64,000 nt of DNA from Gilliamella mensalis. Lineage in GTDB: Bacteria > Pseudomonadota > Gammaproteobacteria > Enterobacterales > Orbaceae. Made by a program: the position numbers and the translations under genes. Numbering within the stretch: position 1 is the stretch's first letter; every line of letters begins with the position of its first letter. Positions 1-64,000 of this stretch are shown here, one piece after another. The notes below the pieces were generated by a model. The model saw only the letters and a program-made list of their open reading frames with translations. It was not told the DNA's origin and ran no database searches. The stretch is from positions 1-64,000 of the forward strand of contig NZ_FMWR01000014.1 in the NCBI RefSeq assembly GCF_900103085.1. Direction: 5' to 3'.

Positions 1-225
1 TTTTCTGTGTATTTTTATTTGAAATAAGAAAATATGATATGTGATTAGATCGCATAATATGACGTTAATTTAACTACTCGCATAATTTATAATTAATCAA
101 TAAATGAAAAATTAAAATAATCAAATCAATCTTGTTTATAGATACCAAAATTAAAATAACTAATGTTGTTTTATTGTAAAATATGATAATCTTACTATTT
201 TATAAACTATAATTATTCGTTAAAT

Positions 226-939
226 ATGCAAAATTTTTCCAAGACATTACGTTCAAAAAGTTATTCTGTTCCATGCGAACTATGCAGTATAGCATCTATG
301 TGTATTCCAATGTTACTTGATAATAAGTTAGATGGTATATTAGAGCGTAAAATGTCTTATACTAAAAACCAAATTCTAGTTAGAGCTAATACACCATTTA
401 CTAAATTCTATATTATTCATTCAGGCGCATTAAAAACTTTTGTTACAACGCCTGATAATCAACAACAAATTAATGGTTTTTATTTACCTGGTGATATTGT
501 TGGTTTAGATTCACTTTCAACCAAAGTATATAATAATAATATTCAGTCTCTTTGTAATACACTCATCTGTGAGCTTTATTATGACGAACTGATGTCATTA
601 GTTGATACTCAAAAACATATCAGAGATCTGGTATTTAATTTACTCAGCTCGGATCTTTATAATTATCAAAAATTAGTATTATGCTATTCACAGAAAAAAG
701 CGGATGAACGGCTAGCAACTTTCATATATTCGCTTTATCAACGTTATGAAAAAAGAGGTCATTCTTCGTTAAATATTAAACTGATGATGAGTCGAGCGGA
801 GATTGCTAACTACTTAGGATTAACAATTGAAACGGTTAGTAGAAATTTATCAAAATTACAGGAGCAAAATATTGTGTCAGCTAAAGGAAAATATATTTTT
901 ATTAAAAATTTAAATGCTTTGATAGATTTAGGTAAGTAG
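226..939 (+). CDS. fnr: Fnr-type oxygen-sensing transcription regulator
   Basis: Crp/Fnr-family global regulator of the aerobic/anaerobic switch. Seen: an N-terminal cysteine group C17-x2-C20-x5-C26 and a later C115 match the four [4Fe-4S] ligands of E. coli Fnr (C20, C23, C29, C122). A cyclic-nucleotide-binding-type barrel follows, then a C-terminal helix-turn-helix whose recognition helix keeps the E-x-x-S-R signature (ETVSR). The length of 237 aa is close to the 250 aa of E. coli Fnr; the N-terminus is slightly shorter. The start is the first ATG; no strong ribosome binding site is visible. The gene is monocistronic in this window. It is a plausible regulator of the fumarate reductase unit at 12-17.4 kb, but I found no convincing TTGAT-N4-ATCAA site there. 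Confidence 0.93.
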   Translation: MQNFSKTLRSKSYSVPCELCSIASMCIPMLLDNKLDGILERKMSYTKNQILVRANTPFTKFYIIHSGALKTFVTTPDNQQQINGFYLPGDIVGLDSLSTKVYNNNIQSLCNTLICELYYDELMSLVDTQKHIRDLVFNLLSSDLYNYQKLVLCYSQKKADERLATFIYSLYQRYEKRGHSSLNIKLMMSRAEIANYLGLTIETVSRNLSKLQEQNIVSAKGKYIFIKNLNALIDLGK

Positions 940-995
940 ACGCATAGCATATATGTTAAAATAATCACAATAATTCATTGTAAGGTCATTAATAT

Positions 996-2039
996 ATGAA
1001 AAGTTTAAAGAAAGTATTCATTGCTACAGCTATGACCATTTTCTCTCTTTCTTCGTTTGCTGCTCAACAATTAACCGAGCAACAAGCTAAAGATTTACAA
1101 CCATTTAAAAGTATAACTATTCGTGGAGCCTTTTATACTGATAATGATTATGTTTTGGCTATATCAAAAGCAGCAGATAAAGAAGGTGCTGCTTCTTTTT
1201 TCATAACAACCACCAATATCAGCCCTTCTAATGACACTTTACGAATTGTCTACGCTAAATTATATAAAGCAGATGCTCCTAAAGCTGAAGAACAAACTGA
1301 AAATTTACGCAAATTTGAAGGTGTATATGAATATCCAAAATCTAAAGCAATTCGTTTAGAGCCTTTCAATGTTGTGCGTATTCGTGGTTATTTTCCTAAT
1401 GAATATGATATGAATCAAGCAATTGCGAAAGAAGCATCGACAAAAGGTGCTTATGCCTTTTATATTGATTCTCGTTCTGAATTAGGTAGTAATATACAAG
1501 TTGCAGCCTATTTATTTAAGAAGGATGCACCTGAACGTAAACTACAACCAGAAAATGCAATTCCTTATGATTCTGAAGCTGGTCAGCAAGCCCTAGCTAA
1601 GGGTGGTGATGCTGCAATGCAAGTTGAAAAACCTGGTTATTATTCTCCTTCAGCTTTTAATGAGAAATTTTATGCTGATAAATTTAATAATAAAGTAAAA
1701 GTCATTGAGCAACCGATTGATAATACAACAAAATCAACATCAACTAACACGTCTAAGTCTGACGTTAGTACGATGACTTCAGAGCCTCAACGAATTAATC
1801 GTTACACTGTCACATTGCCAGATGGACGCAAAATTCAAGAATTGAATGATGCAACTGCTGCTAAAATGGTAGCATTTGATACAATTAAATTTAGAGGCTA
1901 CTATGTTACTGATCAGGAAATTTCTTATCAGGCAGGTAAACGAGCAATTGATGCTGGCGCTAAGTATTATCATATTGCACGAGTGTCTCACGATCCAAAT
2001 GGTCCGAACATAACTGTTTTTGTCGATCTTTATCGATGA
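996..2039 (+). CDS. ydgH: Secreted protein with three DUF1471 (YhcN/BhsA-type) domains, YdgH-like
   Basis: Periplasmic or secreted protein of unknown biochemical role. Seen: a signal peptide ending near residue 23 (SSFAAQ) and three copies of a module of about 55 residues at roughly 37-91, 123-175 and 293-347. Each opens with a phenylalanine, then an I-x-x/R-R-G core, and ends in a beta strand (IRGAF, IRGYF, FRGYY). The linker before the third copy is Thr/Ser-rich (about 243-262). E. coli YdgH also carries three DUF1471 domains, which is why I use that name. Single-domain relatives are linked to stress and biofilm. A strong terminator follows 7 bases after the stop. Confidence 0.75.
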   Translation: MKSLKKVFIATAMTIFSLSSFAAQQLTEQQAKDLQPFKSITIRGAFYTDNDYVLAISKAADKEGAASFFITTTNISPSNDTLRIVYAKLYKADAPKAEEQTENLRKFEGVYEYPKSKAIRLEPFNVVRIRGYFPNEYDMNQAIAKEASTKGAYAFYIDSRSELGSNIQVAAYLFKKDAPERKLQPENAIPYDSEAGQQALAKGGDAAMQVEKPGYYSPSAFNEKFYADKFNNKVKVIEQPIDNTTKSTSTNTSKSDVSTMTSEPQRINRYTVTLPDGRKIQELNDATAAKMVAFDTIKFRGYYVTDQEISYQAGKRAIDAGAKYYHIARVSHDPNGPNITVFVDLYR

Positions 2040-2046
2040 ATTTACT

Positions 2047-2070
2047 AGGGCGCATAAGCGCCCTATTTTT
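2047..2070 (+). terminator. Intrinsic terminator after ydgH-like gene
   Basis: Perfect 7-bp stem AGGGCGC / GCGCCCT (2047-2053 and 2058-2064) with an ATAA loop, followed by ATTTTTTTA. It lies directly after the ydgH-like stop and before the convergent hrpA gene. Confidence 0.9.
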
Positions 2071-2087
2071 TTATTTAATTCTATTAA

Positions 2088-5000
2088 CTATTGTAACTCA
2101 GATTTTACTTTGTCAATTTGTTGCTTAATACGTTTTGCAGAAATTGGATATAACGTGCCTAATTGTTGTGCAAATAAATTTACTCTTAACTCTTCAATCA
2201 TCCAACGGATATTAGTTACGTTTTTTTGTAATTTTGAATTATCTGGTAAGCTATTCACCCACTTTTTGTATTGAATTTCAACCTCTTCTATTATATTCAT
2301 TGACTGTCTATCTTTAGTCGAATTCAATATTAGTTTTTCAATTCTTTTTTCAATTGCAGATAAATAACGGTTGATATCTGGCAGTCGATTATAACCCGAT
2401 TTGGCAACAAATCCTTTGTAAACAAGGTTGTCAAGTTGCATTTTTATGTCAGATAAAGCAAAAGCTAATGATAAATCAATACGACCTTTTAACTTTTTAC
2501 TGATGTTGTAATGTAGAGTTAAAATGGACTCAACTTGTTTTGCAATATCAACAACCAATTCATTAATATGAACTTTGGTATAACCCAATAATGCCTGATA
2601 GTTATCTTGGCTTTGAATTACCTGATTGTTTTTTTCAATCAAATAGTCAACACCACAAGCAATACAATCATCAATTAAGCTTAGCACTGAACCAAAAGCA
2701 TTGAAATATAAACCTAGTTTAGATTTATTCGGTAGTTTTTCATGTAGATATTTTATTGGTGATGGTATGTTAAGTATAAGTAGTCGTCTTAATCCTAGTT
2801 TGGTTAGCCGTTGTTGCTCAGCTTGATTGTCTATTAATTTAATACTTACTGAATGCTGATTATCAATGATTGCTGGATAAGCTTTAATAGTGTAATTTTT
2901 ATGTGTTTTTTCATATACACTTGGCAAAGAACCAAAACTCCAATCTGTTATATTACTTTGTTCAATTTGAGCTGTTTTTTTGTTTGTTACAGATGACAAT
3001 GCTTGTTGAACTTCATTTTTGAGTTTCTCTTTTAGTAAACCTAAGTCTTTGCTTGCAACAATTTCTTTATTGCTATTATTAACAATGCTAAACGTTATTT
3101 TCAAATAGTCAGGGACTTGATCAAGTTGCCAATCTTCAGAGATAATTTTTACCCCTGTCATTTTGTAAAATTCGCTTTCTAGACTTTCAAGCAAAGGCTT
3201 ATCTATAGTAAGAACTCTACTTAAAAAAGCATCAGCATAGTTTGGTGCAGGTACAATATTCCGACGCAATGATTTAGGTAATGATTTAATTAAAGCAACA
3301 ATCAAATCTTTCCTAAACCCCGGTACTTGCCAATCAAATCCCCTATTTTCGATCTGATTTAACACATTAAGTGGTATCTTTATAGTGACGCCGTCACGTT
3401 TTTGCCCAATGTCAAATTGATAACTAAGTGCTAATTTCAGGTTATCTTGATACCAAAAGTCAGGAAAATCATTTAAATTATCCAGTTGTGCCGATTGTTT
3501 GATTAACATCTTTTTCTCGACATTCAGAAAGTCAGGATCGGATTTTTGTTTTTGTTTCCACCAAGTATCAAAGTGTTTAGATGAAATAACCGATTTATCA
3601 ATTCGTCTATCATAAAAATCAAAAAGTTCATCATCATCAATTAAAATATTTTGTCGACGGGTTTTATGTTCAAGATCTTCAACTTCATTGATCAATTTTT
3701 GATTTTGTTTATAAAACTGATGATTGGTTTGCCAGTCACCTTCAACCAAAGCATGACGAATAAATAAAGAACGACTCAATATGGGATCAATTTTACTATA
3801 ATTAACTATTCGACTGGCAACGATGGGTAAACCAAATAAAGTCACTTTTTCATTCGCTATCGCTGTACCCTGTTTTTTAGACCATCTTGGCTCGTTATAG
3901 CTATATTTAACTATATGCTTGGCTATAGGTTCAACCCATTCAGCATCAATTTTAGCCACCGTTCTCCCCCATAATCGGCTTGTTTCAACCAATTCACTTG
4001 CAATACACCATTTAGGTTGATGTTTGAAAAGTGCTGAATTAGGAAAAATTGCAAATTTAATATTACGCGCACCAATATATTCATGCTTCTCAAGCTCTTT
4101 CATTCCAATATGGGATAATAAACCACTTAGTAACGAAATATGTAATGAATTATAATCTGCAGCTTTACTATTAATAGGAAATGCTAATTGTTTAATCGTC
4201 TGTCTAATTTGTGTATAAACATCTTGCCATTCCCGAATTCGAAGGTAGTTTAAAAAATCTTTTTGGCATAATCGTCTAAATTGATTTCCGGATAATATAT
4301 TTTGTTGTTCTTTAATATAATTCCATAAATTGATTAAAGAAATAAAATCGGATTCCTTATCAATAAAACGACGATGTTTTTCATCAGAAGCTTGTTGCTT
4401 ATCAAACGGTCTTTCTCTTGGATCTTGAATTGATAATGCAGCTGTAATTATCATGATTTCCTTAGTACAACCTAATCGTCTAGCTTCAACCAGCATTCTC
4501 GCCAATCTTGGATCGATAGGTAATTGTGCTAAAATTCGCCCTATTTCAGTTAAATGATATCGATGATGTTTGGTAAAAACAGCTCCAAGTTCTTCTAATA
4601 ATCGAATGCCATCACGAATATATTTTGCATCAGGTGCTTCAACAAAAGGAAATTCAGCAATATCACCTAAATCTAGCGAGGTCATTTGTAGTATCACCGA
4701 TGCTAAATTAGTTCGTAAAATTTCAGGTTCAGTAAACTCAGGGCGCGATAAGAAATCTTGTTCATCATATAAACGTATACAGATACCATCCGAGGTTCGA
4801 CCACAACGCCCTTTTCGTTGATTAGCTGAAGCTTGTGATATGGGTTCAATCGGCAAGCGCTGAACTTTAGTACGATAACTATAGCGACTAATTCTAGCTA
4901 AACCCGGGTCGATGACGTATTTTATTCCTGGCACAGTTAACGATGTTTCAGCTACATTTGTTGCAAGAACGATTCGTCTTTTAGTGTGTGATTGAAAAAT

Positions 5001-5966
5001 ACGATTTTGTTCTGTTATTGATAACCTTGCATATAAAGGCAAAATATCTGTGTGTCGAAGTTCTAATTTATTAAGTGTATCAGCAAGATCTCGAATCTCT
5101 CTTTCGCCGGTTAAAAAAATCAATATATCGCCATTACTTTCAGCTGACAATTCATCAATTGCATCTATGATGGGTTTAAAATCACTATTTCTATCTTTGT
5201 AATTATCATCTCCAGCCAGTGTAGGTGAACGATATCTAACTTCAACTGGATAGGTACGACCAGATACTTCAATAATTGGTGCTTGATTGAAATGTTTAGA
5301 AAAACGCTCTACATCAATCGTTGCTGATGTTATTATGACTTTTAAGTCAGGACGTTTAGGCAATAATTGCTTAAGGTAGCCTAAAATAAAATCGATATTT
5401 AAGCTTCGTTCATGAGCTTCGTCAATAATAATCGTATCGTATTGTAACAATAGTTTATCTTTTTGAATTTCAGCAAGTAATATGCCGTCAGTCATTAATT
5501 TAATCAGTGTTGAGTTACTTACATGATCAGAAAATCTGACTTTGAAACCAACAATTTGCCCTATTTCTGTTTTTAATTCTTCTGCGATACGATTAGCCAC
5601 TGAACGTGCGGCTAATCGCCTTGGCTGGGTATGGCCAATATAGCCTTTGACACCCAAACCTAATTCTAAACATATTTTTGGAATTTGTGTTGTTTTACCT
5701 GAACCCGTTTCGCCAGCTATTATAACGACTTGATGATGCTTAATTGTGTTATAAATTACCTGTTTTTTTTCAGCGACAGGCAAGTTATCAGGAAAATCAA
5801 TGTTCTTCGGTAACGATTCTATTCTAGCTTGGTAATGTAAGTTAGCATCTTGTATGGCAGAATCTATATCAGTTATAGTTTGACTTTTCTTAGCCAACTT
5901 TATTATTTTATGTTTATTTAACAAAGTCATTGAATCAAGATTTTTTAATTGCAGTTGAGATAACAT
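2088..5966 (-). CDS. hrpA: ATP-dependent RNA helicase HrpA (DEAH box)
   Basis: Large DEAH-box RNA helicase. In E. coli HrpA acts in mRNA processing and in resolving collided or stalled ribosomes. Seen: Walker A GETGSGKT at residues 85-92, DEAH at 182-185, SAT at 214-216, then the helicase C domain, HA2/OB region and the long C-terminal extension (DUF3418) typical of HrpA. The length of 1292 aa is close to the usual 1300. It is convergent with the upstream ydgH-like gene and divergent from hslJ. The first ATG is used although no clear ribosome binding site precedes it; an internal Met at residue 13 is an alternative start. Confidence 0.95.
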   Translation of the reverse strand: MLSQLQLKNLDSMTLLNKHKIIKLAKKSQTITDIDSAIQDANLHYQARIESLPKNIDFPDNLPVAEKKQVIYNTIKHHQVVIIAGETGSGKTTQIPKICLELGLGVKGYIGHTQPRRLAARSVANRIAEELKTEIGQIVGFKVRFSDHVSNSTLIKLMTDGILLAEIQKDKLLLQYDTIIIDEAHERSLNIDFILGYLKQLLPKRPDLKVIITSATIDVERFSKHFNQAPIIEVSGRTYPVEVRYRSPTLAGDDNYKDRNSDFKPIIDAIDELSAESNGDILIFLTGEREIRDLADTLNKLELRHTDILPLYARLSITEQNRIFQSHTKRRIVLATNVAETSLTVPGIKYVIDPGLARISRYSYRTKVQRLPIEPISQASANQRKGRCGRTSDGICIRLYDEQDFLSRPEFTEPEILRTNLASVILQMTSLDLGDIAEFPFVEAPDAKYIRDGIRLLEELGAVFTKHHRYHLTEIGRILAQLPIDPRLARMLVEARRLGCTKEIMIITAALSIQDPRERPFDKQQASDEKHRRFIDKESDFISLINLWNYIKEQQNILSGNQFRRLCQKDFLNYLRIREWQDVYTQIRQTIKQLAFPINSKAADYNSLHISLLSGLLSHIGMKELEKHEYIGARNIKFAIFPNSALFKHQPKWCIASELVETSRLWGRTVAKIDAEWVEPIAKHIVKYSYNEPRWSKKQGTAIANEKVTLFGLPIVASRIVNYSKIDPILSRSLFIRHALVEGDWQTNHQFYKQNQKLINEVEDLEHKTRRQNILIDDDELFDFYDRRIDKSVISSKHFDTWWKQKQKSDPDFLNVEKKMLIKQSAQLDNLNDFPDFWYQDNLKLALSYQFDIGQKRDGVTIKIPLNVLNQIENRGFDWQVPGFRKDLIVALIKSLPKSLRRNIVPAPNYADAFLSRVLTIDKPLLESLESEFYKMTGVKIISEDWQLDQVPDYLKITFSIVNNSNKEIVASKDLGLLKEKLKNEVQQALSSVTNKKTAQIEQSNITDWSFGSLPSVYEKTHKNYTIKAYPAIIDNQHSVSIKLIDNQAEQQRLTKLGLRRLLILNIPSPIKYLHEKLPNKSKLGLYFNAFGSVLSLIDDCIACGVDYLIEKNNQVIQSQDNYQALLGYTKVHINELVVDIAKQVESILTLHYNISKKLKGRIDLSLAFALSDIKMQLDNLVYKGFVAKSGYNRLPDINRYLSAIEKRIEKLILNSTKDRQSMNIIEEVEIQYKKWVNSLPDNSKLQKNVTNIRWMIEELRVNLFAQQLGTLYPISAKRIKQQIDKVKSELQ

Positions 5967-6054
5967 AGCGAGTCACGAGTCAGATATTTTACGAAAAGTT
6001 ATAATTATGATTAGGCTTAATTATAGCAAATTTAACCTATTATTAGGAGCTCAA

Positions 6055-6474
6055 ATGAAAAAAACATTATTACTCATTTCTCTATTTACAGCTATTTTTG
6101 TTATGTCTGGATGTAATGAGTCGAGTAAAATACAAAATAGTGATCTTATGCATCATCGTTTTGTATTGATTAAAGTAAATGGTCAAGATATTTTTTCAGA
6201 TGAACCTGCAGAGCTTATATTTGGTGAAAACATGACAATCACAGGAAAAATGTGTAATCAGTTTACTGGTCAAGTTACGTTAGATGAAGGTAACATTAAA
6301 GGGTCAGGTGTTGCAATGACTAAAATGCTTTGTAATGATGATCAATTAAATCAATTAGATTATATTATTGAAAAATTGATTAAAGATGGGGCAAAAATCA
6401 ATTTAACCGGTAATCAATTAATCTTAAAAAATCATGAGAATGAACTTATTTACCAACTTAAAGATTTAATGTAA
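6055..6474 (+). CDS. hslJ: META-domain lipoprotein HslJ
   Basis: Small outer-membrane lipoprotein of the HslJ family, heat-inducible and linked to novobiocin resistance in E. coli. Seen: a lipoprotein signal with lipobox VMSGC, the lipidated Cys at residue 20, then a single META domain that tracks E. coli HslJ closely (HHRFVL near the start, MCNQF and MLC in the core). The length of 139 aa matches the family (140). The reading frame is open upstream to 6007, but ATG 6055 is preceded by AGGAG at good spacing and places the signal peptide at the N-terminus, so I choose it. Confidence 0.92.
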   Translation: MKKTLLLISLFTAIFVMSGCNESSKIQNSDLMHHRFVLIKVNGQDIFSDEPAELIFGENMTITGKMCNQFTGQVTLDEGNIKGSGVAMTKMLCNDDQLNQLDYIIEKLIKDGAKINLTGNQLILKNHENELIYQLKDLM

Positions 6475-6582
6475 TTCAGACTATTTTGGGTAAAAATATT
6501 TCTATTATGTGGCTATTCTTAATTAATCCATAAACAAAAAAAGATATTTGACATAAAAAACTTTATTTAAAATACTGTTAAG

Positions 6583-6730
6583 AATATAATAAGGGTAGTT
6601 CTTATTGGATTTAAGTTATTGATGAAATTATCATATTATTCGAGTGTTTTGTGTGAATTTTGTAGTTACTTAAAGCTGCAAGAAACCCTTTTTACCAATC
6701 CCACCAATGCCTTGTCATTGGTTTTTTTTT
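6583..6730 (+). ncRNA. Candidate small RNA or attenuated leader upstream of pykF
   Basis: The 338-base gap between hslJ and pykF holds no ORF, but it has a promoter-like pair TTGACA (6548-6553) and AATACT (6571-6576) with 17-base spacing, and an intrinsic terminator ending at 6730. Transcription between them would give an RNA of about 150 nt. Inside it AAGGGT (6591-6596) can pair with ACCCTT (6685-6690), and TAAGAA (6580-6585) with TTCTTA (6599-6604). It could be a free-standing sRNA or a leader that controls pykF. I recognise no known RNA family. The boundaries are inferred from the promoter and terminator only. Confidence 0.35.
6703..6730 (+). terminator. Intrinsic terminator in the pykF leader
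   Basis: Stem ACCAATG / CATTGGT (6703-6709, 6716-6722) with a six-base loop, followed by a run of T through 6730. It lies 83 bases upstream of the pykF start on the same strand and over 220 bases after hslJ, so it is not an obvious hslJ terminator. Confidence 0.75.
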
Positions 6731-6812
6731 GCTTAACATTGGTTTATCAAATTTTTAAATTGAATTAAAACTTTAACTTTAACATTAAATAAATTAACAA
6801 GTAGATATTATT

Positions 6813-8225
6813 ATGAAAAAGACAAAAATAGTTTGTACTATCGGACCAAAATCCGAATCAAAAGAAATGTTAGCTAAATTATTAAAGGCGGGCATGAATG
6901 TTATGCGTTTAAACTTTTCACATGGTGATTATGAAGAGCATGGCAACCGTATTAAAAACTTGCGTGAAGTGATGCAAGAAACAGGGTTAAAAGCCGCAAT
7001 TATGTTAGATACCAAAGGTCCTGAAATCCGCACCATTAAACTGGAAGGTGGGAATGATGTATCGCTAGTTGCCGGTCAAACATTTACTTTTACAACAGAT
7101 AAAAATGTTATTGGAAATGCTGAACGAGTAGCGGTTACTTATGACGGCTTTGCTCATGATCTTAAGCCTGGTAATCGAGTACTAGTTGATGATGGCTTAA
7201 TTGCTATGGATGTTAAAGAAATCAAAGATAATGAAGTTATCTGTACAGTTTTAAATAATGGTGATCTTGGTGAAAATAAAGGTATCAATTTACCAGGCGT
7301 TTCAATTAAGTTGCCGGCACTTGCAGAAAAAGACAAAAATGATCTCATCTTTGGCTGTGAACAAGGTGTTGATTTCATTGCCGCTTCATTTATACGTAAA
7401 CGTTCTGATGTTGAAGATATCCGTGCTCACTTAAAAGCTCATGGTGGTGAAGACATTAAAATCATCTCTAAAATCGAAAACCAAGAAGGTTTAGATAATT
7501 TTGATGAAATTCTTGAAGCTTCTGACGGTATTATGGTTGCTCGTGGTGACTTAGGTGTTGAAATTGCCGTTGAAGAAGTTATTTTTGCTCAAAAGATGAT
7601 GATCAAAAAATGTAATAGAGCCTCTAAACCAGTTATAACTGCAACACAAATGCTCGATTCAATGATCAAAAATCCACGCCCTACTCGTGCTGAAGCTGGT
7701 GATGTAGCTAATGCAATTATTGATGGTACAGATGCTGTTATGCTTTCAGGGGAAAGTGCTAAAGGTAAATATCCGCTAGAAACAGTTAATGTAATGGCTA
7801 CTATCTGTAAACGCACTGATAGTACAATTCCAGCATCATTAGAATTAACTTCAAAAGAAGAAAAATTACGTATAACAGCGGCAGTTTGTTGTGGTGCTGT
7901 AGAAATTGCTGAACGTTTAAATGCGCCATTGATTGTTGTTGCAACTCGCAGTGGTAAATCAGCTCGTGAAGTTCGTCATTATTTCCCAAGAGCGCGTATT
8001 TTAGCTCTTTCATCAAGTCAAAAAACGGTTAATCAACTAGCTGTTACTAAAGGCGTAGAACCTATTTTAATTGATTCAATCAACTCAACTGACGATTTTT
8101 ATCGTTTAGGTAAAGAGATGGCAGTTAAAGTATGCGGTTTACAACAAGGCGATATTATTGTGATGGTGTCTGGTGCTTTAGTACCTAGTGGAACTACTAA
8201 CACTACTTCTGTTCATCGTATCTAA
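6813..8225 (+). CDS. pykF: Pyruvate kinase (type I)
   Basis: Converts phosphoenolpyruvate and ADP to pyruvate and ATP, the last step of glycolysis. Seen: the N-terminal TIM-barrel start ([11 protein letters not shown]), the MRLNFSHG loop, [10 protein letters not shown], the substrate-binding stretch around KIENQEG and VARGDLGVE, and a C-terminal allosteric domain ending in the TNTTSVHRI tail of the family. The length of 470 aa equals E. coli PykF. No strong ribosome binding site is visible. Transcription must cross or start after the terminator at 6703-6730. Flux here also affects PEP supply for the PTS encoded at 53-59 kb. Confidence 0.97.
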
Positions 8226-8251
8226 AAACGAAATTTTTAATCTACCTAAAA

Positions 8252-8279
8252 AAAGCTAGCTGTCTGCTAGCTTTTTTTT
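8252..8279 (+). terminator. Intrinsic terminator after pykF
   Basis: Stem AAAGCTAGC / GCTAGCTTT (8252-8260, 8266-8274) with a five-base loop and a T run to 8279. Confidence 0.93.
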
Positions 8280-8331
8280 GTACATAAGCTATTCTGTATA
8301 AAATATTATTGATAAAATTTGAAAGACTAAA

Positions 8332-10389
8332 ATGATTGAAGCAAAAGTATATTTACCTAAAGAGCTCAGCTGGTTATCTTTCAATCAGCGCGTTTTACAA
8401 GAAGCTGCAGATAAAAGTAATCCCCTTATTGAGCGTATACATTTTTTAGGTATATACTCGAGTAATCTTGATGAATTTTATAAAGTACAATTTGCAAACT
8501 TAAAAAAATATGTACTTATAGAACAAGAACAAGCTCACCCTTTGTCTAACTCTAAAAACTTATTGCGCCAAGTAAATCAAAAAGTTATACAATTAGAATT
8601 ACAGTTTGACCAACTCTATAATGAATTGTTATTGGAAATGGCTAGAAATCAAATCTTTTTGATTAACGAAAGACAGCTCTCATCATATCAAGAAAATTGG
8701 ATAAAAAATTATTATAAAAAAAATCTTAGACAATACATTACCCCTATTTTACTTGATAGTCACACTGAACTTATTCAATTTTTAAAAGATGATCATGCCT
8801 ATTTAGCTGTAGAAATTATTTATGAAAATAACATTAGTTATGCGCTACTTGAACTACCAACGGATAATATTCCCCGTTTTGTATTATTACCTTCAGAAAT
8901 TTCAACTAAAAATAAATTCATCATTTTTTTAGACAACATATTACGTTATTGTTTACCTGATATTTTTAAAGTGTTTTTTGATGCCAAAGAATTAAATGCT
9001 TACTCAATTAATATCAACAGAGATGCAGAATACGAACTAAACACTGAGTTAGACAGTTTACTTGAATTGATGTCTCAAGGTTTAAAACAACGTTTGACTG
9101 CACAGCCAGTACGTTTTACTTATCAAAAAGATATGCCTAAAGCATTATTTGAATTATTGATTAGTAAATTACGATTAACAGAACAAGACGCAATGCCAAG
9201 TGGACGTTATCCTAATTTTAAAGATCTTGTTAAATTTCCTGATTTTGGGCAAAAAAATTTATTAAATAAAAAAATTCCAAGTCTCAGTTATAATAGATTT
9301 AAACAATTTCGTAATGCATTTGAAACGATTAAAGATCGAGATGTTTTGCTTTATTATCCTTACTACTCTTTCGGTCATGTCCTAGAAATCATGCGGCAAG
9401 CTTCATTTGATCCTTCTGTCACACACATTCGAATGAATATCTATCGAGTTGCGAAAGATTCTCGCTTTATTCACGCCGCTATTAATGCAGCCAATAATGG
9501 TAAAAAAGTTACGGTAGTGGTTGAATTACAAGCACGATTTGATGAAGAGGCAAATATAAAGTGGGCCAAACGATTAATTAGTAGTGGCATTAAAGTAATC
9601 TACTCACAACCAAAACTAAAGATCCATGCCAAATTGTTTTTAATTGATCGTAAAGAAAACGATGAAATTGTTCGTTATGCTCATATCGGTTCGGGTAATT
9701 TTAATGAAAAAACAGCAAGAGTTTATACCGATTTTTCATTATTAACGGCAGATCCCGCAATTACAGATGAAGTTAGAAATGTATTTAATTTTATCGAAAA
9801 CCCATTTAAACCAGTATCATTTAACCATTTACTTGTTTCTCCACAAAATACACGATTGCGATTTTATGAATTTATTGAACGAGAAATAAACAATGCCAAA
9901 GCAGGAAAAAATGCAGGTATATATTTAAAAATTAATGCAATAACTGATAAAGATATGATAGATCAATTGTACCGTGCATCTTGTGCTGGCGTGAAAATTA
10001 GAATGATAGTGAGAGGTACTTGCGTATTAGTACCGCAAATTCCAAACTTAAGTGAAAACATTACTGTCACAAGTCTTGTTGATCAATTTTTGGAGCATGC
10101 TCGAGTATATATTTTTGAAAATGATGGACAAAAAGATACTTATATCTCTTCTGCTGATTGGATGCCTCGTAATATAGATAATCGTATTGAAGTGGGAGTA
10201 AAAATCTTCGATCCAATAATAAAATCAACTATACATAATATTTTTGACATACAGTGCAATGATAATGTAAAAGCTCGCATTATTGATAAAGAGGCAGCTA
10301 ACAATTATGTACAAAGAGGTAATAAGAAAAAAATCAGAGCCCAATATGCCATTTATGATTATTTGAAGCAGTCAGAGTCTTTTGAATGA
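8332..10389 (+). CDS. ppk: Polyphosphate kinase
   Basis: Reversibly polymerises the gamma phosphate of ATP into inorganic polyphosphate. Seen: the N-terminal domain start [12 protein letters not shown], the head domain, and two phospholipase-D-like catalytic domains. The first includes KIHAKLFLI with the autophosphorylated histidine and [15 protein letters not shown]; the second includes LEHARVYIF with the second conserved histidine. The length of 685 aa is close to E. coli Ppk (688). The start of ppx follows the stop within 11 bases, giving the ppk-ppx operon seen in enterobacteria. Confidence 0.97.
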
Positions 10390-10399
10390 GGATTTTAAA

Positions 10400-11923
10400 G
10401 TGAATAAATTCAATGAGTATGCTGTCGTTGATCTTGGTTCAAATAGTTTTCATATGGTCATTGCTCGTATCATTAACGGTGCCATACAGATCATTTATAA
10501 AAATAAAAAAAATATTCATCTTGCAACTGGGCTTAAAGCCAACAACGAACTCACTGAATCAAGCATTATGCGAGGAGTAGAATGCCTTGCGCTATTTGCA
10601 GAACGATTAAATGGATTTCCCCCCGAACATGTTCGTGTTATAGCAACTCATACTTTACGAGTGGCAAAAAATAGACATAAATTTTTAATGGCTGCCGCTA
10701 AAGTATTTCCTTTCCCTATTGAAATTATTTCTGGTCAAGAAGAAGCCCGTCTTATTTATTTAGGCACCATGACAGGAGAATCAACATCATCAACTGATAC
10801 AAAATTTGTGATAGATATAGGTGGGGGTTCTACAGAAATTGCAATAGGAAAAGGAAATGATCTAAATCCTTTGATTGTTGCCAGTCGCCCCATGGGTTGT
10901 GTAACTTATACTAAACAGTTTTTTGGTGAAAAAAAAATTGATGTTGCTTCATTTCAACAAGCAAAACTTGCAGCCGAACAGCAAATTGAAAGTATCATTA
11001 ATACGATAAAAAAAATGAATATTACAGTTGCATTTGGTACATCTGGAACAATTAAATCTATTTATCATATTTTATTAGATATTGGTGTTAACGATGGTAT
11101 AATTACACCTAAAAGATTAGACGACTTAATTAGTTATGTTTTAGAATTTAAATCCTTTCACGACATTGATTATCCATCGCTTTCCAATGAAAGGAAAAAT
11201 GTCTTTATTAGTGGACTGGCCATATTTAGTGGTGTGTTTAATGCACTGGGCATAGAGGCTTTACAGTTTAGTCCATACGCATTACGAGACGGCGTATTTT
11301 ATGAGTTAATTGATGGTCCTAACTACCAAGATATTAGACAAAATACAGCACAATCGCTTTCAGAACATTACAACATAGATCAACGTCATGCTAAACAAGT
11401 TGTAAAAACTACAAAATATTTTTTTTCACAGTGGCAACAGCAAGTATCAATGACGATTCCGCCAAGTCTTGAATCAATGTTATATTGGGCAGCTCAGTTA
11501 CATGAGGTGGGGTTAAAAATTAACTTTTCTTCAATTCATAAACATTCAAGTTATATTTTGCAAAATAGTAATCTACCAGGGTTTAATGAAGAGCAACAAT
11601 TACTTCTATCTACCCTTGTTCGTTATCATAGAAAATCAATTAATATTGATGAACTACCTTATTTTAGCTTATTTGAATACAAACATATTATATCATTAAT
11701 GCAAATTCTGAGATTATCAATCCTAATAAATAATCAACGGAATCCCGAAATTGATTTGCAAACCTTTCAATTAAAATTGTTAGAAAATAAACTAACCAAA
11801 ATCACTTTAGAAGTTAACAAAGAATTTGTTAAAAATAATAAATTAATATTACTTGATTTAGCACAAGAACAAAAATATTGGGAAATGATTGATGATTGGA
11901 AACTATCAATTGCAATTTACTAG
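10400..11923 (+). CDS. ppx: Exopolyphosphatase
   Basis: Hydrolyses terminal phosphates from polyphosphate; acts opposite Ppk in the same operon. Seen: the actin-like ASKHA fold start VVDLGSNSFHMVIARI, IDIGGGSTEIAIG for the phosphate-binding loop, and the C-terminal HD-like region. The frame opens earlier with TTG at 10382 overlapping ppk by 8 bases, but GTG 10400 has GAGGA seven bases upstream, so I take GTG as the start (507 aa; E. coli Ppx is 513). Expression is probably translationally coupled to ppk. Confidence 0.95.
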   Translation: MNKFNEYAVVDLGSNSFHMVIARIINGAIQIIYKNKKNIHLATGLKANNELTESSIMRGVECLALFAERLNGFPPEHVRVIATHTLRVAKNRHKFLMAAAKVFPFPIEIISGQEEARLIYLGTMTGESTSSTDTKFVIDIGGGSTEIAIGKGNDLNPLIVASRPMGCVTYTKQFFGEKKIDVASFQQAKLAAEQQIESIINTIKKMNITVAFGTSGTIKSIYHILLDIGVNDGIITPKRLDDLISYVLEFKSFHDIDYPSLSNERKNVFISGLAIFSGVFNALGIEALQFSPYALRDGVFYELIDGPNYQDIRQNTAQSLSEHYNIDQRHAKQVVKTTKYFFSQWQQQVSMTIPPSLESMLYWAAQLHEVGLKINFSSIHKHSSYILQNSNLPGFNEEQQLLLSTLVRYHRKSINIDELPYFSLFEYKHIISLMQILRLSILINNQRNPEIDLQTFQLKLLENKLTKITLEVNKEFVKNNKLILLDLAQEQKYWEMIDDWKLSIAIY

Positions 11924-11947
11924 TTAAAATTAATTTATATATAAAAA

Positions 11948-11969
11948 TACCGCCCATTAAAAGGCGGTA
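11948..11969. terminator. Hairpin between convergent ppx and the DASS transporter gene
   Basis: Stem TACCGCC / GGCGGTA (11948-11954, 11963-11969) with an eight-base loop. The T tract on the plus side is poor (TATATT) and the minus side reads TATTTTTAT, so it may end transcription from both directions. Confidence 0.65.
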
Positions 11970-12006
11970 TATATTATTAATGAATAATATCACTATCTAC
12001 TAATTA

Positions 12007-13467
12007 TTAACCAAAGCCAATAACTTTCCACCATAAAATACCAATAGTAAATACGATAATCAGATTTACGATACTACAAATAAATCCAACTTTCCACCAA
12101 GTTTTTACTGGGACAAATCCTTCAGCAAATAATAGCGGATTTCTAGCATTGGCAAATTGTGTAATTGATCCAAAGTAGTTAGTGCAAATAACCAGAGCAA
12201 AAATCGCAATTAAAGTTGGTACACCAAGCGCAATGGCAATCGATAAGAAAACTGGAAATAATGCAGCAATATGAGCATTTCCACTTGCAAAAAAGTAGTG
12301 TAAATAAACATAAGCAATACATAAGACAATTATTACAAATACCCAACTGCTTTCTCCCAAATGACTTTGCACTACACTACCTATTGTGTCACCTAGCCAT
12401 TTTGTTACGCCGAGTTTATTCACTTGACTTGCCATCATTAATAACGCTGCAAACCAAATTAATGTGTCCCAAGCTGATTTTTCACCTTTTATATCATCCC
12501 AGCTTAGTACACCAGTTAAAATCAAAATAGTCAAACCAATAAAGGCTGTAGTTGTTGAATCTATACCAACGTTTTTACCAAAAATCCAAAATGCTAATAA
12601 TAAAACTACAGTCCCTCCCATAATGATTTCTTTAATTGTGATTGATCCCATTTTTTTTAATTCTTCTGCTGCTAACTTTGGCGCTTCTGGCGTTTTTTTT
12701 AGTTCTGGATTAGTTAAAAAATAAATAACCAAAGGGATCACAATAAATGAAACCAAACATGGCACAATGACTGCAGCAAACCATTGCCCCCAGCCTAATG
12801 TAATACCTAGCGATGTTGTGACTAATTTGGCGGCCAATAAATTTCCAGTAAATGCGGTTAAGAACATAGCCGAGGTGATATCATTCACATGACTAATAGT
12901 TAACATTAAAAATGTACCAATACGATTTCTTGATTCATCTTTAGGATTTGAATTAAAGTTAATGGCTAAAGCCTCTGCTATTGGATATATTACACCGCCA
13001 GCACGCGCCGTGGTACTTGGAATAGCTGGTGCCAATGCAATATCAGTGACAGATAAACCATAAGCAAGCCCCAATGTATTTTTACCCAACGTTTTAACAA
13101 GATAATATGCAATGCGTTTACTCAAACCAGTTTTGATAAAACCACGAGCGATCATGAAAGCAATAACAATCAGCCAAATAAGACTACTATTTAATTCGCT
13201 TAACGAGATTTTTATCGATTCAGTTGCGGAGGTTGCACCAGATGGTCTTAATACGGCAAAAACGGTAATTGCTAATAAACCAATTGCTCCAATTGGCATT
13301 ATTTCAGCCACAATGCAAGCTATGGTAGCAACAAAAATAATACTTGTTTGCCAACCTTCTTGGCTAATACCTTCTGGTGGTGAGACATATAACCAAAGTA
13401 ACGCGGAAATTGCCGTAATAATGATGAGCGCAGGCCATTTCACTGGAGGTTTCTTTACTAAATTCAT
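12007..13467 (-). CDS. DASS-family dicarboxylate/tricarboxylate transporter (CitT/TtdT type)
   Basis: Inner-membrane divalent anion carrier. Seen: 486 aa with about a dozen hydrophobic segments, a short cytoplasmic N-terminus and conserved family stretches such as PAIPSTTARAGGVIYP and the repeated S-N-T/SAM-type hairpin region. CitT, TtdT and YbhI relatives exchange citrate, tartrate or succinate. Its position downstream of apbE and the fumarate reductase gene, on the same strand, suggests fumarate or malate uptake and succinate exchange. The substrate is inferred, not seen. The 162-base gap to apbE may hold its own promoter. Confidence 0.82.
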   Translation of the reverse strand: MNLVKKPPVKWPALIIITAISALLWLYVSPPEGISQEGWQTSIIFVATIACIVAEIMPIGAIGLLAITVFAVLRPSGATSATESIKISLSELNSSLIWLIVIAFMIARGFIKTGLSKRIAYYLVKTLGKNTLGLAYGLSVTDIALAPAIPSTTARAGGVIYPIAEALAINFNSNPKDESRNRIGTFLMLTISHVNDITSAMFLTAFTGNLLAAKLVTTSLGITLGWGQWFAAVIVPCLVSFIVIPLVIYFLTNPELKKTPEAPKLAAEELKKMGSITIKEIIMGGTVVLLLAFWIFGKNVGIDSTTTAFIGLTILILTGVLSWDDIKGEKSAWDTLIWFAALLMMASQVNKLGVTKWLGDTIGSVVQSHLGESSWVFVIIVLCIAYVYLHYFFASGNAHIAALFPVFLSIAIALGVPTLIAIFALVICTNYFGSITQFANARNPLLFAEGFVPVKTWWKVGFICSIVNLIIVFTIGILWWKVIGFG

Positions 13468-13629
13468 AGTATTTTCCTTTTAAATTTAAATATTTTAATA
13501 AGTTAAAATTTAATTCTGTTACAATTATGCTACTGTTCATACTATTATTGGCCAAATTTATCGCACTAACATTAGTACAAAAACCTAAATAAAATCAATA
13601 GTTTTCCTGAGGAATTTTTAATCAAAAAT

Positions 13630-14601
13630 TTAATTATAATCAGTTTTTATTTGATATTGAGTATCAATTTGTTGAAAAATAAAATTATCGGGGTTTACTA
13701 ATATGGCTGTTTTATTTTTTAACAAAAAGATAGCCGACAAGTTTTGATGCTTTTGCAAGTATTGTCTGCTTTTATCAACTCCCCATCCATAAAAGACGGT
13801 TGAGTAAATATCACCCTCTAATGAAGAATCTGAAATGATAGTTACGCTTTCTAATTCATTATTTAATGGATAACCTGTTTGAGGATTTAATAGGTGATGA
13901 TAAAGACGATCATTTTGTATAAAAAAACGCTCATAAATGCCCGATGTGACAACTGATTTATCTTTAACTTTTATAATTCCTGATAGTTTTCCATTAGTGG
14001 AAAATGGTTTTCTTAATCCTATATGCCAATAGCCGTTACCATCTGTTAAAGATGAGTCTAATGTTAATACATTACCACCTAAGTTAATGATACCTTTGTA
14101 CACTTGATGTTGGTGTAAAATTGATTTGACAACATCGGCAATATATCCTTTAGCAATTGCACCTAAATCAATTTCCATTCCCGGTTTTCTTAAAAAAACA
14201 GAATATGTGTTTGTATCCAGTTCAATATTTTTAGGATCAATTAACAACAGTTTTTCTCTAATTAACTTAGCTGATGGAACTTGATAACCATTGAAACCAA
14301 TTTTCCAAAGTTTAACTAAGGGACCAATAGCAAAATTAAAACAACTATTAAAATATAGACTTATTTTTTGAGCTTGTTCAATCAAAGAAAAAACAGAACG
14401 GCTCACTATAACGGGGTGTTGTCCCGCAGCTGAATTAATTGACATAACTTCGGATGATGACCTATTAACGGTCAATTTATCCTCAAGCGTTTTTATTGTC
14501 TGAAAAACGGCATATGCAGCGGCTTCATTAGGCTCGAAAAGCATTAATGAAACCGTTGTTCCCATTAAAGTTTGAGTATATTCATAGCTCTGACTTACCA
14601 T
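13630..14601 (-). CDS. apbE: FAD:protein FMN transferase (ApbE family), cytoplasmic
   Basis: Transfers FMN from FAD onto a threonine of target flavoproteins. Seen: the ApbE fold with TLMGTTVSL near the start, the conserved KGYIADVV region, INLGGN, and the HHLLNPQTGYP motif that binds metal and FAD. There is no signal peptide or lipobox, so it should act in the cytoplasm, unlike periplasmic ApbE. It lies 29 bases after the fumarate reductase gene, which carries a consensus flavinylation site and is the obvious substrate. The frame opens with TTG at 14616; I prefer ATG 14601 (323 aa), with modest confidence because neither start has a strong ribosome binding site. Confidence 0.9.
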   Translation of the reverse strand: MVSQSYEYTQTLMGTTVSLMLFEPNEAAAYAVFQTIKTLEDKLTVNRSSSEVMSINSAAGQHPVIVSRSVFSLIEQAQKISLYFNSCFNFAIGPLVKLWKIGFNGYQVPSAKLIREKLLLIDPKNIELDTNTYSVFLRKPGMEIDLGAIAKGYIADVVKSILHQHQVYKGIINLGGNVLTLDSSLTDGNGYWHIGLRKPFSTNGKLSGIIKVKDKSVVTSGIYERFFIQNDRLYHHLLNPQTGYPLNNELESVTIISDSSLEGDIYSTVFYGWGVDKSRQYLQKHQNLSAIFLLKNKTAILVNPDNFIFQQIDTQYQIKTDYN

Positions 14602-14630
14602 GCTAAATAATTTCAACTAATTTTAAAAAA

Positions 14631-17402
14631 TTAACTTTTAATATAATCAACAGCTTTTTTACCCGCCTGCATGCCAAAAATAATGATATCTGCAACTGCG
14701 TTACCACCTATACGGTTTGCGCCATGTACTCCCCCCACTACCTCACCTGCAGCGAAGACGCCATGAATGATATTTTTATTAGCATCTAAGACTTGTGTTT
14801 GAGTATTAATAGTAACACCTCCCATTGTATGGTGAACGCCTGGTGCAATTTTTATTGCATAGAAAGGTCCTTTTTCTATTGGATGACGCATACCTGTTGT
14901 TCGTCCAAAATCTTCATCATTTTTAGTTGTTGCAAAATGATTGTATCGTTTTATAGTTTTAGTTAATGTATTGTCATTAATCGATAGTTTTTGAGCTAAT
15001 TCTTCAATCGTATTTGCTTGGATAACAAGTTCATTTGCAACATATTCTTCAACTGATCTGTTTTCATCACGTACTTGTTGATCAAATAAAATATAAGCAT
15101 AGTGTTCCGGTAGTTTGATAATCTCAGCTGATACATTGTCCCGGGTGTCAAGTTCATTAACAAATCGTTGGCCTTCTTGCGATACAAGTATCGCGCCCCC
15201 ACCACGAATAGATTCTGAAATTAAATAAGAAGAGGTTTGTTCAACGGTTGGATGAATTTGAATTTCTCCCATATCAACGGTTCCAGCACCAAGCTTTTCA
15301 AGCATCATAATACCAGAGCCGGTAGCACCTTTATGATTAGTGGTGACAAATCCTTTAAGATCAGGGCGATATTTTTCAACCATTGCAGTATTGGCACTAA
15401 ATCCACCGGTTGCAATAATGACAGCTTTGGTTTTTATCATATGAGTTGAACCGTCTTCTTCTGAAACTTTAACGCCAATAATTTTATGGTTTTCGGTTAC
15501 AATTTCAGTAACTGCTGTATCAAGCATGACTTCGATACCACGCTTATTGATATTTCTGACTAGCCCACTGATTAAGAAACCACCTACCGCTGCTCCACTT
15601 TCTGGGCGGTGTGTTCGATCAATACTCATACCGCCAGTTGTTGTAATACCACTTAGTTCAATACCATTATCATCTAACCAATTGATCGCATCTGGTGCAT
15701 TTTCAACAAAATACCGCAATAAGTCAGGGTTATTTTTATTTTTTCCACCTATCATCGTTTCTTGATAAAAGAGTTCTTTACTGTCTTTGATACCTTTAAT
15801 TTTTTGGAACTTGGTTTCTGCAGCATTCATACCTGCCGAGGCTTTATTCGTATTACCGCCAATAACAGACATTTGCTCAACAATTACCACATTTGCGCCC
15901 AGATCATGAGCTTGTATAGCGGCTGCTAACCCTGCACCACCACTACCAACTACTATAACATCGAAAGATTGGTCATTTGGATCGCCACCTTCGGCAATAA
16001 TTGCAGCTTTATTAGATTTTGCCATCGCTTTAGTGACAGCTTTTTTGAAAGCTTCGCATTGAGTAGTTGCTCCCGAAATAGTATCAACATGTGGGCTGTT
16101 TGAATCAATAATTCTATTTTTTATAACAGTGAAGTTATCTAGAATGTCATTATCAAACTCTTTAGCGTTCACCAACGCTATATCTTTAATAAAATCTTTA
16201 CCTAATTCAACATTAATAAGAAACTCATAAGATTCGTCATTGACTGTTTCTTGGTAATTACCTGGTTGGAATTTTTTAACATTAAGGTTAACATCTCGAA
16301 TCAAGCTTTCAACCAAAGAAAAACGCCACAAAGGTTCAGGAATATTAAGCTCTTCACGTTTATCACTATTGATAAATAGTTCTAGTTTCTCGCCTTTCTT
16401 AATACGGCTTATCCAATCAGGATAAGCAATACAAGCCCGACCAACTGCAACTAAGTCATAACCATTGTCTATGGCATTATCAACATCATTTTTATTAATA
16501 ACATTACCAACACCCACAACAGGAATTTTAGCTAATGTTTCTGAACGCATTGCAACATATTTATTGATTAACGGCGTAGGATCTTGTGTATCAACTATTG
16601 ATGGTCTAAGTGTCGCTCCCATTGAAAAATGGAAATAATCAAGTCCTTTTTCAGCCAATTTTTCAAGTAAATACATTGTATCATCAAAACGAATTCCTGG
16701 GACTTCTAACTCTTCGGGAGAAAAGCGGTAGCCAACAATAAATTCAGATGTTGCATATTGCTTGACCATATTATGGGTAATATCTAAAACAGCAAGCGGG
16801 AATCGAGTACGATTATCACGGCTACCGCCCCATTTATCGTTCCTTTGATTTGAATTAGGGGAATAAAATTGTTGGATTAAATAGGTATTGGCGCCATGAA
16901 TTTCTATGCCGTCAAAACCCGCTTGAATAGCTCGACGTACGGCTTGACCAAACTTATCAATCATGTCGTCTACTTCTGCCGCTGTTAATTCAATTGGAGT
17001 GGGGGCATTTGGACGTGGGGCCGCAATAGCGCTAGGTCCAACTGGCGATTGGCCTCCAATTAACTTTGGTTCAACCATCCGTCCACCATGATAAACCTGA
17101 ATAATAGCTGTAGATCCTTGTTCTTTGATAATCTTAGCTATTTTTGCTAAACCTTCTATTTTCTCATCACTATCTAAACCTATAGCGCCAGGAAAAGCTA
17201 ATCCTTTATTATCAACAAAACCACATTCGACAATAATAGTGCCTATTTCACCTGATCTTACACGATAATATTCTATCAAGTCATGCGTAACTGAACCATC
17301 ATAAAAACCAGAACAAGTTGTCATTGGTGCCATCATTATGCGGTTTTTTAGCCTAATACCATTAGGCAGCGTTAGCGGCTTAAAAATATTTTCATTTTGC
17401 AT
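14631..17402 (-). CDS. Soluble NADH:fumarate reductase, OYE-like + FMN_bind + FAD_binding_2 fusion
   Basis: Three-domain cytoplasmic flavoenzyme expected to use NADH to reduce fumarate (or a related enoate) to succinate. Seen: an Old-Yellow-Enzyme-like NADH domain (about 5-345, with KNRIMMAPMT and EIHGAN), an FMN_bind domain with the flavinylation motif DTISGAT at 440-446 (T446 would carry FMN), and a flavocytochrome-c-type FAD domain from about 478 (GSGGAGLA at 486-493). Fumarate-site residues are present: the arginine in FVNELDTRD, the histidine in HHTMGG and the arginine in HGANRIGGN. The layout matches the cytoplasmic fumarate reductase described in Klebsiella. There is no signal peptide. 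It is first in an operon with apbE and a DASS carrier. Acrylate or urocanate derivatives remain possible substrates. Confidence 0.9.
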   Translation of the reverse strand: MQNENIFKPLTLPNGIRLKNRIMMAPMTTCSGFYDGSVTHDLIEYYRVRSGEIGTIIVECGFVDNKGLAFPGAIGLDSDEKIEGLAKIAKIIKEQGSTAIIQVYHGGRMVEPKLIGGQSPVGPSAIAAPRPNAPTPIELTAAEVDDMIDKFGQAVRRAIQAGFDGIEIHGANTYLIQQFYSPNSNQRNDKWGGSRDNRTRFPLAVLDITHNMVKQYATSEFIVGYRFSPEELEVPGIRFDDTMYLLEKLAEKGLDYFHFSMGATLRPSIVDTQDPTPLINKYVAMRSETLAKIPVVGVGNVINKNDVDNAIDNGYDLVAVGRACIAYPDWISRIKKGEKLELFINSDKREELNIPEPLWRFSLVESLIRDVNLNVKKFQPGNYQETVNDESYEFLINVELGKDFIKDIALVNAKEFDNDILDNFTVIKNRIIDSNSPHVDTISGATTQCEAFKKAVTKAMAKSNKAAIIAEGGDPNDQSFDVIVVGSGGAGLAAAIQAHDLGANVVIVEQMSVIGGNTNKASAGMNAAETKFQKIKGIKDSKELFYQETMIGGKNKNNPDLLRYFVENAPDAINWLDDNGIELSGITTTGGMSIDRTHRPESGAAVGGFLISGLVRNINKRGIEVMLDTAVTEIVTENHKIIGVKVSEEDGSTHMIKTKAVIIATGGFSANTAMVEKYRPDLKGFVTTNHKGATGSGIMMLEKLGAGTVDMGEIQIHPTVEQTSSYLISESIRGGGAILVSQEGQRFVNELDTRDNVSAEIIKLPEHYAYILFDQQVRDENRSVEEYVANELVIQANTIEELAQKLSINDNTLTKTIKRYNHFATTKNDEDFGRTTGMRHPIEKGPFYAIKIAPGVHHTMGGVTINTQTQVLDANKNIIHGVFAAGEVVGGVHGANRIGGNAVADIIIFGMQAGKKAVDYIKS

Positions 17403-17686
17403 TTTTATATACCTAACATTTAATCTTTTTAGTTTCCAGTAATGATAACATTACCAAAAGCCATTCTCCACTTAGATTAATGTCACTAATAGTAACGTGT
17501 ATCATTTTTTCGACTAAAATTTTCTTAGGTTTATTAATTGATTAGAAAATTATCGATATAAATAAATTACGGTTTTAGTTATTTTTTAGCTTCTATAACG
17601 GTTAAACTGTCACAGTTATAACTAAAAATCTAAAAAAAAACACTATAAGTATTTCATTTGGTTACATATTTTTTATGATTTTTATG
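17403..17686. other. Divergent intergenic region upstream of fumarate reductase gene
   Basis: No ORF. It must hold the minus-strand promoter of the fumarate reductase operon. I looked for an Fnr site (TTGAT-N4-ATCAA) and a Crp site and found neither in convincing form. The stretch is AT-rich with an A9 tract near 17632-17640. Confidence 0.5.
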
Positions 17687-17714
17687 TTGAACTTTACTTT
17701 TGTTAATATAAAAT
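17687..17714 (+). promoter_or_regulatory. Putative promoter of the pyrD-like leader transcript
   Basis: TTGAAC (17687-17692) and TAAAAT (17709-17714) with 16-base spacing. Transcription would start near 17721, about 25 bases before the leader ORF. An overlapping TATAAA at 17707 is an alternative -10. Confidence 0.45.
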
Positions 17715-17745
17715 GCATTAAAGTTAACATAAAGAGAATATCGTA

Positions 17746-17928
17746 ATGTTTGTAATACCGATTGGGCGCTTAAAATTAAAACCAATTTTCTATTCTCTAT
17801 TGATCCTATTTTTTAGTCCTCCTTTAAGGAGGATTTTTTTTGTTTTAAAAAGCTCTTCTTTTTATTTTTATTTTTATTACAAATTAATGATCAATCTTAC
17901 CTTAAGAACATCCATAATTAGGAGATAG
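17746..17928 (+). CDS. Leader peptide reading through an attenuator, upstream of pyrD-like gene
   Basis: A 60-codon ORF with a purine-rich AAAGAGA 9 bases before its ATG. It ends with TAG at 17926-17928, one base before the ATG of the downstream gene. The peptide is very Phe/Tyr/Leu/Ile-rich because the mRNA is U-rich, and it resembles no functional protein I know. What matters is geometry: the frame runs straight through the terminator hairpin at 17817-17833 and stops well past it. A ribosome closely following RNA polymerase would prevent the hairpin from forming. That is the arrangement of the UTP-sensitive pyrBI leader of E. coli. The call as a regulatory leader is inference. Confidence 0.55.
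   Translation: MFVIPIGRLKLKPIFYSLLILFFSPPLRRIFFVLKSSSFYFYFYYKLMINLTLRTSIIRR
17817..17841 (+). terminator. Attenuator-type intrinsic terminator in the pyrD-like leader
   Basis: Stem TCCTCC / GGAGGA (17817-17822, 17828-17833) with a TTTAA loop and a run of eight T. It is preceded by a U-rich tract in the RNA (CTATTTTTTAG near 17805-17816) where polymerase could pause at low UTP. It lies inside the leader ORF, 89 bases before the pyrD-like start. Confidence 0.8.
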
Positions 17929-17929
17929 T

Positions 17930-18988
17930 ATGCAATTTTTAACACCTTTTTATAATCCAACTATAAGTTACGAAGATAATTATGCTCAAGGTCCCTTTGG
18001 TCTTTTTGCACAATTAGATAAAGCGCAACAAATCCCAACAAAATCTTCAAAGTTCTTAAATGTTGATGTCAATTTACCATTTGGTATACCTGCAGGCCCC
18101 TTATTAAATGCACATTATATCAAAGCAGCATTTGCTTATGGATTTGACTTGTGTGTTTATAAAACAGTCAGAACCAAGTTGCATAAGTGTCATCCTTTAC
18201 CTAATGTCTTATCGGTTCATCCTAAAGGTAAATTATCGTGTAATTTAGATACGGTATTAGCTAATACTGATTATAATCAACCGTTATCAATTACTAACTC
18301 ATTTGGTGTTCCTTCTTTTTCTCCAGATGTTTGGCAACCTGATATGGCTGATGCTGTGAAAGCGGCTAATCATGGACAATGTGTAATTGGAAGTTTTCAA
18401 GGAACACAGGGTATTGGTGATATAGAAAAAGATTATGCTTTAGCTGCAAAATTAGTTCGGGAAACCAATGCACCTATTCTTGAGGCAAATTTAAGCTGCC
18501 CGAATGAAGGGGCAAGTAAATTACTTTGCTTTGATATTGATAAAGTTGAACGAATTGTTAATGAAATTAAAACGGCTGTTTCTGATCGTCCACTTATTTT
18601 AAAACTAGCTTATTTTGCTGATGATGAAAAAATTATTTCATTACTCAATCGAGTAGGATCCATTATTGATGGTTTAAGTACTATTAACACGTTATCTGCA
18701 AAACCTGTTGATGCTCATGGCCATCCTGCATTAGGCGAAAATAGAAAAGAAGGCGGAGTTTGTGGTGATGCAATCCGTTGGGCTGGTTTAGATATGGTGA
18801 GCCGTTTAGCTAAATATCGTCAGGAAATGGATCTAAAATTTGCTATTGTAGGTGTTGGTGGTGTTAGTTCTAGTGAACATTATCATCAATTTATAAAAAG
18901 TGGTGCTGATGCTGTCATGAGTGCTACTGGTGCGATGTGGAATCCATTACTGGCGATAGAAATTAAACAAACATTTAAATCTAATTGA
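17930..18988 (+). CDS. Dihydroorotate dehydrogenase-family protein, class 1-like
   Basis: FMN TIM-barrel enzyme of the dihydroorotate dehydrogenase family; the likely role is oxidation of dihydroorotate to orotate in pyrimidine synthesis. Seen: FGIPAGPLLNA near residue 51, YKTVR, NSFGVPS, NLSCPN with the active-site cysteine C190 typical of class 1 (class 2 enzymes have serine), IVGVGG and the C-terminal phosphate-binding stretch. The length of 352 aa is longer than usual class 1A enzymes (about 311). The sequence diverges enough that another substrate is possible. AGGAG lies five bases before the ATG. The pyrBI-like leader upstream supports a pyrimidine role. Confidence 0.8.
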   Translation: MQFLTPFYNPTISYEDNYAQGPFGLFAQLDKAQQIPTKSSKFLNVDVNLPFGIPAGPLLNAHYIKAAFAYGFDLCVYKTVRTKLHKCHPLPNVLSVHPKGKLSCNLDTVLANTDYNQPLSITNSFGVPSFSPDVWQPDMADAVKAANHGQCVIGSFQGTQGIGDIEKDYALAAKLVRETNAPILEANLSCPNEGASKLLCFDIDKVERIVNEIKTAVSDRPLILKLAYFADDEKIISLLNRVGSIIDGLSTINTLSAKPVDAHGHPALGENRKEGGVCGDAIRWAGLDMVSRLAKYRQEMDLKFAIVGVGGVSSSEHYHQFIKSGADAVMSATGAMWNPLLAIEIKQTFKSN

Positions 18989-19002
18989 TATATATCATCA
19001 AA

Positions 19003-19030
19003 ACAGGGCTTGATGTCCTGTCTTTTATTT
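19003..19030 (+). terminator. Intrinsic terminator after pyrD-like gene
   Basis: Stem ACAGGGC / GTCCTGT (19003-19009, 19015-19021, one G-U pair) with a TTGAT loop, followed by CTTTTATTT. Confidence 0.8.
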
Positions 19031-19247
19031 AATCAATCACAGCATTTTACTATTTTTCAAATAGTAATAACCAAAAATAAAATGGCTTAGATAAAAAGAA
19101 TAGAAGATATTCTTATTTATTTTCAAGGCAGTTAAATAGCATCGGAATATACGTTATCAGAAAGCGCTACAAATTTGACACAACGAGTATTGTAATAGAA
19201 AAGCACTTTAATTTAATAGAATAGTTTAATTAATATTATTAAAGAAT

Positions 19248-19324
19248 TGGCGGAACGGACGGGGCTCGAACCCGCGACCCCCTGCGTGACAGGCAGGTAT
19301 TCTAACCAACTGAACTACCGCTCC
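19248..19324 (-). tRNA. aspV: tRNA-Asp (GTC)
   Basis: A 77-base cloverleaf on the minus strand. The acceptor stem GGAGCGG pairs with CCGTTCC, the anticodon loop is CTGTCAC with anticodon GTC, the T-loop is GTTCGAG and CCA is encoded. It differs from E. coli tRNA-Asp at only a few positions. It lies downstream of dnaQ on the same strand, the same neighbour as E. coli aspV. A perfect palindrome (TTTAATGTT AG AACATTAAA, 19341-19360) lies just upstream in the transcribed direction. Confidence 0.97.
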
Positions 19325-19441
19325 GCTTTTGTTTGATAGTTTTAATGTTAGAACATTAAAGTAGGCGTGATATTAAAGATTATTTTTATTCTCGTCAATA
19401 GATTTTTTTAAAATCATTATTAATCGAATACAAAACAATCG

Positions 19442-20176
19442 TTAATTTAAATACCACACTGCACCACCACTTTTTTTATCAATTTTTTTTAAAACTGACT
19501 CATGTTCAGAAAGTTCATATTCTGTTGCTTTAATTACTTTTAAAGGTATACCGTTACGTTCTACTCTTTTTATTACATGAGATTCTGATGAAGATGAATT
19601 ATTATCTTCTGAACTAAAAGATAAAGTTGTTTGTCCACCAGTCATAGCTAAATAAACTTCAGCTAAAATTTCGGCATCTAATAATGCACCATGTAATGTT
19701 CTATGAGAGTTATCTATCTGATAGCGCTCACATAATACATCTAGATTATTACGCTTCCCAGGAAAAAGGCGTCTTGCCATGGTCAAGGTATCAGTCACAA
19801 TACAATGATCTACAGTTTTAAAATCTAGTCCACAAAGACGAAATTCATAATCCATAAAGCCCACATCAAACGAGGCATTGTGAATAATTAATTCTGCACC
19901 ATCAATAAATTTAATAAAATCATGTGCTATATTTTTAAAAATTGGTTTATCTTTAACAAACTCATCACTTATGCCATGCACTTTAAATGCATCCTCATCA
20001 ATTAAGCGTTCTGGATTAATATAAACATGAAAATGGTTACCCGTTAAACGGCGATTAATCACTTCAACGGCACCTATTTCAATAATCTTATGTCCTTCAT
20101 AGTGATTTTTACCTTCTTGGTTCATGCCGGTAGTTTCAGTATCTAATACAATTTGTCGTGTGGAATTATGTATCAC
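19442..20176 (-). CDS. dnaQ: DNA polymerase III epsilon subunit (3'-5' proofreading exonuclease)
   Basis: Proofreading subunit of the replicative polymerase core. Seen: ExoI motif LDTETTG with D12 and E14 as in E. coli, ExoII around HNASFDVGFMDYE, and ExoIII with the HRTLHGALLDAE histidine and aspartate. A QTTLSF clamp-binding motif follows the nuclease domain, then a Ser-rich linker and the C-terminal alpha-binding tail. The length of 244 aa matches E. coli (243). It is divergent from rnhA and upstream of tRNA-Asp, a conserved enterobacterial order. Confidence 0.97.
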   Translation of the reverse strand: MIHNSTRQIVLDTETTGMNQEGKNHYEGHKIIEIGAVEVINRRLTGNHFHVYINPERLIDEDAFKVHGISDEFVKDKPIFKNIAHDFIKFIDGAELIIHNASFDVGFMDYEFRLCGLDFKTVDHCIVTDTLTMARRLFPGKRNNLDVLCERYQIDNSHRTLHGALLDAEILAEVYLAMTGGQTTLSFSSEDNNSSSSESHVIKRVERNGIPLKVIKATEYELSEHESVLKKIDKKSGGAVWYLN

Positions 20177-20397
20177 TTGCTTCTCTTTTTATATCAATAA
20201 TTGGGTAAAAACATTTTTAGTGGTATAGTCTAGCACCAAAAAACTTTAATGTTGATACTTTCATAAATGAAGATAGTCGTCAATTTGCTAACATTACAAA
20301 AATAGTAAATAAATTAAAGACCATTAACTCACTTTTTAAATTAAAGTAAACAACAAATTTAAATCAATTCTCAATAGTTATAAAAGAAATCAAAAAG

Positions 20398-20871
20398 ATG
20401 TTAAAAAAAATCAAAATATATACAGATGGTTCTTGCCTTGGTAACCCCGGTCCTGGTGGTTATGCAGCTATTTTACAATATAGACAAGCTGAAAAAATAT
20501 TATCGGCAGGTTTTTTTAACACAACAAATAATCGCATGGAGTTATTAGCAGCAATTGTCGCTTTAGAACAATTAAAGCAACCTTGTCAAATTGAATTATA
20601 TTCTGATAGTCAGTATTTGCGAAATGGAATTATCAATTGGATACACGGTTGGAAAAAAAATGGTTGGAAGACATCTAACAAACAACCAGTAAAAAATGTC
20701 GACTTATGGAAAAAACTTGATGGATTAGTACAGATTCACAAAATTGATTGGATTTGGGTAAAAGGTCATGCTGGACATATTGAGAACGAACGTTGTGACA
20801 TTTTAGCCAAAATGCAGGCTCAATCCCCTACTCTTTACGATACCTATTTTGAACAATTATCAGTCGACTAA
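20398..20871 (+). CDS. rnhA: Ribonuclease HI
   Basis: Degrades the RNA strand of RNA-DNA hybrids, removing primers and R-loops. All catalytic residues are at the E. coli positions: D10, E48, D70, H124 and D134. The length of 157 aa matches E. coli (155). It is divergently transcribed from dnaQ across 221 bases, which should hold both promoters. Confidence 0.98.
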
Positions 20872-21209
20872 TTTGAACTAACTGATTTAGGAATAATTGA
20901 TCAAACAGATTCCAGCTAACGAGGCGTTTAGCATTAGAGTCTTAAAATCTAACTGCTCAATGAAAAACAATACTAAATTACATAAAATTCCGTCTTATTT
21001 AGAGTGCAATATAAACAATATCGATGACCTTATCATCTACTTTATTAAATATCCAAAAAATCAATATTTTTTTAAGATGTAAATGGAAAAAAATTATAAA
21101 ATAAATCTAAATTTAACATTTAGTTAGAGTTACTCTCTTTTTTTAGAAGCCAAATGGATATTTTTTAGGTATAATAAATAGCTTAAACAACAAACAATCT
21201 ATCAGTATA
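20872..21209. other. Intergenic region between rnhA and mltD
   Basis: A 338-base AT-rich gap. A 61-codon frame at 20897-21082 has no ribosome binding site and no recognisable family, so I do not call it. TATAAT at 21170-21175, 35 bases before the mltD start, is a likely -10 element. In E. coli gloB and yafS lie here; I see no trace of either. Confidence 0.5.
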
Positions 21210-22451
21210 ATGAAAAAATTATTAATATTTACAATATTATGTTCATTTTTAGTCGCATGTCAGAATCATGGGCCACGACATAATGCTGTTGTTAGAATTA
21301 AATATTCAAAAAATACAGCGAAAAATAATAGAAATAGTTCCAGTAATTATGTATCTATAACTCAAAATCCTTGGCAATTTATGTTGAATCAAATTGACGT
21401 TAATGTGCCAGAAAATAGCCGAGTTATAGCAGAAAGAGAGCGTTTACTACGTAACCCTCAAGGATTTGAAACAGTTGCATTACGTTCTGAGCCTTATGTT
21501 TATTACATCATTAATCAACTCAAAAAGAACAATTTACCGGTTGAATTAGCGTTAATTCCATTAATTGAAAGTGCTTATGATCCACTTGCAACATCATCAG
21601 CACATGCAGCAGGATTATGGCAATTTGTACCAGTTACAGCTAGAGAGTATGGCTTACAACAAAATAGTTCGTTTGATGCTCGTCGCGATCTAATCGCATC
21701 CACTAGTTCTGCAATTTTATTGCTACAAAATTTAAACAACCGTTTTAATGGAGATTGGTTATTAACGCTTGCTGCTTATAATGCAGGTGAAGGACGTATA
21801 AGAAGAGCGATTGAAAAAAATCAAGCAAAAGGCTTACCTATTAATTATTGGTCGTTAGAGTTGCCAACCGAGACCATGCACTATGTCCCTAAAATTTTAG
21901 CAATAATTGATATTATTAAAAACAATAAACGTTATGGTATCAAGTTACCTGATTGTAATTACGAAAATTCACTTGTTAGAATTGATATGTCAAAAAATAT
22001 TTCGTTAGCTAAAATTGCAAAATACACTGGGATATCACTCAATGAACTAACATCATATAATGCAGGATATGTGCAACAAACTGTAAATGGCCCTTTCCAT
22101 CTACTAGTTCCTTATACTCATGCTGAAACTTTATTTAAAAAGTTACAAGCCGAAAATTTGGTTGCAAATGAGATTACGGAACTTTTACAGGATATTCCTC
22201 ATAGTAATATGCCATTTGAATTTAGTCATTCAAATTCAATTCAATACAACAGTATTACTAGTAATAGCGATCGAGAAAGAAATGTAAGAAAAATTGCTTA
22301 TCTTGTCAAAGCTGGAGATAGTCTTTATTCTATAGCCAAAAATTACCGTGTAAAAATTACGGATATATTGCAATGGAATAATCTAAAAAATTCTAGGGTT
22401 CAAGAAGGTGATATTTTAACAATTAATCTCGCCAGTGCAAATCCAATTTAA
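21210..22451 (+). CDS. mltD: Membrane-bound lytic murein transglycosylase D
   Basis: Outer-membrane lipoprotein that cleaves peptidoglycan glycan strands. Seen: a lipoprotein signal with lipobox LVAC (Cys17), an SLT domain at about 105-260 with catalytic Glu120 in PLIESAYDP, GLWQF and AAYNAGEGR. A degenerate LysM-like stretch lies near 255-305 and a clear LysM repeat at about 363-408 (YLVKAGDSLYSIAKNY). The length of 413 aa is shorter than E. coli MltD (452), which has two clear LysM repeats. The 3' end overlaps the convergent yafD by 29 bases. Confidence 0.93.
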   Translation: MKKLLIFTILCSFLVACQNHGPRHNAVVRIKYSKNTAKNNRNSSSNYVSITQNPWQFMLNQIDVNVPENSRVIAERERLLRNPQGFETVALRSEPYVYYIINQLKKNNLPVELALIPLIESAYDPLATSSAHAAGLWQFVPVTAREYGLQQNSSFDARRDLIASTSSAILLLQNLNNRFNGDWLLTLAAYNAGEGRIRRAIEKNQAKGLPINYWSLELPTETMHYVPKILAIIDIIKNNKRYGIKLPDCNYENSLVRIDMSKNISLAKIAKYTGISLNELTSYNAGYVQQTVNGPFHLLVPYTHAETLFKKLQAENLVANEITELLQDIPHSNMPFEFSHSNSIQYNSITSNSDRERNVRKIAYLVKAGDSLYSIAKNYRVKITDILQWNNLKNSRVQEGDILTINLASANPI

Positions 22452-23211
22452 AATTAACTAATAGAGGATTATGATCTGATGCGGTTGTGCTAATAATTTC
22501 AGCTGCGTTAAGTTGTAATCCTCGATAAAAAACAAAATCAAGTGGTCTACCCATAAACGTCTTTCGAATGTCGACTGAAAAATTAACTGGTTTAACTTCA
22601 ATTGAACGAACAAGATGGTATAACAAATTAAGCCTCTGCCGACTCCAGGCATTAAAATCTCCTGCCAAAATAACTGGGCCATTATGCTCTTTTATTCGAT
22701 TTAATAGCATATATATTTGCTGTCGATAGACTTTTACACCAATACTGAAATTTACAGCATGTATATTAGCAACTAATAATTGTTGCTTAGAATGACGAAT
22801 TGGATAAATAGTAATCAAAGCGGATTTAGAAACACGGATTAATGGTTCCTTTTCTCTGAAAGAAAAAAGAGAGGTTGGGAGTGAATCAGAAATTGTCATG
22901 ACTCCAGCATAAATATCGTTAAAACGATATGCAGGCACATGATCTGCAATTTTATTATGTTGTGAAATAAAATTAAGTAAAGGTGATGTTGTTTGAGCTT
23001 CTTGTAATAAAATTAGTTTAGTTTTGTCAACATATTGTTTGAGTGTATCAATACAATCAGCTCTTTTTTGTTTAAAAATATTCCAAACTAAAATTGAAAA
23101 AGATCTTTGATCAATTAACGGTTTATTAACTCTTATTTGTTGATGAGGCAAGATCAACTCAACTTCATTGCTTGCCTGATACCGTAAAGTATAATAACGT
23201 TTTTTAAACAT
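22423..23211 (-). CDS. yafD: Endonuclease/exonuclease/phosphatase-family protein YafD
   Basis: Predicted metal-dependent phosphodiesterase of the EEP superfamily; the substrate is unknown. Seen: [19 protein letters not shown] with the metal-binding Glu, [29 protein letters not shown] and the C-terminal SDHNPLLV motif with the catalytic Asp-His. The match to E. coli YafD extends along the whole length (262 vs 266 aa). It overlaps the end of gshA by 8 bases, so the two are probably co-transcribed, and its 3' end runs antisense into the last codons of mltD. Confidence 0.9.
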
Positions 23212-24775
23212 TTTTATCTTTCATTTTTTGCTCCAAATATTCATCAAAAGATAAAGTATCATCCTGTTCTTTCTTTTCTTGTTTTTCAATAGATAAATTG
23301 CGTTGTTTAACAAAGTCACCTTCAGTTAATAGTGCTAAAGGTTCTGCCATAAGTTGTTTTTTATACTGGCTTGCTAAAGTTAAACCAAATTTTGCTGTAC
23401 CTAAATCACTTATTGCTTGTAGTGTTCTTGCTGATAGCGTTAATTCCGGTTGATCAAACATTGAATCTAAACGTTCACACACTTTACGATAACACTGCGT
23501 GTCATCTTGATGATCTAAAACATCAGCAACATGCAATAAATCTTCAAATAATTCGTGTCCAACTTTAGCTAAAGGTTCTCGATTACTATCACAACCAATA
23601 CCGATTTCAAGTCCTGGTTTTCGCCCTTCCATAATGACTCTATTCCAATTTGATTTAGCACATTCAAGTTCTTGACTGCTCATTTCAGGTGCTGGTGCTA
23701 GAGCACACCAAATTAAAAATAGATCGATAAAGCGTATCTGCTCTTCCGTAATCCCGACTGGTGAAAATGGATTAACATCTAATGCACGTACTTCAATATA
23801 CTCAATCCCACCGCGTAACAGAGCATCTGATGGAGACTCTCCTGCCATTGGTACTCGTTTAGGTCGGATTGGCGCGTAAAATTCATTTTCAATTTGCAAT
23901 ACATTATCATTTACTTGGCGATAATGACCATCAACTTTAATACCCAATTTAGCAAATTCCGCTGATTTTGTATGGGTGGCACGTTTAAGTCCTTTGACAT
24001 ATGTTTCTAAATGATTGAAAGTAATACCAAGCTGTTTTTGTGCATTATTAGTGTATCCAATATCACTTAATCTTAAAGAGGTTGCATAAGGTAAATAGCA
24101 ATTACCATTTGTTTGTTCAATAAAGGCTTGGGCTTTTTGTGGATCTTGAATAAATGAAGAACACATCGAGGGAGAAGCACCAAATAAATAAGGAATAACC
24201 CAACCAAAACGATAATAATTGCGTATTAGGGTAAAATAACCTTCAGAAATAACCGATTTCCCTTCTTCAGTATTTTTTATCCCGTTTCTTGCTTGCCAAA
24301 ATGCGGTAGGTAATGAAAAATTATAATGAACGCCAGATATGGTTTGCATCATTGCACCATAACGGTTTTTTAGACCTTCTCGATAAACTGTTTTAAAACG
24401 CCCTTCATTAGATGTACCATACTGTGCAAGGATAATATCTTTCTCGTTTGCAACAAAACAAGGCATACTTAAGGACCACATCAGTTCATCGCCGACATTT
24501 ACGCTAGCATAACGATGCAGATCGCGCAAAAACGTTAACATATAATCAATATTAGTATTAACTGGTGTGATAAATTCTAACATTGATTCAGCAAAGTCAG
24601 TTGTGATCCAGGGATGAGTTAATGCAGCACCAATTTTTGAAGGAAATGAAGTTTTCGACAATGATCCATCAGGCAAAATGCGTAAAGTTTCACGTTCAAT
24701 ACCACGTTGAATACCTTGTAAAATGGTGTAGTGTTTTTCTAACCAATCAAGTGCTTTTGAGACATCAGGAATCAT
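23204..24775 (-). CDS. gshA: Glutamate-cysteine ligase
   Basis: First step of glutathione synthesis: joins glutamate and cysteine using ATP. Seen: the gamma-proteobacterial type 1 fold with GIERETLRI near the start, [28 protein letters not shown] and the [14 protein letters not shown] motif. The length of 523 aa matches E. coli GshA (518). The Lys/Glu-rich C-terminal tail (about 490-523) is variable in the family. A 234-base gap separates it from rlmC upstream, and yafD follows with an overlap. Confidence 0.96.
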
Positions 24776-25009
24776 ATTTTACGCATCCTTAAAATGAAGT
24801 TATTTAATATTTTTTATATTAACATAATTTAGTATTAACAATGGGGTAATTTATAAAAATGCCTAACATAAAAACTCTATTTATGTGTAAACATGCTCAT
24901 TCAAAAGACGATAAGCACCCATTTTTTTATTACAGATAATATAATATCAAATATTTAATTGCTTTTAAAAAAACACAACTATTTTATAGATGAAAAAAGA
25001 ATTTATAAC

Positions 25010-26158
25010 TTATTTATCTTTCTTCTGTAATAGAACCAACACTTCCATATGCGAGGTATGTGGAAACATGTCAAATAATTGTACTTTTTGGATTTGATAA
25101 TTTGATAACATTTTTAAATCATCGACTAAAGAAAATAAGTTACAACTTGAATACATAAGATAATTGGGTGCCATTTGTTCCAAGTACTGCATAAGTGTTT
25201 TACCTGCTCCACGTCTTGGTGGATTTAGTAACACTAAATCCGGCACACTTTGTTGAGCTATCGCATATTGTGTTGCATCAAATGATTTAAAAAATAATTG
25301 CTTAAAGCCTAACTTGTTTACTGATTGAGTTGCACACTCAATTGCATCTTGACTAATTTCAATCCCGGTAAGTTGCATGTCCTTTTCAGGATCTAGGCTA
25401 ATACAGCTTAAACCAAAACCGCCTACGCCACAAAACAGATCCCAAATTGAATGAATAGGTAAATTTGAGATCCAGTCACTTGCAGTTTTATACAGGCTGC
25501 TGGCAACATAGGTATTGGTTTGAAAAAAACTTTTAGACTTAATAAAAAGAGGAATACCATTTAACGTCATTGGTAAGAATGGATTATCGGTTAAAACAAT
25601 TTCTTCTTCCCCTTCTAAAATAGCTGCATGATTAGGTTGGATATTTATTGAAATTACCTTTAAGTTTTGTATTTTATCTTGTAATTGTTTGACAGAATTA
25701 TTTATTTTATCGACAAATTTGTGCGATTTTAAAACAAATCGCAGCATAAAACAGCTTATATTATTCTCTTTACTTTCAGTAACAATAACAAATTTCAACT
25801 CTCCTTTACGCTTATTAATATTATAAGGTACAAGTCCTTGTTTACGGATGAAAGTTCGAACTATTTTAAGGATATTTTGCATATTATTGGAATAAAGGGG
25901 ACAATCACATAAATCGACCATCTCATTTTCTGTTTGTATTCCTAAAATTGGCTTTTCAACAGTGCCCAATACCACCATTTTTGCTTTATTACGAAAAGCA
26001 ACTTCATTACTAGGGAATGGTTCTCTAACATCTTTAGGTTCAAATGGAGTTAATTGTTGTAATAGCTTATTTTGTTTTTCTGCAAGTTGTACATAGTAAG
26101 GACGATCTATCCACTGACAAGATAAACATTTTTTTTGCTGATAAAAGCGACATTGCAT
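25010..26158 (-). CDS. rlmC: 23S rRNA m5U747 methyltransferase RlmC (RumB)
   Basis: SAM-dependent methyltransferase that makes 5-methyluridine at 23S rRNA position 747. Seen: N-terminal iron-sulfur cysteines (C3, C11, C14 and the later CDCPLYS), the SAM-binding DLFCGVGGFGLSC, LLNPPRRGAG, and YSSCN with the catalytic cysteine. The length of 382 aa is near E. coli RlmC (375). The short N-terminus without a TRAM domain separates RlmC from RlmD. It is probably monocistronic. Confidence 0.93.
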   Translation of the reverse strand: MQCRFYQQKKCLSCQWIDRPYYVQLAEKQNKLLQQLTPFEPKDVREPFPSNEVAFRNKAKMVVLGTVEKPILGIQTENEMVDLCDCPLYSNNMQNILKIVRTFIRKQGLVPYNINKRKGELKFVIVTESKENNISCFMLRFVLKSHKFVDKINNSVKQLQDKIQNLKVISINIQPNHAAILEGEEEIVLTDNPFLPMTLNGIPLFIKSKSFFQTNTYVASSLYKTASDWISNLPIHSIWDLFCGVGGFGLSCISLDPEKDMQLTGIEISQDAIECATQSVNKLGFKQLFFKSFDATQYAIAQQSVPDLVLLNPPRRGAGKTLMQYLEQMAPNYLMYSSCNLFSLVDDLKMLSNYQIQKVQLFDMFPHTSHMEVLVLLQKKDK

Positions 26159-26374
26159 TACGATAAAAACCTTTTTTATAATGAATTATAATATACATAA
26201 ATCATACTAATAGAAGTGCAGTTTTGAATTTTATACTAAAACACATACTTTCCTGAAGCTTTTTCACCAATATTACAAAAGCATAAGTAAAATACTTAAT
26301 TTAACGCTTGGTATGATTTGAAGAAATAGCGGTGTATAATGGGGAGTTATCATTAATATTACAGGAACAATTTA

Positions 26375-27163
26375 ATGTCTATTAAGTTAAAAACTCCCGC
26401 AGAAATCGAGAAAATGCGCATCGCAGGAAAACTTGCAGCTGAAGTATTAGAAGTCATTGAACCCTATGTTAAACCAGGTATTAGTACTGGTGAACTAGAC
26501 AAAATTTGTTATGAACATATTGTTAACGTTCAAAAAGCTATTCCAGCTAATATTGGCTATAGTGGCTATCAACACACCAGTTGTATTTCAATTAATGATG
26601 TGGTTTGCCATGGTATTCCGAGCTTTGACAAAAAGTTAAAAGATGGTGATATTTTAAATATTGATGTAACAGTTATCAAAGATGGTTATCACGGTGATAC
26701 TTCTAGAATGTACATTGCTGGTAAGCCAACTATCGCAGGTGAAAAATTGTGCCAAGTTACACAAGAAAGCCTTTACGAGGCGATTAAAATTATCAAACCC
26801 GGCATACGTTTAAAGGAAATTGGTAAAACGATTCAAAAATATGTCGATAAATTTGGTTTTTCTTCAGTTCGGGAATATTGTGGTCATGGTATTGGTGAGG
26901 TCTATCATGACGAACCTCAAGTTTTACATTATGACGCTGATGACGGCGGTGTAATTTTAAAACCAGGCATGACTTTTACTATTGAACCTATGATAAATAC
27001 AGGCGATTGGCGTACCCGTACCATGAAAGATGGCTGGACAGTCAAAACCAAAGATCATGGTCTTTCGGCACAATATGAACATACTATTTTAGTTACTGAA
27101 AATGGTGTTGAAGTCTTAACATTACGTAGTAACGAAGATTTTCCTCGCATTATTGAACACTAA
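26375..27163 (+). CDS. map: Methionine aminopeptidase, type I
   Basis: Removes the initiator methionine from nascent proteins. All five metal ligands are at the E. coli positions: D97, D108, H171, E204 and E235; H79 is also present in VCHGIP. The length of 262 aa matches E. coli (264). AGGAACAATTTA precedes the ATG, and TATAAT at 26335-26340 is a likely -10 element. It is convergent with cnoX. Confidence 0.97.
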   Translation: MSIKLKTPAEIEKMRIAGKLAAEVLEVIEPYVKPGISTGELDKICYEHIVNVQKAIPANIGYSGYQHTSCISINDVVCHGIPSFDKKLKDGDILNIDVTVIKDGYHGDTSRMYIAGKPTIAGEKLCQVTQESLYEAIKIIKPGIRLKEIGKTIQKYVDKFGFSSVREYCGHGIGEVYHDEPQVLHYDADDGGVILKPGMTFTIEPMINTGDWRTRTMKDGWTVKTKDHGLSAQYEHTILVTENGVEVLTLRSNEDFPRIIEH

Positions 27164-27172
27164 ATAAAAAGC

Positions 27173-27199
27173 GATTCAACAATAATTTATTGTTGAATC
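27173..27199. terminator. Symmetric hairpin between convergent map and cnoX
   Basis: Perfect 12-bp inverted repeat GATTCAACAATA / TATTGTTGAATC with a three-base loop. Neither side has a long T run, but its position and symmetry fit a bidirectional terminator. Confidence 0.6.
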
Positions 27200-27225
27200 C
27201 TGCACTTTATTAAATTTCATAAATC

Positions 27226-28095
27226 TTAATATAATAAAGTATACAACTTACGTCGATAACTACTGGCCAATGGATTACTTGTACCTAATGCTGCTAGTAA
27301 ATCAAGTAATGTTTTCTTCACTTGTCCGTCACCAACATTAAGATCTTTTGTTAGCGGTTTAAATAATAACTCTAATGCTTCCTCATGACGTCCTACATGC
27401 ATTAATTGAGAAGACAATTGAATCATTAATTCAACGTTATCAGGATGTTGAGCAAATTCTGCTTGTAATTGCTGCAATTCAGGAGAATTAGCAGCTTGTT
27501 CAAGTAGTTCTATTTCAGCTTGTAATCCATGATAGCTTGAATCTTGATCTTGTAGTGGAATAGTTGCAAGCACTTCTTTTGCTTCATTTAGTTGTTTAAG
27601 TTCAATTTGTGATTTTATTAGCATTAATGCAATATCTGTTCTTGGTTTGCCCAAATGATCGGTAAGTGATTTCCAAGTTTGCCGTAATAGTGGTAATGCT
27701 TCTTCATATTTGGCTTCATGAAATAAATTTTGAGCTTCAATTAATTTAAGCTCATCTTCATTTGGTAGCACTTTTTCTAAAAAAGTTTTTATGGTTTCTT
27801 CAGACTGAGGTCCTTGAAAACCATCTACAGGTTGACCATTTTGAAATAAATAAACTGTTGGGATTGCCCGTAAACCAAATTGAGCAGCTAACATTTGTTG
27901 TTCATCACAATTAACACTTGCCAAAATAAATTGACCATGATGTTCATTAGCTAATTTAGTTAAAGTTTGAGTCATTGCTTCATAATTTGGACTTCTAGCC
28001 GACCAAAAATAAAATAGCACAGGGAATGACGATGATCTTTCAATCACCTCTTGAATATTTTGCTCATTAATATCAAAAATAAATTGATTTTGCAT
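27226..28095 (-). CDS. cnoX: Chaperedoxin CnoX (YbbN), thioredoxin fold plus TPR
   Basis: Thioredoxin-like holdase that works with GroEL and protects proteins under oxidative chlorine stress in E. coli. Seen: a thioredoxin fold at about 5-110 followed by TPR-like helices to residue 289, matching E. coli YbbN through the conserved PLQDQDS and SYRRKLYTLLY tail. The usual CxxC is absent, as in E. coli, where the site is SxxC. Here it is S-P-N-Y: residue 38, a cysteine in E. coli, is tyrosine, while Cys63 is kept. It is followed by ybbO, as in enterobacteria. Confidence 0.93.
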   Translation of the reverse strand: MQNQFIFDINEQNIQEVIERSSSFPVLFYFWSARSPNYEAMTQTLTKLANEHHGQFILASVNCDEQQMLAAQFGLRAIPTVYLFQNGQPVDGFQGPQSEETIKTFLEKVLPNEDELKLIEAQNLFHEAKYEEALPLLRQTWKSLTDHLGKPRTDIALMLIKSQIELKQLNEAKEVLATIPLQDQDSSYHGLQAEIELLEQAANSPELQQLQAEFAQHPDNVELMIQLSSQLMHVGRHEEALELLFKPLTKDLNVGDGQVKKTLLDLLAALGTSNPLASSYRRKLYTLLY

Positions 28096-28121
28096 ATTAT
28101 GTCCTAAGGTATAATGATTTA

Positions 28122-28913
28122 TTATTTATTTTTTAAAATTTTATCCATTAATCTATCAGGAAGCAAACGTTTAGCAATAGCCGCTATTTTGGTTATTTTT
28201 GTTACCCTGTAACGTATTTTAGGTTTGTCATGTTCAAGGGCATGGAATAAGTAAGGCAACACTGCCTCGGGCGGTAAAGTAAATCGTTTAGCTATAGGTG
28301 GATTTGTTACCATATTTTTTTGCTCTGTTTGATTCACATTGTTTGAGAAATATGTCTTTAATGGGCCCGGTTCAATTAAACAAACCTTTATATTGGTTTG
28401 TGCTAATTCCAACCTTAATACATCAGACCAAGCTTCTAAGGCATATTTGCTAGCTGAATAAGCACCTCTCCCCGGTGTTGCAACGATACCAACAATTGAA
28501 CTTGTTTGAATAATACGTCCTTCATCTTGTTCTAGCATGGCTGGAAGTAGTAATTTTGTCAACTGATGGACTCCAAAAAAATTGGTGGAAAATTGAGATT
28601 CTAACTGCTCACGGCTGATCGTGCTTAATCGACCATAAACCCCGAAACCTGCGTTGTTAAATAACGCATATAATTTGCCTTCAGACAAAGCAAGAACATC
28701 TTGTGCTGCTTGCTTGACAGATTCTGGATTGTCAAGATCAAGAAGCACAGTTTCAAATCCTTGCTCAATAAGTTTTTGTTGGTCCAATGATTTGCGACAC
28801 GAAGCAATAACACGATAGCCACGTTTTTTTAAAGCAATGGCGGAGGTTAGCCCTATTCCACTTGAGCAACCTGTAATAAATATTGTTCGCAATTTAAGCT
28901 CCGATTGATTCAT
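28122..28913 (-). CDS. ybbO: Short-chain dehydrogenase/reductase YbbO
   Basis: NAD(P)-dependent SDR oxidoreductase; E. coli YbbO reduces long-chain aldehydes. Seen: TGCSSGIG cofactor-binding loop (residues 15-22), NNAGFG, catalytic serine in TSSIVG and the YSASK active-site Tyr/Lys, followed by the PGPLKT loop. The length of 263 aa is close to E. coli (269). It is transcribed from the minus strand ahead of cnoX with a 26-base gap, so the two share an operon. Confidence 0.88.
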
Positions 28914-28990
28914 ATATTGTCAAATTTTTCTTCTCAAACTATGATAACACATCTAATTTGAAGTTACCCAAACTAAGCCAAGAGGATCGT

Positions 28991-29683
28991 ATGAAAATTG
29001 CTATTATTGCTGCAATGGAAGAAGAAGTAGCCATATTAAAAAGTAAAATCACCCATTATCACGTTGAGCGTTATTCAGGTTGTGATTTTCATTTAGGCCA
29101 AATTGCTGGTTGTGAAATTGTTCTACTTCAATCTGGTATTGGTAAAGTAGCTGCAGCATCAGGCACTACGTTATTATTAAATAATTATAAAGTAGATGCT
29201 GTTATCAACACAGGTTCGGCTGGAGGGTTATCTTCCAACCTTAATATTGGTGATATTATTGTTTCAAAGGATGTTTTTTACCACGATGTTGATTTGACTG
29301 CTTTTGGTTACAAACCAGGCCAAATGTCTGGATGTCCTGTAGCATTTGATGCTGATCAAAAATACCAATCATTAGCTAAACTCTGTATAAAAAAGCACGG
29401 AGTTAATGCGATTGAAGGTTCAATTGGTAGTGGAGATGCTTTCATAAATGGTAAAAGCAATTTAGCAAGAATAAAACAAACTTTTCCGAATGCTATCGCT
29501 GTTGAAATGGAAGCCGCAGCTATTGGTCATGTTTGCTGGTTATTTAAAGTACCATTTGTGGTTGTTCGAGCTATCTCAGATAATGGAGATAATGAATCTG
29601 CAGTTGATTTCCAATCCTTTTTAAAGTTAGCTGCAACACAATCATCACTTATTGTTGAATCAATGCTAAGTGAGCTTGCGTGA
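28991..29683 (+). CDS. mtnN: 5'-methylthioadenosine/S-adenosylhomocysteine nucleosidase
   Basis: Cleaves adenine from methylthioadenosine and S-adenosylhomocysteine, feeding methionine salvage and AI-2 formation. Seen: AAMEEEV at the N-terminus, the SGIGKVAAA nucleoside-phosphorylase loop, GSAGGL, the catalytic Glu in [11 protein letters not shown] and the catalytic Asp in [14 protein letters not shown] lies just before ATG 28991, so I reject an upstream in-frame ATG at 28958. The resulting 230 aa match E. coli MtnN (232). The stop overlaps the GTG start of the next gene. Confidence 0.96.
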
Positions 29684-30305
29684 GTTATCTTTTTTGGTTT
29701 GACATATTAGGTACCATTGTATTTGCTATTTCTGGCGTATTATTAGCAGCTAAAAAAGAGATGGATCCAATAGGTGCCTTAGTGCTAGCAGTCATTACCG
29801 CTATTGGTGGCGGTACAATCCGCGATATTGTTTTAAATCATGAGCCGATCTTTTGGATCACTGAGTCTACCGATTTGTATGTTGCAATTATCACATCGTT
29901 AATAATAATGCTCTTATTACGTTACTCATCATCAGTATAGTCCCTAAATGGTTATTTTCTGTATTAGATGCAATCGGTCTTGCTGTGTTTGTGGGTATTG
30001 GCGTCAACAAAGCAATTTATTCTAACGTAAATAGTTTGGTAGCAGTTTGTATGGGGGTTATAACTGGTGTAGGTGGAGGTATTATTCGAGATGTACTTGC
30101 TCAAGACATTCCAATGGTATTTAAAACCGACATCTATGCAACTGCTTGCGTCATTGGTGGAACAATCCATGTTATCACCTATAATGCACTCAAACTACCT
30201 TTAGAATATTCAACATTCATTGGTATTTTGGTCATACTGGTTATTCGATTATTAGCTATTTATCGTAACCTTACTCTGCCTATTGTTGGATTAAAAAATC
30301 ATTAA
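29680..30305 (+). pseudogene. yadS: TRIC-family membrane protein YadS, interrupted by a frameshift
   Basis: Member of the bacterial TRIC family (UPF0126), proposed cation channels with two repeats of three membrane helices. The first half (GTG 29680 to TAG 29940) encodes helices 1-3 with GGGTIRD. The second half (to 30305) continues in another frame with GVGGGIIRD and helices 4-6. Joined, they align with E. coli YadS end to end. The break lies between about 29915 and 29940 and equals one lost base or two gained. No slippery heptamer is visible there, so mutation or sequencing error is likelier than programmed frameshifting. It is coupled to mtnN by a 4-base overlap. Confidence 0.82.
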
Positions 30306-30337
30306 ATGGATAAACAGCACCTACACTTAATCAATAA

Positions 30338-31438
30338 TCAAAGACAATACTGCTCAAATAAAGGTTTACGCCAACCTATTAATAATTCTGGCGTATTCCC
30401 CTTTTTATCGATTTTCCACTTTATGTATTGATTAATTAATCGACGTGAAAGCAATAAATCCTCACTAAGCCCTGTTTGTAAGGCAATAGTCTGCGCTGCG
30501 TGTTTTAACTCATTAGTAATTTTTTTATAATCTGGATAACTATTAATTCGACGAATTAATGGTATTTCAGGGATAGGAGTAGATAAAATATCTAAAATTG
30601 TTTGACCATACAAGCGAATTTCTTTTCCTTTCATACCTAACTTATCAAGTTCTCCTAATGATGTCGGTAAATAACGTGCAATTTTCAATAATACTTCTTC
30701 ATGTACTACAAAATTTATAGCAATATCATGTTCTTTCGCTAATCTATATCGCCAGCTTGCTAATTTATACAATTGTCCTAAACTTTTCCCTTTTAATTGC
30801 CAACTATTTTTAATATTTAAATAAGCATCATTTGGATCCATTAACTCCGATTTACGGGCAACCGCCATTTGGCACTCTTGATAAGCAGCTTGTAAATAAT
30901 GATTAGTGCTTAACTGAGACTTTAAAATATTAATCAATGGGAAAAGATATAACACATCATTAATGGCATATTTACTCTGTTTTTCAGTTAATGGACGTTT
31001 TAGCCAATCTGTTCGGGTTTCACTCTTATCAAGTTCGACCTCTAAATATTTTTTTACTAAACTAGCATAACCACTACTTAATGGATTATCTAGAAAAGAA
31101 GCCAATATCTGGCTATCGACAATCGGTGTTGGAACACAACCAAAATGATAAGAAAAGACCTCGATATCTTCACTACATGAGTGAAAATATTTTTCAATAG
31201 TGGGATTATTTAATATAGCCAAAAAAGTCTGCCAATCAGTAATATTAATTGGATCAATTAACGCTGCATGTTCACCATTAAATACTTGTAGCAGCCCTAA
31301 ATGAGGGTAAAAGGTTCGGGTTCTAACAAATTCAGTATCCAAGGCCAAAGCTGAGCTATTTTCGATTTTTGAACAATAATCAGCTAACTGCTCATTAGTA
31401 ATAATAAGTTGATAAGACAAAGTCAAATTCCTGTTCAC
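30338..31438 (-). CDS. rnd: Ribonuclease D
   Basis: 3'-5' exoribonuclease that trims tRNA and other small RNA precursors. Seen: the DEDD exonuclease motifs LALDTEFVRTRTF, HSCSEDIEVF and the YAINDVLYL motif, followed by an HRDC domain (about 205-285) and a second HRDC-like C-terminal part. The length of 366 aa is close to E. coli Rnd (375). The called start is GTG; an in-frame TTG five codons in, with AGGA before it, is an alternative. It follows the metallophosphoesterase gene by 6 bases. Confidence 0.93.
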   Translation of the reverse strand: MNRNLTLSYQLIITNEQLADYCSKIENSSALALDTEFVRTRTFYPHLGLLQVFNGEHAALIDPINITDWQTFLAILNNPTIEKYFHSCSEDIEVFSYHFGCVPTPIVDSQILASFLDNPLSSGYASLVKKYLEVELDKSETRTDWLKRPLTEKQSKYAINDVLYLFPLINILKSQLSTNHYLQAAYQECQMAVARKSELMDPNDAYLNIKNSWQLKGKSLGQLYKLASWRYRLAKEHDIAINFVVHEEVLLKIARYLPTSLGELDKLGMKGKEIRLYGQTILDILSTPIPEIPLIRRINSYPDYKKITNELKHAAQTIALQTGLSEDLLLSRRLINQYIKWKIDKKGNTPELLIGWRKPLFEQYCL

Positions 31439-31444
31439 ATTAGG

Positions 31445-32599
31445 TTATTTATTATGAGTTTTTTTCTGAAATTCGATATCAATCACTACAATTTCGGAAC
31501 GTGTCATTAAGCGAATAGGAGGTCCCCAAATTCCATAGCCACTACTCACAATACTGGTAAAATCATGATTTTTATTTTGGTATAAACCGTAATTACTTTT
31601 ATACATTAATTTTTCAATAAGATTAATAGGAAATATTTGCCCAGCATGTGTATGCCCAGAAAGCATCAAATCAACACCAAGCTCTTCCGGTTCATTAAGG
31701 TCTTTGGGTTGATGATCTAATAAAATAATTGGCTTATTAGTATCAGTGAACATCATCAAATCGGATAATGATGCACGCTTTACACCATAAAAAAAAGAAG
31801 AAAAATCATCTCTCCCCACTAATGTAACCCCTACATTATCGAAATAAATAATATCATCTTTTAATACCTTCATACCTGCTTGCCTAAAGGCGTTAGTGAT
31901 ATCTTCTTCTCGATTATTTTTTTGATTAGTGGCTAAATATTCATGATTACCAAAAATAATATAAGTACCATATTTCGATTTTAATTGCTGAAATTGATGA
32001 TCAAATCCTCCTTGTGTGAAGGGTTTTAAACGTTTATCCAATGTATCTCCAGTAATAAAAACAAAATCAGCATTAAGATTATTAACTTCATCAACCATTT
32101 GTTGAATAAATCGATGTGTTATTAGCTCATTAAGATGAATATCTGAAAGTTGAACAATACGTAAATGATCAACGTTGGCTGGTTTATTAATTTTAACTTG
32201 GTAATGAACAATCTTTGAATCAGTTGCCATTTTATGACCAAAAGTAATTAATAAGACAACTGCAACACCATATAAAACATTAAACAATAAGCTAGGTTTA
32301 AACTTTTTTTTACTAAGCCAATGTATAGAGTCAAAAATAAGTAATATAAAAACACTGCCAATCATAAAACCGGTAATGGCATTACAAAATAATGGTAGCC
32401 AATAACTTGAAATACTGTTTAATAGTATAGAAAAAATTAGTGATGACCCAGCTATAACAACAACTATCCAATAAATGATTTTATAATAGCCAGTTGCATG
32501 AAAATTAAACCAAAACAGCCATCGCTTTCCTAAATAAATAGTAATTGCAACATTAATAACAATCGCTATAAACATAGTAACAAAATCGATAAATGCCAT
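31445..32599 (-). CDS. Membrane-anchored calcineurin-like metallophosphoesterase (YkuE/YaeI type)
   Basis: Predicted phosphoesterase facing the periplasm. Seen: four hydrophobic segments in the first 125 residues, then a calcineurin-like domain with the metal ligands in SDIHL, TGDTLD, FGNHEY, DHQP and SGHTHAGQ. Relatives hydrolyse phospholipid or UDP-sugar pyrophosphate substrates (YaeI, LpxG); I cannot tell which from sequence. The length of 384 aa is typical for the membrane-anchored subgroup. It is probably co-transcribed with rnd. Confidence 0.85.
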   Translation of the reverse strand: MAFIDFVTMFIAIVINVAITIYLGKRWLFWFNFHATGYYKIIYWIVVVIAGSSLIFSILLNSISSYWLPLFCNAITGFMIGSVFILLIFDSIHWLSKKKFKPSLLFNVLYGVAVVLLITFGHKMATDSKIVHYQVKINKPANVDHLRIVQLSDIHLNELITHRFIQQMVDEVNNLNADFVFITGDTLDKRLKPFTQGGFDHQFQQLKSKYGTYIIFGNHEYLATNQKNNREEDITNAFRQAGMKVLKDDIIYFDNVGVTLVGRDDFSSFFYGVKRASLSDLMMFTDTNKPIILLDHQPKDLNEPEELGVDLMLSGHTHAGQIFPINLIEKLMYKSNYGLYQNKNHDFTSIVSSGYGIWGPPIRLMTRSEIVVIDIEFQKKTHNK

Positions 32600-32617
32600 A
32601 ATTATCCGAGCAATTGA

Positions 32618-33403
<786 letters not shown>

Positions 33404-33439
33404 AAAGTTAATTTAAGTGTAATAAATAAGGATAATAGA

Positions 33440-34408
33440 ATGATTGATTTTGGTGATTTTTACCAGATTATCGCAAAAAATAAACTGAGTAGCTGGTTAG
33501 AAGTATTACCGGCACAGCTTGCAAATTGGCAAAAACAAAATATTGATAACCGTTTTAGTCAATGGCTCAATAGTATTAAACATTTACCGTCTATCATCCC
33601 AGGTCAAATTGATTTACTCCATAGTGTAACTGTAAATAGTGAACAACCTATCTCGACAGGTGAACAGCAACGAATTACTCAACTATTGAAAAACATGATG
33701 CCATGGCGCAAAGGCCCTTTTCACTTATATGGTATTGATATTGATACAGAATGGCGTTCAGATTGGAAGTGGGAACGCTTAATTAATCATATTGACAGTT
33801 TAGAAGGTAAAATTGTTTTAGATGTGGGTTGTAACAGTGGCTACCATTTATGGCGCATGATTGGCGCAGGCGCAAAACTAGCTGTCGGAATCGATCCCAT
33901 GGCGCTTTATCTATGCCAATTTGAAGCTATTCGCAAACTACTTGGTAACGATTTAAGAGCGCATTTATTGCCACTTGGTATTGAACAACTACCCAAACTT
34001 AGCGCTTTTGATACAGTATTTTCAATGGGTGTTTTATATCATCGCAGGTCACCACTTGATCATTTATACCAATTAAAAGATCAACTAGTTGAAGGTGGAC
34101 AATTAGTACTCGAAACTCTGGTCATTGATGGAGAACAACATCAAGCATTAATGCCAGGAGAACGTTATGCTCAAATGCGGAATGTTTATTTTATTCCATC
34201 TGTTCCAACGATGATTAACTGGTTAAAAAAATGTGGATTTTCTGATGCAAAAATGGTTGATATATCACTCACCAGTTTGGATGAACAACGTAAAACAGAA
34301 TGGATGACATCAGAGTCACTTGCCGATTTTTTAGATCCCACTGATTCAACTAAAACAATTGAAGGCTACCCAGCTCCAATGCGCGCTGTTTTTATTGCTA
34401 AAAAATGA
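33440..34408 (+). CDS. cmoB: tRNA U34 carboxymethyltransferase CmoB
   Basis: Uses carboxy-SAM from CmoA to convert ho5U34 to cmo5U34 in tRNAs. Seen: [17 protein letters not shown], the SAM-site [29 protein letters not shown] and [16 protein letters not shown], all family hallmarks. The length of 322 aa matches E. coli (323). It forms the conserved cmoA-cmoB operon; no terminator is apparent after the stop. Confidence 0.97.
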
Positions 34409-34922
34409 AGTAAAGCTATTTATAAAGTACCCATGATTAAAAGTAATAATATTATAGATAATTAATAATAAAAATAACTTAAAAAAGGATAGCAAGCTAA
34501 TTGATTTACATTAAATACATACAATTAGATTTATTGCATATATTTTGTGCAGATAATTATATTATTTAAATAATTTTTTGAAAATTTAAACCTGTTCTAG
34601 ACTATATAGCAAAAGCATTTTCAAGAAAGTATGTATTTAAATATAATGATAATCAATTTATGTTAATAATTGAGATAGTTGGAATAGAAAATAATAAGTT
34701 ATTTATTTGTTTCTTTACTGATTGTAGTAAAAAACTTTTTAGCCCAATAATTCGTGATATAAAATGGTCAACATCAGTTTGGCATTCCAATTTAAAAATT
34801 ATTACATGATTAATTTTGCATTAATTAAAATAAAACCTCAGTAGGATGGCTGTATATTATCAATAAAATAGCTATATTACATCACGATTAGCTAATAATA
34901 ACCTATTTATAAAACTAACTTA
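34409..34922. other. AT-rich intergenic region after cmoB
   Basis: A 514-base gap without a recognisable gene. A 49-codon plus-strand frame (34660-34809, ATG to TGA) contains a Cys-bearing stretch and ends in SVWHSNLKIIT. It has no ribosome binding site and no family I know, so it could be a remnant or chance. No hairpin with a T run is evident after cmoB. Confidence 0.4.
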
Positions 34923-35444
34923 TTATTGAATATTTTTAAATAATTTATTAACAATATAAGGATGTAAAATAGCAACGGGTAACATATATAATTTCCCCCA
35001 AATATTGTGATTTTTAACTGATGCAATTAAATATACTGTATTTTTACTTATGTCATTACCTTTATCTACAACACGAATACAAACACATACATCTAAATGG
35101 CAATCTTTTACAACTAATGTCAGTTTAACGTTGGTTTCCTCTGTTATGGTAAAAAAATCGGCCATATTGCTTTCGTCTGGTTGATGTTTATTTTCCGCAG
35201 AACTATCAAATCCATTAATCGCTTTGACACCGATTAATTTCACTAAACAATCCCTTATTTTAAAGAGTATTTTTAGCCATCTAGGTTGATAAGATGTCAT
35301 CATTTTATAAGCTTCATAGGCTGTCAATTTTTTAGAAATATCTTTTTTTTGACAATCTAAATAATCAATTTCTTCTGCAATAAAGCTTACATTATCAGGT
35401 AATGTTTGCCGTACTTTTATGATATTGTTTTGTTTATTTTTCAT
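34923..35444 (-). CDS. DUF2867-domain protein of unknown function
   Basis: A 173-aa protein without a signal peptide. Seen: PRWLKILFKIRDCLVKLIGVK around residues 54-75 and a C-terminal WGKLYMLPVAILHPYIV stretch; both are typical of DUF2867, a domain often attached to NAD(P)-binding proteins or found alone. A cysteine-bearing beta region (DCHLDVCVCIRV) sits between them. The start has a GGGGAA-like ribosome binding site (minus strand near 35452). It stands alone, flanked by long AT-rich gaps. I cannot assign a function. Confidence 0.7.
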   Translation of the reverse strand: MKNKQNNIIKVRQTLPDNVSFIAEEIDYLDCQKKDISKKLTAYEAYKMMTSYQPRWLKILFKIRDCLVKLIGVKAINGFDSSAENKHQPDESNMADFFTITEETNVKLTLVVKDCHLDVCVCIRVVDKGNDISKNTVYLIASVKNHNIWGKLYMLPVAILHPYIVNKLFKNIQ

Positions 35445-35711
35445 ATAATTATTCCCCTTCCTCCTATTATATAAAATGCTTATCTAAAACATGAATAAAA
35501 GTGATAAAAAACACCACATTCAACAAATTTAGCAGTCAATTTAACTCATAATCAGCTAACTATACATTAGTTAATGTACATATTGAATACTATCAAAACA
35601 TAAAACATTAATTGAAACAAAGTGGTTAGTTGTATGCAAAAAATAATGTAAATGGTATGCTTATAACATTATTAAAAGTATATCTTCGATTTGTCATTTA
35701 AAGGTGCATTT

Positions 35712-36869
35712 ATGACGCTACCATCTTTTTTAACACTATATAATGAATTAATTTCAACACCAACAATTAGTAACGTTACTAACGAGCAATTAGATTATTC
35801 TAATAAACCACTTATCGATAAGTTAGCAAGTTGGTTTGAAGATTTAGGTTTTGTTATTGATATCCAACCCGTTCCTAATACTCGCCATAAATATAATATG
35901 TTAGCTACTTATTCAAATAGCGAAAATAAAACACAAGGCGGGTTATTGTTAAGTGGACACAGTGATACTGTTCCGTTTGACGATGGGCAGTGGACTAAAG
36001 ATCCTTTTAAACTAACCGAAGAAAATAATAAGCTGTATGGGCTTGGTACCGCCGATATGAAAGGATTTTTTGCCTTTATTTTAGATGCTCTGCGTGATAT
36101 TGATCTTAAAAAGTTAACTAAACCCATTTATATCCTTGCCACTGCCGATGAAGAAACATCAATGGCTGGTGCGGCATTTTTTGCTAGGAATACCAAGCTA
36201 TTTCCTGACTGCACTATCATTGGTGAACCAACATCGTTAATCCCAATTCGTGCACATAAAGGATTTATCTCTAATTCCATTAAAGTAATTGGTAAATCAG
36301 GACATTCGAGCGATCCCGATAAAGGTATTAACGCTATCGAAGTAATGAATTTAGTCATTGAACGCTTGTTAGTACTAAAACAAAAATTTAAAGAACAATA
36401 TCATAATGACGGGTTCAGCGTACCTTACCCTACCCTAAATTTAGGTGTTATTCATGGTGGCGATGCAGCCAATCGTATTTGTGGTTGTTGTGAGCTTGTG
36501 ATTGATATTCGTGTATTGCCCGATAACGATGTTGATTCACTTTATCATGCGCTTTGTGAAGCACTACAACCCGTTATGGATAAATACCCAAATCGAATCG
36601 AGATAAAATACGAGGTTACTCCAATTCCGGGATATGAATGTAAAAAAGATCATCCAGCATTACAACACATTGAAAAATTAGTCGGTCATAGTGCCGAAAC
36701 GGTTAACTATAGCACCGAAGCACCATACTTAAATCAAATCTCGCCGACAATTGTATTAGGGCCGGGATCAATCGAACAAGCACATCAACCGGATGAGTTT
36801 ATTTCCATGGACTTTTTAAAACCAACCAAAGTAACTATAGAAAGGCTAATTAAGGATTTTTGTCTTTAG
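35712..36869 (+). CDS. argE: Acetylornithine deacetylase
   Basis: Hydrolyses N-acetylornithine to ornithine in arginine synthesis; M20 zinc peptidase fold. Seen: [11 protein letters not shown] with the first metal His/Asp, [14 protein letters not shown] with the bridging Asp, [11 protein letters not shown] with the catalytic Glu and the next metal ligand, and GEPTSL. The C-terminal HQPDEF supplies the last histidine. An in-frame TTG at 35691 opens the frame, but AAGGTG just before ATG 35712 supports that start (385 aa; E. coli 383). No other arg gene is nearby. A weak ARG-box-like half site upstream is not convincing. Confidence 0.92.
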
Positions 36870-36882
36870 TCAATTATCTCAA

Positions 36883-36903
36883 TTCGCCGATAACCTCGGC
36901 GAA
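36883..36903. terminator. Bidirectional hairpin between argE and rnz
   Basis: Perfect 8-bp stem TTCGCCGA / TCGGCGAA (36883-36890, 36896-36903) with a TAACC loop in the 58-base gap between the convergent genes. Confidence 0.75.
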
Positions 36904-36927
36904 ATTTAATAAAAGAAATTTGATTAA

Positions 36928-37845
36928 TTAAACGTGAAAGGTTGCAAAATCGGTAGCGATTTCAGTATTAACAAAGACACTTTGGGCTTCATTAACTAAC
37001 TTTTTATTATCATTCAAACTATATCTAGGGCTTATATGAGTCATAATAAGCCGCTTGGCATTGGCCTGTTTGGCAATGGTTGCGGCATGAATGGTTGTAG
37101 AATGCCCACGTTCGAGTGCTTTATCTGTTAGTGCATGTTCTTGTGTTGCTTCATGAACAAGCAAATCCACATCATTAGCAAGCTCAATCGATGCTTGGCA
37201 AGGTATGGTATCACCTAAAATAGCCAGCTTTTTGCCTTTTTTTACTTTACTTTGATAATCAACTCCACGAATAATGCGCCCATCATCTAAAGTTACCGTT
37301 TTACCTTTTTTTAGATCACTATAATAAGAGCCAGCCTGAATATTAGCTTGCTTTAATTTATCGATATCAAGCTGAGCTGGTAGATCTTTTTCGATAATAC
37401 GATAACCAAAACACGGCACACGGTGTTGTAATAATTTTGCTTCAACTTGAAACTGATTATCTTCAAAAACAATGCCATTTTCTTCAAGTTCAATAATATT
37501 GAGTGGATAGGTTAACCAAGAATAGCTAATTTCAATAACTGTTTCGACAAGCTGTTTAATTCCTTTCGGAGCAATCAATGTTAAAGGTGATTGATTTTGC
37601 ATCAAAGAACGGGACGTTAAAACACCTGGTAGCCCAAATACATGATCACCATGTAAATGTGTTAAAAAAATGATCTCAAGTTTAGCGAGGCTACATTTGG
37701 CTTTTTGCATTTGCATCTGAGTTGTCTCGCCACAATCAAAAAGCCATAACTTACCCCGCTCTTGTCTAAGATCAAGCACCATACTACTTACATTGCGCTC
37801 TGCTGTTGGGGAACCAGCACTTGTCCCTAAGAAAGTTAAATTCAT
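36928..37845 (-). CDS. rnz: Ribonuclease Z (Rbn/ElaC)
   Basis: Metallo-beta-lactamase-fold endonuclease that trims tRNA 3' ends; E. coli RNase BN also has exonuclease activity. Seen: FLGTSAGSPTAERN near the start, LTHLHGDHVFGLPG with the HxHxDH zinc motif, ILGDTIPC, HEAT and the C-terminal MTHISPRY with a metal histidine. The length of 305 aa equals E. coli Rbn. yccJ lies just upstream on the same strand with a 6-base gap, so the two form an operon. Confidence 0.95.
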   Translation of the reverse strand: MNLTFLGTSAGSPTAERNVSSMVLDLRQERGKLWLFDCGETTQMQMQKAKCSLAKLEIIFLTHLHGDHVFGLPGVLTSRSLMQNQSPLTLIAPKGIKQLVETVIEISYSWLTYPLNIIELEENGIVFEDNQFQVEAKLLQHRVPCFGYRIIEKDLPAQLDIDKLKQANIQAGSYYSDLKKGKTVTLDDGRIIRGVDYQSKVKKGKKLAILGDTIPCQASIELANDVDLLVHEATQEHALTDKALERGHSTTIHAATIAKQANAKRLIMTHISPRYSLNDNKKLVNEAQSVFVNTEIATDFATFHV

Positions 37846-37851
37846 AAAGAT

Positions 37852-38079
37852 TTAAACATTTTTACGCTCAATAGTTTGCTCACCCCAGAACAACTTATCG
37901 GCTTTGGTTTTAGAAAACGCGAGTTTCAACACTTCATCACTACCTTCCGACCAAATTTGTTCGGCAAGTTTTTCATCATGGTTAGCTAGCTCAAAAATCG
38001 CCTCTGCAATTTCAATCGAGGTTTCACGAACAGAAGCCCAAGATTTAATATCATGTATTTCTTTTTTATCGATGTTCAT
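37852..38079 (-). CDS. yccJ: Small conserved protein YccJ
   Basis: A 75-aa protein of unknown function, the same length as E. coli YccJ. Seen: the W-A-S-x-R-x-T-S-x-E-I-A-E-A-I-F core, [10 protein letters not shown] and a C-terminal [13 protein letters not shown] that matches the E. coli tail as I recall it. It is acidic, soluble and mostly helical. It shares a transcript with rnz. In E. coli yccJ lies beside wrbA, so the neighbourhood differs here. Confidence 0.9.
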
Positions 38080-38153
38080 TTTGCTACTCCTTTGGATTGA
38101 ATTAGATGTAAAATAAACCTATTTATTGCAAAATACAATAGGCTATATACGTT

Positions 38154-38927
38154 ATGATAACAATTATTTCTCCAGCAAAAACTTTAGATTACCAATCACC
38201 ATTATTAACCAAAAATCACACATTACCTCAATTTATTAACTCAACTAAAATACTCATTGAAGATTGCCAAAAATTAAGTGTTGAGAATTTGGCTAAATTA
38301 ATGTCTATTAGCGAAAAATTAGCCGAACTCAATTATGAACGATTCAAAAATTGGCATAGTGATTTTAATCTTGAAAATGCAAGACAGGCCATACTTGCTT
38401 TTAAAGGTGATGTTTACGAAGGATTACATGTTGAAGATTTTACTGATAAAGATCTACAATTTGCACAATCTCATTTAAGAATATTATCAGGTCTTTATGG
38501 TATTTTAAGACCACTTGACCTAATTCAACCTTATCGTTTAGAAATGGGGATCCGCTTAAAAAATGGCGATAACAGTAACCTTTATCAATTTTGGGGCGAT
38601 AAATTAACTCAACACCTTAATAGCGAACTAGCCAAATCATCACATCGCACATTAATCAATTTAGCCTCAAACGAATATTTCAAAGCGATCAAACCAAAAC
38701 AATTAAACGCAACTATTATTCAGCCCATCTTTTTAGATCAAAGCAAAGATACTTATAAAGTTATCAGTTTTTATGCTAAAAAAGCACGCGGACTGATGAG
38801 TCGATACATTATAAAAAATTGCATTGAAAAGAGTGACGATATTAAAAGTTTTAATCTAGAAGGCTATCAATTTGATTCAAAACGCTCAACTGACTTAGAA
38901 TGGTACTTCATACGCAATCATCAATAA
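38154..38927 (+). CDS. yaaA: Peroxide stress protein YaaA
   Basis: DNA-binding protein that limits intracellular unincorporated iron during peroxide stress in E. coli. Seen: the N-terminal IISPAKTLDYQSP, the central FKGDVYEGL, LSGLYGILRPLDLIQPYRLEMG and NLASNEYFKAI, all signature stretches. The length of 257 aa matches E. coli (258). The next gene starts 10 bases after the stop, so they probably share a transcript. Confidence 0.95.
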   Translation: MITIISPAKTLDYQSPLLTKNHTLPQFINSTKILIEDCQKLSVENLAKLMSISEKLAELNYERFKNWHSDFNLENARQAILAFKGDVYEGLHVEDFTDKDLQFAQSHLRILSGLYGILRPLDLIQPYRLEMGIRLKNGDNSNLYQFWGDKLTQHLNSELAKSSHRTLINLASNEYFKAIKPKQLNATIIQPIFLDQSKDTYKVISFYAKKARGLMSRYIIKNCIEKSDDIKSFNLEGYQFDSKRSTDLEWYFIRNHQ

Positions 38928-38937
38928 AATAATAACG

Positions 38938-39897
38938 ATGGAATTTTTTACTACATTATGGGCGCAGTTTTTATCTACCCTGCCCCTTTTTATGCTAATT
39001 TTATTGGGTTTTTTAGCGGTTAAACTAGGTCGTTGGCAAAAAACAGTCACCGATAGCTTAACCAAATTTACCTTTTATATTGCATTTCCCATCATGCTGT
39101 TTCAGATCATGAGCCATTTTTCTGAACATTCGCAAATCGATATAAAACTGTTATTCGCCTTTTTTGGTGGATCCTTTATCGTCTTTGCAATTGGCTGCTT
39201 AATTGCATCAAAAATATTTAAGTTAAATGGATCAGAAAGTACAATATTTGCTATGGGTAGTATTTACACCAATACGGTGTTTGTTGGTATTCCTATTATT
39301 AAAATGTTATTAGGCGATGATGCCATCCCCATTGTTGCCATTATCGTTATCTTTAATGCGTTAATTTTATGGACGCTTGCGACGGTTTCTATTCAATTTG
39401 TGCAAATGGGAAAATTTTCAACTAAAGGGATTGTTAAAGCCTTTAAAAATGTTTCAAAAAATCCCATTATTATTGGAATTTTTACAGGCATTGTAGTGAA
39501 TTTTATTGGTTTACCGTTACCTAACTTTATCGATAAATCAACCAAAATGGTGAGTGAGATGACCGCCCCTCTTTCATTAATTGTTTTAGGAATGGGACTG
39601 GCTGAATATAAAATTCGCGATAAACTTTTAATTACAACAGCTATCTGCACATTAAAATTAACTGTGTTACCTATTATTACTTATATTTTAGGTAAACTCA
39701 TTGGACTACCAACTTTAGAATTGCAAGTGGTGGTATTACTCAGTTCGGTTTCAATTGCGATAAATTGTTATATGATGGCAAGGCAGTTTGAAGTATTGCA
39801 AGGTCCTATCGCTTCTAGTTTGCTAATATCAACGACGCTGTCTTCTATCACAACGCCATTGATTTTATCTATTATGTTGCAGTTACCTTTTGCTTAA
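38938..39897 (+). CDS. AEC-family transporter (auxin efflux carrier/malate permease type)
   Basis: Inner-membrane carrier of 319 aa with about ten hydrophobic helices arranged as two halves. Seen: a short periplasmic start, the family-typical YTNTVFVGIPI in the first half and APLSLIVLGMGLAEYK in the second. AEC members move malate, malonate or other small acids, often by proton-coupled exchange. The substrate cannot be read from sequence. It lies 10 bases after yaaA and is convergent with the EamA gene. Confidence 0.82.
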   Translation: MEFFTTLWAQFLSTLPLFMLILLGFLAVKLGRWQKTVTDSLTKFTFYIAFPIMLFQIMSHFSEHSQIDIKLLFAFFGGSFIVFAIGCLIASKIFKLNGSESTIFAMGSIYTNTVFVGIPIIKMLLGDDAIPIVAIIVIFNALILWTLATVSIQFVQMGKFSTKGIVKAFKNVSKNPIIIGIFTGIVVNFIGLPLPNFIDKSTKMVSEMTAPLSLIVLGMGLAEYKIRDKLLITTAICTLKLTVLPIITYILGKLIGLPTLELQVVVLLSSVSIAINCYMMARQFEVLQGPIASSLLISTTLSSITTPLILSIMLQLPFA

Positions 39898-39910
39898 TAT
39901 TGATTGAGTA

Positions 39911-40762
39911 TTATTTAATACGTTTAAACTTATTATGCAAAATTAAGGCAAAAATAATAACTGTACTACCAATTAAAAATCTTCCCCAATCAATGGATTG
40001 ATGCCAAATCACCACATTCACCAAAATCCCTGTTGGGATAACCGCATTATTCATAATAGCCAAAGTGCCCGAATCCACTTTGGTTGCACCATAATTCCAT
40101 AAAAAGTAACACACACCAGAAGCAACTACGCCAAGCCAAATAATAATTCCCCATTGCAAACTGGTTGTTGGTAATTTTGATACATCACCAAACAGCAACC
40201 AGCCAAAGCTAGCAACAACCACCGCCCCAGAATAAACCCAAGCAAAAGCATGATGTTGGGGCATTGGATAAACTTCCATAATTCTTTTATACCCTACTTG
40301 ACCTAATGCAAAAACGATATTCGCGCCCTGAATTAATAAAAAACCGATAATAAAATTGGCACTAATATGATCATAACGAATAATGGCTGCACCAACTACT
40401 GCAATAATTGCCATTAAAAGATAGCTAATTCTTAATGGATGGTGCTGCAAGAGATCATAAATAACAGTAACATAAATTGGTGTAAAAATAGTGAATAATA
40501 AAACCTCAGGCACCGAAATATATTGAAAGGAATTATAATAAAAAAAGTACATAATCCCTAATTGACATGCCCCCACTCCCATTAAAAGCAATACCTGCTT
40601 AAAACAAATATGTTTAAAGCGTAAAAATGGAATAAAAGTAATAAAGGCAAATAGCACTCGCATTACCACAGCAAACCAAGCATCGACTTGTCCACTTAAA
40701 TAAACCGCAATAAAACTAAATGAGAATGACCAAATAATTGTTACAAAAATAAGATAAAGCAT
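39911..40762 (-). CDS. DMT-superfamily (EamA) transporter
   Basis: Inner-membrane protein of 283 aa with ten predicted helices in two EamA repeats, typical of the drug/metabolite transporter superfamily. Seen: the N-terminal FVTIIWSFSFSFIAVYLSG with an arginine-containing RVLFAF after it, and the second repeat starting near IIRYDHISANFIIG. E. coli paralogues such as EamA export cysteine and other metabolites. The substrate is unknown. It is divergent from ybiT across a 502-base gap. Confidence 0.82.
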   Translation of the reverse strand: MLYLIFVTIIWSFSFSFIAVYLSGQVDAWFAVVMRVLFAFITFIPFLRFKHICFKQVLLLMGVGACQLGIMYFFYYNSFQYISVPEVLLFTIFTPIYVTVIYDLLQHHPLRISYLLMAIIAVVGAAIIRYDHISANFIIGFLLIQGANIVFALGQVGYKRIMEVYPMPQHHAFAWVYSGAVVVASFGWLLFGDVSKLPTTSLQWGIIIWLGVVASGVCYFLWNYGATKVDSGTLAIMNNAVIPTGILVNVVIWHQSIDWGRFLIGSTVIIFALILHNKFKRIK

Positions 40763-41264
40763 AATTGATTAATATAAAGAAAATAATTTAGAAACGCATC
40801 GTATCAATTGGCTTAACACTTGTAAACTTTATATCATAAAAATTGATTACTATATAAAATATTCGATAGCCTAATGACCTTGTCGTGTAGTACTAAAAAG
40901 TGAAAATAACTTATTATTAATTGCCAAAATCAACATTAATAAACAAGATAGACCGTCTTGTTAATTTGGTATTCTTGTTCAAGTTTGTTTTATAATTAAT
41001 AATAATCAATGTAAGCAAACAAATTACTTTTTTACTTATTTATTCAAATAATTTACTGTTTTTATTAAAAATGAATCTCTTTCTAAACCTTATAAGTTGC
41101 TAAACAAAAAATTAAATAACTCACTATTAACATCAGTATATAAATCGGGATCCTCAAAAATGATTAATTATGGCATAATGTGCGCCAATTCATATTTTAG
41201 CGACTTCACTCAAAAGCTAATGATTACTTTTGAATGAAACGCATTTTAAAGAGAGTTAATTTTC
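40763..41264. other. Divergent intergenic region upstream of ybiT
   Basis: A 502-base gap with no ORF. It contains two inverted repeats: AACAAGA / TCTTGTT (40942-40948, 40956-40962, seven-base spacer), and TCACTCAAAAG / CTTTTGAATGA (41206-41216, 41227-41237, one G-T pair) only 27 bases before the ybiT start. The second would form a stem-loop in the 5' untranslated region and is followed by AAAGAGAG. A CATAAT at 41174-41179 is a possible -10 element. Confidence 0.5.
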
Positions 41265-42857
41265 GTGTTAAGTACAAATAACATCACAATGCAATTTGGC
41301 AGTAAACCATTATTTGAAAACATCTCGGTTAAATTTGGCAACGGTAATCGTTATGGTCTAATCGGTGCTAATGGCAGTGGTAAATCCACCTTTATGAAAA
41401 TCATTGGTGGCGATCTCGTACCTACATCGGGTAATGTGGCTTTAGATCCACATGAAAGACTCGGTAAATTACGCCAGGATCAGTTTGCTTTTGAAGAATT
41501 TACCGTCCTTGATACCGTAATTATGGGACATACCGAATTATGGCAGATCAAGCAAGAACGGGATCGCATCTATTCACTCCCTGAAATGAGTGAAGAAGAT
41601 GGCTTTAAAGTCGCTGATTTAGAAACCCAATATGCTGAAATGGATGGCTACAGTGCCGAATCTCGGGCTGGCGAATTATTATTAGGTGTTGGTATTCCAA
41701 TTGAGCAACATTATGGATTAATGAGCGAAATCGCACCAGGTTGGAAGTTACGGGTATTATTAGCCCAAGCCCTATTTTCAAATCCAGATATCTTATTACT
41801 CGATGAACCAACCAATAACTTAGATATTGATACAATCCGCTGGCTTGAAGATACCTTAAATCAACGCGAAAGTACTATGATCATTATTTCGCATGATCGC
41901 CATTTTTTGAATATGGTCTGTACTCATATGGCAGATTTAGATTATGGTGAATTGCGTATCTATCCGGGTAACTACGACGATTATATGACTGCATCAACGC
42001 AAGCGAGAGAACGTTTGTTAGCCGATAATGCCAAAAAGAAAGCACAAATTAGTGAACTACAATCGTTTGTTAGTCGCTTTAGTGCCAATGCATCAAAATC
42101 CAAACAAGCAACATCACGCGCAAGGCAAATTGAAAAAATCAAACTTGAAGAAGTCAAAGCTTCTAGTCGGCAAAATCCTTTTATTCGTTTTGAGCAAGAT
42201 AAAAAGCTATTTCGTAATGCGCTTGTTGTTGAAGACCTTACCAAAGGATTTGACAATGGTCCTCTTTTTAAAAATCTTAAGCTCATGGTTGAAGTGGGCG
42301 AAAAAGTAGCTATTTTAGGGACTAATGGTATTGGTAAAACCACATTATTAAAAACGCTAATGGGTGAACTGACTCCTGAGCAAGGTGATATAAAATGGTC
42401 TGAAAACGCAAATATTGGTTATTATGCGCAGGATCATGAATACGAATTTGAAGATGACTTAACAGTATTTGACTGGATGAGCCAATGGAAACAACCAAAC
42501 GACGATGAACAAGCCGTGCGTAGTATTCTAGGTCGATTATTATTTTCACAAGATGATATTAAAAAGCAAGTTAAAGTCTTATCTGGTGGTGAAAAAGGAC
42601 GCATGTTATTTGGTAAATTGATGATGCAGCGCCCTAACATTATTGTTATGGATGAACCAACTAACCATTTAGATATGGAATCTATCGAATCACTCAATAT
42701 GGCATTAGAGCTTTATCAGGGCACACTATTTTTTGTTTCGCACGACCGTGAATTTGTTAGCTCACTGGCAACACGCATTGTTGAAATTACCCCTGAAAAA
42801 GTAATTGATTATACGGGTAATTATGAAGATTACTTGCGTAGTCAAGGAATTGAATGA
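41265..42857 (+). CDS. ybiT: ABC-F ATPase YbiT
   Basis: Ribosome-associated ABC-F protein that helps resolve stalled translation. Seen: two ABC cassettes, with Walker A GANGSGKS and GTNGIGKT, Walker [12 protein letters not shown] and [11 protein letters not shown], and the P-site tRNA-interaction linker between them (about 240-310, [19 protein letters not shown]). The length of 530 aa and near-identity to E. coli YbiT, including [11 protein letters not shown] at the end, settle the subfamily. The start is GTG with AGAGAG upstream. A hairpin lies in its leader. There are no membrane segments. Confidence 0.96.
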
Positions 42858-42890
42858 TACGTTTAGAAGAAACATATCAATTGATAACAA

Positions 42891-42917
42891 AAAGCCACTG
42901 ACTAATGTGGCTTTTTT
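42891..42917 (+). terminator. Intrinsic terminator after ybiT
   Basis: Stem AAAGCCAC / GTGGCTTT (42891-42898, 42907-42914) with an eight-base loop, then a T run. Confidence 0.92.
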
Positions 42918-42945
42918 TCTAACTGAAATAATTCAAATAATTAAA

Positions 42946-43281
42946 TTAAAAATCTAACTCATCCCACCAAATATCAATAAGTGGACTAGCTTTAACATTT
43001 TTTAGGCCATGAGTTTCCAGCCATTTTGTGACAATGTCACGATGTTCTTCAGTACAATTCCCTAATTTTTGGGTGCAAATAATTCCTTTCCAATTTAAAT
43101 AACCACTTCCCTCATAAGCTAAACCATTAGGTTGAATAGCTTCAAGAATAAACTGATCAACGATATTATCTAAAGTCTCTTCGTTTGTGCCTTCGTCAAA
43201 AGACCAACTAACCGTAAAGCCTAACTCTTTAAACTCTTCAATGTGTAATTTTTTTCGTAAACGTCTGCTGCGATTTACCAT
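42946..43281 (-). CDS. yggL: Ribosome-associated protein YggL (DUF469)
   Basis: A 111-aa protein of the YggL family; E. coli YggL binds the 50S subunit. Seen: NRSRRLRKKLHIEEF at the N-terminus, GFTVSWSF, GSGYLNWKG and the NCTEEHRDIV stretch, all aligning with E. coli YggL (108 aa). It is placed 27 bases downstream of rhlE on the same strand, so co-transcription is likely and gives a small RNA/ribosome-related unit. In E. coli its neighbour is trmB instead. Confidence 0.92.
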   Translation of the reverse strand: MVNRSRRLRKKLHIEEFKELGFTVSWSFDEGTNEETLDNIVDQFILEAIQPNGLAYEGSGYLNWKGIICTQKLGNCTEEHRDIVTKWLETHGLKNVKASPLIDIWWDELDF

Positions 43282-43308
43282 AATAGTTTCCTTCTACATT
43301 ATTAAATA

Positions 43309-44622
43309 TTAATTAGGTTGTTTATTTTTAGTGTGATTATGTCGGCTTGATGAATTCACACCATTTTGATTGAACTGCGACGATCGGTTTGAGTTTGCAC
43401 TTCCTCTTTTTGGCGGTACTCGCCTTTGTGATGATTTTTTTACCGGTTCAGCTTTAATCTTAGGATCAACTTCAAAACCTTGAGTTGTTAATTCTGGAAT
43501 CGTTTTTTTAATTAACTTTTCAATCGCTTTTAATTGAGGAAGCTCATCAATGCATACCAGCGAAATAGCCTGTCCTTCATTTTGAGCACGTCCTGTTCGC
43601 CCAATACGATGCACATAATCTTCTGCCACTTGCGGAAGTTCATAATTCACCACATAAGGAAGTAACTCAATATCAAGACCGCGAGCGGCAATATCGGTTG
43701 CCACTAATGCTCTAATTTGTCCACTTTTAAAATCTGCCAAAGCTTTAGTGCGTGCGCCTTGGCTCTTATTGCCATGAATGGCTGCCGCTTTTATACCATC
43801 TTTAGTCAACTGTTCAGCTAAGTGATTCGCACCATATTTAGTGCGAGTAAAGACCAACACCTGTTGCCACTGATTTTTACCAATTAAATAAGACAACAAC
43901 TCACGCTTACGACGCTTATCAACCCGATGCACGTATTGGGTGATCTGCTCTGAAGCGCTATTTGTTTTCGCAACAGCAACCAATTCTGGGGCATGCAAAA
44001 TCGATTGCGCTAATACTTTTATTTCATCAGAAAAAGTTGCCGAAAACATCAAATTTTGGCGTTTTTTAGGTAATTTTGCAATCACACGGCGAATATCATG
44101 AATAAAGCCCATATCTAACATACGATCAGCTTCATCCAATACGAGCATTTTAATCGTTGAAAGATCTACGGCATTTTGTTGCACTAAATCGAGTAATCGC
44201 CCTGGTGTTGCAATTAATACATCCACACCACCACGTAGTTTCATCATTTGCGGATTAATACTTACTCCACCAAATACCACCAATGACCGAATGGGTAAAT
44301 AACGGCTATATTCACGAATATTTTCGCCAATTTGTGCAGCAAGCTCACGAGTTGGTGCTAAAATCAGTGCATATAAAGGACGTTTGCCTTTTTTTGCTTC
44401 AGGCTTATTAGTTGCTTGAGCTTGCTGTTCGACCCATTTTTGCAGAATGGGTAAACCAAAACCTGCCGTTTTACCTGTACCGGTTTGCGCACTTGCCATA
44501 AGATCTTTACCGGATAAAATGACGGGAATAGCTTGCTGTTGGATGGGAGTTGGGTCTGTATAGTTTTGTTCTTGAATTGCTTTTAAAATCTCAGCGTCTA
44601 AGCCAAGAGAGTCAAATGACAT
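43309..44622 (-). CDS. rhlE: DEAD-box RNA helicase RhlE
   Basis: ATP-dependent RNA helicase linked to 50S ribosome assembly and RNA degradation. Seen: MSFDSLGL at the start, the Q motif, [12 protein letters not shown] in [17 protein letters not shown] and the C-terminal HRIGRTGR. The tail is basic and Gln/Asn/Ser-rich (from about residue 385). The frame opens at 44676, but the family begins at MSFDSL and AGGA lies eight bases before ATG 44622, giving 437 aa (E. coli RhlE 454). It is followed by yggL. Confidence 0.94.
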
Positions 44623-44852
44623 GAAATGATTCCTAAATAAATGAAAAGTGGATTGTCCGCTTACATTATAAAGCAATTCTATAATATTTTCTGTTTATTT
44701 TGTTAATGCTATTTTTAACAATAAGATTAACTTTTTTGTTTATTATCATAATAATAAAGTTACAGTCATATTGGTAAATATGATTTTAGCATAACTCATA
44801 TTTTTATAATGTTATGATTTTTTAATATATTTATCAATTAATAATATATAAA

Positions 44853-44867
44853 TGATATTTATTATCA
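44853..44867 (+). promoter_or_regulatory. Fur-type box upstream of the nik operon
   Basis: TGATATT-T-ATTATCA: a 7-1-7 inverted repeat one base off the consensus TGATAAT-n-ATTATCA, embedded in AAATGATA-N5-TATCATTT. It lies 53 bases before the nikA ATG, near TATGCT and TAATAT -10 candidates. A second AT-only 7-1-7 palindrome lies at 44740-44754. I see no NikR-type GTATGA-N16-TCATAC site in the 297-base gap between rhlE and nikA. Confidence 0.55.
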
Positions 44868-44919
44868 TTTGTGATTATGCTAATATTTTGCATCTTAATA
44901 ATAGTTAACTGGATTGCTT

Positions 44920-46485
44920 ATGCATTTAAACTTTAATCGAATTAAAAATGTGTTAATGGCCGCACTTTTATCACTTTTTAGCCTTAACTGTTTTGCTAAA
45001 GATGATATCACTTTTGCAAACTTCCGTGATATTCGTGATTTGAACCCTCACCTTTATGGTGGCGAAATGTGGGCTCAAAATATGCTGTATGAATCACTTG
45101 TTCATTATAATGAAGATGGCACATTTTCCCCTTGGCTTGCAGAAAGCTGGACTGTCACTAATCAAGGAAAAACCTATACCTTTAAACTTAGAAAAGATGT
45201 GACCTTTAGTGATGGCGCTAAATTCGATGCCCACAGTGCCAAATTAAACTGGGATGCAGTTCTTGCCAATAAAGTCCGCCATACATGGCTTGAAATGGTA
45301 CGTTTAATTACTGAAGTTAAGGCAGTGGATGATTATACTTTACAAGTCAATCTATCTGAACCTTATTACCCTTTTTTAATTGAAATTGCCGTCACCAGAC
45401 CAATGCGTTTTATTTCGCCTAACGCGATGATTGATGGCGAAACAAAAAATGGCGTTAAATCTTTTATTGGTACTGGTCCTTATGTTTTAGGCGATCATAA
45501 AAAAGATCAGTATGCTATTTTTAATGCAAACCCTAACTATTGGGGCAAAAAGCCGCAAATAAAAACAGTAAAAATGAAGGTCATTGCTGATAATCAAAGC
45601 CGTTTAATGGCGCTTGAAAAAGGTGAAATTGATCTTATTTATGGCAAAAACATGGTTGATGCTGATTCGTATGAACGATTTGCTAAAATGGATAAGTTTC
45701 AAACGTTAATGTCAAAACCTGTTTCTAGCCGAATGGTCTTGATGAATACCACAAGACCCCAGCTTAACGATGTCAATGTGCGACGAGCAATTGAACATAT
45801 CATCAGTAAAAAAGATATTTCTGAAGGGATCTTTAATGGCAGTGAAGCGCCAGCAGATACGTTAATGGCAACCAATATTCCTTATGCTAATATCAGTCTA
45901 AAACCCTATCAATACGATACAAAATTAGCAGAACAACTATTGGATAAAGCTGGTTGGGTTAAGGGTGATGGTCAACATTATCGCCAAAAAGATGGAAAAC
46001 CTTTCGAAATAACGCTTTATTATGATAGCAATACCGCCTCGCAAAAAACCATTGCGCAATACATGCAAGATGAGTTTGAGCAAGTGGGGTTAAAACTCAA
46101 TATTCATGGTGAAGAAGAACAAGGCTATCGTGATCGTCAAAAAGCTGGCGACTTTGATATGGTTTTTGATATTTCATGGGGGATGCCTTACGATCCCCAA
46201 TCTTTCTTAGCCGGTATGAAACTGCCAGTGTATGGCGACTATATCGCTCAGCAAGGTTTAAAAGAAAAGTCTCAAATTGATGCCAACATTGGTAAAGCGC
46301 TGATTTCAACTGACGAAAAAGAACGACAAGAACTTTATCGCTATGTACTGGAAACGCTGCATAACGAGGCGGTCTATATTCCTTTAACTTATGAACGTAA
46401 CCGTGCTATTGCCATCAAATCATTAAAAGGCATCGAATTTGCACCTTCGCAATTTGATATTCCATTTGACAAAATGCACTATTAA
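44920..46485 (+). CDS. nikA: Nickel/metallophore-type ABC transporter substrate-binding protein NikA
   Basis: Periplasmic binding protein of the NikA/CntA group that captures nickel or metal chelates. Seen: a signal peptide (cleavage after NCFA), a family-5 solute-binding fold, DLNPHLYGG, YYPFLIEIAVTRPMRF with the conserved carboxylate-binding arginine, and WGMPYDP, where E. coli NikA has WGAPYDP. The residue aligned with the E. coli ligand His416 (VPSHADF) is tyrosine (LPVYGDY). Length is 521 aa from ATG 44920 (E. coli 524); an in-frame TTG at 44914 is less likely. It is first in an operon of six. Confidence 0.9.
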   Translation: MHLNFNRIKNVLMAALLSLFSLNCFAKDDITFANFRDIRDLNPHLYGGEMWAQNMLYESLVHYNEDGTFSPWLAESWTVTNQGKTYTFKLRKDVTFSDGAKFDAHSAKLNWDAVLANKVRHTWLEMVRLITEVKAVDDYTLQVNLSEPYYPFLIEIAVTRPMRFISPNAMIDGETKNGVKSFIGTGPYVLGDHKKDQYAIFNANPNYWGKKPQIKTVKMKVIADNQSRLMALEKGEIDLIYGKNMVDADSYERFAKMDKFQTLMSKPVSSRMVLMNTTRPQLNDVNVRRAIEHIISKKDISEGIFNGSEAPADTLMATNIPYANISLKPYQYDTKLAEQLLDKAGWVKGDGQHYRQKDGKPFEITLYYDSNTASQKTIAQYMQDEFEQVGLKLNIHGEEEQGYRDRQKAGDFDMVFDISWGMPYDPQSFLAGMKLPVYGDYIAQQGLKEKSQIDANIGKALISTDEKERQELYRYVLETLHNEAVYIPLTYERNRAIAIKSLKGIEFAPSQFDIPFDKMHY

Positions 46486-46511
46486 TTGACTTATTTTATT
46501 ACTTAATAAAA

Positions 46512-47456
46512 ATGTTAAATTATATAATAAGACGTTTAATAATGATGATACCGATTGTTATCGGTATCTCATTTATCGCATTTTTGCTAATTAACTTAGC
46601 CCCATCAGATCCAGCAGAAGTGGCATTACGTTTAAACGAAATCGTGCCAACCCCTGAAGCAATTGAAAGTATGAGTCAAGAACTTGGTCTAAAGCAACCG
46701 TTTTGGCAACGCTATTTTAATTGGCTATATAATGTCTTTCATCTTGATTTTGGACGTTCATTTATCGAGCGCGACAGATTAGTCTGGGACGAGATGATCC
46801 GCTGTTTAAAACCCACGCTTATTTTAGCCACTTCATCTTTTATTTTTACCTTGATTATCAGTCTAGTACTGGGTGTATTATGCGCCATTTTTTCCAACTC
46901 AATATTTGATCATATTTTGCGTATCATCATATTTTTAGGTACTGCCATGCCAAGTTATTGGCTTGGTCTATTATTGATTTGGCTATTTGCTAACTATCTT
47001 GACCTATTACCAACTGGTGGTTATGGTTCTTGGCAAAATTTAATTTTACCCACCTTGACGTTATCATTTGTGTATATTTCTACTTATGTTCGTTTTATTC
47101 GAAATAATATGATCGAAAATATGCATAACTATTTTATTTTTTATGCCCGCAGTCGCGGACTTAAAGAACGAGTGATCATTCTAAAACATGTATTAGTTAA
47201 TTCATTACATACCACAATCACTGCGCTGGGTATGACTATTCCACAACTTATCGCTGGATCATTTGTGGTTGAATATATTTTTTCATGGCCAGGGCTTGGA
47301 CGCTTATGTATTTCAGCAATTATGAACCGAGATTACCCAGTTATTCAGGCTTATATCTTAATGATGGCTATTTTATTTGTGGTTTGTAATTTTATTGTCG
47401 ATATTTTACACCAATTATTCGACCCACGATTAAGAGATAGTGGTAATATTTCATGA
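46512..47456 (+). CDS. nikB: Nickel-type ABC transporter permease NikB
   Basis: Inner-membrane permease of the oligopeptide/nickel ABC group. Seen: 314 aa, six predicted helices, an N-terminal IIRRLIMMIPIVIGISFIAF helix and the cytoplasmic EAA loop around ARSRGLKERVIILKHVL. The length equals E. coli NikB (314). It starts 26 bases after nikA and overlaps nikC by 4 bases. Pairs with NikC to form the channel. Confidence 0.93.
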   Translation: MLNYIIRRLIMMIPIVIGISFIAFLLINLAPSDPAEVALRLNEIVPTPEAIESMSQELGLKQPFWQRYFNWLYNVFHLDFGRSFIERDRLVWDEMIRCLKPTLILATSSFIFTLIISLVLGVLCAIFSNSIFDHILRIIIFLGTAMPSYWLGLLLIWLFANYLDLLPTGGYGSWQNLILPTLTLSFVYISTYVRFIRNNMIENMHNYFIFYARSRGLKERVIILKHVLVNSLHTTITALGMTIPQLIAGSFVVEYIFSWPGLGRLCISAIMNRDYPVIQAYILMMAILFVVCNFIVDILHQLFDPRLRDSGNIS

Positions 47457-48283
47457 ATTTACTTAAACAACTTGTTAAAAATAAAGTTGGGCTATGTTGT
47501 TTAATCATCATTGCCACTATTATAATTTTAGGTATTTTTGCTCCCTATATTGCACCATTTGAGCCCAATAAAGTTCGAATAATGCGTAAATATGCCGGTA
47601 TTTCTGCCGAACATTGGCTTGGTTGTGATCATTTAGGTCGAGATATCTTTTCACGATTACTTTATGGTATTCGAACAACACTCTTTTTATCGTTACTAAC
47701 CATGACAATTACCATTATCATTGGTTCAATAATTGGCTTAATTTCGGGCTATAAAAGAGGCAAGCTTGATGAAATAATTATGCGAGCGTGTGATATTATG
47801 CTCTCCTTTCCTAGCCAAGTTATGATACTTGCCATTGTTGGGGTACTTGGCGTTGGCATCGAAAATGTCATAATCGCCAATATTGTTGTAAAGTGGGCTT
47901 GGTATAGCCGAATGATCCGCAGCAGTGTAATTAAATATAGTCGTAAAAACTATATTCTTTTTTCGCGAGCAATTGGTGCACCCCATTGTTTTATTATTCG
48001 TCGACATTTATTACCAAATATCATCTCTGAACTCATTGTGCTTGCAACACTCGACACCGGTTGGGTTATTTTAAACATCTCAGCACTCTCTTTTATTGGA
48101 TTAGGTGTACAAGCGCCAACGGCTGAATGGGGGCTGATGTTAAGTGAAGCGAAAAATGTAATGATTCAGCACCCTATGCAAATGGTCTTTCCTGGCATTG
48201 CTATTTTAATTGTCGTTGCTGCCTTTAATATGCTCGGGGACTGCTTGCGAGATATTTTTGATCCAAAGGAAAAAACAGCATGA
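47453..48283 (+). CDS. nikC: Nickel-type ABC transporter permease NikC
   Basis: Second permease of the importer. Seen: 276 aa (E. coli 277), an N-terminal helix followed by the periplasmic segment with HWLGCDHLGRDIFSRLLYG, a hallmark of DppC/NikC proteins, and the EAA loop SRAIGAPHCFIIRRHLLPN. Overlaps with both nikB and nikD are 4 bases, so translation is likely coupled. Confidence 0.93.
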   Translation: MNLLKQLVKNKVGLCCLIIIATIIILGIFAPYIAPFEPNKVRIMRKYAGISAEHWLGCDHLGRDIFSRLLYGIRTTLFLSLLTMTITIIIGSIIGLISGYKRGKLDEIIMRACDIMLSFPSQVMILAIVGVLGVGIENVIIANIVVKWAWYSRMIRSSVIKYSRKNYILFSRAIGAPHCFIIRRHLLPNIISELIVLATLDTGWVILNISALSFIGLGVQAPTAEWGLMLSEAKNVMIQHPMQMVFPGIAILIVVAAFNMLGDCLRDIFDPKEKTA

Positions 48284-49146
48284 GTGATAAATTGCTTGAG
48301 GTTAAGAATCTAACCGTAACGCTAGATAGTAATCAAAAATTGCTCAATGACATTTCATTTTACCTTAAACATCATCAATGCCTCGGCATTGTTGGCGAAA
48401 GTGGTAGTGGCAAAAGTTTAACATGCAAAGCCATTATTGGCTTATTAGAGCCCTATTTTTCTGTTCAAGGTGAAATTCTTTTTTCACCGCAAAACGCCAA
48501 CATTCAGTTACCTGAAAATGGTGATTTATTAAAGCAGACTAGAGAAACCCTACGGTTTATTCGTGGCAATGTGATTTCGGTCATTTTACAACACCCTATG
48601 AGTGCTTTTGATCCCCTTTATCGTATTGGTAAACAAGTAGTCGAAACATTACTTGCCCACCAATCAATCAGCAAAAGTGAAGCCATAACAAAAGCCCTTA
48701 ATATGATCGCAGATATTGGACTTAATGATCCTAAACAAGTTTATAATAAATACCCTCATCAACTCAGTGGTGGAATGTTGCAACGAATCATGATTGGTAT
48801 TGCTTTAATGCTTGAACCTGAACTGATTATTGCTGATGAGCCCACAACAGCTTTAGATTCAATTAGCCAGTTTCATATTTTAAAAATGTTTGAACAAATT
48901 AAACAACAATCTAAAACGGCCATGATCTTTATCTCGCATGATTTGGGTGTTATTCATCATATAGCAGATCATATTATTGTGATGAACCAAGGCACAATTG
49001 TCGAACAAGGTAGCTGTGAGCATATCTTTTATCATTCTGAAAATGACTATACACAATATTTAATTAATGCACGAAAGCAATTATTAACCAAATTTAATAC
49101 AGTTATTCACCCAAATATGCTGGCATCAACATCGGAGACAATTTAA
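48280..49146 (+). CDS. nikD: Nickel-type ABC transporter ATPase NikD
   Basis: One of two ATPases energising the importer. Seen: Walker A GESGSGKS, Q-loop near VILQHPMSAFDP, signature LSGGM, Walker B LIIADEPTTALD and the switch histidine in ISHDLG. It is 288 aa, a little longer than E. coli NikD (254) because of a C-terminal extension after about residue 255. The next gene begins immediately after the stop. Confidence 0.92.
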   Translation: MSDKLLEVKNLTVTLDSNQKLLNDISFYLKHHQCLGIVGESGSGKSLTCKAIIGLLEPYFSVQGEILFSPQNANIQLPENGDLLKQTRETLRFIRGNVISVILQHPMSAFDPLYRIGKQVVETLLAHQSISKSEAITKALNMIADIGLNDPKQVYNKYPHQLSGGMLQRIMIGIALMLEPELIIADEPTTALDSISQFHILKMFEQIKQQSKTAMIFISHDLGVIHHIADHIIVMNQGTIVEQGSCEHIFYHSENDYTQYLINARKQLLTKFNTVIHPNMLASTSETI

Positions 49147-49926
49147 ATGCCACCGTTATTGCAAGTTGAAAATGTAAACAAAGCCTTTTTACAACCCAAT
49201 CAAGGCTTGTTCAGCCGAAAAAAAACGCCCATTATTAAAGATGTCTCTTTCTCATTATATCAAGGGGAATGCTTAGGCATTATTGGTGAAAGTGGCAGCG
49301 GTAAAAGCACGTTAGGTAAACTGATTTTAGGACTTGAAAAACCTGACAGTGGTAAAATCTACTTTAATGGATATGATACTGCACAACGTGCTTGGCACAA
49401 ATCGGCGATGCGAAGAGACATTAGCGCGGTATTTCAAGATTATAATACTTCGGTTAATCCCTATTTTACTGCATCTGAAATTATTGCCGAACCCATTGAT
49501 ATTTACGAAAAAACATCATCAAATACACGTAAAAAACGCATTGATGAACTTTTAGAGCAAGTTGGCTTAGATCACACCTTTTATAACCGCTTTCCTCATG
49601 AAATGAGCGGTGGGCAATTACAAAGGATCTGCATTGCACGAGCTATTGCTTGCTCACCTAAATTTATTTTATTTGACGAGGCAGTCAGTTCTTTAGACAT
49701 ATCAGTACAAACGCAAATATTATCTTTGCTCGCTGATTTACAAAAACAGTTAAACTTAACCACGATTTTTATTACTCATGATTTAACCACAATCACTTAT
49801 TTATGCGATCGTGTTATCTTTTTTTATCAAGGCAACATTGTTGAACAGGTGGATAACATTGACCAATTAAATCAAGTCAACCATGCTTATTCCAAACAAC
49901 TTCTTGACTCTATTTTAGGTTTTTAA
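49147..49926 (+). CDS. nikE: Nickel-type ABC transporter ATPase NikE
   Basis: Second ATPase of the importer. Seen: Walker A GESGSGKS, Q-loop VFQDYNTSVNP, signature MSGGQLQR, Walker B FILFDEAVSSLD (the serine form typical of NikE) and ITHDLTT. The length of 259 aa is near E. coli NikE (268). It abuts nikD with no gap, and the MATE gene starts after 3 bases, so all are one transcript. Confidence 0.92.
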   Translation: MPPLLQVENVNKAFLQPNQGLFSRKKTPIIKDVSFSLYQGECLGIIGESGSGKSTLGKLILGLEKPDSGKIYFNGYDTAQRAWHKSAMRRDISAVFQDYNTSVNPYFTASEIIAEPIDIYEKTSSNTRKKRIDELLEQVGLDHTFYNRFPHEMSGGQLQRICIARAIACSPKFILFDEAVSSLDISVQTQILSLLADLQKQLNLTTIFITHDLTTITYLCDRVIFFYQGNIVEQVDNIDQLNQVNHAYSKQLLDSILGF

Positions 49927-49929
49927 ATT

Positions 49930-51255
49930 ATGACAGCACCATCAACATTAAATAAGCAGTATCACTTTAAAGATTATCTTGCTTTGGTAATTCCCTTTAT
50001 TATTTCAACCATCACAACGCCCTTACTTGGTGTTGTAGATACTGCCCTAGTGGGGCATTTACCCAATCCAGCATTTATTGCAGGGATTGCTGTAGGTACG
50101 GTTATTTTTAACACCCTATATTGGTTATTTGGCTTTTTACGTGTCAGTACAACCGGTTTTACAGCACAAGCATTAGATGATCCCATTTTATTAAGAGCCT
50201 CACTCATCCGCCCTCTTTTTATTGCAATTTTATTAGGTATCATTTTTATTATTTGTCAAAGCGTGATCTTCAATACCGCAATGCAGATTATTAAACCAAA
50301 TCAAGACGTACAACATCACGCACGCACCTATTTTACTATCCTGATTTGGGGTGCGCCTTTTGTGTTAATCAATTACGTTTTGGTAGGATGGCTAATGGGC
50401 ATGGCGAAAATAAAAGCTGTATTATTTTTGCAGGTATTAATCAATCTACTAAATATTGTTATGGCTGTAATTTTGGTATGGGGATTTCACTTTGATGTAT
50501 CAGGTGTCGCCTTTGCAACCTTAAGTGCGCAAATAATCTGCACATTATTAGGCATTTGGTTTATTTATCATTATTTACCTAAAGCCAAACAAAAAACCGA
50601 TTTCGCAACAATATTATCTTGGCAATCATTAAAAGGCGTAATTTTAGTCAATAGCAACTTAATGATTCGAACTATTTGTTTGTTAATTGTCACCAATCAC
50701 TTTATCTCGATTGGCTCTAGTTTTAGTACCGAAGTATTAGCCGCTAACGCTGTCTTATTCCAAATTCATTACTTAATGGCTTATCTATTTGACGGCTTTG
50801 CCAACGCCTCAAGCGTATTTAGTGGCAAAGCAAAAGGTACTAAAGACATCACTTTATACAATCAAACGTTACGCTGGTCAAAACTCGCTTGTATTATTTG
50901 TCCAATCCTATTAGTTGCAATTTGGTTGACCCTTGATACCACTATTATCAAATTACTCACCAACCAAACTAATATTATTAACCTCTGCATGCAATATCAA
51001 CCTTGGTTAATCATCTTCCCTATCGTGGTGGCTGGTGGTTTGATCTATTACGGCGTCTTTTCCGGTATTAGCTATACTTCTTCTATCCGTGATTCAATGA
51101 TACTTTCTTTACTATTATGGTTAGTATCGCAATATATTTGCGTACCAATCTGGGGCAATAACGGGTTATGGCTTTCTTATATTTTATTTAGCTTAGGTAG
51201 AACCTTATTTTTAGTCATTTGGATAAAAAAATCCAAAAGTTATCTATTACACTAA
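49930..51255 (+). CDS. MATE-family efflux transporter (DinF-like), last gene of the nik operon
   Basis: Inner-membrane multidrug/toxin-extrusion carrier of 441 aa with 12 predicted helices. Seen: the N-terminal VVDTALVGHL motif typical of DinF-type MATE proteins, with the first-helix aspartate, and the repeated second half starting near residue 235. MATE carriers are H+ or Na+ antiporters for organic cations and other small molecules. Starting 3 bases after nikE, it is almost certainly co-expressed with the metal importer. It could export a metal chelator used by the importer, or excess metal-ligand product. The substrate is unknown. Confidence 0.87.
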   Translation: MTAPSTLNKQYHFKDYLALVIPFIISTITTPLLGVVDTALVGHLPNPAFIAGIAVGTVIFNTLYWLFGFLRVSTTGFTAQALDDPILLRASLIRPLFIAILLGIIFIICQSVIFNTAMQIIKPNQDVQHHARTYFTILIWGAPFVLINYVLVGWLMGMAKIKAVLFLQVLINLLNIVMAVILVWGFHFDVSGVAFATLSAQIICTLLGIWFIYHYLPKAKQKTDFATILSWQSLKGVILVNSNLMIRTICLLIVTNHFISIGSSFSTEVLAANAVLFQIHYLMAYLFDGFANASSVFSGKAKGTKDITLYNQTLRWSKLACIICPILLVAIWLTLDTTIIKLLTNQTNIINLCMQYQPWLIIFPIVVAGGLIYYGVFSGISYTSSIRDSMILSLLLWLVSQYICVPIWGNNGLWLSYILFSLGRTLFLVIWIKKSKSYLLH

Positions 51256-51260
51256 TCAAC

Positions 51261-51319
51261 TAAACTATCTGCTCGATATCTGGTTTTTATGCTACCTAAA
51301 ACATTGATCAGATAGTTTA
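51261..51319. repeat. 11-bp inverted repeat after the MATE gene
   Basis: TAAACTATCTG (51261-51271) and CAGATAGTTTA (51309-51319), separated by 37 bases. It has no T run. It may stabilise the 3' end of the nik-MATE transcript or mark a decayed element. Confidence 0.55.
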
Positions 51320-51476
51320 TATAAAAAATGCCAAAGATAGTCAATTTAGTCGTGGAAAAGACAACGCTATTGTGGCAACAATTTTATTAAACTCAGCTTG
51401 CAAAATTACCGATAATTTTACAGTCAACTTTAAGGGAATAAACACAGCATTGATACCGCTGCAATCAATAATCTGC

Positions 51477-51905
51477 TTATTGTTTTTGACAAATTCCATC
51501 AATGGATAACGTTGCAGGTACAATGCGATTATCGGTGAATTGAAAGCGGAACAAGAAGCTAATATTATAAGCACGTAATACATCAATCACGTCTTGCTTG
51601 TCACAAAATTGTGCATTTAGACCAAGCCTAATGCCTTCGGTAATCTCTTCCATTGATGCACTTTGGCTATCAATTGGCATATTGTATTCAAAAATGATGC
51701 TATTGAGATTGTTAAAGATGTTAGTCACTTCATAACCGGCTTCGACTTTAATGGGAAATGTTCCACCTTCGCCTAATATCGATCTTTTGGCACTATCTGC
51801 AAAGGCTTTAGTTATATTTGCTGAGGGTGGTAATTCGGTGCTATACGCACTTGAGATCATAAAAAAAGCAGAAACTAGCACAGCCAATTTTATTCGTTTT
51901 TTCAC
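51477..51905 (-). CDS. Hypothetical secreted protein
   Basis: A 142-aa protein I do not recognise. Seen: a classic signal peptide (basic start, hydrophobic core, cleavage near SSAYS), then a mature part of about 120 residues, acidic, with two cysteines (in NAQFCDKQ and DGICQKQ) that could form a disulfide in the periplasm. The pattern of alternating beta stretches resembles small NTF2- or lipocalin-like periplasmic proteins only loosely. A perfect 10-bp hairpin lies in its upstream region (51956-51979). It stands alone between the nik operon and a gene-poor stretch. Confidence 0.65.
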   Translation of the reverse strand: MKKRIKLAVLVSAFFMISSAYSTELPPSANITKAFADSAKRSILGEGGTFPIKVEAGYEVTNIFNNLNSIIFEYNMPIDSQSASMEEITEGIRLGLNAQFCDKQDVIDVLRAYNISFLFRFQFTDNRIVPATLSIDGICQKQ

Positions 51906-51955
51906 TTCAGTATTCCTTACATTGTGTTTGAATCAAATTATATTATCATAATGGT

Positions 51956-51979
51956 ATATAAATACCTCTGTATTTATAT
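51956..51979. repeat. Perfect 10-bp inverted repeat upstream of the secreted protein gene
   Basis: ATATAAATAC / GTATTTATAT with a CTCT loop, 51 bases before the start of the minus-strand gene. It overlaps the expected promoter, so it could be an operator or a leader hairpin. Confidence 0.6.
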
Positions 51980-52538
51980 GGACTTAGCATTATTGCGCTA
52001 ATAAGTGACATTGTCACAAATTTAAAGTCACTATTATCTTTTTATTATCTAGTTTAAATTTTTTATACCCGAGAATAACAAAGTTCATGCCGAGTTAACT
52101 GCACTTTAGTTTTTAAGACATGTTATGTCTGATATGATATTTTAATTTATTGCTCGCCATCACAGTGCTATTTTGGCTTTAAACTATCAATAACATTATA
52201 AATATTTATTTTAACGTATTCTAAAACAAAACTACATAAGTAATAAGTAACATGCAATTTTTCAAAATTGATTTGCTCATTGGTGATCTCATGTTTCCTA
52301 TCACTGAATTAAATTAGCATTTTTTATTATTTACTGAAAGTTATCGGCAGTTGCCTGATATTTTTCCAATATCTGAAATTACGTTAGTCAATATTCATAT
52401 TCATCTAGCTCACGCCATTTCCCTAAAAATAATGCTCTATAATAGATATAAATTCAATGATTAGTAAACATGTTATAAGTAGTATCTTCATAGATTGCCC
52501 ATGCTAAGTATGAGTCAATACCTAAACTTGATACAATC
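51980..52538. other. Gene-poor region with decayed reading frame
   Basis: About 560 bases with no intact gene. The only sign of coding is the broken frame listed separately at 52252-52464. No transposase, tRNA or terminal repeat is recognisable. Confidence 0.45.
52252..52464 (+). pseudogene. Possible gene remnant with internal amber stop
   Basis: One frame runs for 70 codons from ATG 52252 to TAG 52462, interrupted once by TAG at 52315-52317. The translated halves look protein-like (for example ESYRQLPDIFPISEITLVN and IHIHLAHAISLKIML) with mixed hydrophobic and polar residues, unlike the Lys/Asn/Ile noise of the surrounding AT-rich DNA. I do not recognise the family. It may be the tail of a decayed gene or chance. 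Confidence 0.25.
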
Positions 52539-52567
52539 AAAAAAGGTAACCTTATCAGTTACCTTTT
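52539..52567 (-). terminator. Intrinsic terminator of the zinc-ribbon gene
   Basis: Stem AAAAGGTAAC / GTTACCTTTT (52541-52550, 52558-52567) with a seven-base loop. Read on the minus strand it ends in six T. It lies 21 bases beyond the stop of the gene at 52589. Confidence 0.85.
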
Positions 52568-52588
52568 AATTGTGTTAACTTGTTAATA

Positions 52589-52795
52589 TTACTTTTTATT
52601 TGGATGAGGATCTTTTACTGCATCACCTTGTCCAGACATAATATACCAACCATTTTTGCTATGCGGTTTTTTATTATAATCAGGGCAAGGAGGTAACGAT
52701 TTTTTGCTTTGGTTTGAATATGTATAACCACAATCAGCACACTTATAAGTACCAGCCGAAACATCACTACCATATGGAGCAAATTTTTGTACCAT
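52589..52795 (-). CDS. Small zinc-ribbon/rubredoxin-like protein
   Basis: A 68-aa protein with KFAPYGSDVSAGTYKC near the start, C19-x2-C22 and SLPPCP with C37. A normal zinc ribbon or rubredoxin knuckle would have a second cysteine at position 40; here it is tyrosine, and His45 might serve instead. I do not know a function for this group. A very strong ribosome binding site (GGAGGA, minus strand near 52805-52810), an upstream stem-loop (52823-52844) and its own terminator indicate a real, well-expressed, monocistronic gene. Confidence 0.75.
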   Translation of the reverse strand: MVQKFAPYGSDVSAGTYKCADCGYTYSNQSKKSLPPCPDYNKKPHSKNGWYIMSGQGDAVKDPHPNKK

Positions 52796-53220
52796 GATAA
52801 GTTTCCTCCTAGTAAAATTGGTGATAAGCCCAATTGCTTATCAATGTATATATAAGCGCTGATTTAAAAAAAAAGCAAGTATAATTTTTCATCAAAAAAA
52901 CAGTAAAATATTTTTTAAATGGCACAAAAAATAGTCAGGTAGCTAATTGATTTTATTTAACTTTAATTTTTAATTAAATTAATTACTTATATAATGTGTT
53001 TTCTATTTTTATATACTGGTTGTTTTTATTTTTTAAGTAAAAGTCCGAAATGTTCATCAAAACGTTTCAAGTAGCGATGAATTTAAGTATAAAAGTGAAG
53101 TTTGATTGTTAAGCATTGCAATACTAATATAGAATAACAACAGCCTAAGCTGTTGTTAATGACTTGAGTGTTTTTATAAAATATCAGATATCTAATTAAT
53201 TTTATTTATAAAAAATAAAA
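52796..53220. other. Intergenic region upstream of the zinc-ribbon gene
   Basis: A 425-base gap. It holds an 8-bp inverted repeat TGATAAGC / GCTTATCA (52823-52830, 52837-52844) in the leader of the zinc-ribbon gene and a TATATA-type -10 candidate just beyond it. The rest, up to the hairpin at 53135, shows nothing recognisable. Confidence 0.5.
53135..53158 (-). terminator. Hairpin at the end of the PTS operon
   Basis: Perfect 10-bp stem TAACAACAGC / GCTGTTGTTA with a CTAA loop, 62 bases past the stop of the last operon gene. No long T run follows on the minus strand, so termination may be weak. Confidence 0.6.
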
Positions 53221-53757
53221 TCACTCAATATTCGCATGCCGACACTTCATTATCTCTGGGGTCTGTTGTAAGCTTTCCATTAAACTATAAATAACACTGT
53301 CATAAGTTAGTAATGAGAGTTGCTCAAATGTGCTACCCATTGGTTGGCTTAACTTATCAACTCTTATAGGAATAATAACTATATTATCGGCTAATTTTGC
53401 CAAGGTCGAGGTGCCGTTTGTTGTGAATAATATGACTTTGACGCCCAAGTCTTTTGCCTGCTGTGCGTAGGCAATTAAGCTTTTGGTTTCGCCTGAATTA
53501 GAGCCTAAAATCAGCAAATCACCTTTATTGGCTTTGGGTTTACTAACTTCGGTAATTAAGCTGACCTTTAAACCTAAATGCATTAACCGATTGGCAAATG
53601 CACTTATCATTAACCCTGAACGCCCTGTTCCCGCTAAAAATAGATGGTTTGCACCAATAATCGCATTTTTAAATTCGTGTAATTGTGCTTCGTTGATTGT
53701 GTCTATTTGCGCCGCTATTTCAGTTAATATATTACTTAATATTGTTTTTATGCTCAT
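53221..53757 (-). CDS. SIS-domain sugar-phosphate isomerase, 6-phospho-3-hexuloisomerase-like
   Basis: A single SIS domain of 178 aa. Seen: LFLAGTGRSGLMISAFANRLMHLG at about 39-62, the typical sugar-phosphate loop LGSNSGETKSL, and a C-terminal catalytic stretch with STFEQLSLLTYDSVI. These are hallmarks of 6-phospho-3-hexuloisomerase (HxlB/PHI), which interconverts 3-hexulose-6-phosphate and fructose-6-phosphate. No hexulose-phosphate synthase gene is adjacent; instead an Rpe-type epimerase precedes it by 10 bases. As last gene of the PTS operon it would deliver a glycolytic intermediate. Confidence 0.85.
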   Translation of the reverse strand: MSIKTILSNILTEIAAQIDTINEAQLHEFKNAIIGANHLFLAGTGRSGLMISAFANRLMHLGLKVSLITEVSKPKANKGDLLILGSNSGETKSLIAYAQQAKDLGVKVILFTTNGTSTLAKLADNIVIIPIRVDKLSQPMGSTFEQLSLLTYDSVIYSLMESLQQTPEIMKCRHANIE

Positions 53758-53767
53758 TGCACTTTCC

Positions 53768-54418
53768 TTAATTAGTTGCCACTTTTAATTTTTCAATATT
53801 GTTTGCAATATCATTATTTTTAAAGATAAACCCACCCGAAACAATATTATTAGCTCCGGCTTTTAAGCATAGTGATAGGGTTTTATCAGTAATATTTCCG
53901 TCGACTTGAATATCATAAGAGTAATTATTTTTTTGCCGTTCTAAACTCAGTTGTTCAATTTTTTGTAATGTGAAAGGCAAAAAGGTTTCGTTTTTTTGTC
54001 CGGGATTAACGGTCATAACAAGGACAAGATCAACAAGCGGCAATAGCATTTTAATGTGTTCAACCGGTGTGCTTGGGTTGATTGCCAAACCGACTTTTAT
54101 ATTATTGTTTTTTATTTTATTGATGATAAACGAATGATGAACCGTTGCTTCATAGTGAAAAGTGATAATATCGGGTTTAGCTTCAATAAAATCGAAAATT
54201 GATAATTCAGGTTTTTCAATCATTAGGTGGCAATCTAAAATAAAATGGGTATGCGATTTCAAATTTGATACAAAACCAGTATTAAAACCTAAATTTGGGA
54301 CATAGTGATTATCCATTACATCAATATGTAAATGCGTAATGCCTAGTGATTCAAGCGTATCTAACGTTTCTTTGATCAGGTAAAGATCTGAATTAAACAA
54401 TGATGGAGACAAAATCAT
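53768..54418 (-). CDS. Ribulose-phosphate 3-epimerase-family protein (AlsE-like)
   Basis: TIM-barrel C3 epimerase of sugar phosphates. Metal and catalytic motifs are present: ILSPSLF at the start, HIDVMDNHYVPN, DCHLMI, FHYEA, INPSTP, MTVNPGQ, QVDGNI and AGANNIVSGGFIF. These fit pentose- or hexulose-phosphate epimerases such as Rpe and D-allulose-6-phosphate epimerase AlsE. Operon context (PTS, PHI-like isomerase) suggests a specialised hexulose phosphate substrate and not the pentose pathway. The frame opens with GTG 54427, but AAGG before ATG 54418 supports that start (216 aa). Confidence 0.85.
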   Translation of the reverse strand: MILSPSLFNSDLYLIKETLDTLESLGITHLHIDVMDNHYVPNLGFNTGFVSNLKSHTHFILDCHLMIEKPELSIFDFIEAKPDIITFHYEATVHHSFIINKIKNNNIKVGLAINPSTPVEHIKMLLPLVDLVLVMTVNPGQKNETFLPFTLQKIEQLSLERQKNNYSYDIQVDGNITDKTLSLCLKAGANNIVSGGFIFKNNDIANNIEKLKVATN

Positions 54419-54432
54419 AATTATCACCTTTA

Positions 54433-54948
54433 TTAACAGCCCATCAACATAAAATTAACATTGCGGGTTCTTTCTCGTAATGAATCCCAGTCAACAAAAT
54501 AAATTCGCCCAAGTTCGCCCATAAGAGGCTTGCCATTCTTGATGATTAATACCAATGAAAAACTACCAAATAGCGATGATTTGATATGAGCATCGGTATT
54601 AAGCATTACCCATTTTTTAGCAGGATAATTGGGATCATTTAGACTTAAACCAAACTCAATATGCTTTGGTCCAGGGCTATTGTATTGATTTTCGCAAGTC
54701 ATTTTAGGAACAATCTGCTCTAACACATTATTAATATCAACATGCAAATATTCGTCACCAAAAAAATTGGTGTCGTGCATACATTCATCAAAAAAAAGTG
54801 AACATGTCGTATGCGTTGTGGCGATGGTCAGTTGACCATTTTGGATATTTGATTGTGCAATAAATTGGTTTAATTCATTAGTAATATCGTGATAAGAGTG
54901 TCGACCAGATACCGTTTCAATTTTTATGGCGTGGTGATAAATGTTCAT
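54433..54948 (-). CDS. YjbQ/UPF0047-family protein
   Basis: A 171-aa member of the UPF0047 family. Seen: TTHTTCSLFFDE with the family histidines, the central HVDINNVLEQIVP and the C-terminal GELGRIYFVDWD (a family hallmark is a G-x-W/R-Q-x-I-x-x-x-D-x-D-like end). E. coli YjbQ has weak thiamine-phosphate-synthase activity in vitro; the true role is unknown. This one is longer than E. coli YjbQ (138 aa) and sits inside a sugar catabolic operon, so a role in handling a sugar phosphate seems more likely here. Confidence 0.8.
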   Translation of the reverse strand: MNIYHHAIKIETVSGRHSYHDITNELNQFIAQSNIQNGQLTIATTHTTCSLFFDECMHDTNFFGDEYLHVDINNVLEQIVPKMTCENQYNSPGPKHIEFGLSLNDPNYPAKKWVMLNTDAHIKSSLFGSFSLVLIIKNGKPLMGELGRIYFVDWDSLRERTRNVNFMLMGC

Positions 54949-54972
54949 ATTGGTATTATTCCTTGTTTATAT

Positions 54973-55021
54973 GCCCCATTTACTTGTTTGCCGTTGGGCT
55001 AAATAGCAATGTAAATGAGGC
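54973..55021 (-). other. Intercistronic stem-loop between PTS IIB and yjbQ genes
   Basis: GCCCCATTTAC (54973-54983) and GTAAATGAGGC (55011-55021) pair with one mismatch, enclosing smaller pairings such as TTGC/GCAA. It lies in the 106-base gap, the longest in the operon. It may protect the upstream PTS mRNA or reduce read-through into the enzyme genes. Confidence 0.5.
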
Positions 55022-55054
55022 TTAGTTTTATACACCTTATTTAATTTGATAATG

Positions 55055-55339
55055 CTAGATGGCTAAACGCTTTTTTAGTTCAGCAAAAAATTCTTTTAAA
55101 CCAACGCCAGTCAACAAAGCTAAACCATTTATAACTTTACCCTTAATTGATTCTGGTACGATGGTAGTGCTAATAACTACGTCATATGTGTCTATTTTAT
55201 TTAACTCATCGGCTATTTTTGATTGATAGATTTTGACACTTTCTGTTAATTTTTCATCATTTAGCCATTTAGTCACTTTACTAACAGCAATAGTTGATGT
55301 TGCATGCCCTGCACCACACATAATGAGTAATTTTTTCAT
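55055..55339 (-). CDS. PTS IIB component, galactitol family
   Basis: Cytoplasmic phosphocarrier that passes phosphate from IIA to the incoming sugar. Seen: the N-terminal P-loop-like LLIMCGAGHATST with the phosphorylated Cys8, in the GatB style, and a 94-aa flavodoxin-like fold. The frame opens at 55345, but AAGGA spacing favours ATG 55339. It is between IIC and yjbQ in the operon. Confidence 0.88.
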   Translation of the reverse strand: MKKLLIMCGAGHATSTIAVSKVTKWLNDEKLTESVKIYQSKIADELNKIDTYDVVISTTIVPESIKGKVINGLALLTGVGLKEFFAELKKRLAI

Positions 55340-55352
55340 AATCATGTTCCTT

Positions 55353-56690
55353 TTAGTACATTTCGATTTTTTTGATTTTATTGATATAAATTAGCGAGCA
55401 TAAAATCACTAGAGCTAAACCTATCAATCCGATATAACCAAGATAGTTTAATAACAACACAAATAAGGTGACTGGCCATAAACCACATAAAATAACTGTG
55501 ACAATGCCCGCAGTGCCCACATCATAGTTAGCTAAATGAAATACATCGGTAATAACCGGCGCTAGCCAAGTTGCCATATATAGGCAAATCACTAAATAAA
55601 TTGTGCCCCCAATAATTGATCGAACAATATTTCCTTTAAAAAACGGAACCATCAAACAGATACCAAAAGCGTAGAAGGCTAAATCACCAAAAGGTAACAC
55701 TTTATTACCCGGCAAGATTAAGGCTAATAGGAGTGAAACCGGAACCATAATTAATGCCGTTGCCATAACAGCGGGATGTCCAACCGTTAATGCCGCATCC
55801 ATACCAATATTAACTTGTTTGCCATTAAGTTTTTTACTGGTGAATTCTCGAGCAGCTTCAGCAACCGGTAGTAAACCTTCCATAAACATGGCAACCATTT
55901 TGGGCATTATTTTCATAATTGCCGCAGTTGAAATTGCTAGCTTACCGATTTGCGGAACATCATAACCAGCTAAAATTCCCACAACTAAACCAATAATTAA
56001 ACCAATAACGACCGTATCACCAAAAATACCGAACCTTTTGGTTAAAGTTTCTGAATCGGCATTTAATTGATTAAATCCAGGAATACGATCAAAGATCCAA
56101 TTTAAAGGAATTGCCACAACAGCGCCCGACAAGGCCATTAAGTGAGTAATTGAAATACCTGGATAGCCAAAAAATGAACTTATCGGTTTTTGTAATAAGT
56201 CGGCTAAGAACCATTGCAACATAACAGCCGTGATACATCCAATAATCCCTACCCAATAAAATCCCGTTACCGAATAAGCCACTAGGCCTAAGAATATCGC
56301 AAACCAAAAATTCCAAATATCAACATTTAAAGTGCGCGTCCAACCGAGTGAAATAAAGATAAAGTTAATTATCAACGAAATAGGAATAAGCAGTAATCCT
56401 AACGTAGTTGAAAACGCCAACGGTCCACCTACTCCACATCCAATATCCATGATGCTTAATGATGTTCCGTATTGTTCCCCCATTTTTTGAATTGCAACAC
56501 CTAAAGTGTCAGACAATAACGTGATCACTAAACCTAAACCGACTATACCAATACCGACAGTAATACCGGCCATAATCGCTTTGGAAAACGGCACTCTAAA
56601 AAATAAGGCGATAATAAAGATAATGATAGGTAAAAATACTACCCCTCCTAAATTTATTAGCCATTGAAAAATGTTAATCACACTATCCAT
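55353..56690 (-). CDS. PTS IIC permease, galactitol family
   Basis: Membrane channel of a group-translocation system. Seen: 445 aa with about ten or more hydrophobic segments, MDIGCGVGGPLAFSTTLGLLLIP, MKIMPKMVAMFMEGLLPVAEAAREF and AALTVGHPAVMATALIMVP, typical of GatC-type IIC proteins (E. coli GatC 451 aa). The family takes up galactitol and related polyols or ketoses; the exact sugar is not readable. AAGGAG precedes the ATG. Confidence 0.9.
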   Translation of the reverse strand: MDSVINIFQWLINLGGVVFLPIIIFIIALFFRVPFSKAIMAGITVGIGIVGLGLVITLLSDTLGVAIQKMGEQYGTSLSIMDIGCGVGGPLAFSTTLGLLLIPISLIINFIFISLGWTRTLNVDIWNFWFAIFLGLVAYSVTGFYWVGIIGCITAVMLQWFLADLLQKPISSFFGYPGISITHLMALSGAVVAIPLNWIFDRIPGFNQLNADSETLTKRFGIFGDTVVIGLIIGLVVGILAGYDVPQIGKLAISTAAIMKIMPKMVAMFMEGLLPVAEAAREFTSKKLNGKQVNIGMDAALTVGHPAVMATALIMVPVSLLLALILPGNKVLPFGDLAFYAFGICLMVPFFKGNIVRSIIGGTIYLVICLYMATWLAPVITDVFHLANYDVGTAGIVTVILCGLWPVTLFVLLLNYLGYIGLIGLALVILCSLIYINKIKKIEMY

Positions 56691-56719
56691 TTTAGGACTC
56701 CTTTATAAAAGTTAACTTT

Positions 56720-57175
56720 CTATTTCACACCAGCTACATTTAAAATAGCGATAAATTCGTTAATTGAATGACATTGTTCCAATAATTTTATTTGTTGTTC
56801 ATTTTGAAATAAGCCTATTAAGTTTTGTAAATTTTCAACTTGTTCATGAGGTTGTTTCATGGCAAGCATAAAAATAAATTTGACGGGAATTTTTTCGTTT
56901 TCATCAGTCATACATCTAAAAATGACTGGCTGTTTTAATGATGCAAAACAAATTTGTGATTGATTAACTCTTGATGAATCCGTATGTGGCAAAGCAAACC
57001 CAACAGAATTAACCAATAAACCAGTTGGATATTGTTGTTCTCTTTGTAAAATACCGTCTAAAAAATCTTGTTTAACTATCCCATTGCTAAATAACATTTG
57101 TGCCATTTGCGTGAGAACTTGTTCTTGATTTAATGCCTCGATATTTAAAAGGCATAACTGTTTATCAAAGTACAT
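56720..57175 (-). CDS. PTS IIA component, galactitol/fructose type
   Basis: Cytoplasmic phosphocarrier accepting phosphate from HPr. Seen: a PTS EIIA type-2 domain of 151 aa with the active-site His64 in GFALPHTD, and IPVKFIFMLAMK on the conserved beta strand. It overlaps the end of the regulator gene by 11 bases, and IIC follows after 29 bases. AGAGGA precedes the ATG. Confidence 0.92.
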   Translation of the reverse strand: MYFDKQLCLLNIEALNQEQVLTQMAQMLFSNGIVKQDFLDGILQREQQYPTGLLVNSVGFALPHTDSSRVNQSQICFASLKQPVIFRCMTDENEKIPVKFIFMLAMKQPHEQVENLQNLIGLFQNEQQIKLLEQCHSINEFIAILNVAGVK

Positions 57176-59141
57176 TTTTGATTCCTCTTTGATTATCCAA
57201 AAATAATTTTAGTTGTTTAAAGCTGGTGATATTTTTTAATGCTGATATAGCATGCTTGTTCGAAACAATTTCGTAAATTTCAGTAAATACTTCATTGATA
57301 CTATTAATGTTTTTTTCAGAAAGGCTAACCATAATAATCACGCTAACATCAATAACACCCCATTTGATGGGTTTGCGTAAGGTCATAATGGATATACTAG
57401 ATTTAGTCACAAACATCGGTGAGCCATGAGGTAAAGCGATACCATTTTCGATAGCCGTGTCGCCTATTTCTTCGCGCTGTAAAACAGAATCGCGGTAGTG
57501 AGAAGTGACATAACCTTTATCTTCAAGACGATGTATTAATTTGTTAAGACATTCATTTTTATTATCAATATTGACATTTAATTGAATAAGGTCAGGATCA
57601 ACAAATTTTGCCATGGATGGATAACAATTCTGTTTTTCAGAAAAATCAGATTGTTTATTTAAGACATAATTGGCATATGCCTGAATAATATTTTGGTAGT
57701 CATTAGTATTTAGCAGTGAAGATATTTTAACAACTGGCTTATTCAGATTATTGATATCAAGTGTAGTAATAAATAAATCAACATTACTAAGATTGGTCGA
57801 TGTCAATTTTGAAATCGAATAAACCTCAATATTATCTTTAGATGGTAATATTTTTCGAACTTTATTAAGAATTAGATTTGATGAACAGCAACCATATTGG
57901 CAAACAATCACAATATTATTAGCATCAGCAGCTTTATCTAACGCAATTTGAAAATGAATCAATAAAAATGAGATTTCGTGATCGTTTAAACAAATATCAA
58001 ATTTACGTTCTAAATCAGAAAGTGCATACCACAATACACTAAATAATTTTGAATATTCGTGTTTTATTTCTTTTAATATCGGATTAATAATACGTATTTG
58101 TTTTTGCAAACGGGTAATCATGGAAGGAAAGTGAGATAACAATGAATGGAACAATTTACTATCTTTTGATAAATCGATTCCTTCAATTTCGCCAATTTTT
58201 CTTATAATCTTGCGGATGATTTGTTCATAAAAACTATCATCAACTTTTACTGATTCATCAATAATTCGATGTGCAAAAAACAACTTACTGAGATATTTAA
58301 TATCATTCGTTGAAAATTCAATGTTAAACGTAACCTCAAGCAGTTGAGCAAGATCGGATGCAATCAAATACGATTGCATATAACGAATATGGTTAAATAA
58401 AAAATCGTCTTCTTCATCGATGGTATAACCTAGCGTTAACCGTTTTAATTGTATTGCTATCGATATCAATAATGATAATAAATAATATTCAGAGGATCGC
58501 TGAACGATTGATTCATAATGTTCAAATAATAATTGGCTAATTTGCTCAAAAGAATCATCATCCATCAATGACCTCATGAGTTGATTAAGATAATAACTGT
58601 CTTGTTTATGAATATATAACAATAAAAAATGCTTAATAGCACGTTGAATTTGGTTTTCTTTACCCTCTACAACAATGGTTTTATGCGTGACATTTAGTAA
58701 GACATTTTCAGATGCTAATGAACGGTTAATAAACTCAATATCTTTATGTAGCGATGTTTTACTGACAATATAATCATCAGAGAGCTGCTCTAATGAGACA
58801 TTTTCTTGATTTAACAAACAACGTTTTACAATATCTAATCGACGATATTCCGGTGTTAATCGACGTGAGCTTTTATTAAAATAGCCATGACTATTATTTT
58901 GCTCTAAATAACCAATGACCGAATCAATACAGCCTTTATTTCCCTTCAGTATTAAGCCTTTGCGGGGGGATTTTTCGATATAAATATCGCTATTTGGGAC
59001 GGTTAATAGCTGATCATTTAATTTCTCAATGTCAAAATAAATGGTTTTGGTCGAAATGGATAACTTTAAACTAAAATAAGCTGCTGGTTTAAATTCAGAC
59101 TCTTTAAAAAGTAGTTTCAGTAACTCTATTTGTCTTTCCAT
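57165..59141 (-). CDS. BglG/MtlR-type PTS-regulated transcription activator
   Basis: Multidomain regulator of 658 aa whose activity is set by PTS phosphorylation. Seen in order: an N-terminal HTH, a second Mga/HTH segment (about 90-170), two PRD domains (about 195-410) with conserved histidines, an EIIB-like domain with the cysteine in IVCQYGCCSSNL (near 410), and an EIIA-like domain with ALPHGSP (near 570). This architecture is of DNA-binding activators, not RNA antiterminators. It is the first gene of the operon it presumably controls. The frame opens with TTG 59147; ATG 59141 has AAGGAG seven bases upstream. Confidence 0.9.
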   Translation of the reverse strand: MERQIELLKLLFKESEFKPAAYFSLKLSISTKTIYFDIEKLNDQLLTVPNSDIYIEKSPRKGLILKGNKGCIDSVIGYLEQNNSHGYFNKSSRRLTPEYRRLDIVKRCLLNQENVSLEQLSDDYIVSKTSLHKDIEFINRSLASENVLLNVTHKTIVVEGKENQIQRAIKHFLLLYIHKQDSYYLNQLMRSLMDDDSFEQISQLLFEHYESIVQRSSEYYLLSLLISIAIQLKRLTLGYTIDEEDDFLFNHIRYMQSYLIASDLAQLLEVTFNIEFSTNDIKYLSKLFFAHRIIDESVKVDDSFYEQIIRKIIRKIGEIEGIDLSKDSKLFHSLLSHFPSMITRLQKQIRIINPILKEIKHEYSKLFSVLWYALSDLERKFDICLNDHEISFLLIHFQIALDKAADANNIVIVCQYGCCSSNLILNKVRKILPSKDNIEVYSISKLTSTNLSNVDLFITTLDINNLNKPVVKISSLLNTNDYQNIIQAYANYVLNKQSDFSEKQNCYPSMAKFVDPDLIQLNVNIDNKNECLNKLIHRLEDKGYVTSHYRDSVLQREEIGDTAIENGIALPHGSPMFVTKSSISIMTLRKPIKWGVIDVSVIIMVSLSEKNINSINEVFTEIYEIVSNKHAISALKNITSFKQLKLFLDNQRGIKNVL

Positions 59142-59582
59142 TACCAAACTCCTTTTTCATGTTTTGTCGCAATACATTTATAACTCTATGCTTTAAAGTA
59201 TAATTAGTTAAATAAATAAGACGATGACATTTTTTTCCAGATTAATCTGGAATTAAACGTAATTGAAAAAAACGGAAAAAAGAATCTGTTGAGATAATAG
59301 CGATATTAGCTGGTGTATTTTGAGGTGATGTTTTAGTTCGCTTAGGCTATGCTCACTATAAAATTTTTATACCTATTGAATATAAAATATGAAAACAAAC
59401 GTCATAATTTTCTATGTTAGTTTTGTATTAAAAATTGGATATTTACCTACTCATTATAATAATTTTATCGACAACTAACCTTAACTGTTTTGCGAAAGAA
59501 TACTTCATATTTACAATGCGTCTACTGTATCATTTTAGAGGATTGTTACCTTTGTAATAGAGTTTTAAAAAAAACTACAATA
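59142..59582. other. Regulatory and remnant-bearing gap upstream of the PTS operon
   Basis: No intact gene. It contains the PTS operon control region, including the 18-bp palindrome listed separately, and a short plus-strand frame near 59434-59553 whose start reads like a decayed signal peptide (see findings). Confidence 0.45.
59235..59252. promoter_or_regulatory. 18-bp perfect palindrome, candidate operator of the PTS operon
   Basis: TTCCAGATTAATCTGGAA, perfectly self-complementary, 94 bases before the start of the regulator gene. It stands out from the AT-rich surroundings. It is a plausible binding site for the BglG/MtlR-type activator or another dimeric regulator. Function is inferred from symmetry and position only. 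Confidence 0.5.
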
Positions 59583-59619
59583 ATCTGGCTCGATTAACCA
59601 TCTTTTAACCAAGCCAGAT
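59583..59619 (-). terminator. Intrinsic terminator after carbonic anhydrase
   Basis: A 15-bp stem (with two G-U pairs) built around ATCTGGCT / AGCCAGAT (59583-59590, 59612-59619). Read on the minus strand a run of eight T follows at 59567-59574. Confidence 0.85.
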
Positions 59620-59627
59620 AAGAAATA

Positions 59628-60365
59628 TTAATCAACAATCACGCGACCATTCAAAGGCTGAATCGGGCGATTGTTATCATGATGCATGATTGCATGAAAT
59701 TTTTCAATCTGTTCAGCAGATGCATTCATTTCTTGTTCTAAGACAATCCATCTAACACCTTCAGTACAAGGAGGTGTGGTAAGTGAGCCACTAAAACGGT
59801 AAAAATCTAATCTTTCTGGCAATAATTTATTAATATCGACTGGTTGATTTAATGTCGTTGAGCCTCCAGCTTCTGTGGGGATTTGTTGCCAAGCTTTAGC
59901 TAATTCAATATTAGATTTTCCCTTACTAAACATAAGACCAATAACCGTTAAATCCCCATTTTTGTTTTTATAAACAAAGTGAGCTTCCATAGGAAAATGT
60001 TTGCCATTGATTTGATTTTCGCTTGGAGTATGGAAATGGAATTGTTGGAGGGTAAAAACTTCGTTATCAATCTCCAGCGTATTACCTTCGTTAACATTAA
60101 TTTGGACTGTATGACCGTTATTAATAATTTCTTGCGTACCTGGTTTGAATGCCAATGTAAGATTATCATGATTCGTTTTTAGTGCATGTTCAATATTAAT
60201 AGGAGATTGATTTTTTCCTTTTTCACATGTTGAAAATTCTGCTGAAAGCTTTCCCCAATTTTCGGGCTTGGCGACACCTTCATAACCCCAATGTGGTTCT
60301 GGCTCTGCAGCTATACAAGATAAGCTAGTTACCATTAGTGCTGCAATTATTACTTTAAGTTTCAT
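59628..60365 (-). CDS. Periplasmic alpha-type carbonic anhydrase
   Basis: Zinc enzyme interconverting CO2 and bicarbonate. Seen: a signal peptide (cleavage near CIAA), HWGYEG, SPINIE, zinc ligands H110 and H112 in QFHFHTPSE and H129 in EAHFVY, the gate threonine in SLTTPPCTEGV, and two cysteines (C47 and the one in PPCTEG) placed for the bacterial disulfide. The length of 245 aa is typical of bacterial alpha-CAs. It is monocistronic with its own terminator. Expected location is the periplasm, where it would aid pH balance or CO2 capture. Confidence 0.95.
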   Translation of the reverse strand: MKLKVIIAALMVTSLSCIAAEPEPHWGYEGVAKPENWGKLSAEFSTCEKGKNQSPINIEHALKTNHDNLTLAFKPGTQEIINNGHTVQINVNEGNTLEIDNEVFTLQQFHFHTPSENQINGKHFPMEAHFVYKNKNGDLTVIGLMFSKGKSNIELAKAWQQIPTEAGGSTTLNQPVDINKLLPERLDFYRFSGSLTTPPCTEGVRWIVLEQEMNASAEQIEKFHAIMHHDNNRPIQPLNGRVIVD

Positions 60366-60579
60366 ATTACTTTTACACTATAATCTTGGTTATGGGAATT
60401 TAGATTATACGCCTTGACTTTTCAATTTTATAGTTAAAAAGTACAATTTGTTTAATTTTCACCATATTTATGTTCAACTAAAGATATAAGCAATGAAACA
60501 AAAAATATGCCGACTTGTAAATAACGTAGGTTAGTATAGAGAATTAAAATGTAGCTTAATGCTATTATTACGGTATTAA

Positions 60580-60623
60580 CAATTGAACTAGAAAGGACCA
60601 TATAGCCCTTTTTAGTTCAATTG
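60580..60623 (-). terminator. Long hairpin after the beta-barrel protein gene
   Basis: CAATTGAACTA-g-AAAGG (60580-60596) pairs with CCTTT-t-TAGTTCAATTG (60607-60623): 16 bp with one mismatch and a ten-base loop. No T run follows, but its position 6 bases past the stop suggests a 3'-end structure. Confidence 0.65.
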
Positions 60624-60628
60624 ATTGG

Positions 60629-61351
60629 TTAGAAACTATAACGAATACCTGCTAATAAATCAATAGAACTTAACTTAACACTGGCATGATTTCGATAATA
60701 TTCATTATGTTTTTTAATTGTTACTTTTCCTGCATTAATATAACGGGCAGTGATATCAAAATCTATGTTATTATCGACTTTATAAGCAACACCCGTTGCA
60801 ACATTCCATGCAAATTTAGTTTTTGTTTTTGATAATGAACGTTCATAATCCACGCCGTCAACAGAGACATTATATTTTTCTTTATGGCTATTTTCTAATT
60901 TAGTAAATGCTACACCTAATCCCACACCAACAAATGGCGTAATTGGAGAGTCTATATCAATATCAGAATAACCATTTAACATTAATGTATTCATGCGTAC
61001 TTTGACTTTTTGAGTTGTACGAAGACGATAATCCTCATATGTATTGTATCTATTCTCTTTTTTCTCTGTATTACCACGTAGAGTGAAAGATAATTCCATC
61101 CGTACTGGAATATCATAGTCATTGAAGTTGTAACCTAAATTTACAGCACCTGCTAAATTGGTTTTATGCATCGAATTAAAGATACCCTCTTTCAAGACAA
61201 AGCCACGTTTATAATATAAGTTGTCATTAACACTACTTGCATTTACCACAGCTGCACCTAATTGACCACCTAAATAAAATCCACTTGTTTCAGCATAAGC
61301 AAAGCTTGAGAAACACGCACAAGTCGTTAGTGCAATTAATGTATTTTTCAT
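60629..61351 (-). CDS. Outer-membrane beta-barrel protein (opacity/OmpA-barrel-like)
   Basis: Predicted eight-stranded surface barrel. Seen: a signal peptide ending FAYA, then GFYLGGQLGAAV, a first barrel strand typical of this group, alternating amphipathic strands (NLGYNF, PFVGVGLGVAF, KFAWNVATGVAYKV) and a C-terminal LLAGIRYSF ending in the phenylalanine used for barrel assembly. The 240 aa length fits a small barrel with long charged loops (about residues 90-115 and 150-170). ATG 61351 has GAGGA at good spacing; in-frame ATGs at 61369 and 61357 lie too close to it. Function (adhesion, serum resistance or structure) is unknown. Confidence 0.82.
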   Translation of the reverse strand: MKNTLIALTTCACFSSFAYAETSGFYLGGQLGAAVVNASSVNDNLYYKRGFVLKEGIFNSMHKTNLAGAVNLGYNFNDYDIPVRMELSFTLRGNTEKKENRYNTYEDYRLRTTQKVKVRMNTLMLNGYSDIDIDSPITPFVGVGLGVAFTKLENSHKEKYNVSVDGVDYERSLSKTKTKFAWNVATGVAYKVDNNIDFDITARYINAGKVTIKKHNEYYRNHASVKLSSIDLLAGIRYSF

Positions 61352-61506
61352 TTTCATTTCCTCATTCATTCATTATTTTTGCCTATAATTATAAATCGAG
61401 GCGATTGTAAAGTAAGCAAATCGAAAAGTCTATAAATTAAATGTTAATATATATAAATTAAAATATATGAAATTAGAGAATAATTCAAAAAATTAATATT
61501 GTTATT

Positions 61507-62418
61507 TCAACTAACTGACCATTGATAATCTTTTAGTTCACTAATCAAAAAATCGATTAAACAGCGCGTTCGGAGTGGTAATAATTTACGGCTTGGGTAA
61601 ACCGCATAAATGTTCAAATTCTCAACTTTATAATCCAACAAAACACGCACCAACCGCCCTATTTTAATATCTTGACCAATAATAAAATCAGGTTGCAACG
61701 AAATACCGCCCCCTTGTAACATAATCTGACGACAAGTATCACCATTATTACAATAGATATTCGCCTTTAAATTAACAGACAGATCAACATTATCTTTATA
61801 AAAATGCCATTGCTCCTTTTTAGCCCACTGGCTATACATCACAATTTTATGATTGAACAAATCATCAGGATCATTCGGCATACCATAGTTAGCAATATAA
61901 TCAGGCGAAGCGGCAACTATAATTTGAGTGGTTGCCAGTTTACGACTAATTAGCGAGGAGTTTTCTAGCCGACCAATTCGAACAGCAAGATCGTAGCCCT
62001 CATCAAGCAGATCCACCACACGATCTGACAGCGTAATATCTAGCTCAATCTTAGGGTACTTATCGATAAATTTTTGCCATAAAGGTGCTAAATGTAAAAT
62101 TCCAAAACTAACGGGGACATTAATTCGAAGTATACCTTGTGGACTTGCGTGATCTAAAGTGAGGTTATTTTCTGCTTCTATGGTGGCATTAATAATGGCT
62201 TTAGCTTGCAAATAAAAAGTTTGCCCTTCAAGAGTGATAACCATTTTGCGAGTGGTTCGTTGTAACAACCGTACTTGCAAGCGATCTTCTAACGCTTGAA
62301 GATATCGTGACACCGCTTGCTTAGACATCTTTAACTTAACCGCAGCATCAACAAAGCTATTACAATCAACCACCGTAACAAAAACCATCATTTCTAGTAA
62401 TTTATTTGATCTATCCAT
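61507..62418 (-). CDS. LysR-family transcription regulator
   Basis: DNA-binding regulator of 303 aa. Seen: an N-terminal winged helix-turn-helix (VDAAVKLKMSKQAVSRYLQALEDRL at about 22-46) and a C-terminal periplasmic-binding-like effector domain starting near residue 90 (GILRINVPVSFG). It is the subgroup with close E. coli relatives such as DmlR/YhjC-type regulators. It is divergent from doxX, and a T-N11-A-type inverted repeat lies between them, so it probably controls doxX and itself. The inducer is unknown. Confidence 0.9.
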   Translation of the reverse strand: MDRSNKLLEMMVFVTVVDCNSFVDAAVKLKMSKQAVSRYLQALEDRLQVRLLQRTTRKMVITLEGQTFYLQAKAIINATIEAENNLTLDHASPQGILRINVPVSFGILHLAPLWQKFIDKYPKIELDITLSDRVVDLLDEGYDLAVRIGRLENSSLISRKLATTQIIVAASPDYIANYGMPNDPDDLFNHKIVMYSQWAKKEQWHFYKDNVDLSVNLKANIYCNNGDTCRQIMLQGGGISLQPDFIIGQDIKIGRLVRVLLDYKVENLNIYAVYPSRKLLPLRTRCLIDFLISELKDYQWSVS

Positions 62419-62448
62419 TTGCCTTCACCTACAAAGCAATTGTTCCAC

Positions 62449-62475
62449 TTATTATGACAATAAGTCACATAATAA
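62449..62475. promoter_or_regulatory. Candidate LysR-type operator between the regulator and doxX genes
   Basis: TTATTATG-N11-CATAATAA: perfect 8-bp arms (62449-62456, 62468-62475) around an 11-base spacer, the T-N11-A layout bound by LysR dimers. It lies 31 bases from the regulator start and 84 bases from doxX. Confidence 0.6.
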
Positions 62476-62558
62476 CTTATTTATCTATGAAAAAATAACT
62501 ATTAGTATAAACAAATAGTGCTAATTAATCACAATAATTAACTTACAGGAAAAATAAA

Positions 62559-62948
62559 ATGAAACAATATCAAACAGACATAGCCTTACTTATGTTACGA
62601 ATTGCATTAGGTGTCATGTTCTTGGCGCACGGTTTTACTAAACTTCTCGTCTTTACTCCCTCAGGTACTGCGCAATATTTTCAATCACTTGGCTTTCCTT
62701 GGTTCATTGGTTACTTAACGATTATGTTTGAAATTGGCGGCGGTTTGTTATTGCTTTTAGGTATTTTAACTCGCATTGTTAGTTTATTGGCAGTGATTCA
62801 AATGATTGTTATTACATTTATTCACTCAGTGAATGGTTGGTCATTTAGTAACGCAGGTGGCGGTTGGGAATATCCTGCCTTTATGGCGCTAACAGCATTC
62901 AGTTTAGTATTGTTGGGAAGTGGTCGCTTTAATGTATTAGCTAAATAA
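62559..62948 (+). CDS. DoxX-family inner-membrane protein
   Basis: A 129-aa protein with four hydrophobic helices. Seen: LLMLRIALGVMFLAHGFTKL in the first helix and FEIGGGLLLLLGILTR in the second, typical of the DoxX/YqjF group. The function of these proteins is poorly defined; some associate with thiosulfate or redox-stress systems. AGGAAAAATAAA precedes the ATG. It is controlled presumably by the divergent LysR gene. Confidence 0.87.
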   Translation: MKQYQTDIALLMLRIALGVMFLAHGFTKLLVFTPSGTAQYFQSLGFPWFIGYLTIMFEIGGGLLLLLGILTRIVSLLAVIQMIVITFIHSVNGWSFSNAGGGWEYPAFMALTAFSLVLLGSGRFNVLAK

Positions 62949-63018
62949 AAACCTCAATAAAATAAATACTTTTTCTGACTGATCTTTACTTAGGGTTGAG
63001 TGGGTTAGAAGAGTAAAA

Positions 63019-63039
63019 GGCTCGGTTTGTGATCGAGCC
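63019..63039 (-). terminator. Hairpin after the isochorismatase-family gene
   Basis: Stem GGCTCG / CGAGCC (63019-63024, 63034-63039) with a nine-base loop. On the minus strand it is followed by TTTTACTC, and it lies 78 bases past that gene's stop. It may also stop doxX transcripts. Confidence 0.65.
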
Positions 63040-63116
63040 AATTTAGATTGTTTATAATTATGTTATCGCTTTTTTGGCATCCATTATCCATAATCATTTA
63101 ATTACAATGCAATAAT

Positions 63117-63680
63117 TTATAAAACAGTCTGTTTAGTTTGAACAAACATTTCACAACTTACAACCGATGCAAAATTGGTTAAGGCAGATATAAAGCTGTT
63201 ATGTACCACTTGAGATGGAATCGTTTTACCATCAAATTCGAGATCACAAGTTGTACAAGCATCATGGATTAATATCGGTTGATAACCTAGTTCGGATGCG
63301 TGACGTGTTGTTGAGTCAACACACATATGGCTCATCATTCCACAAATAACAATCTGTTGGATCTGTTCTTGTTGTAATTTTTTTTGTAGCTCAGTTTGAT
63401 AAAAACTATTAGGGAATGTTTTTTTGACAAGATACTCATGCAAGTTACCAAGCGGTAACAAACTTGGATGAATTTCAGCGCCTAAACTTCCGTTAGCAAA
63501 AAAATCCGCATGAGGATCAGACTTTATATGCTGAATATAAAAGATCGGTAATTGTTGTGATCTAAAGTGTTTTTGTAGTTTTAAGGTATTTTGTAAAGTT
63601 AATTCTGTATTGTTTAAAGTAAATTTACCCGTTGGAAAATAGTCATTTTGTACGTCGATAATTATTAACCCTTGTTTCAT
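63117..63680 (-). CDS. Isochorismatase-family cysteine hydrolase
   Basis: Predicted amidase/hydrolase of 187 aa. Seen: IIIDVQNDYFP with the catalytic Asp, the catalytic Lys in VKKTFPNSF, the cis-peptide region VICGMMSH and the nucleophile cysteine in SHMCVDSTTR, the full triad of the family. Members include nicotinamidase and pyrazinamidase-like enzymes; the pattern here is closer to the uncharacterised cysteine hydrolases. It is divergent from an Lrp/AsnC regulator gene 118 bases away, which probably controls it. Confidence 0.9.
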   Translation of the reverse strand: MKQGLIIIDVQNDYFPTGKFTLNNTELTLQNTLKLQKHFRSQQLPIFYIQHIKSDPHADFFANGSLGAEIHPSLLPLGNLHEYLVKKTFPNSFYQTELQKKLQQEQIQQIVICGMMSHMCVDSTTRHASELGYQPILIHDACTTCDLEFDGKTIPSQVVHNSFISALTNFASVVSCEMFVQTKQTVL

Positions 63681-63798
63681 TGTTTTGTCCTTAAATTATG
63701 TTTGAGTTGATAATTATGCGATAATTACGCTATCTGTTACATAACGAATTGAAAGTATTATTACTTACCTACTTTCAATATGAAAAAAATGAACAAGT

Positions 63799-64000
63799 AT
63801 GGATAAAAAAGATCGCGCTATTTTAGATGAGCTTAAAAAAAATAGTCGCCAATCATGGAAAGAAATTGGCGAAAAAGTATATTTGTCAGGACAGGCTGTT
63901 GGACAGCGAGTTCAAGAATTGTATAATAATCATATTATTGAAAAATTTACTATTAAAGAAAAAACAAATCAGCTTCAGTTTATTACGATTTATATGAATT
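63799..64000 (+). CDS. Lrp/AsnC-family regulator, truncated by window end
   Basis: The first 67 codons of a regulator. Seen: KDRAILDELKKNSRQSWKEIGEKVYLSGQAVGQRVQELYNN, a winged helix-turn-helix of the Lrp/AsnC type, then the start of the RAM-type domain. The 3' part lies outside the window. It is divergent from the isochorismatase-family gene, a common regulator-target pair. Confidence 0.85.
   Translation, partial: MDKKDRAILDELKKNSRQSWKEIGEKVYLSGQAVGQRVQELYNNHIIEKFTIKEKTNQLQFITIYMN

Follow-up and report, generated by a model that had tools for sequence, protein, structure and literature searches.

The DNA analysed here is a stretch of 64,000 nucleotides from Gilliamella (Orbaceae), a lineage of bee gut bacteria, and is referred to in its full length as the window. 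The gene of interest (17930..18988; this and all features of the leader lie on the + strand) encodes a divergent member of the dihydroorotate dehydrogenase (DHODH) superfamily of 352 amino acids, an assignment based on profile searches, predicted fold and gene neighbours. Ahead of it stands a sigma-70-type promoter found by scan (17687..17714; -35 TTGAAC at 17687-17692, 16-bp spacer, -10 TAAAAT at 17709-17714), followed by a leader open reading frame (ORF) of 60 codons (17746..17928). This ORF begins with ATG 17746, 184 nt ahead of the DHODH-like gene and downstream of a weak Shine-Dalgarno sequence (AAAGAGA), runs through a terminator, and closes with a TAG at 17926-17928 that one T separates from ATG 17930 of the gene. 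The terminator consists of the hairpin TCCTCC-TTTAA-GGAGGA (17817..17833), identified from the sequence, a pattern search and conservation, and of a conserved T8 tract (17834..17841), with a computed energy of -11.3 kcal/mol. The 30 nt just 5' of the hairpin (17787..17816) are 60% T and 17% A and form the proposed pausing region for RNA polymerase, U-rich in the transcript, and the Shine-Dalgarno sequence of the structural gene, AGGAG (17920..17924), falls within the end of the leader ORF. Upstream of the promoter is a conserved DNA element of 36 bp (17629..17664) that is common to the promoter of an amidohydrolase gene elsewhere in the genome. The original prediction had placed a promoter, a 60-codon leader ORF, a T-rich tract and a terminator inside the ORF at this locus, and all four can be read directly at those places. 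Scanned on its own, this sequence does not stand out from shuffled controls, with 12 promoter-like sites against 14.5 expected and three terminators against 1.9 expected, so the case for both promoter and terminator rests on conservation. An Rfam search of the 64-kb window at the gathering score returned tRNA only and gave no match to the leader.

The DHODH-like protein is the sole protein of its genome over the cut-off for PF01180, the DHODH superfamily profile (75.7 bits against a gathering score of 27), and it stays below every NCBIfam PyrD cut-off listed, the best score being 80.5 bits against 269. The gene had been predicted to come from a pyrimidine pathway family; 'DHODH-family' is right by fold and PF01180, and 'pyrD' is not established since the PyrD cut-offs are not reached. 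A structure model built from an alignment of 29 sequences (pLDDT 88.8, against 35.7 for the single sequence without alignment) superposes on human DHODH with Z 33.2 and an rmsd of 2.6 over 309 residues and on E. coli DHODH with Z 32.5 and an rmsd of 2.9 over 308 residues, and dihydropyrimidine dehydrogenase (DPD) follows close behind at Z 31.9. The fold thus fits both enzymes, and DHODH is favoured over DPD by the pyrimidine gene neighbours of its relatives and by the motif SCPN at residues 189-192, which is invariant in the 29 sequences and which, as we take it, reads SCPH in DPD.

Relatives of the protein occur in Gilliamella, then in the other Orbaceae genera Schmidhempelia, Orbus, Frischella and Zophobihabitans, with others in bacteria that include Commensalibacter, Snodgrassella and Bifidobacterium. 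Six loci from Commensalibacter and Neisseriaceae/Snodgrassella (L058, L060, L063, L064, L066, L067) encode proteins with 63-70% identity to it, a pattern that may reflect gene transfer. When neighbours within about 3 kb were clustered at 56 loci (L057-L112), most of these neighbours being unannotated outside this group, just five loci, all from other bacteria, had the pyrF group, with pyrF over its cut-off in each. One reads carB-pyrC-DHODH-aspartase/fumarase family-pyrE-pyrF (L109) and two read amidohydrolase-DHODH-pyrE-pyrF (L071, L112); in the remaining two the DHODH relative lies beside pyrF and a dihydroorotase-like gene (L072) or beside pyrF and a weak pyrE (L084). Several of these neighbours score a little under cut-off, namely pyrC at L109 and L072, pyrE at L109, L071 and L084, and the aspartase-family gene. 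In the window, the divergent neighbour of the DHODH-like gene (14631-17402, - strand) encodes 923 aa with Oxidored_FMN, FMN_bind and FAD_binding_2 domains and is followed by ApbE (13630-14616, - strand); this 923-aa gene adjoins the DHODH-like gene at 31 Gilliamella loci and in both Schmidhempelia bombi records. PMC11325843 describes a gene for an NADH-dependent fumarate reductase that was gained before Gilliamella and Schmidhempelia diverged, and the 923-aa gene would be that fumarate reductase. Together with the aspartase/fumarase-family gene at L109, this neighbour hints at fumarate as electron acceptor.

The leader was compared across Orbaceae loci from 44 genomes, 39 of them at least 90% complete. 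Relatives of the DHODH-like gene are present in 43 of the 44, and the upstream DNA was read at all 43 loci. Such a comparison among relatives had been proposed with the original prediction, and at 33 of the 43 loci (32 Gilliamella, one Schmidhempelia) the hairpin directly 5' of the gene, the open frame and the T-rich stretch are kept. At eight further loci the DHODH-like gene is the second of an operon, with the hairpin before the first gene, an amidohydrolase gene, and these loci were left out of the leader counts for that reason; two genomes with the same genus label as the window (G028, G029) have the DHODH-like gene without either the hairpin or the 36-bp element. In the 33 DHODH leaders the hairpin takes the form TCCTCC-N-GG(A/G)GGA followed by T6-9, and a promoter of the form TTGNNN-16-TANAAT is found at every locus. 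The promoter and terminator before the DHODH-like gene are therefore real, as their conservation shows.

The leader frame is equally well kept. In every one of the 33 DHODH leaders, 32 starting with ATG and one with GTG, it continues without a stop into the hairpin and past it. After thinning to 20 leaders with less than 85% similarity, all 20 lack a stop between start codon and hairpin, where dinucleotide shuffles lead one to expect 4.8 such leaders, a statistic that is inflated by start codons having been picked partly for reaching the hairpin; the same 20 leaders hold no stop in the leader frame and 64 and 27 in the other two. A chance ORF was rejected on the open frame in all 33 leaders and on this 20 against 4.8, with the bias in start choice borne in mind. 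The distance from start codon to hairpin is 71 nt in 22 leaders, 65 in seven, 64 in two, and 68 and 74 in one each, such that 31 of the 33 (65, 68, 71 or 74 nt) keep one frame relative to the hairpin and change in length by threes. The last 30 nt before the hairpin average 56% T and 24% A, with T exceeding A in all 33, and in the 30 nt preceding these T exceeds A in a single leader. The peptide itself, judged by eye, is not the same from group to group outside the part dictated by the hairpin; within that part, 31 of 33 leaders encode Pro-Pro in the 5' arm (17817-17830 in the window). No run of regulatory codons was seen by eye in the leader peptides. Nor is there a stem beyond shuffles between start codon and hairpin in the DHODH leaders (mean z +0.57; one of 33 below -1). 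The position of the leader stop drifts: it overlaps the gene's ATG as ATGA in 15 of 33 leaders, and the other positions span -69 to +26. The stop one base before the gene, which had been put forward as part of the layout, holds for the window and is found in just four of the 33 leaders.

The same leader stands before a second gene. A search of the 44 genomes for the strict hairpin pattern gave 47 matches in 37 genomes, one or two in each, of which 33 precede the DHODH-like gene and 14 an amidohydrolase gene, so that all 47 lie before one of these two genes; a generic terminator was rejected as an explanation on this rarity and confinement. The amidohydrolase protein was found in 42 of 44 genomes, and 43 upstream regions were taken from these (two from G029, with three broken G029 copies left out). 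All 43 loci carry the hairpin, which thereby spans the five Orbaceae genera; GGAGG is often replaced by GGGGG, and the stem TCCTCC/GG(A/G)GGA is shared by 76 of 76 leaders across two genes and five genera. In the genome of the window this gene (G000:C29:80275-81288, - strand; locus L191) encodes a protein that matches NCBIfam NF005365, a hypothetical-protein equivalog, at 462 bits against a cut-off of 340 and is related to cytosine deaminase (CodA). It reads VHVDQ where the CodA alignment has VHCDE, with Gln at the position of the Glu that we take to be catalytic in CodA. The two genes are adjacent, with the leader before the amidohydrolase, in both Frischella-genus genomes, four Orbus-genus genomes, Zophobihabitans and G042; they lie apart, the DHODH-like gene having its own leader, in 32 Gilliamella genomes and S. 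bombi (G041). G029 carries two full-length and three broken amidohydrolase copies on several contigs, each with the 36-bp element nearby upstream.

The amidohydrolase leaders share the anatomy less completely. One of the 43 loci lacks a leader start codon in the range searched; in the other 42, the leader ORF ends beyond or inside the hairpin in 32, 3-4 nt before it in nine and earlier in one. Among 26 non-redundant leaders, 19 reach the hairpin without a stop where shuffles predict 5.7, a figure on which the biased choice of start codons weighs more than in the DHODH set, and seven have a stop before the hairpin base; stops by frame number 7, 61 and 66. T-richness before the hairpin is weak (0.44 T against 0.34 A; T exceeds A in 31 of 43) and absent in several leaders, Pro-Pro codons fall at the hairpin in eight of 42, and a stem with z below -1 precedes the hairpin in 21 of 42.

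The two genes are further tied together by the 36-bp element, TCTMAAAAAWAAYACTNTAACNWTTTCATTTRNTTA, which stands upstream of both promoters and is the longest conserved block seen. With up to three mismatches allowed, it gives 80 matches in 43 of 44 genomes, against none for a reversed control pattern: 33 at the DHODH-like gene, 42 at the amidohydrolase loci read, one at the amidohydrolase of G033, three beside the broken G029 amidohydrolase copies, and one that duplicates the DHODH site of G017 where a contig end overlaps. At this tolerance it is confined, in the 44 genomes, to these two promoters, and the genome of the window holds exactly two sites. It is found within two mismatches at 33 of 33 DHODH leader loci and 42 of 43 amidohydrolase loci, and G002 has it with four mismatches. 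In 67 of 75 cases 22 bp separate the element from the -35 TTG, and in the remainder 21 or 23 bp. This is most likely a regulator site, and the nearly fixed promoter spacing of such a presumed site suggests that the two genes form a small dedicated regulon. The confinement of both hairpin and element to the DHODH-like and amidohydrolase genes likewise points to a two-gene regulon rather than a lone attenuator. What the original prediction missed is the second gene with the same leader and the element, which lay outside its coordinates.

As to the pyrimidine setting of these genes, the family of the gene is as predicted, and what went unseen is the absence of pyrB and of dimer-type pyrC over cut-off in the Gilliamella genomes searched. 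Aspartate carbamoyltransferase (pyrB) is over its cut-off in none of the 44 genomes, with a lower-scoring match in 42 that is, in the genome of the window, ornithine carbamoyltransferase. The dimer-type dihydroorotase (pyrC) occurs in five of 44 genomes, none of them Gilliamella, in a search that, among dihydroorotases, covered this type; the genome of the window has both pyrE and pyrF. These results agree with PMC12964762, which, with reference to Kwong et al. 2014, describes G. apicola as having no enzymes for pyrimidine synthesis. PMC5726620 names orotate as one of the 28 substrate ions by which colonised bees are best told apart from microbiota-depleted ones. A cluster in one Orbus genome (L129, G037) combines an MFS-transporter-like and a pyrK-like gene, both under cut-off, with a class 1B DHODH and a dimer-type dihydroorotase, and is suggestive of orotate use rather than synthesis.

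From the anatomy and conservation of the leader we think it slightly better than an even bet that this region acts as a transcription attenuator of the pyrBI kind, coupled to translation. Transcription would start just downstream of 17714, and a ribosome would begin the leader ORF while RNA polymerase crosses the T-rich stretch. At low UTP the polymerase would slow within this stretch, allowing the ribosome to close up and cover the 5' arm of the hairpin, and with that arm occupied the polymerase would read into the DHODH-like gene; at high UTP a fast polymerase would let the hairpin form, and transcription would stop. The same device would act on the CodA-like amidohydrolase gene elsewhere in the genome, a regulator at the 36-bp element would control initiation at both promoters, and the products would supply orotate to PyrE and PyrF. 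That the frame is kept open to the hairpin while the peptide and the stop position drift is what a pyrBI mechanism predicts. Weighing against it are the variability of stop position and peptide as such, the seven amidohydrolase leaders that stop short of the hairpin base, and the DHODH-like genes of G028 and G029, which have no leader or element.

In E. coli pyrBI, as set out in PMC7818426 and PMC4824070, the ribosome can suppress the terminator when low UTP slows transcription; this terminator lies within a 135-bp leader peptide gene (PMC4824070) and follows U-rich pause sites (PMC7818426). The Gilliamella leader resembles this arrangement in that a leader ORF (pyrL in E. coli) overlaps an intrinsic terminator, with a U-rich tract before and a pyrimidine gene after. 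It differs in the genes controlled, which are DHODH-like and CodA-like amidohydrolase genes in genomes without a pyrB over cut-off, in the additional 36-bp element, in the two unlinked copies of the device, in the frequent overlap of leader stop and gene start codon, and in having no T run just past the -10 for slippage, as judged by eye with the start unmapped. As an accessory feature, pyrBI has an RNA stem 5' of the U tract that promotes pausing. By anatomy, then, the leader works like a pyrBI attenuator; it is not a pyrBI operon, and homology is not claimed. In the rph-pyrE attenuator of E. coli the translated upstream gene is rph, in place of which a dedicated leader is used here. The genome of the window has an ORF, read by eye as rph, that ends about 13 bp before pyrE, leaving little room for an attenuator of the rph-pyrE type in Gilliamella. 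Common to both would be UTP-sensitive attenuation of a late pyrimidine gene (described for rph-pyrE in PMC7818426), the UTP part being proposed in our case. In E. coli and Salmonella, pyrC and pyrD are subject to start-site switching, and what would be shared with them is control of DHODH expression by the pyrimidine pool (PMC7818426). Unlike start-site switching, the control suggested here centres on a terminator inside a leader ORF that starts far ahead of the gene. Leaders of trp, his and other amino-acid operons also use a translated leader to control a terminator, as we propose for this one. They are set apart from the DHODH leaders by the lack, in the latter, of a regulatory codon run and of an antiterminator-like stem beyond shuffles.

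Other explanations account for parts of these observations. The strong shared element points to initiation control, which could be the main control: a regulator bound there would set both genes, and the terminator would be a fixed damper that a constant fraction of polymerases passes. The length of the conserved block, its confinement to two promoters and its nearly kept spacing from the -35 speak for this explanation; a fixed damper, however, needs neither a frame open to the hairpin, nor length changes in threes, nor a T-rich stretch, and as a complete account we regard it as unlikely, if deserving serious attention. Rather less likely still, in our judgement, is ribosome-coupled attenuation that senses a cue other than UTP, such as the speed of Pro-Pro translation, EF-P activity or general uncoupling. 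Here the Pro-Pro codons of 31 of 33 DHODH leaders would be explained, but they recur in merely eight of 42 amidohydrolase leaders, CCTCC is fixed by the stem anyway, no regulatory codon run was seen by eye, and the genes stand in a context of pyrimidine supply. That the amidohydrolase leaders are only weakly T-rich argues against UTP as the common signal or implies a weaker response there.

The leader ORF might instead be a small protein gene with its own terminator, the DHODH-like gene being served by its own promoter downstream. An open frame with a start codon in every one of the 33 leaders would be expected of such a gene; that the peptide differs between groups (by eye) and that from 17841 to 17930 the scan showed the + strand to be free of promoter-like sites make this improbable. 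Finally, a ligand- or protein-binding RNA, whether riboswitch or site for an RNA-binding protein, in which the ORF is incidental, would explain why all 76 leaders have one and the same stem, a constancy beyond the demands of a terminator, yet such an RNA is hard to reconcile with a maintained leader frame, with the lack of an Rfam match in the window and with DHODH leaders that have no structure beyond shuffles besides the terminator, and we give it very little credence. A riboswitch in particular was rejected on the last two of these observations.

Translation-coupled attenuation of the pyrBI kind is thus the reading we carry forward, with two unlinked pyrimidine-supply genes probably tuned by how closely ribosomes follow RNA polymerase, and with UTP, by analogy to pyrBI, as the most likely signal for that coupling. 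A wider reading joins these results with the host's metabolism, and we offer it tentatively, as a possibility that may well prove wrong. A previously undescribed module for orotate supply would be kept in Gilliamella, for which a lack of pyrimidine synthesis is described, and in related Orbaceae. In it, PyrE and PyrF would be fed by the CodA-like amidohydrolase and by a divergent DHODH, perhaps linked to fumarate, which together would stand in for PyrB and PyrC. This two-gene regulon would be run by a new transcription factor at the 36-bp element and by translation-coupled attenuators that sense UTP; the attenuator would have been duplicated as the ancestral operon came apart in S. bombi and most Gilliamella. 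In the open-licence literature, among the matches listed, we found no description of a pyrD leader attenuator or of this two-gene regulon; PMC7818426 describes attenuation of the pyrBI type in E. coli for pyrBI and pyrE. If our reading is true, this type of attenuation would be extended to a different gene pair, with the device placed on two unlinked genes. Two uncharacterised enzymes would also be marked out as co-regulated in a bee symbiont to which PMC12964762 ascribes an inability to make pyrimidines and, taken with the orotate reported from bees (PMC5726620), this co-regulated pair would pose a specific and testable metabolic question.
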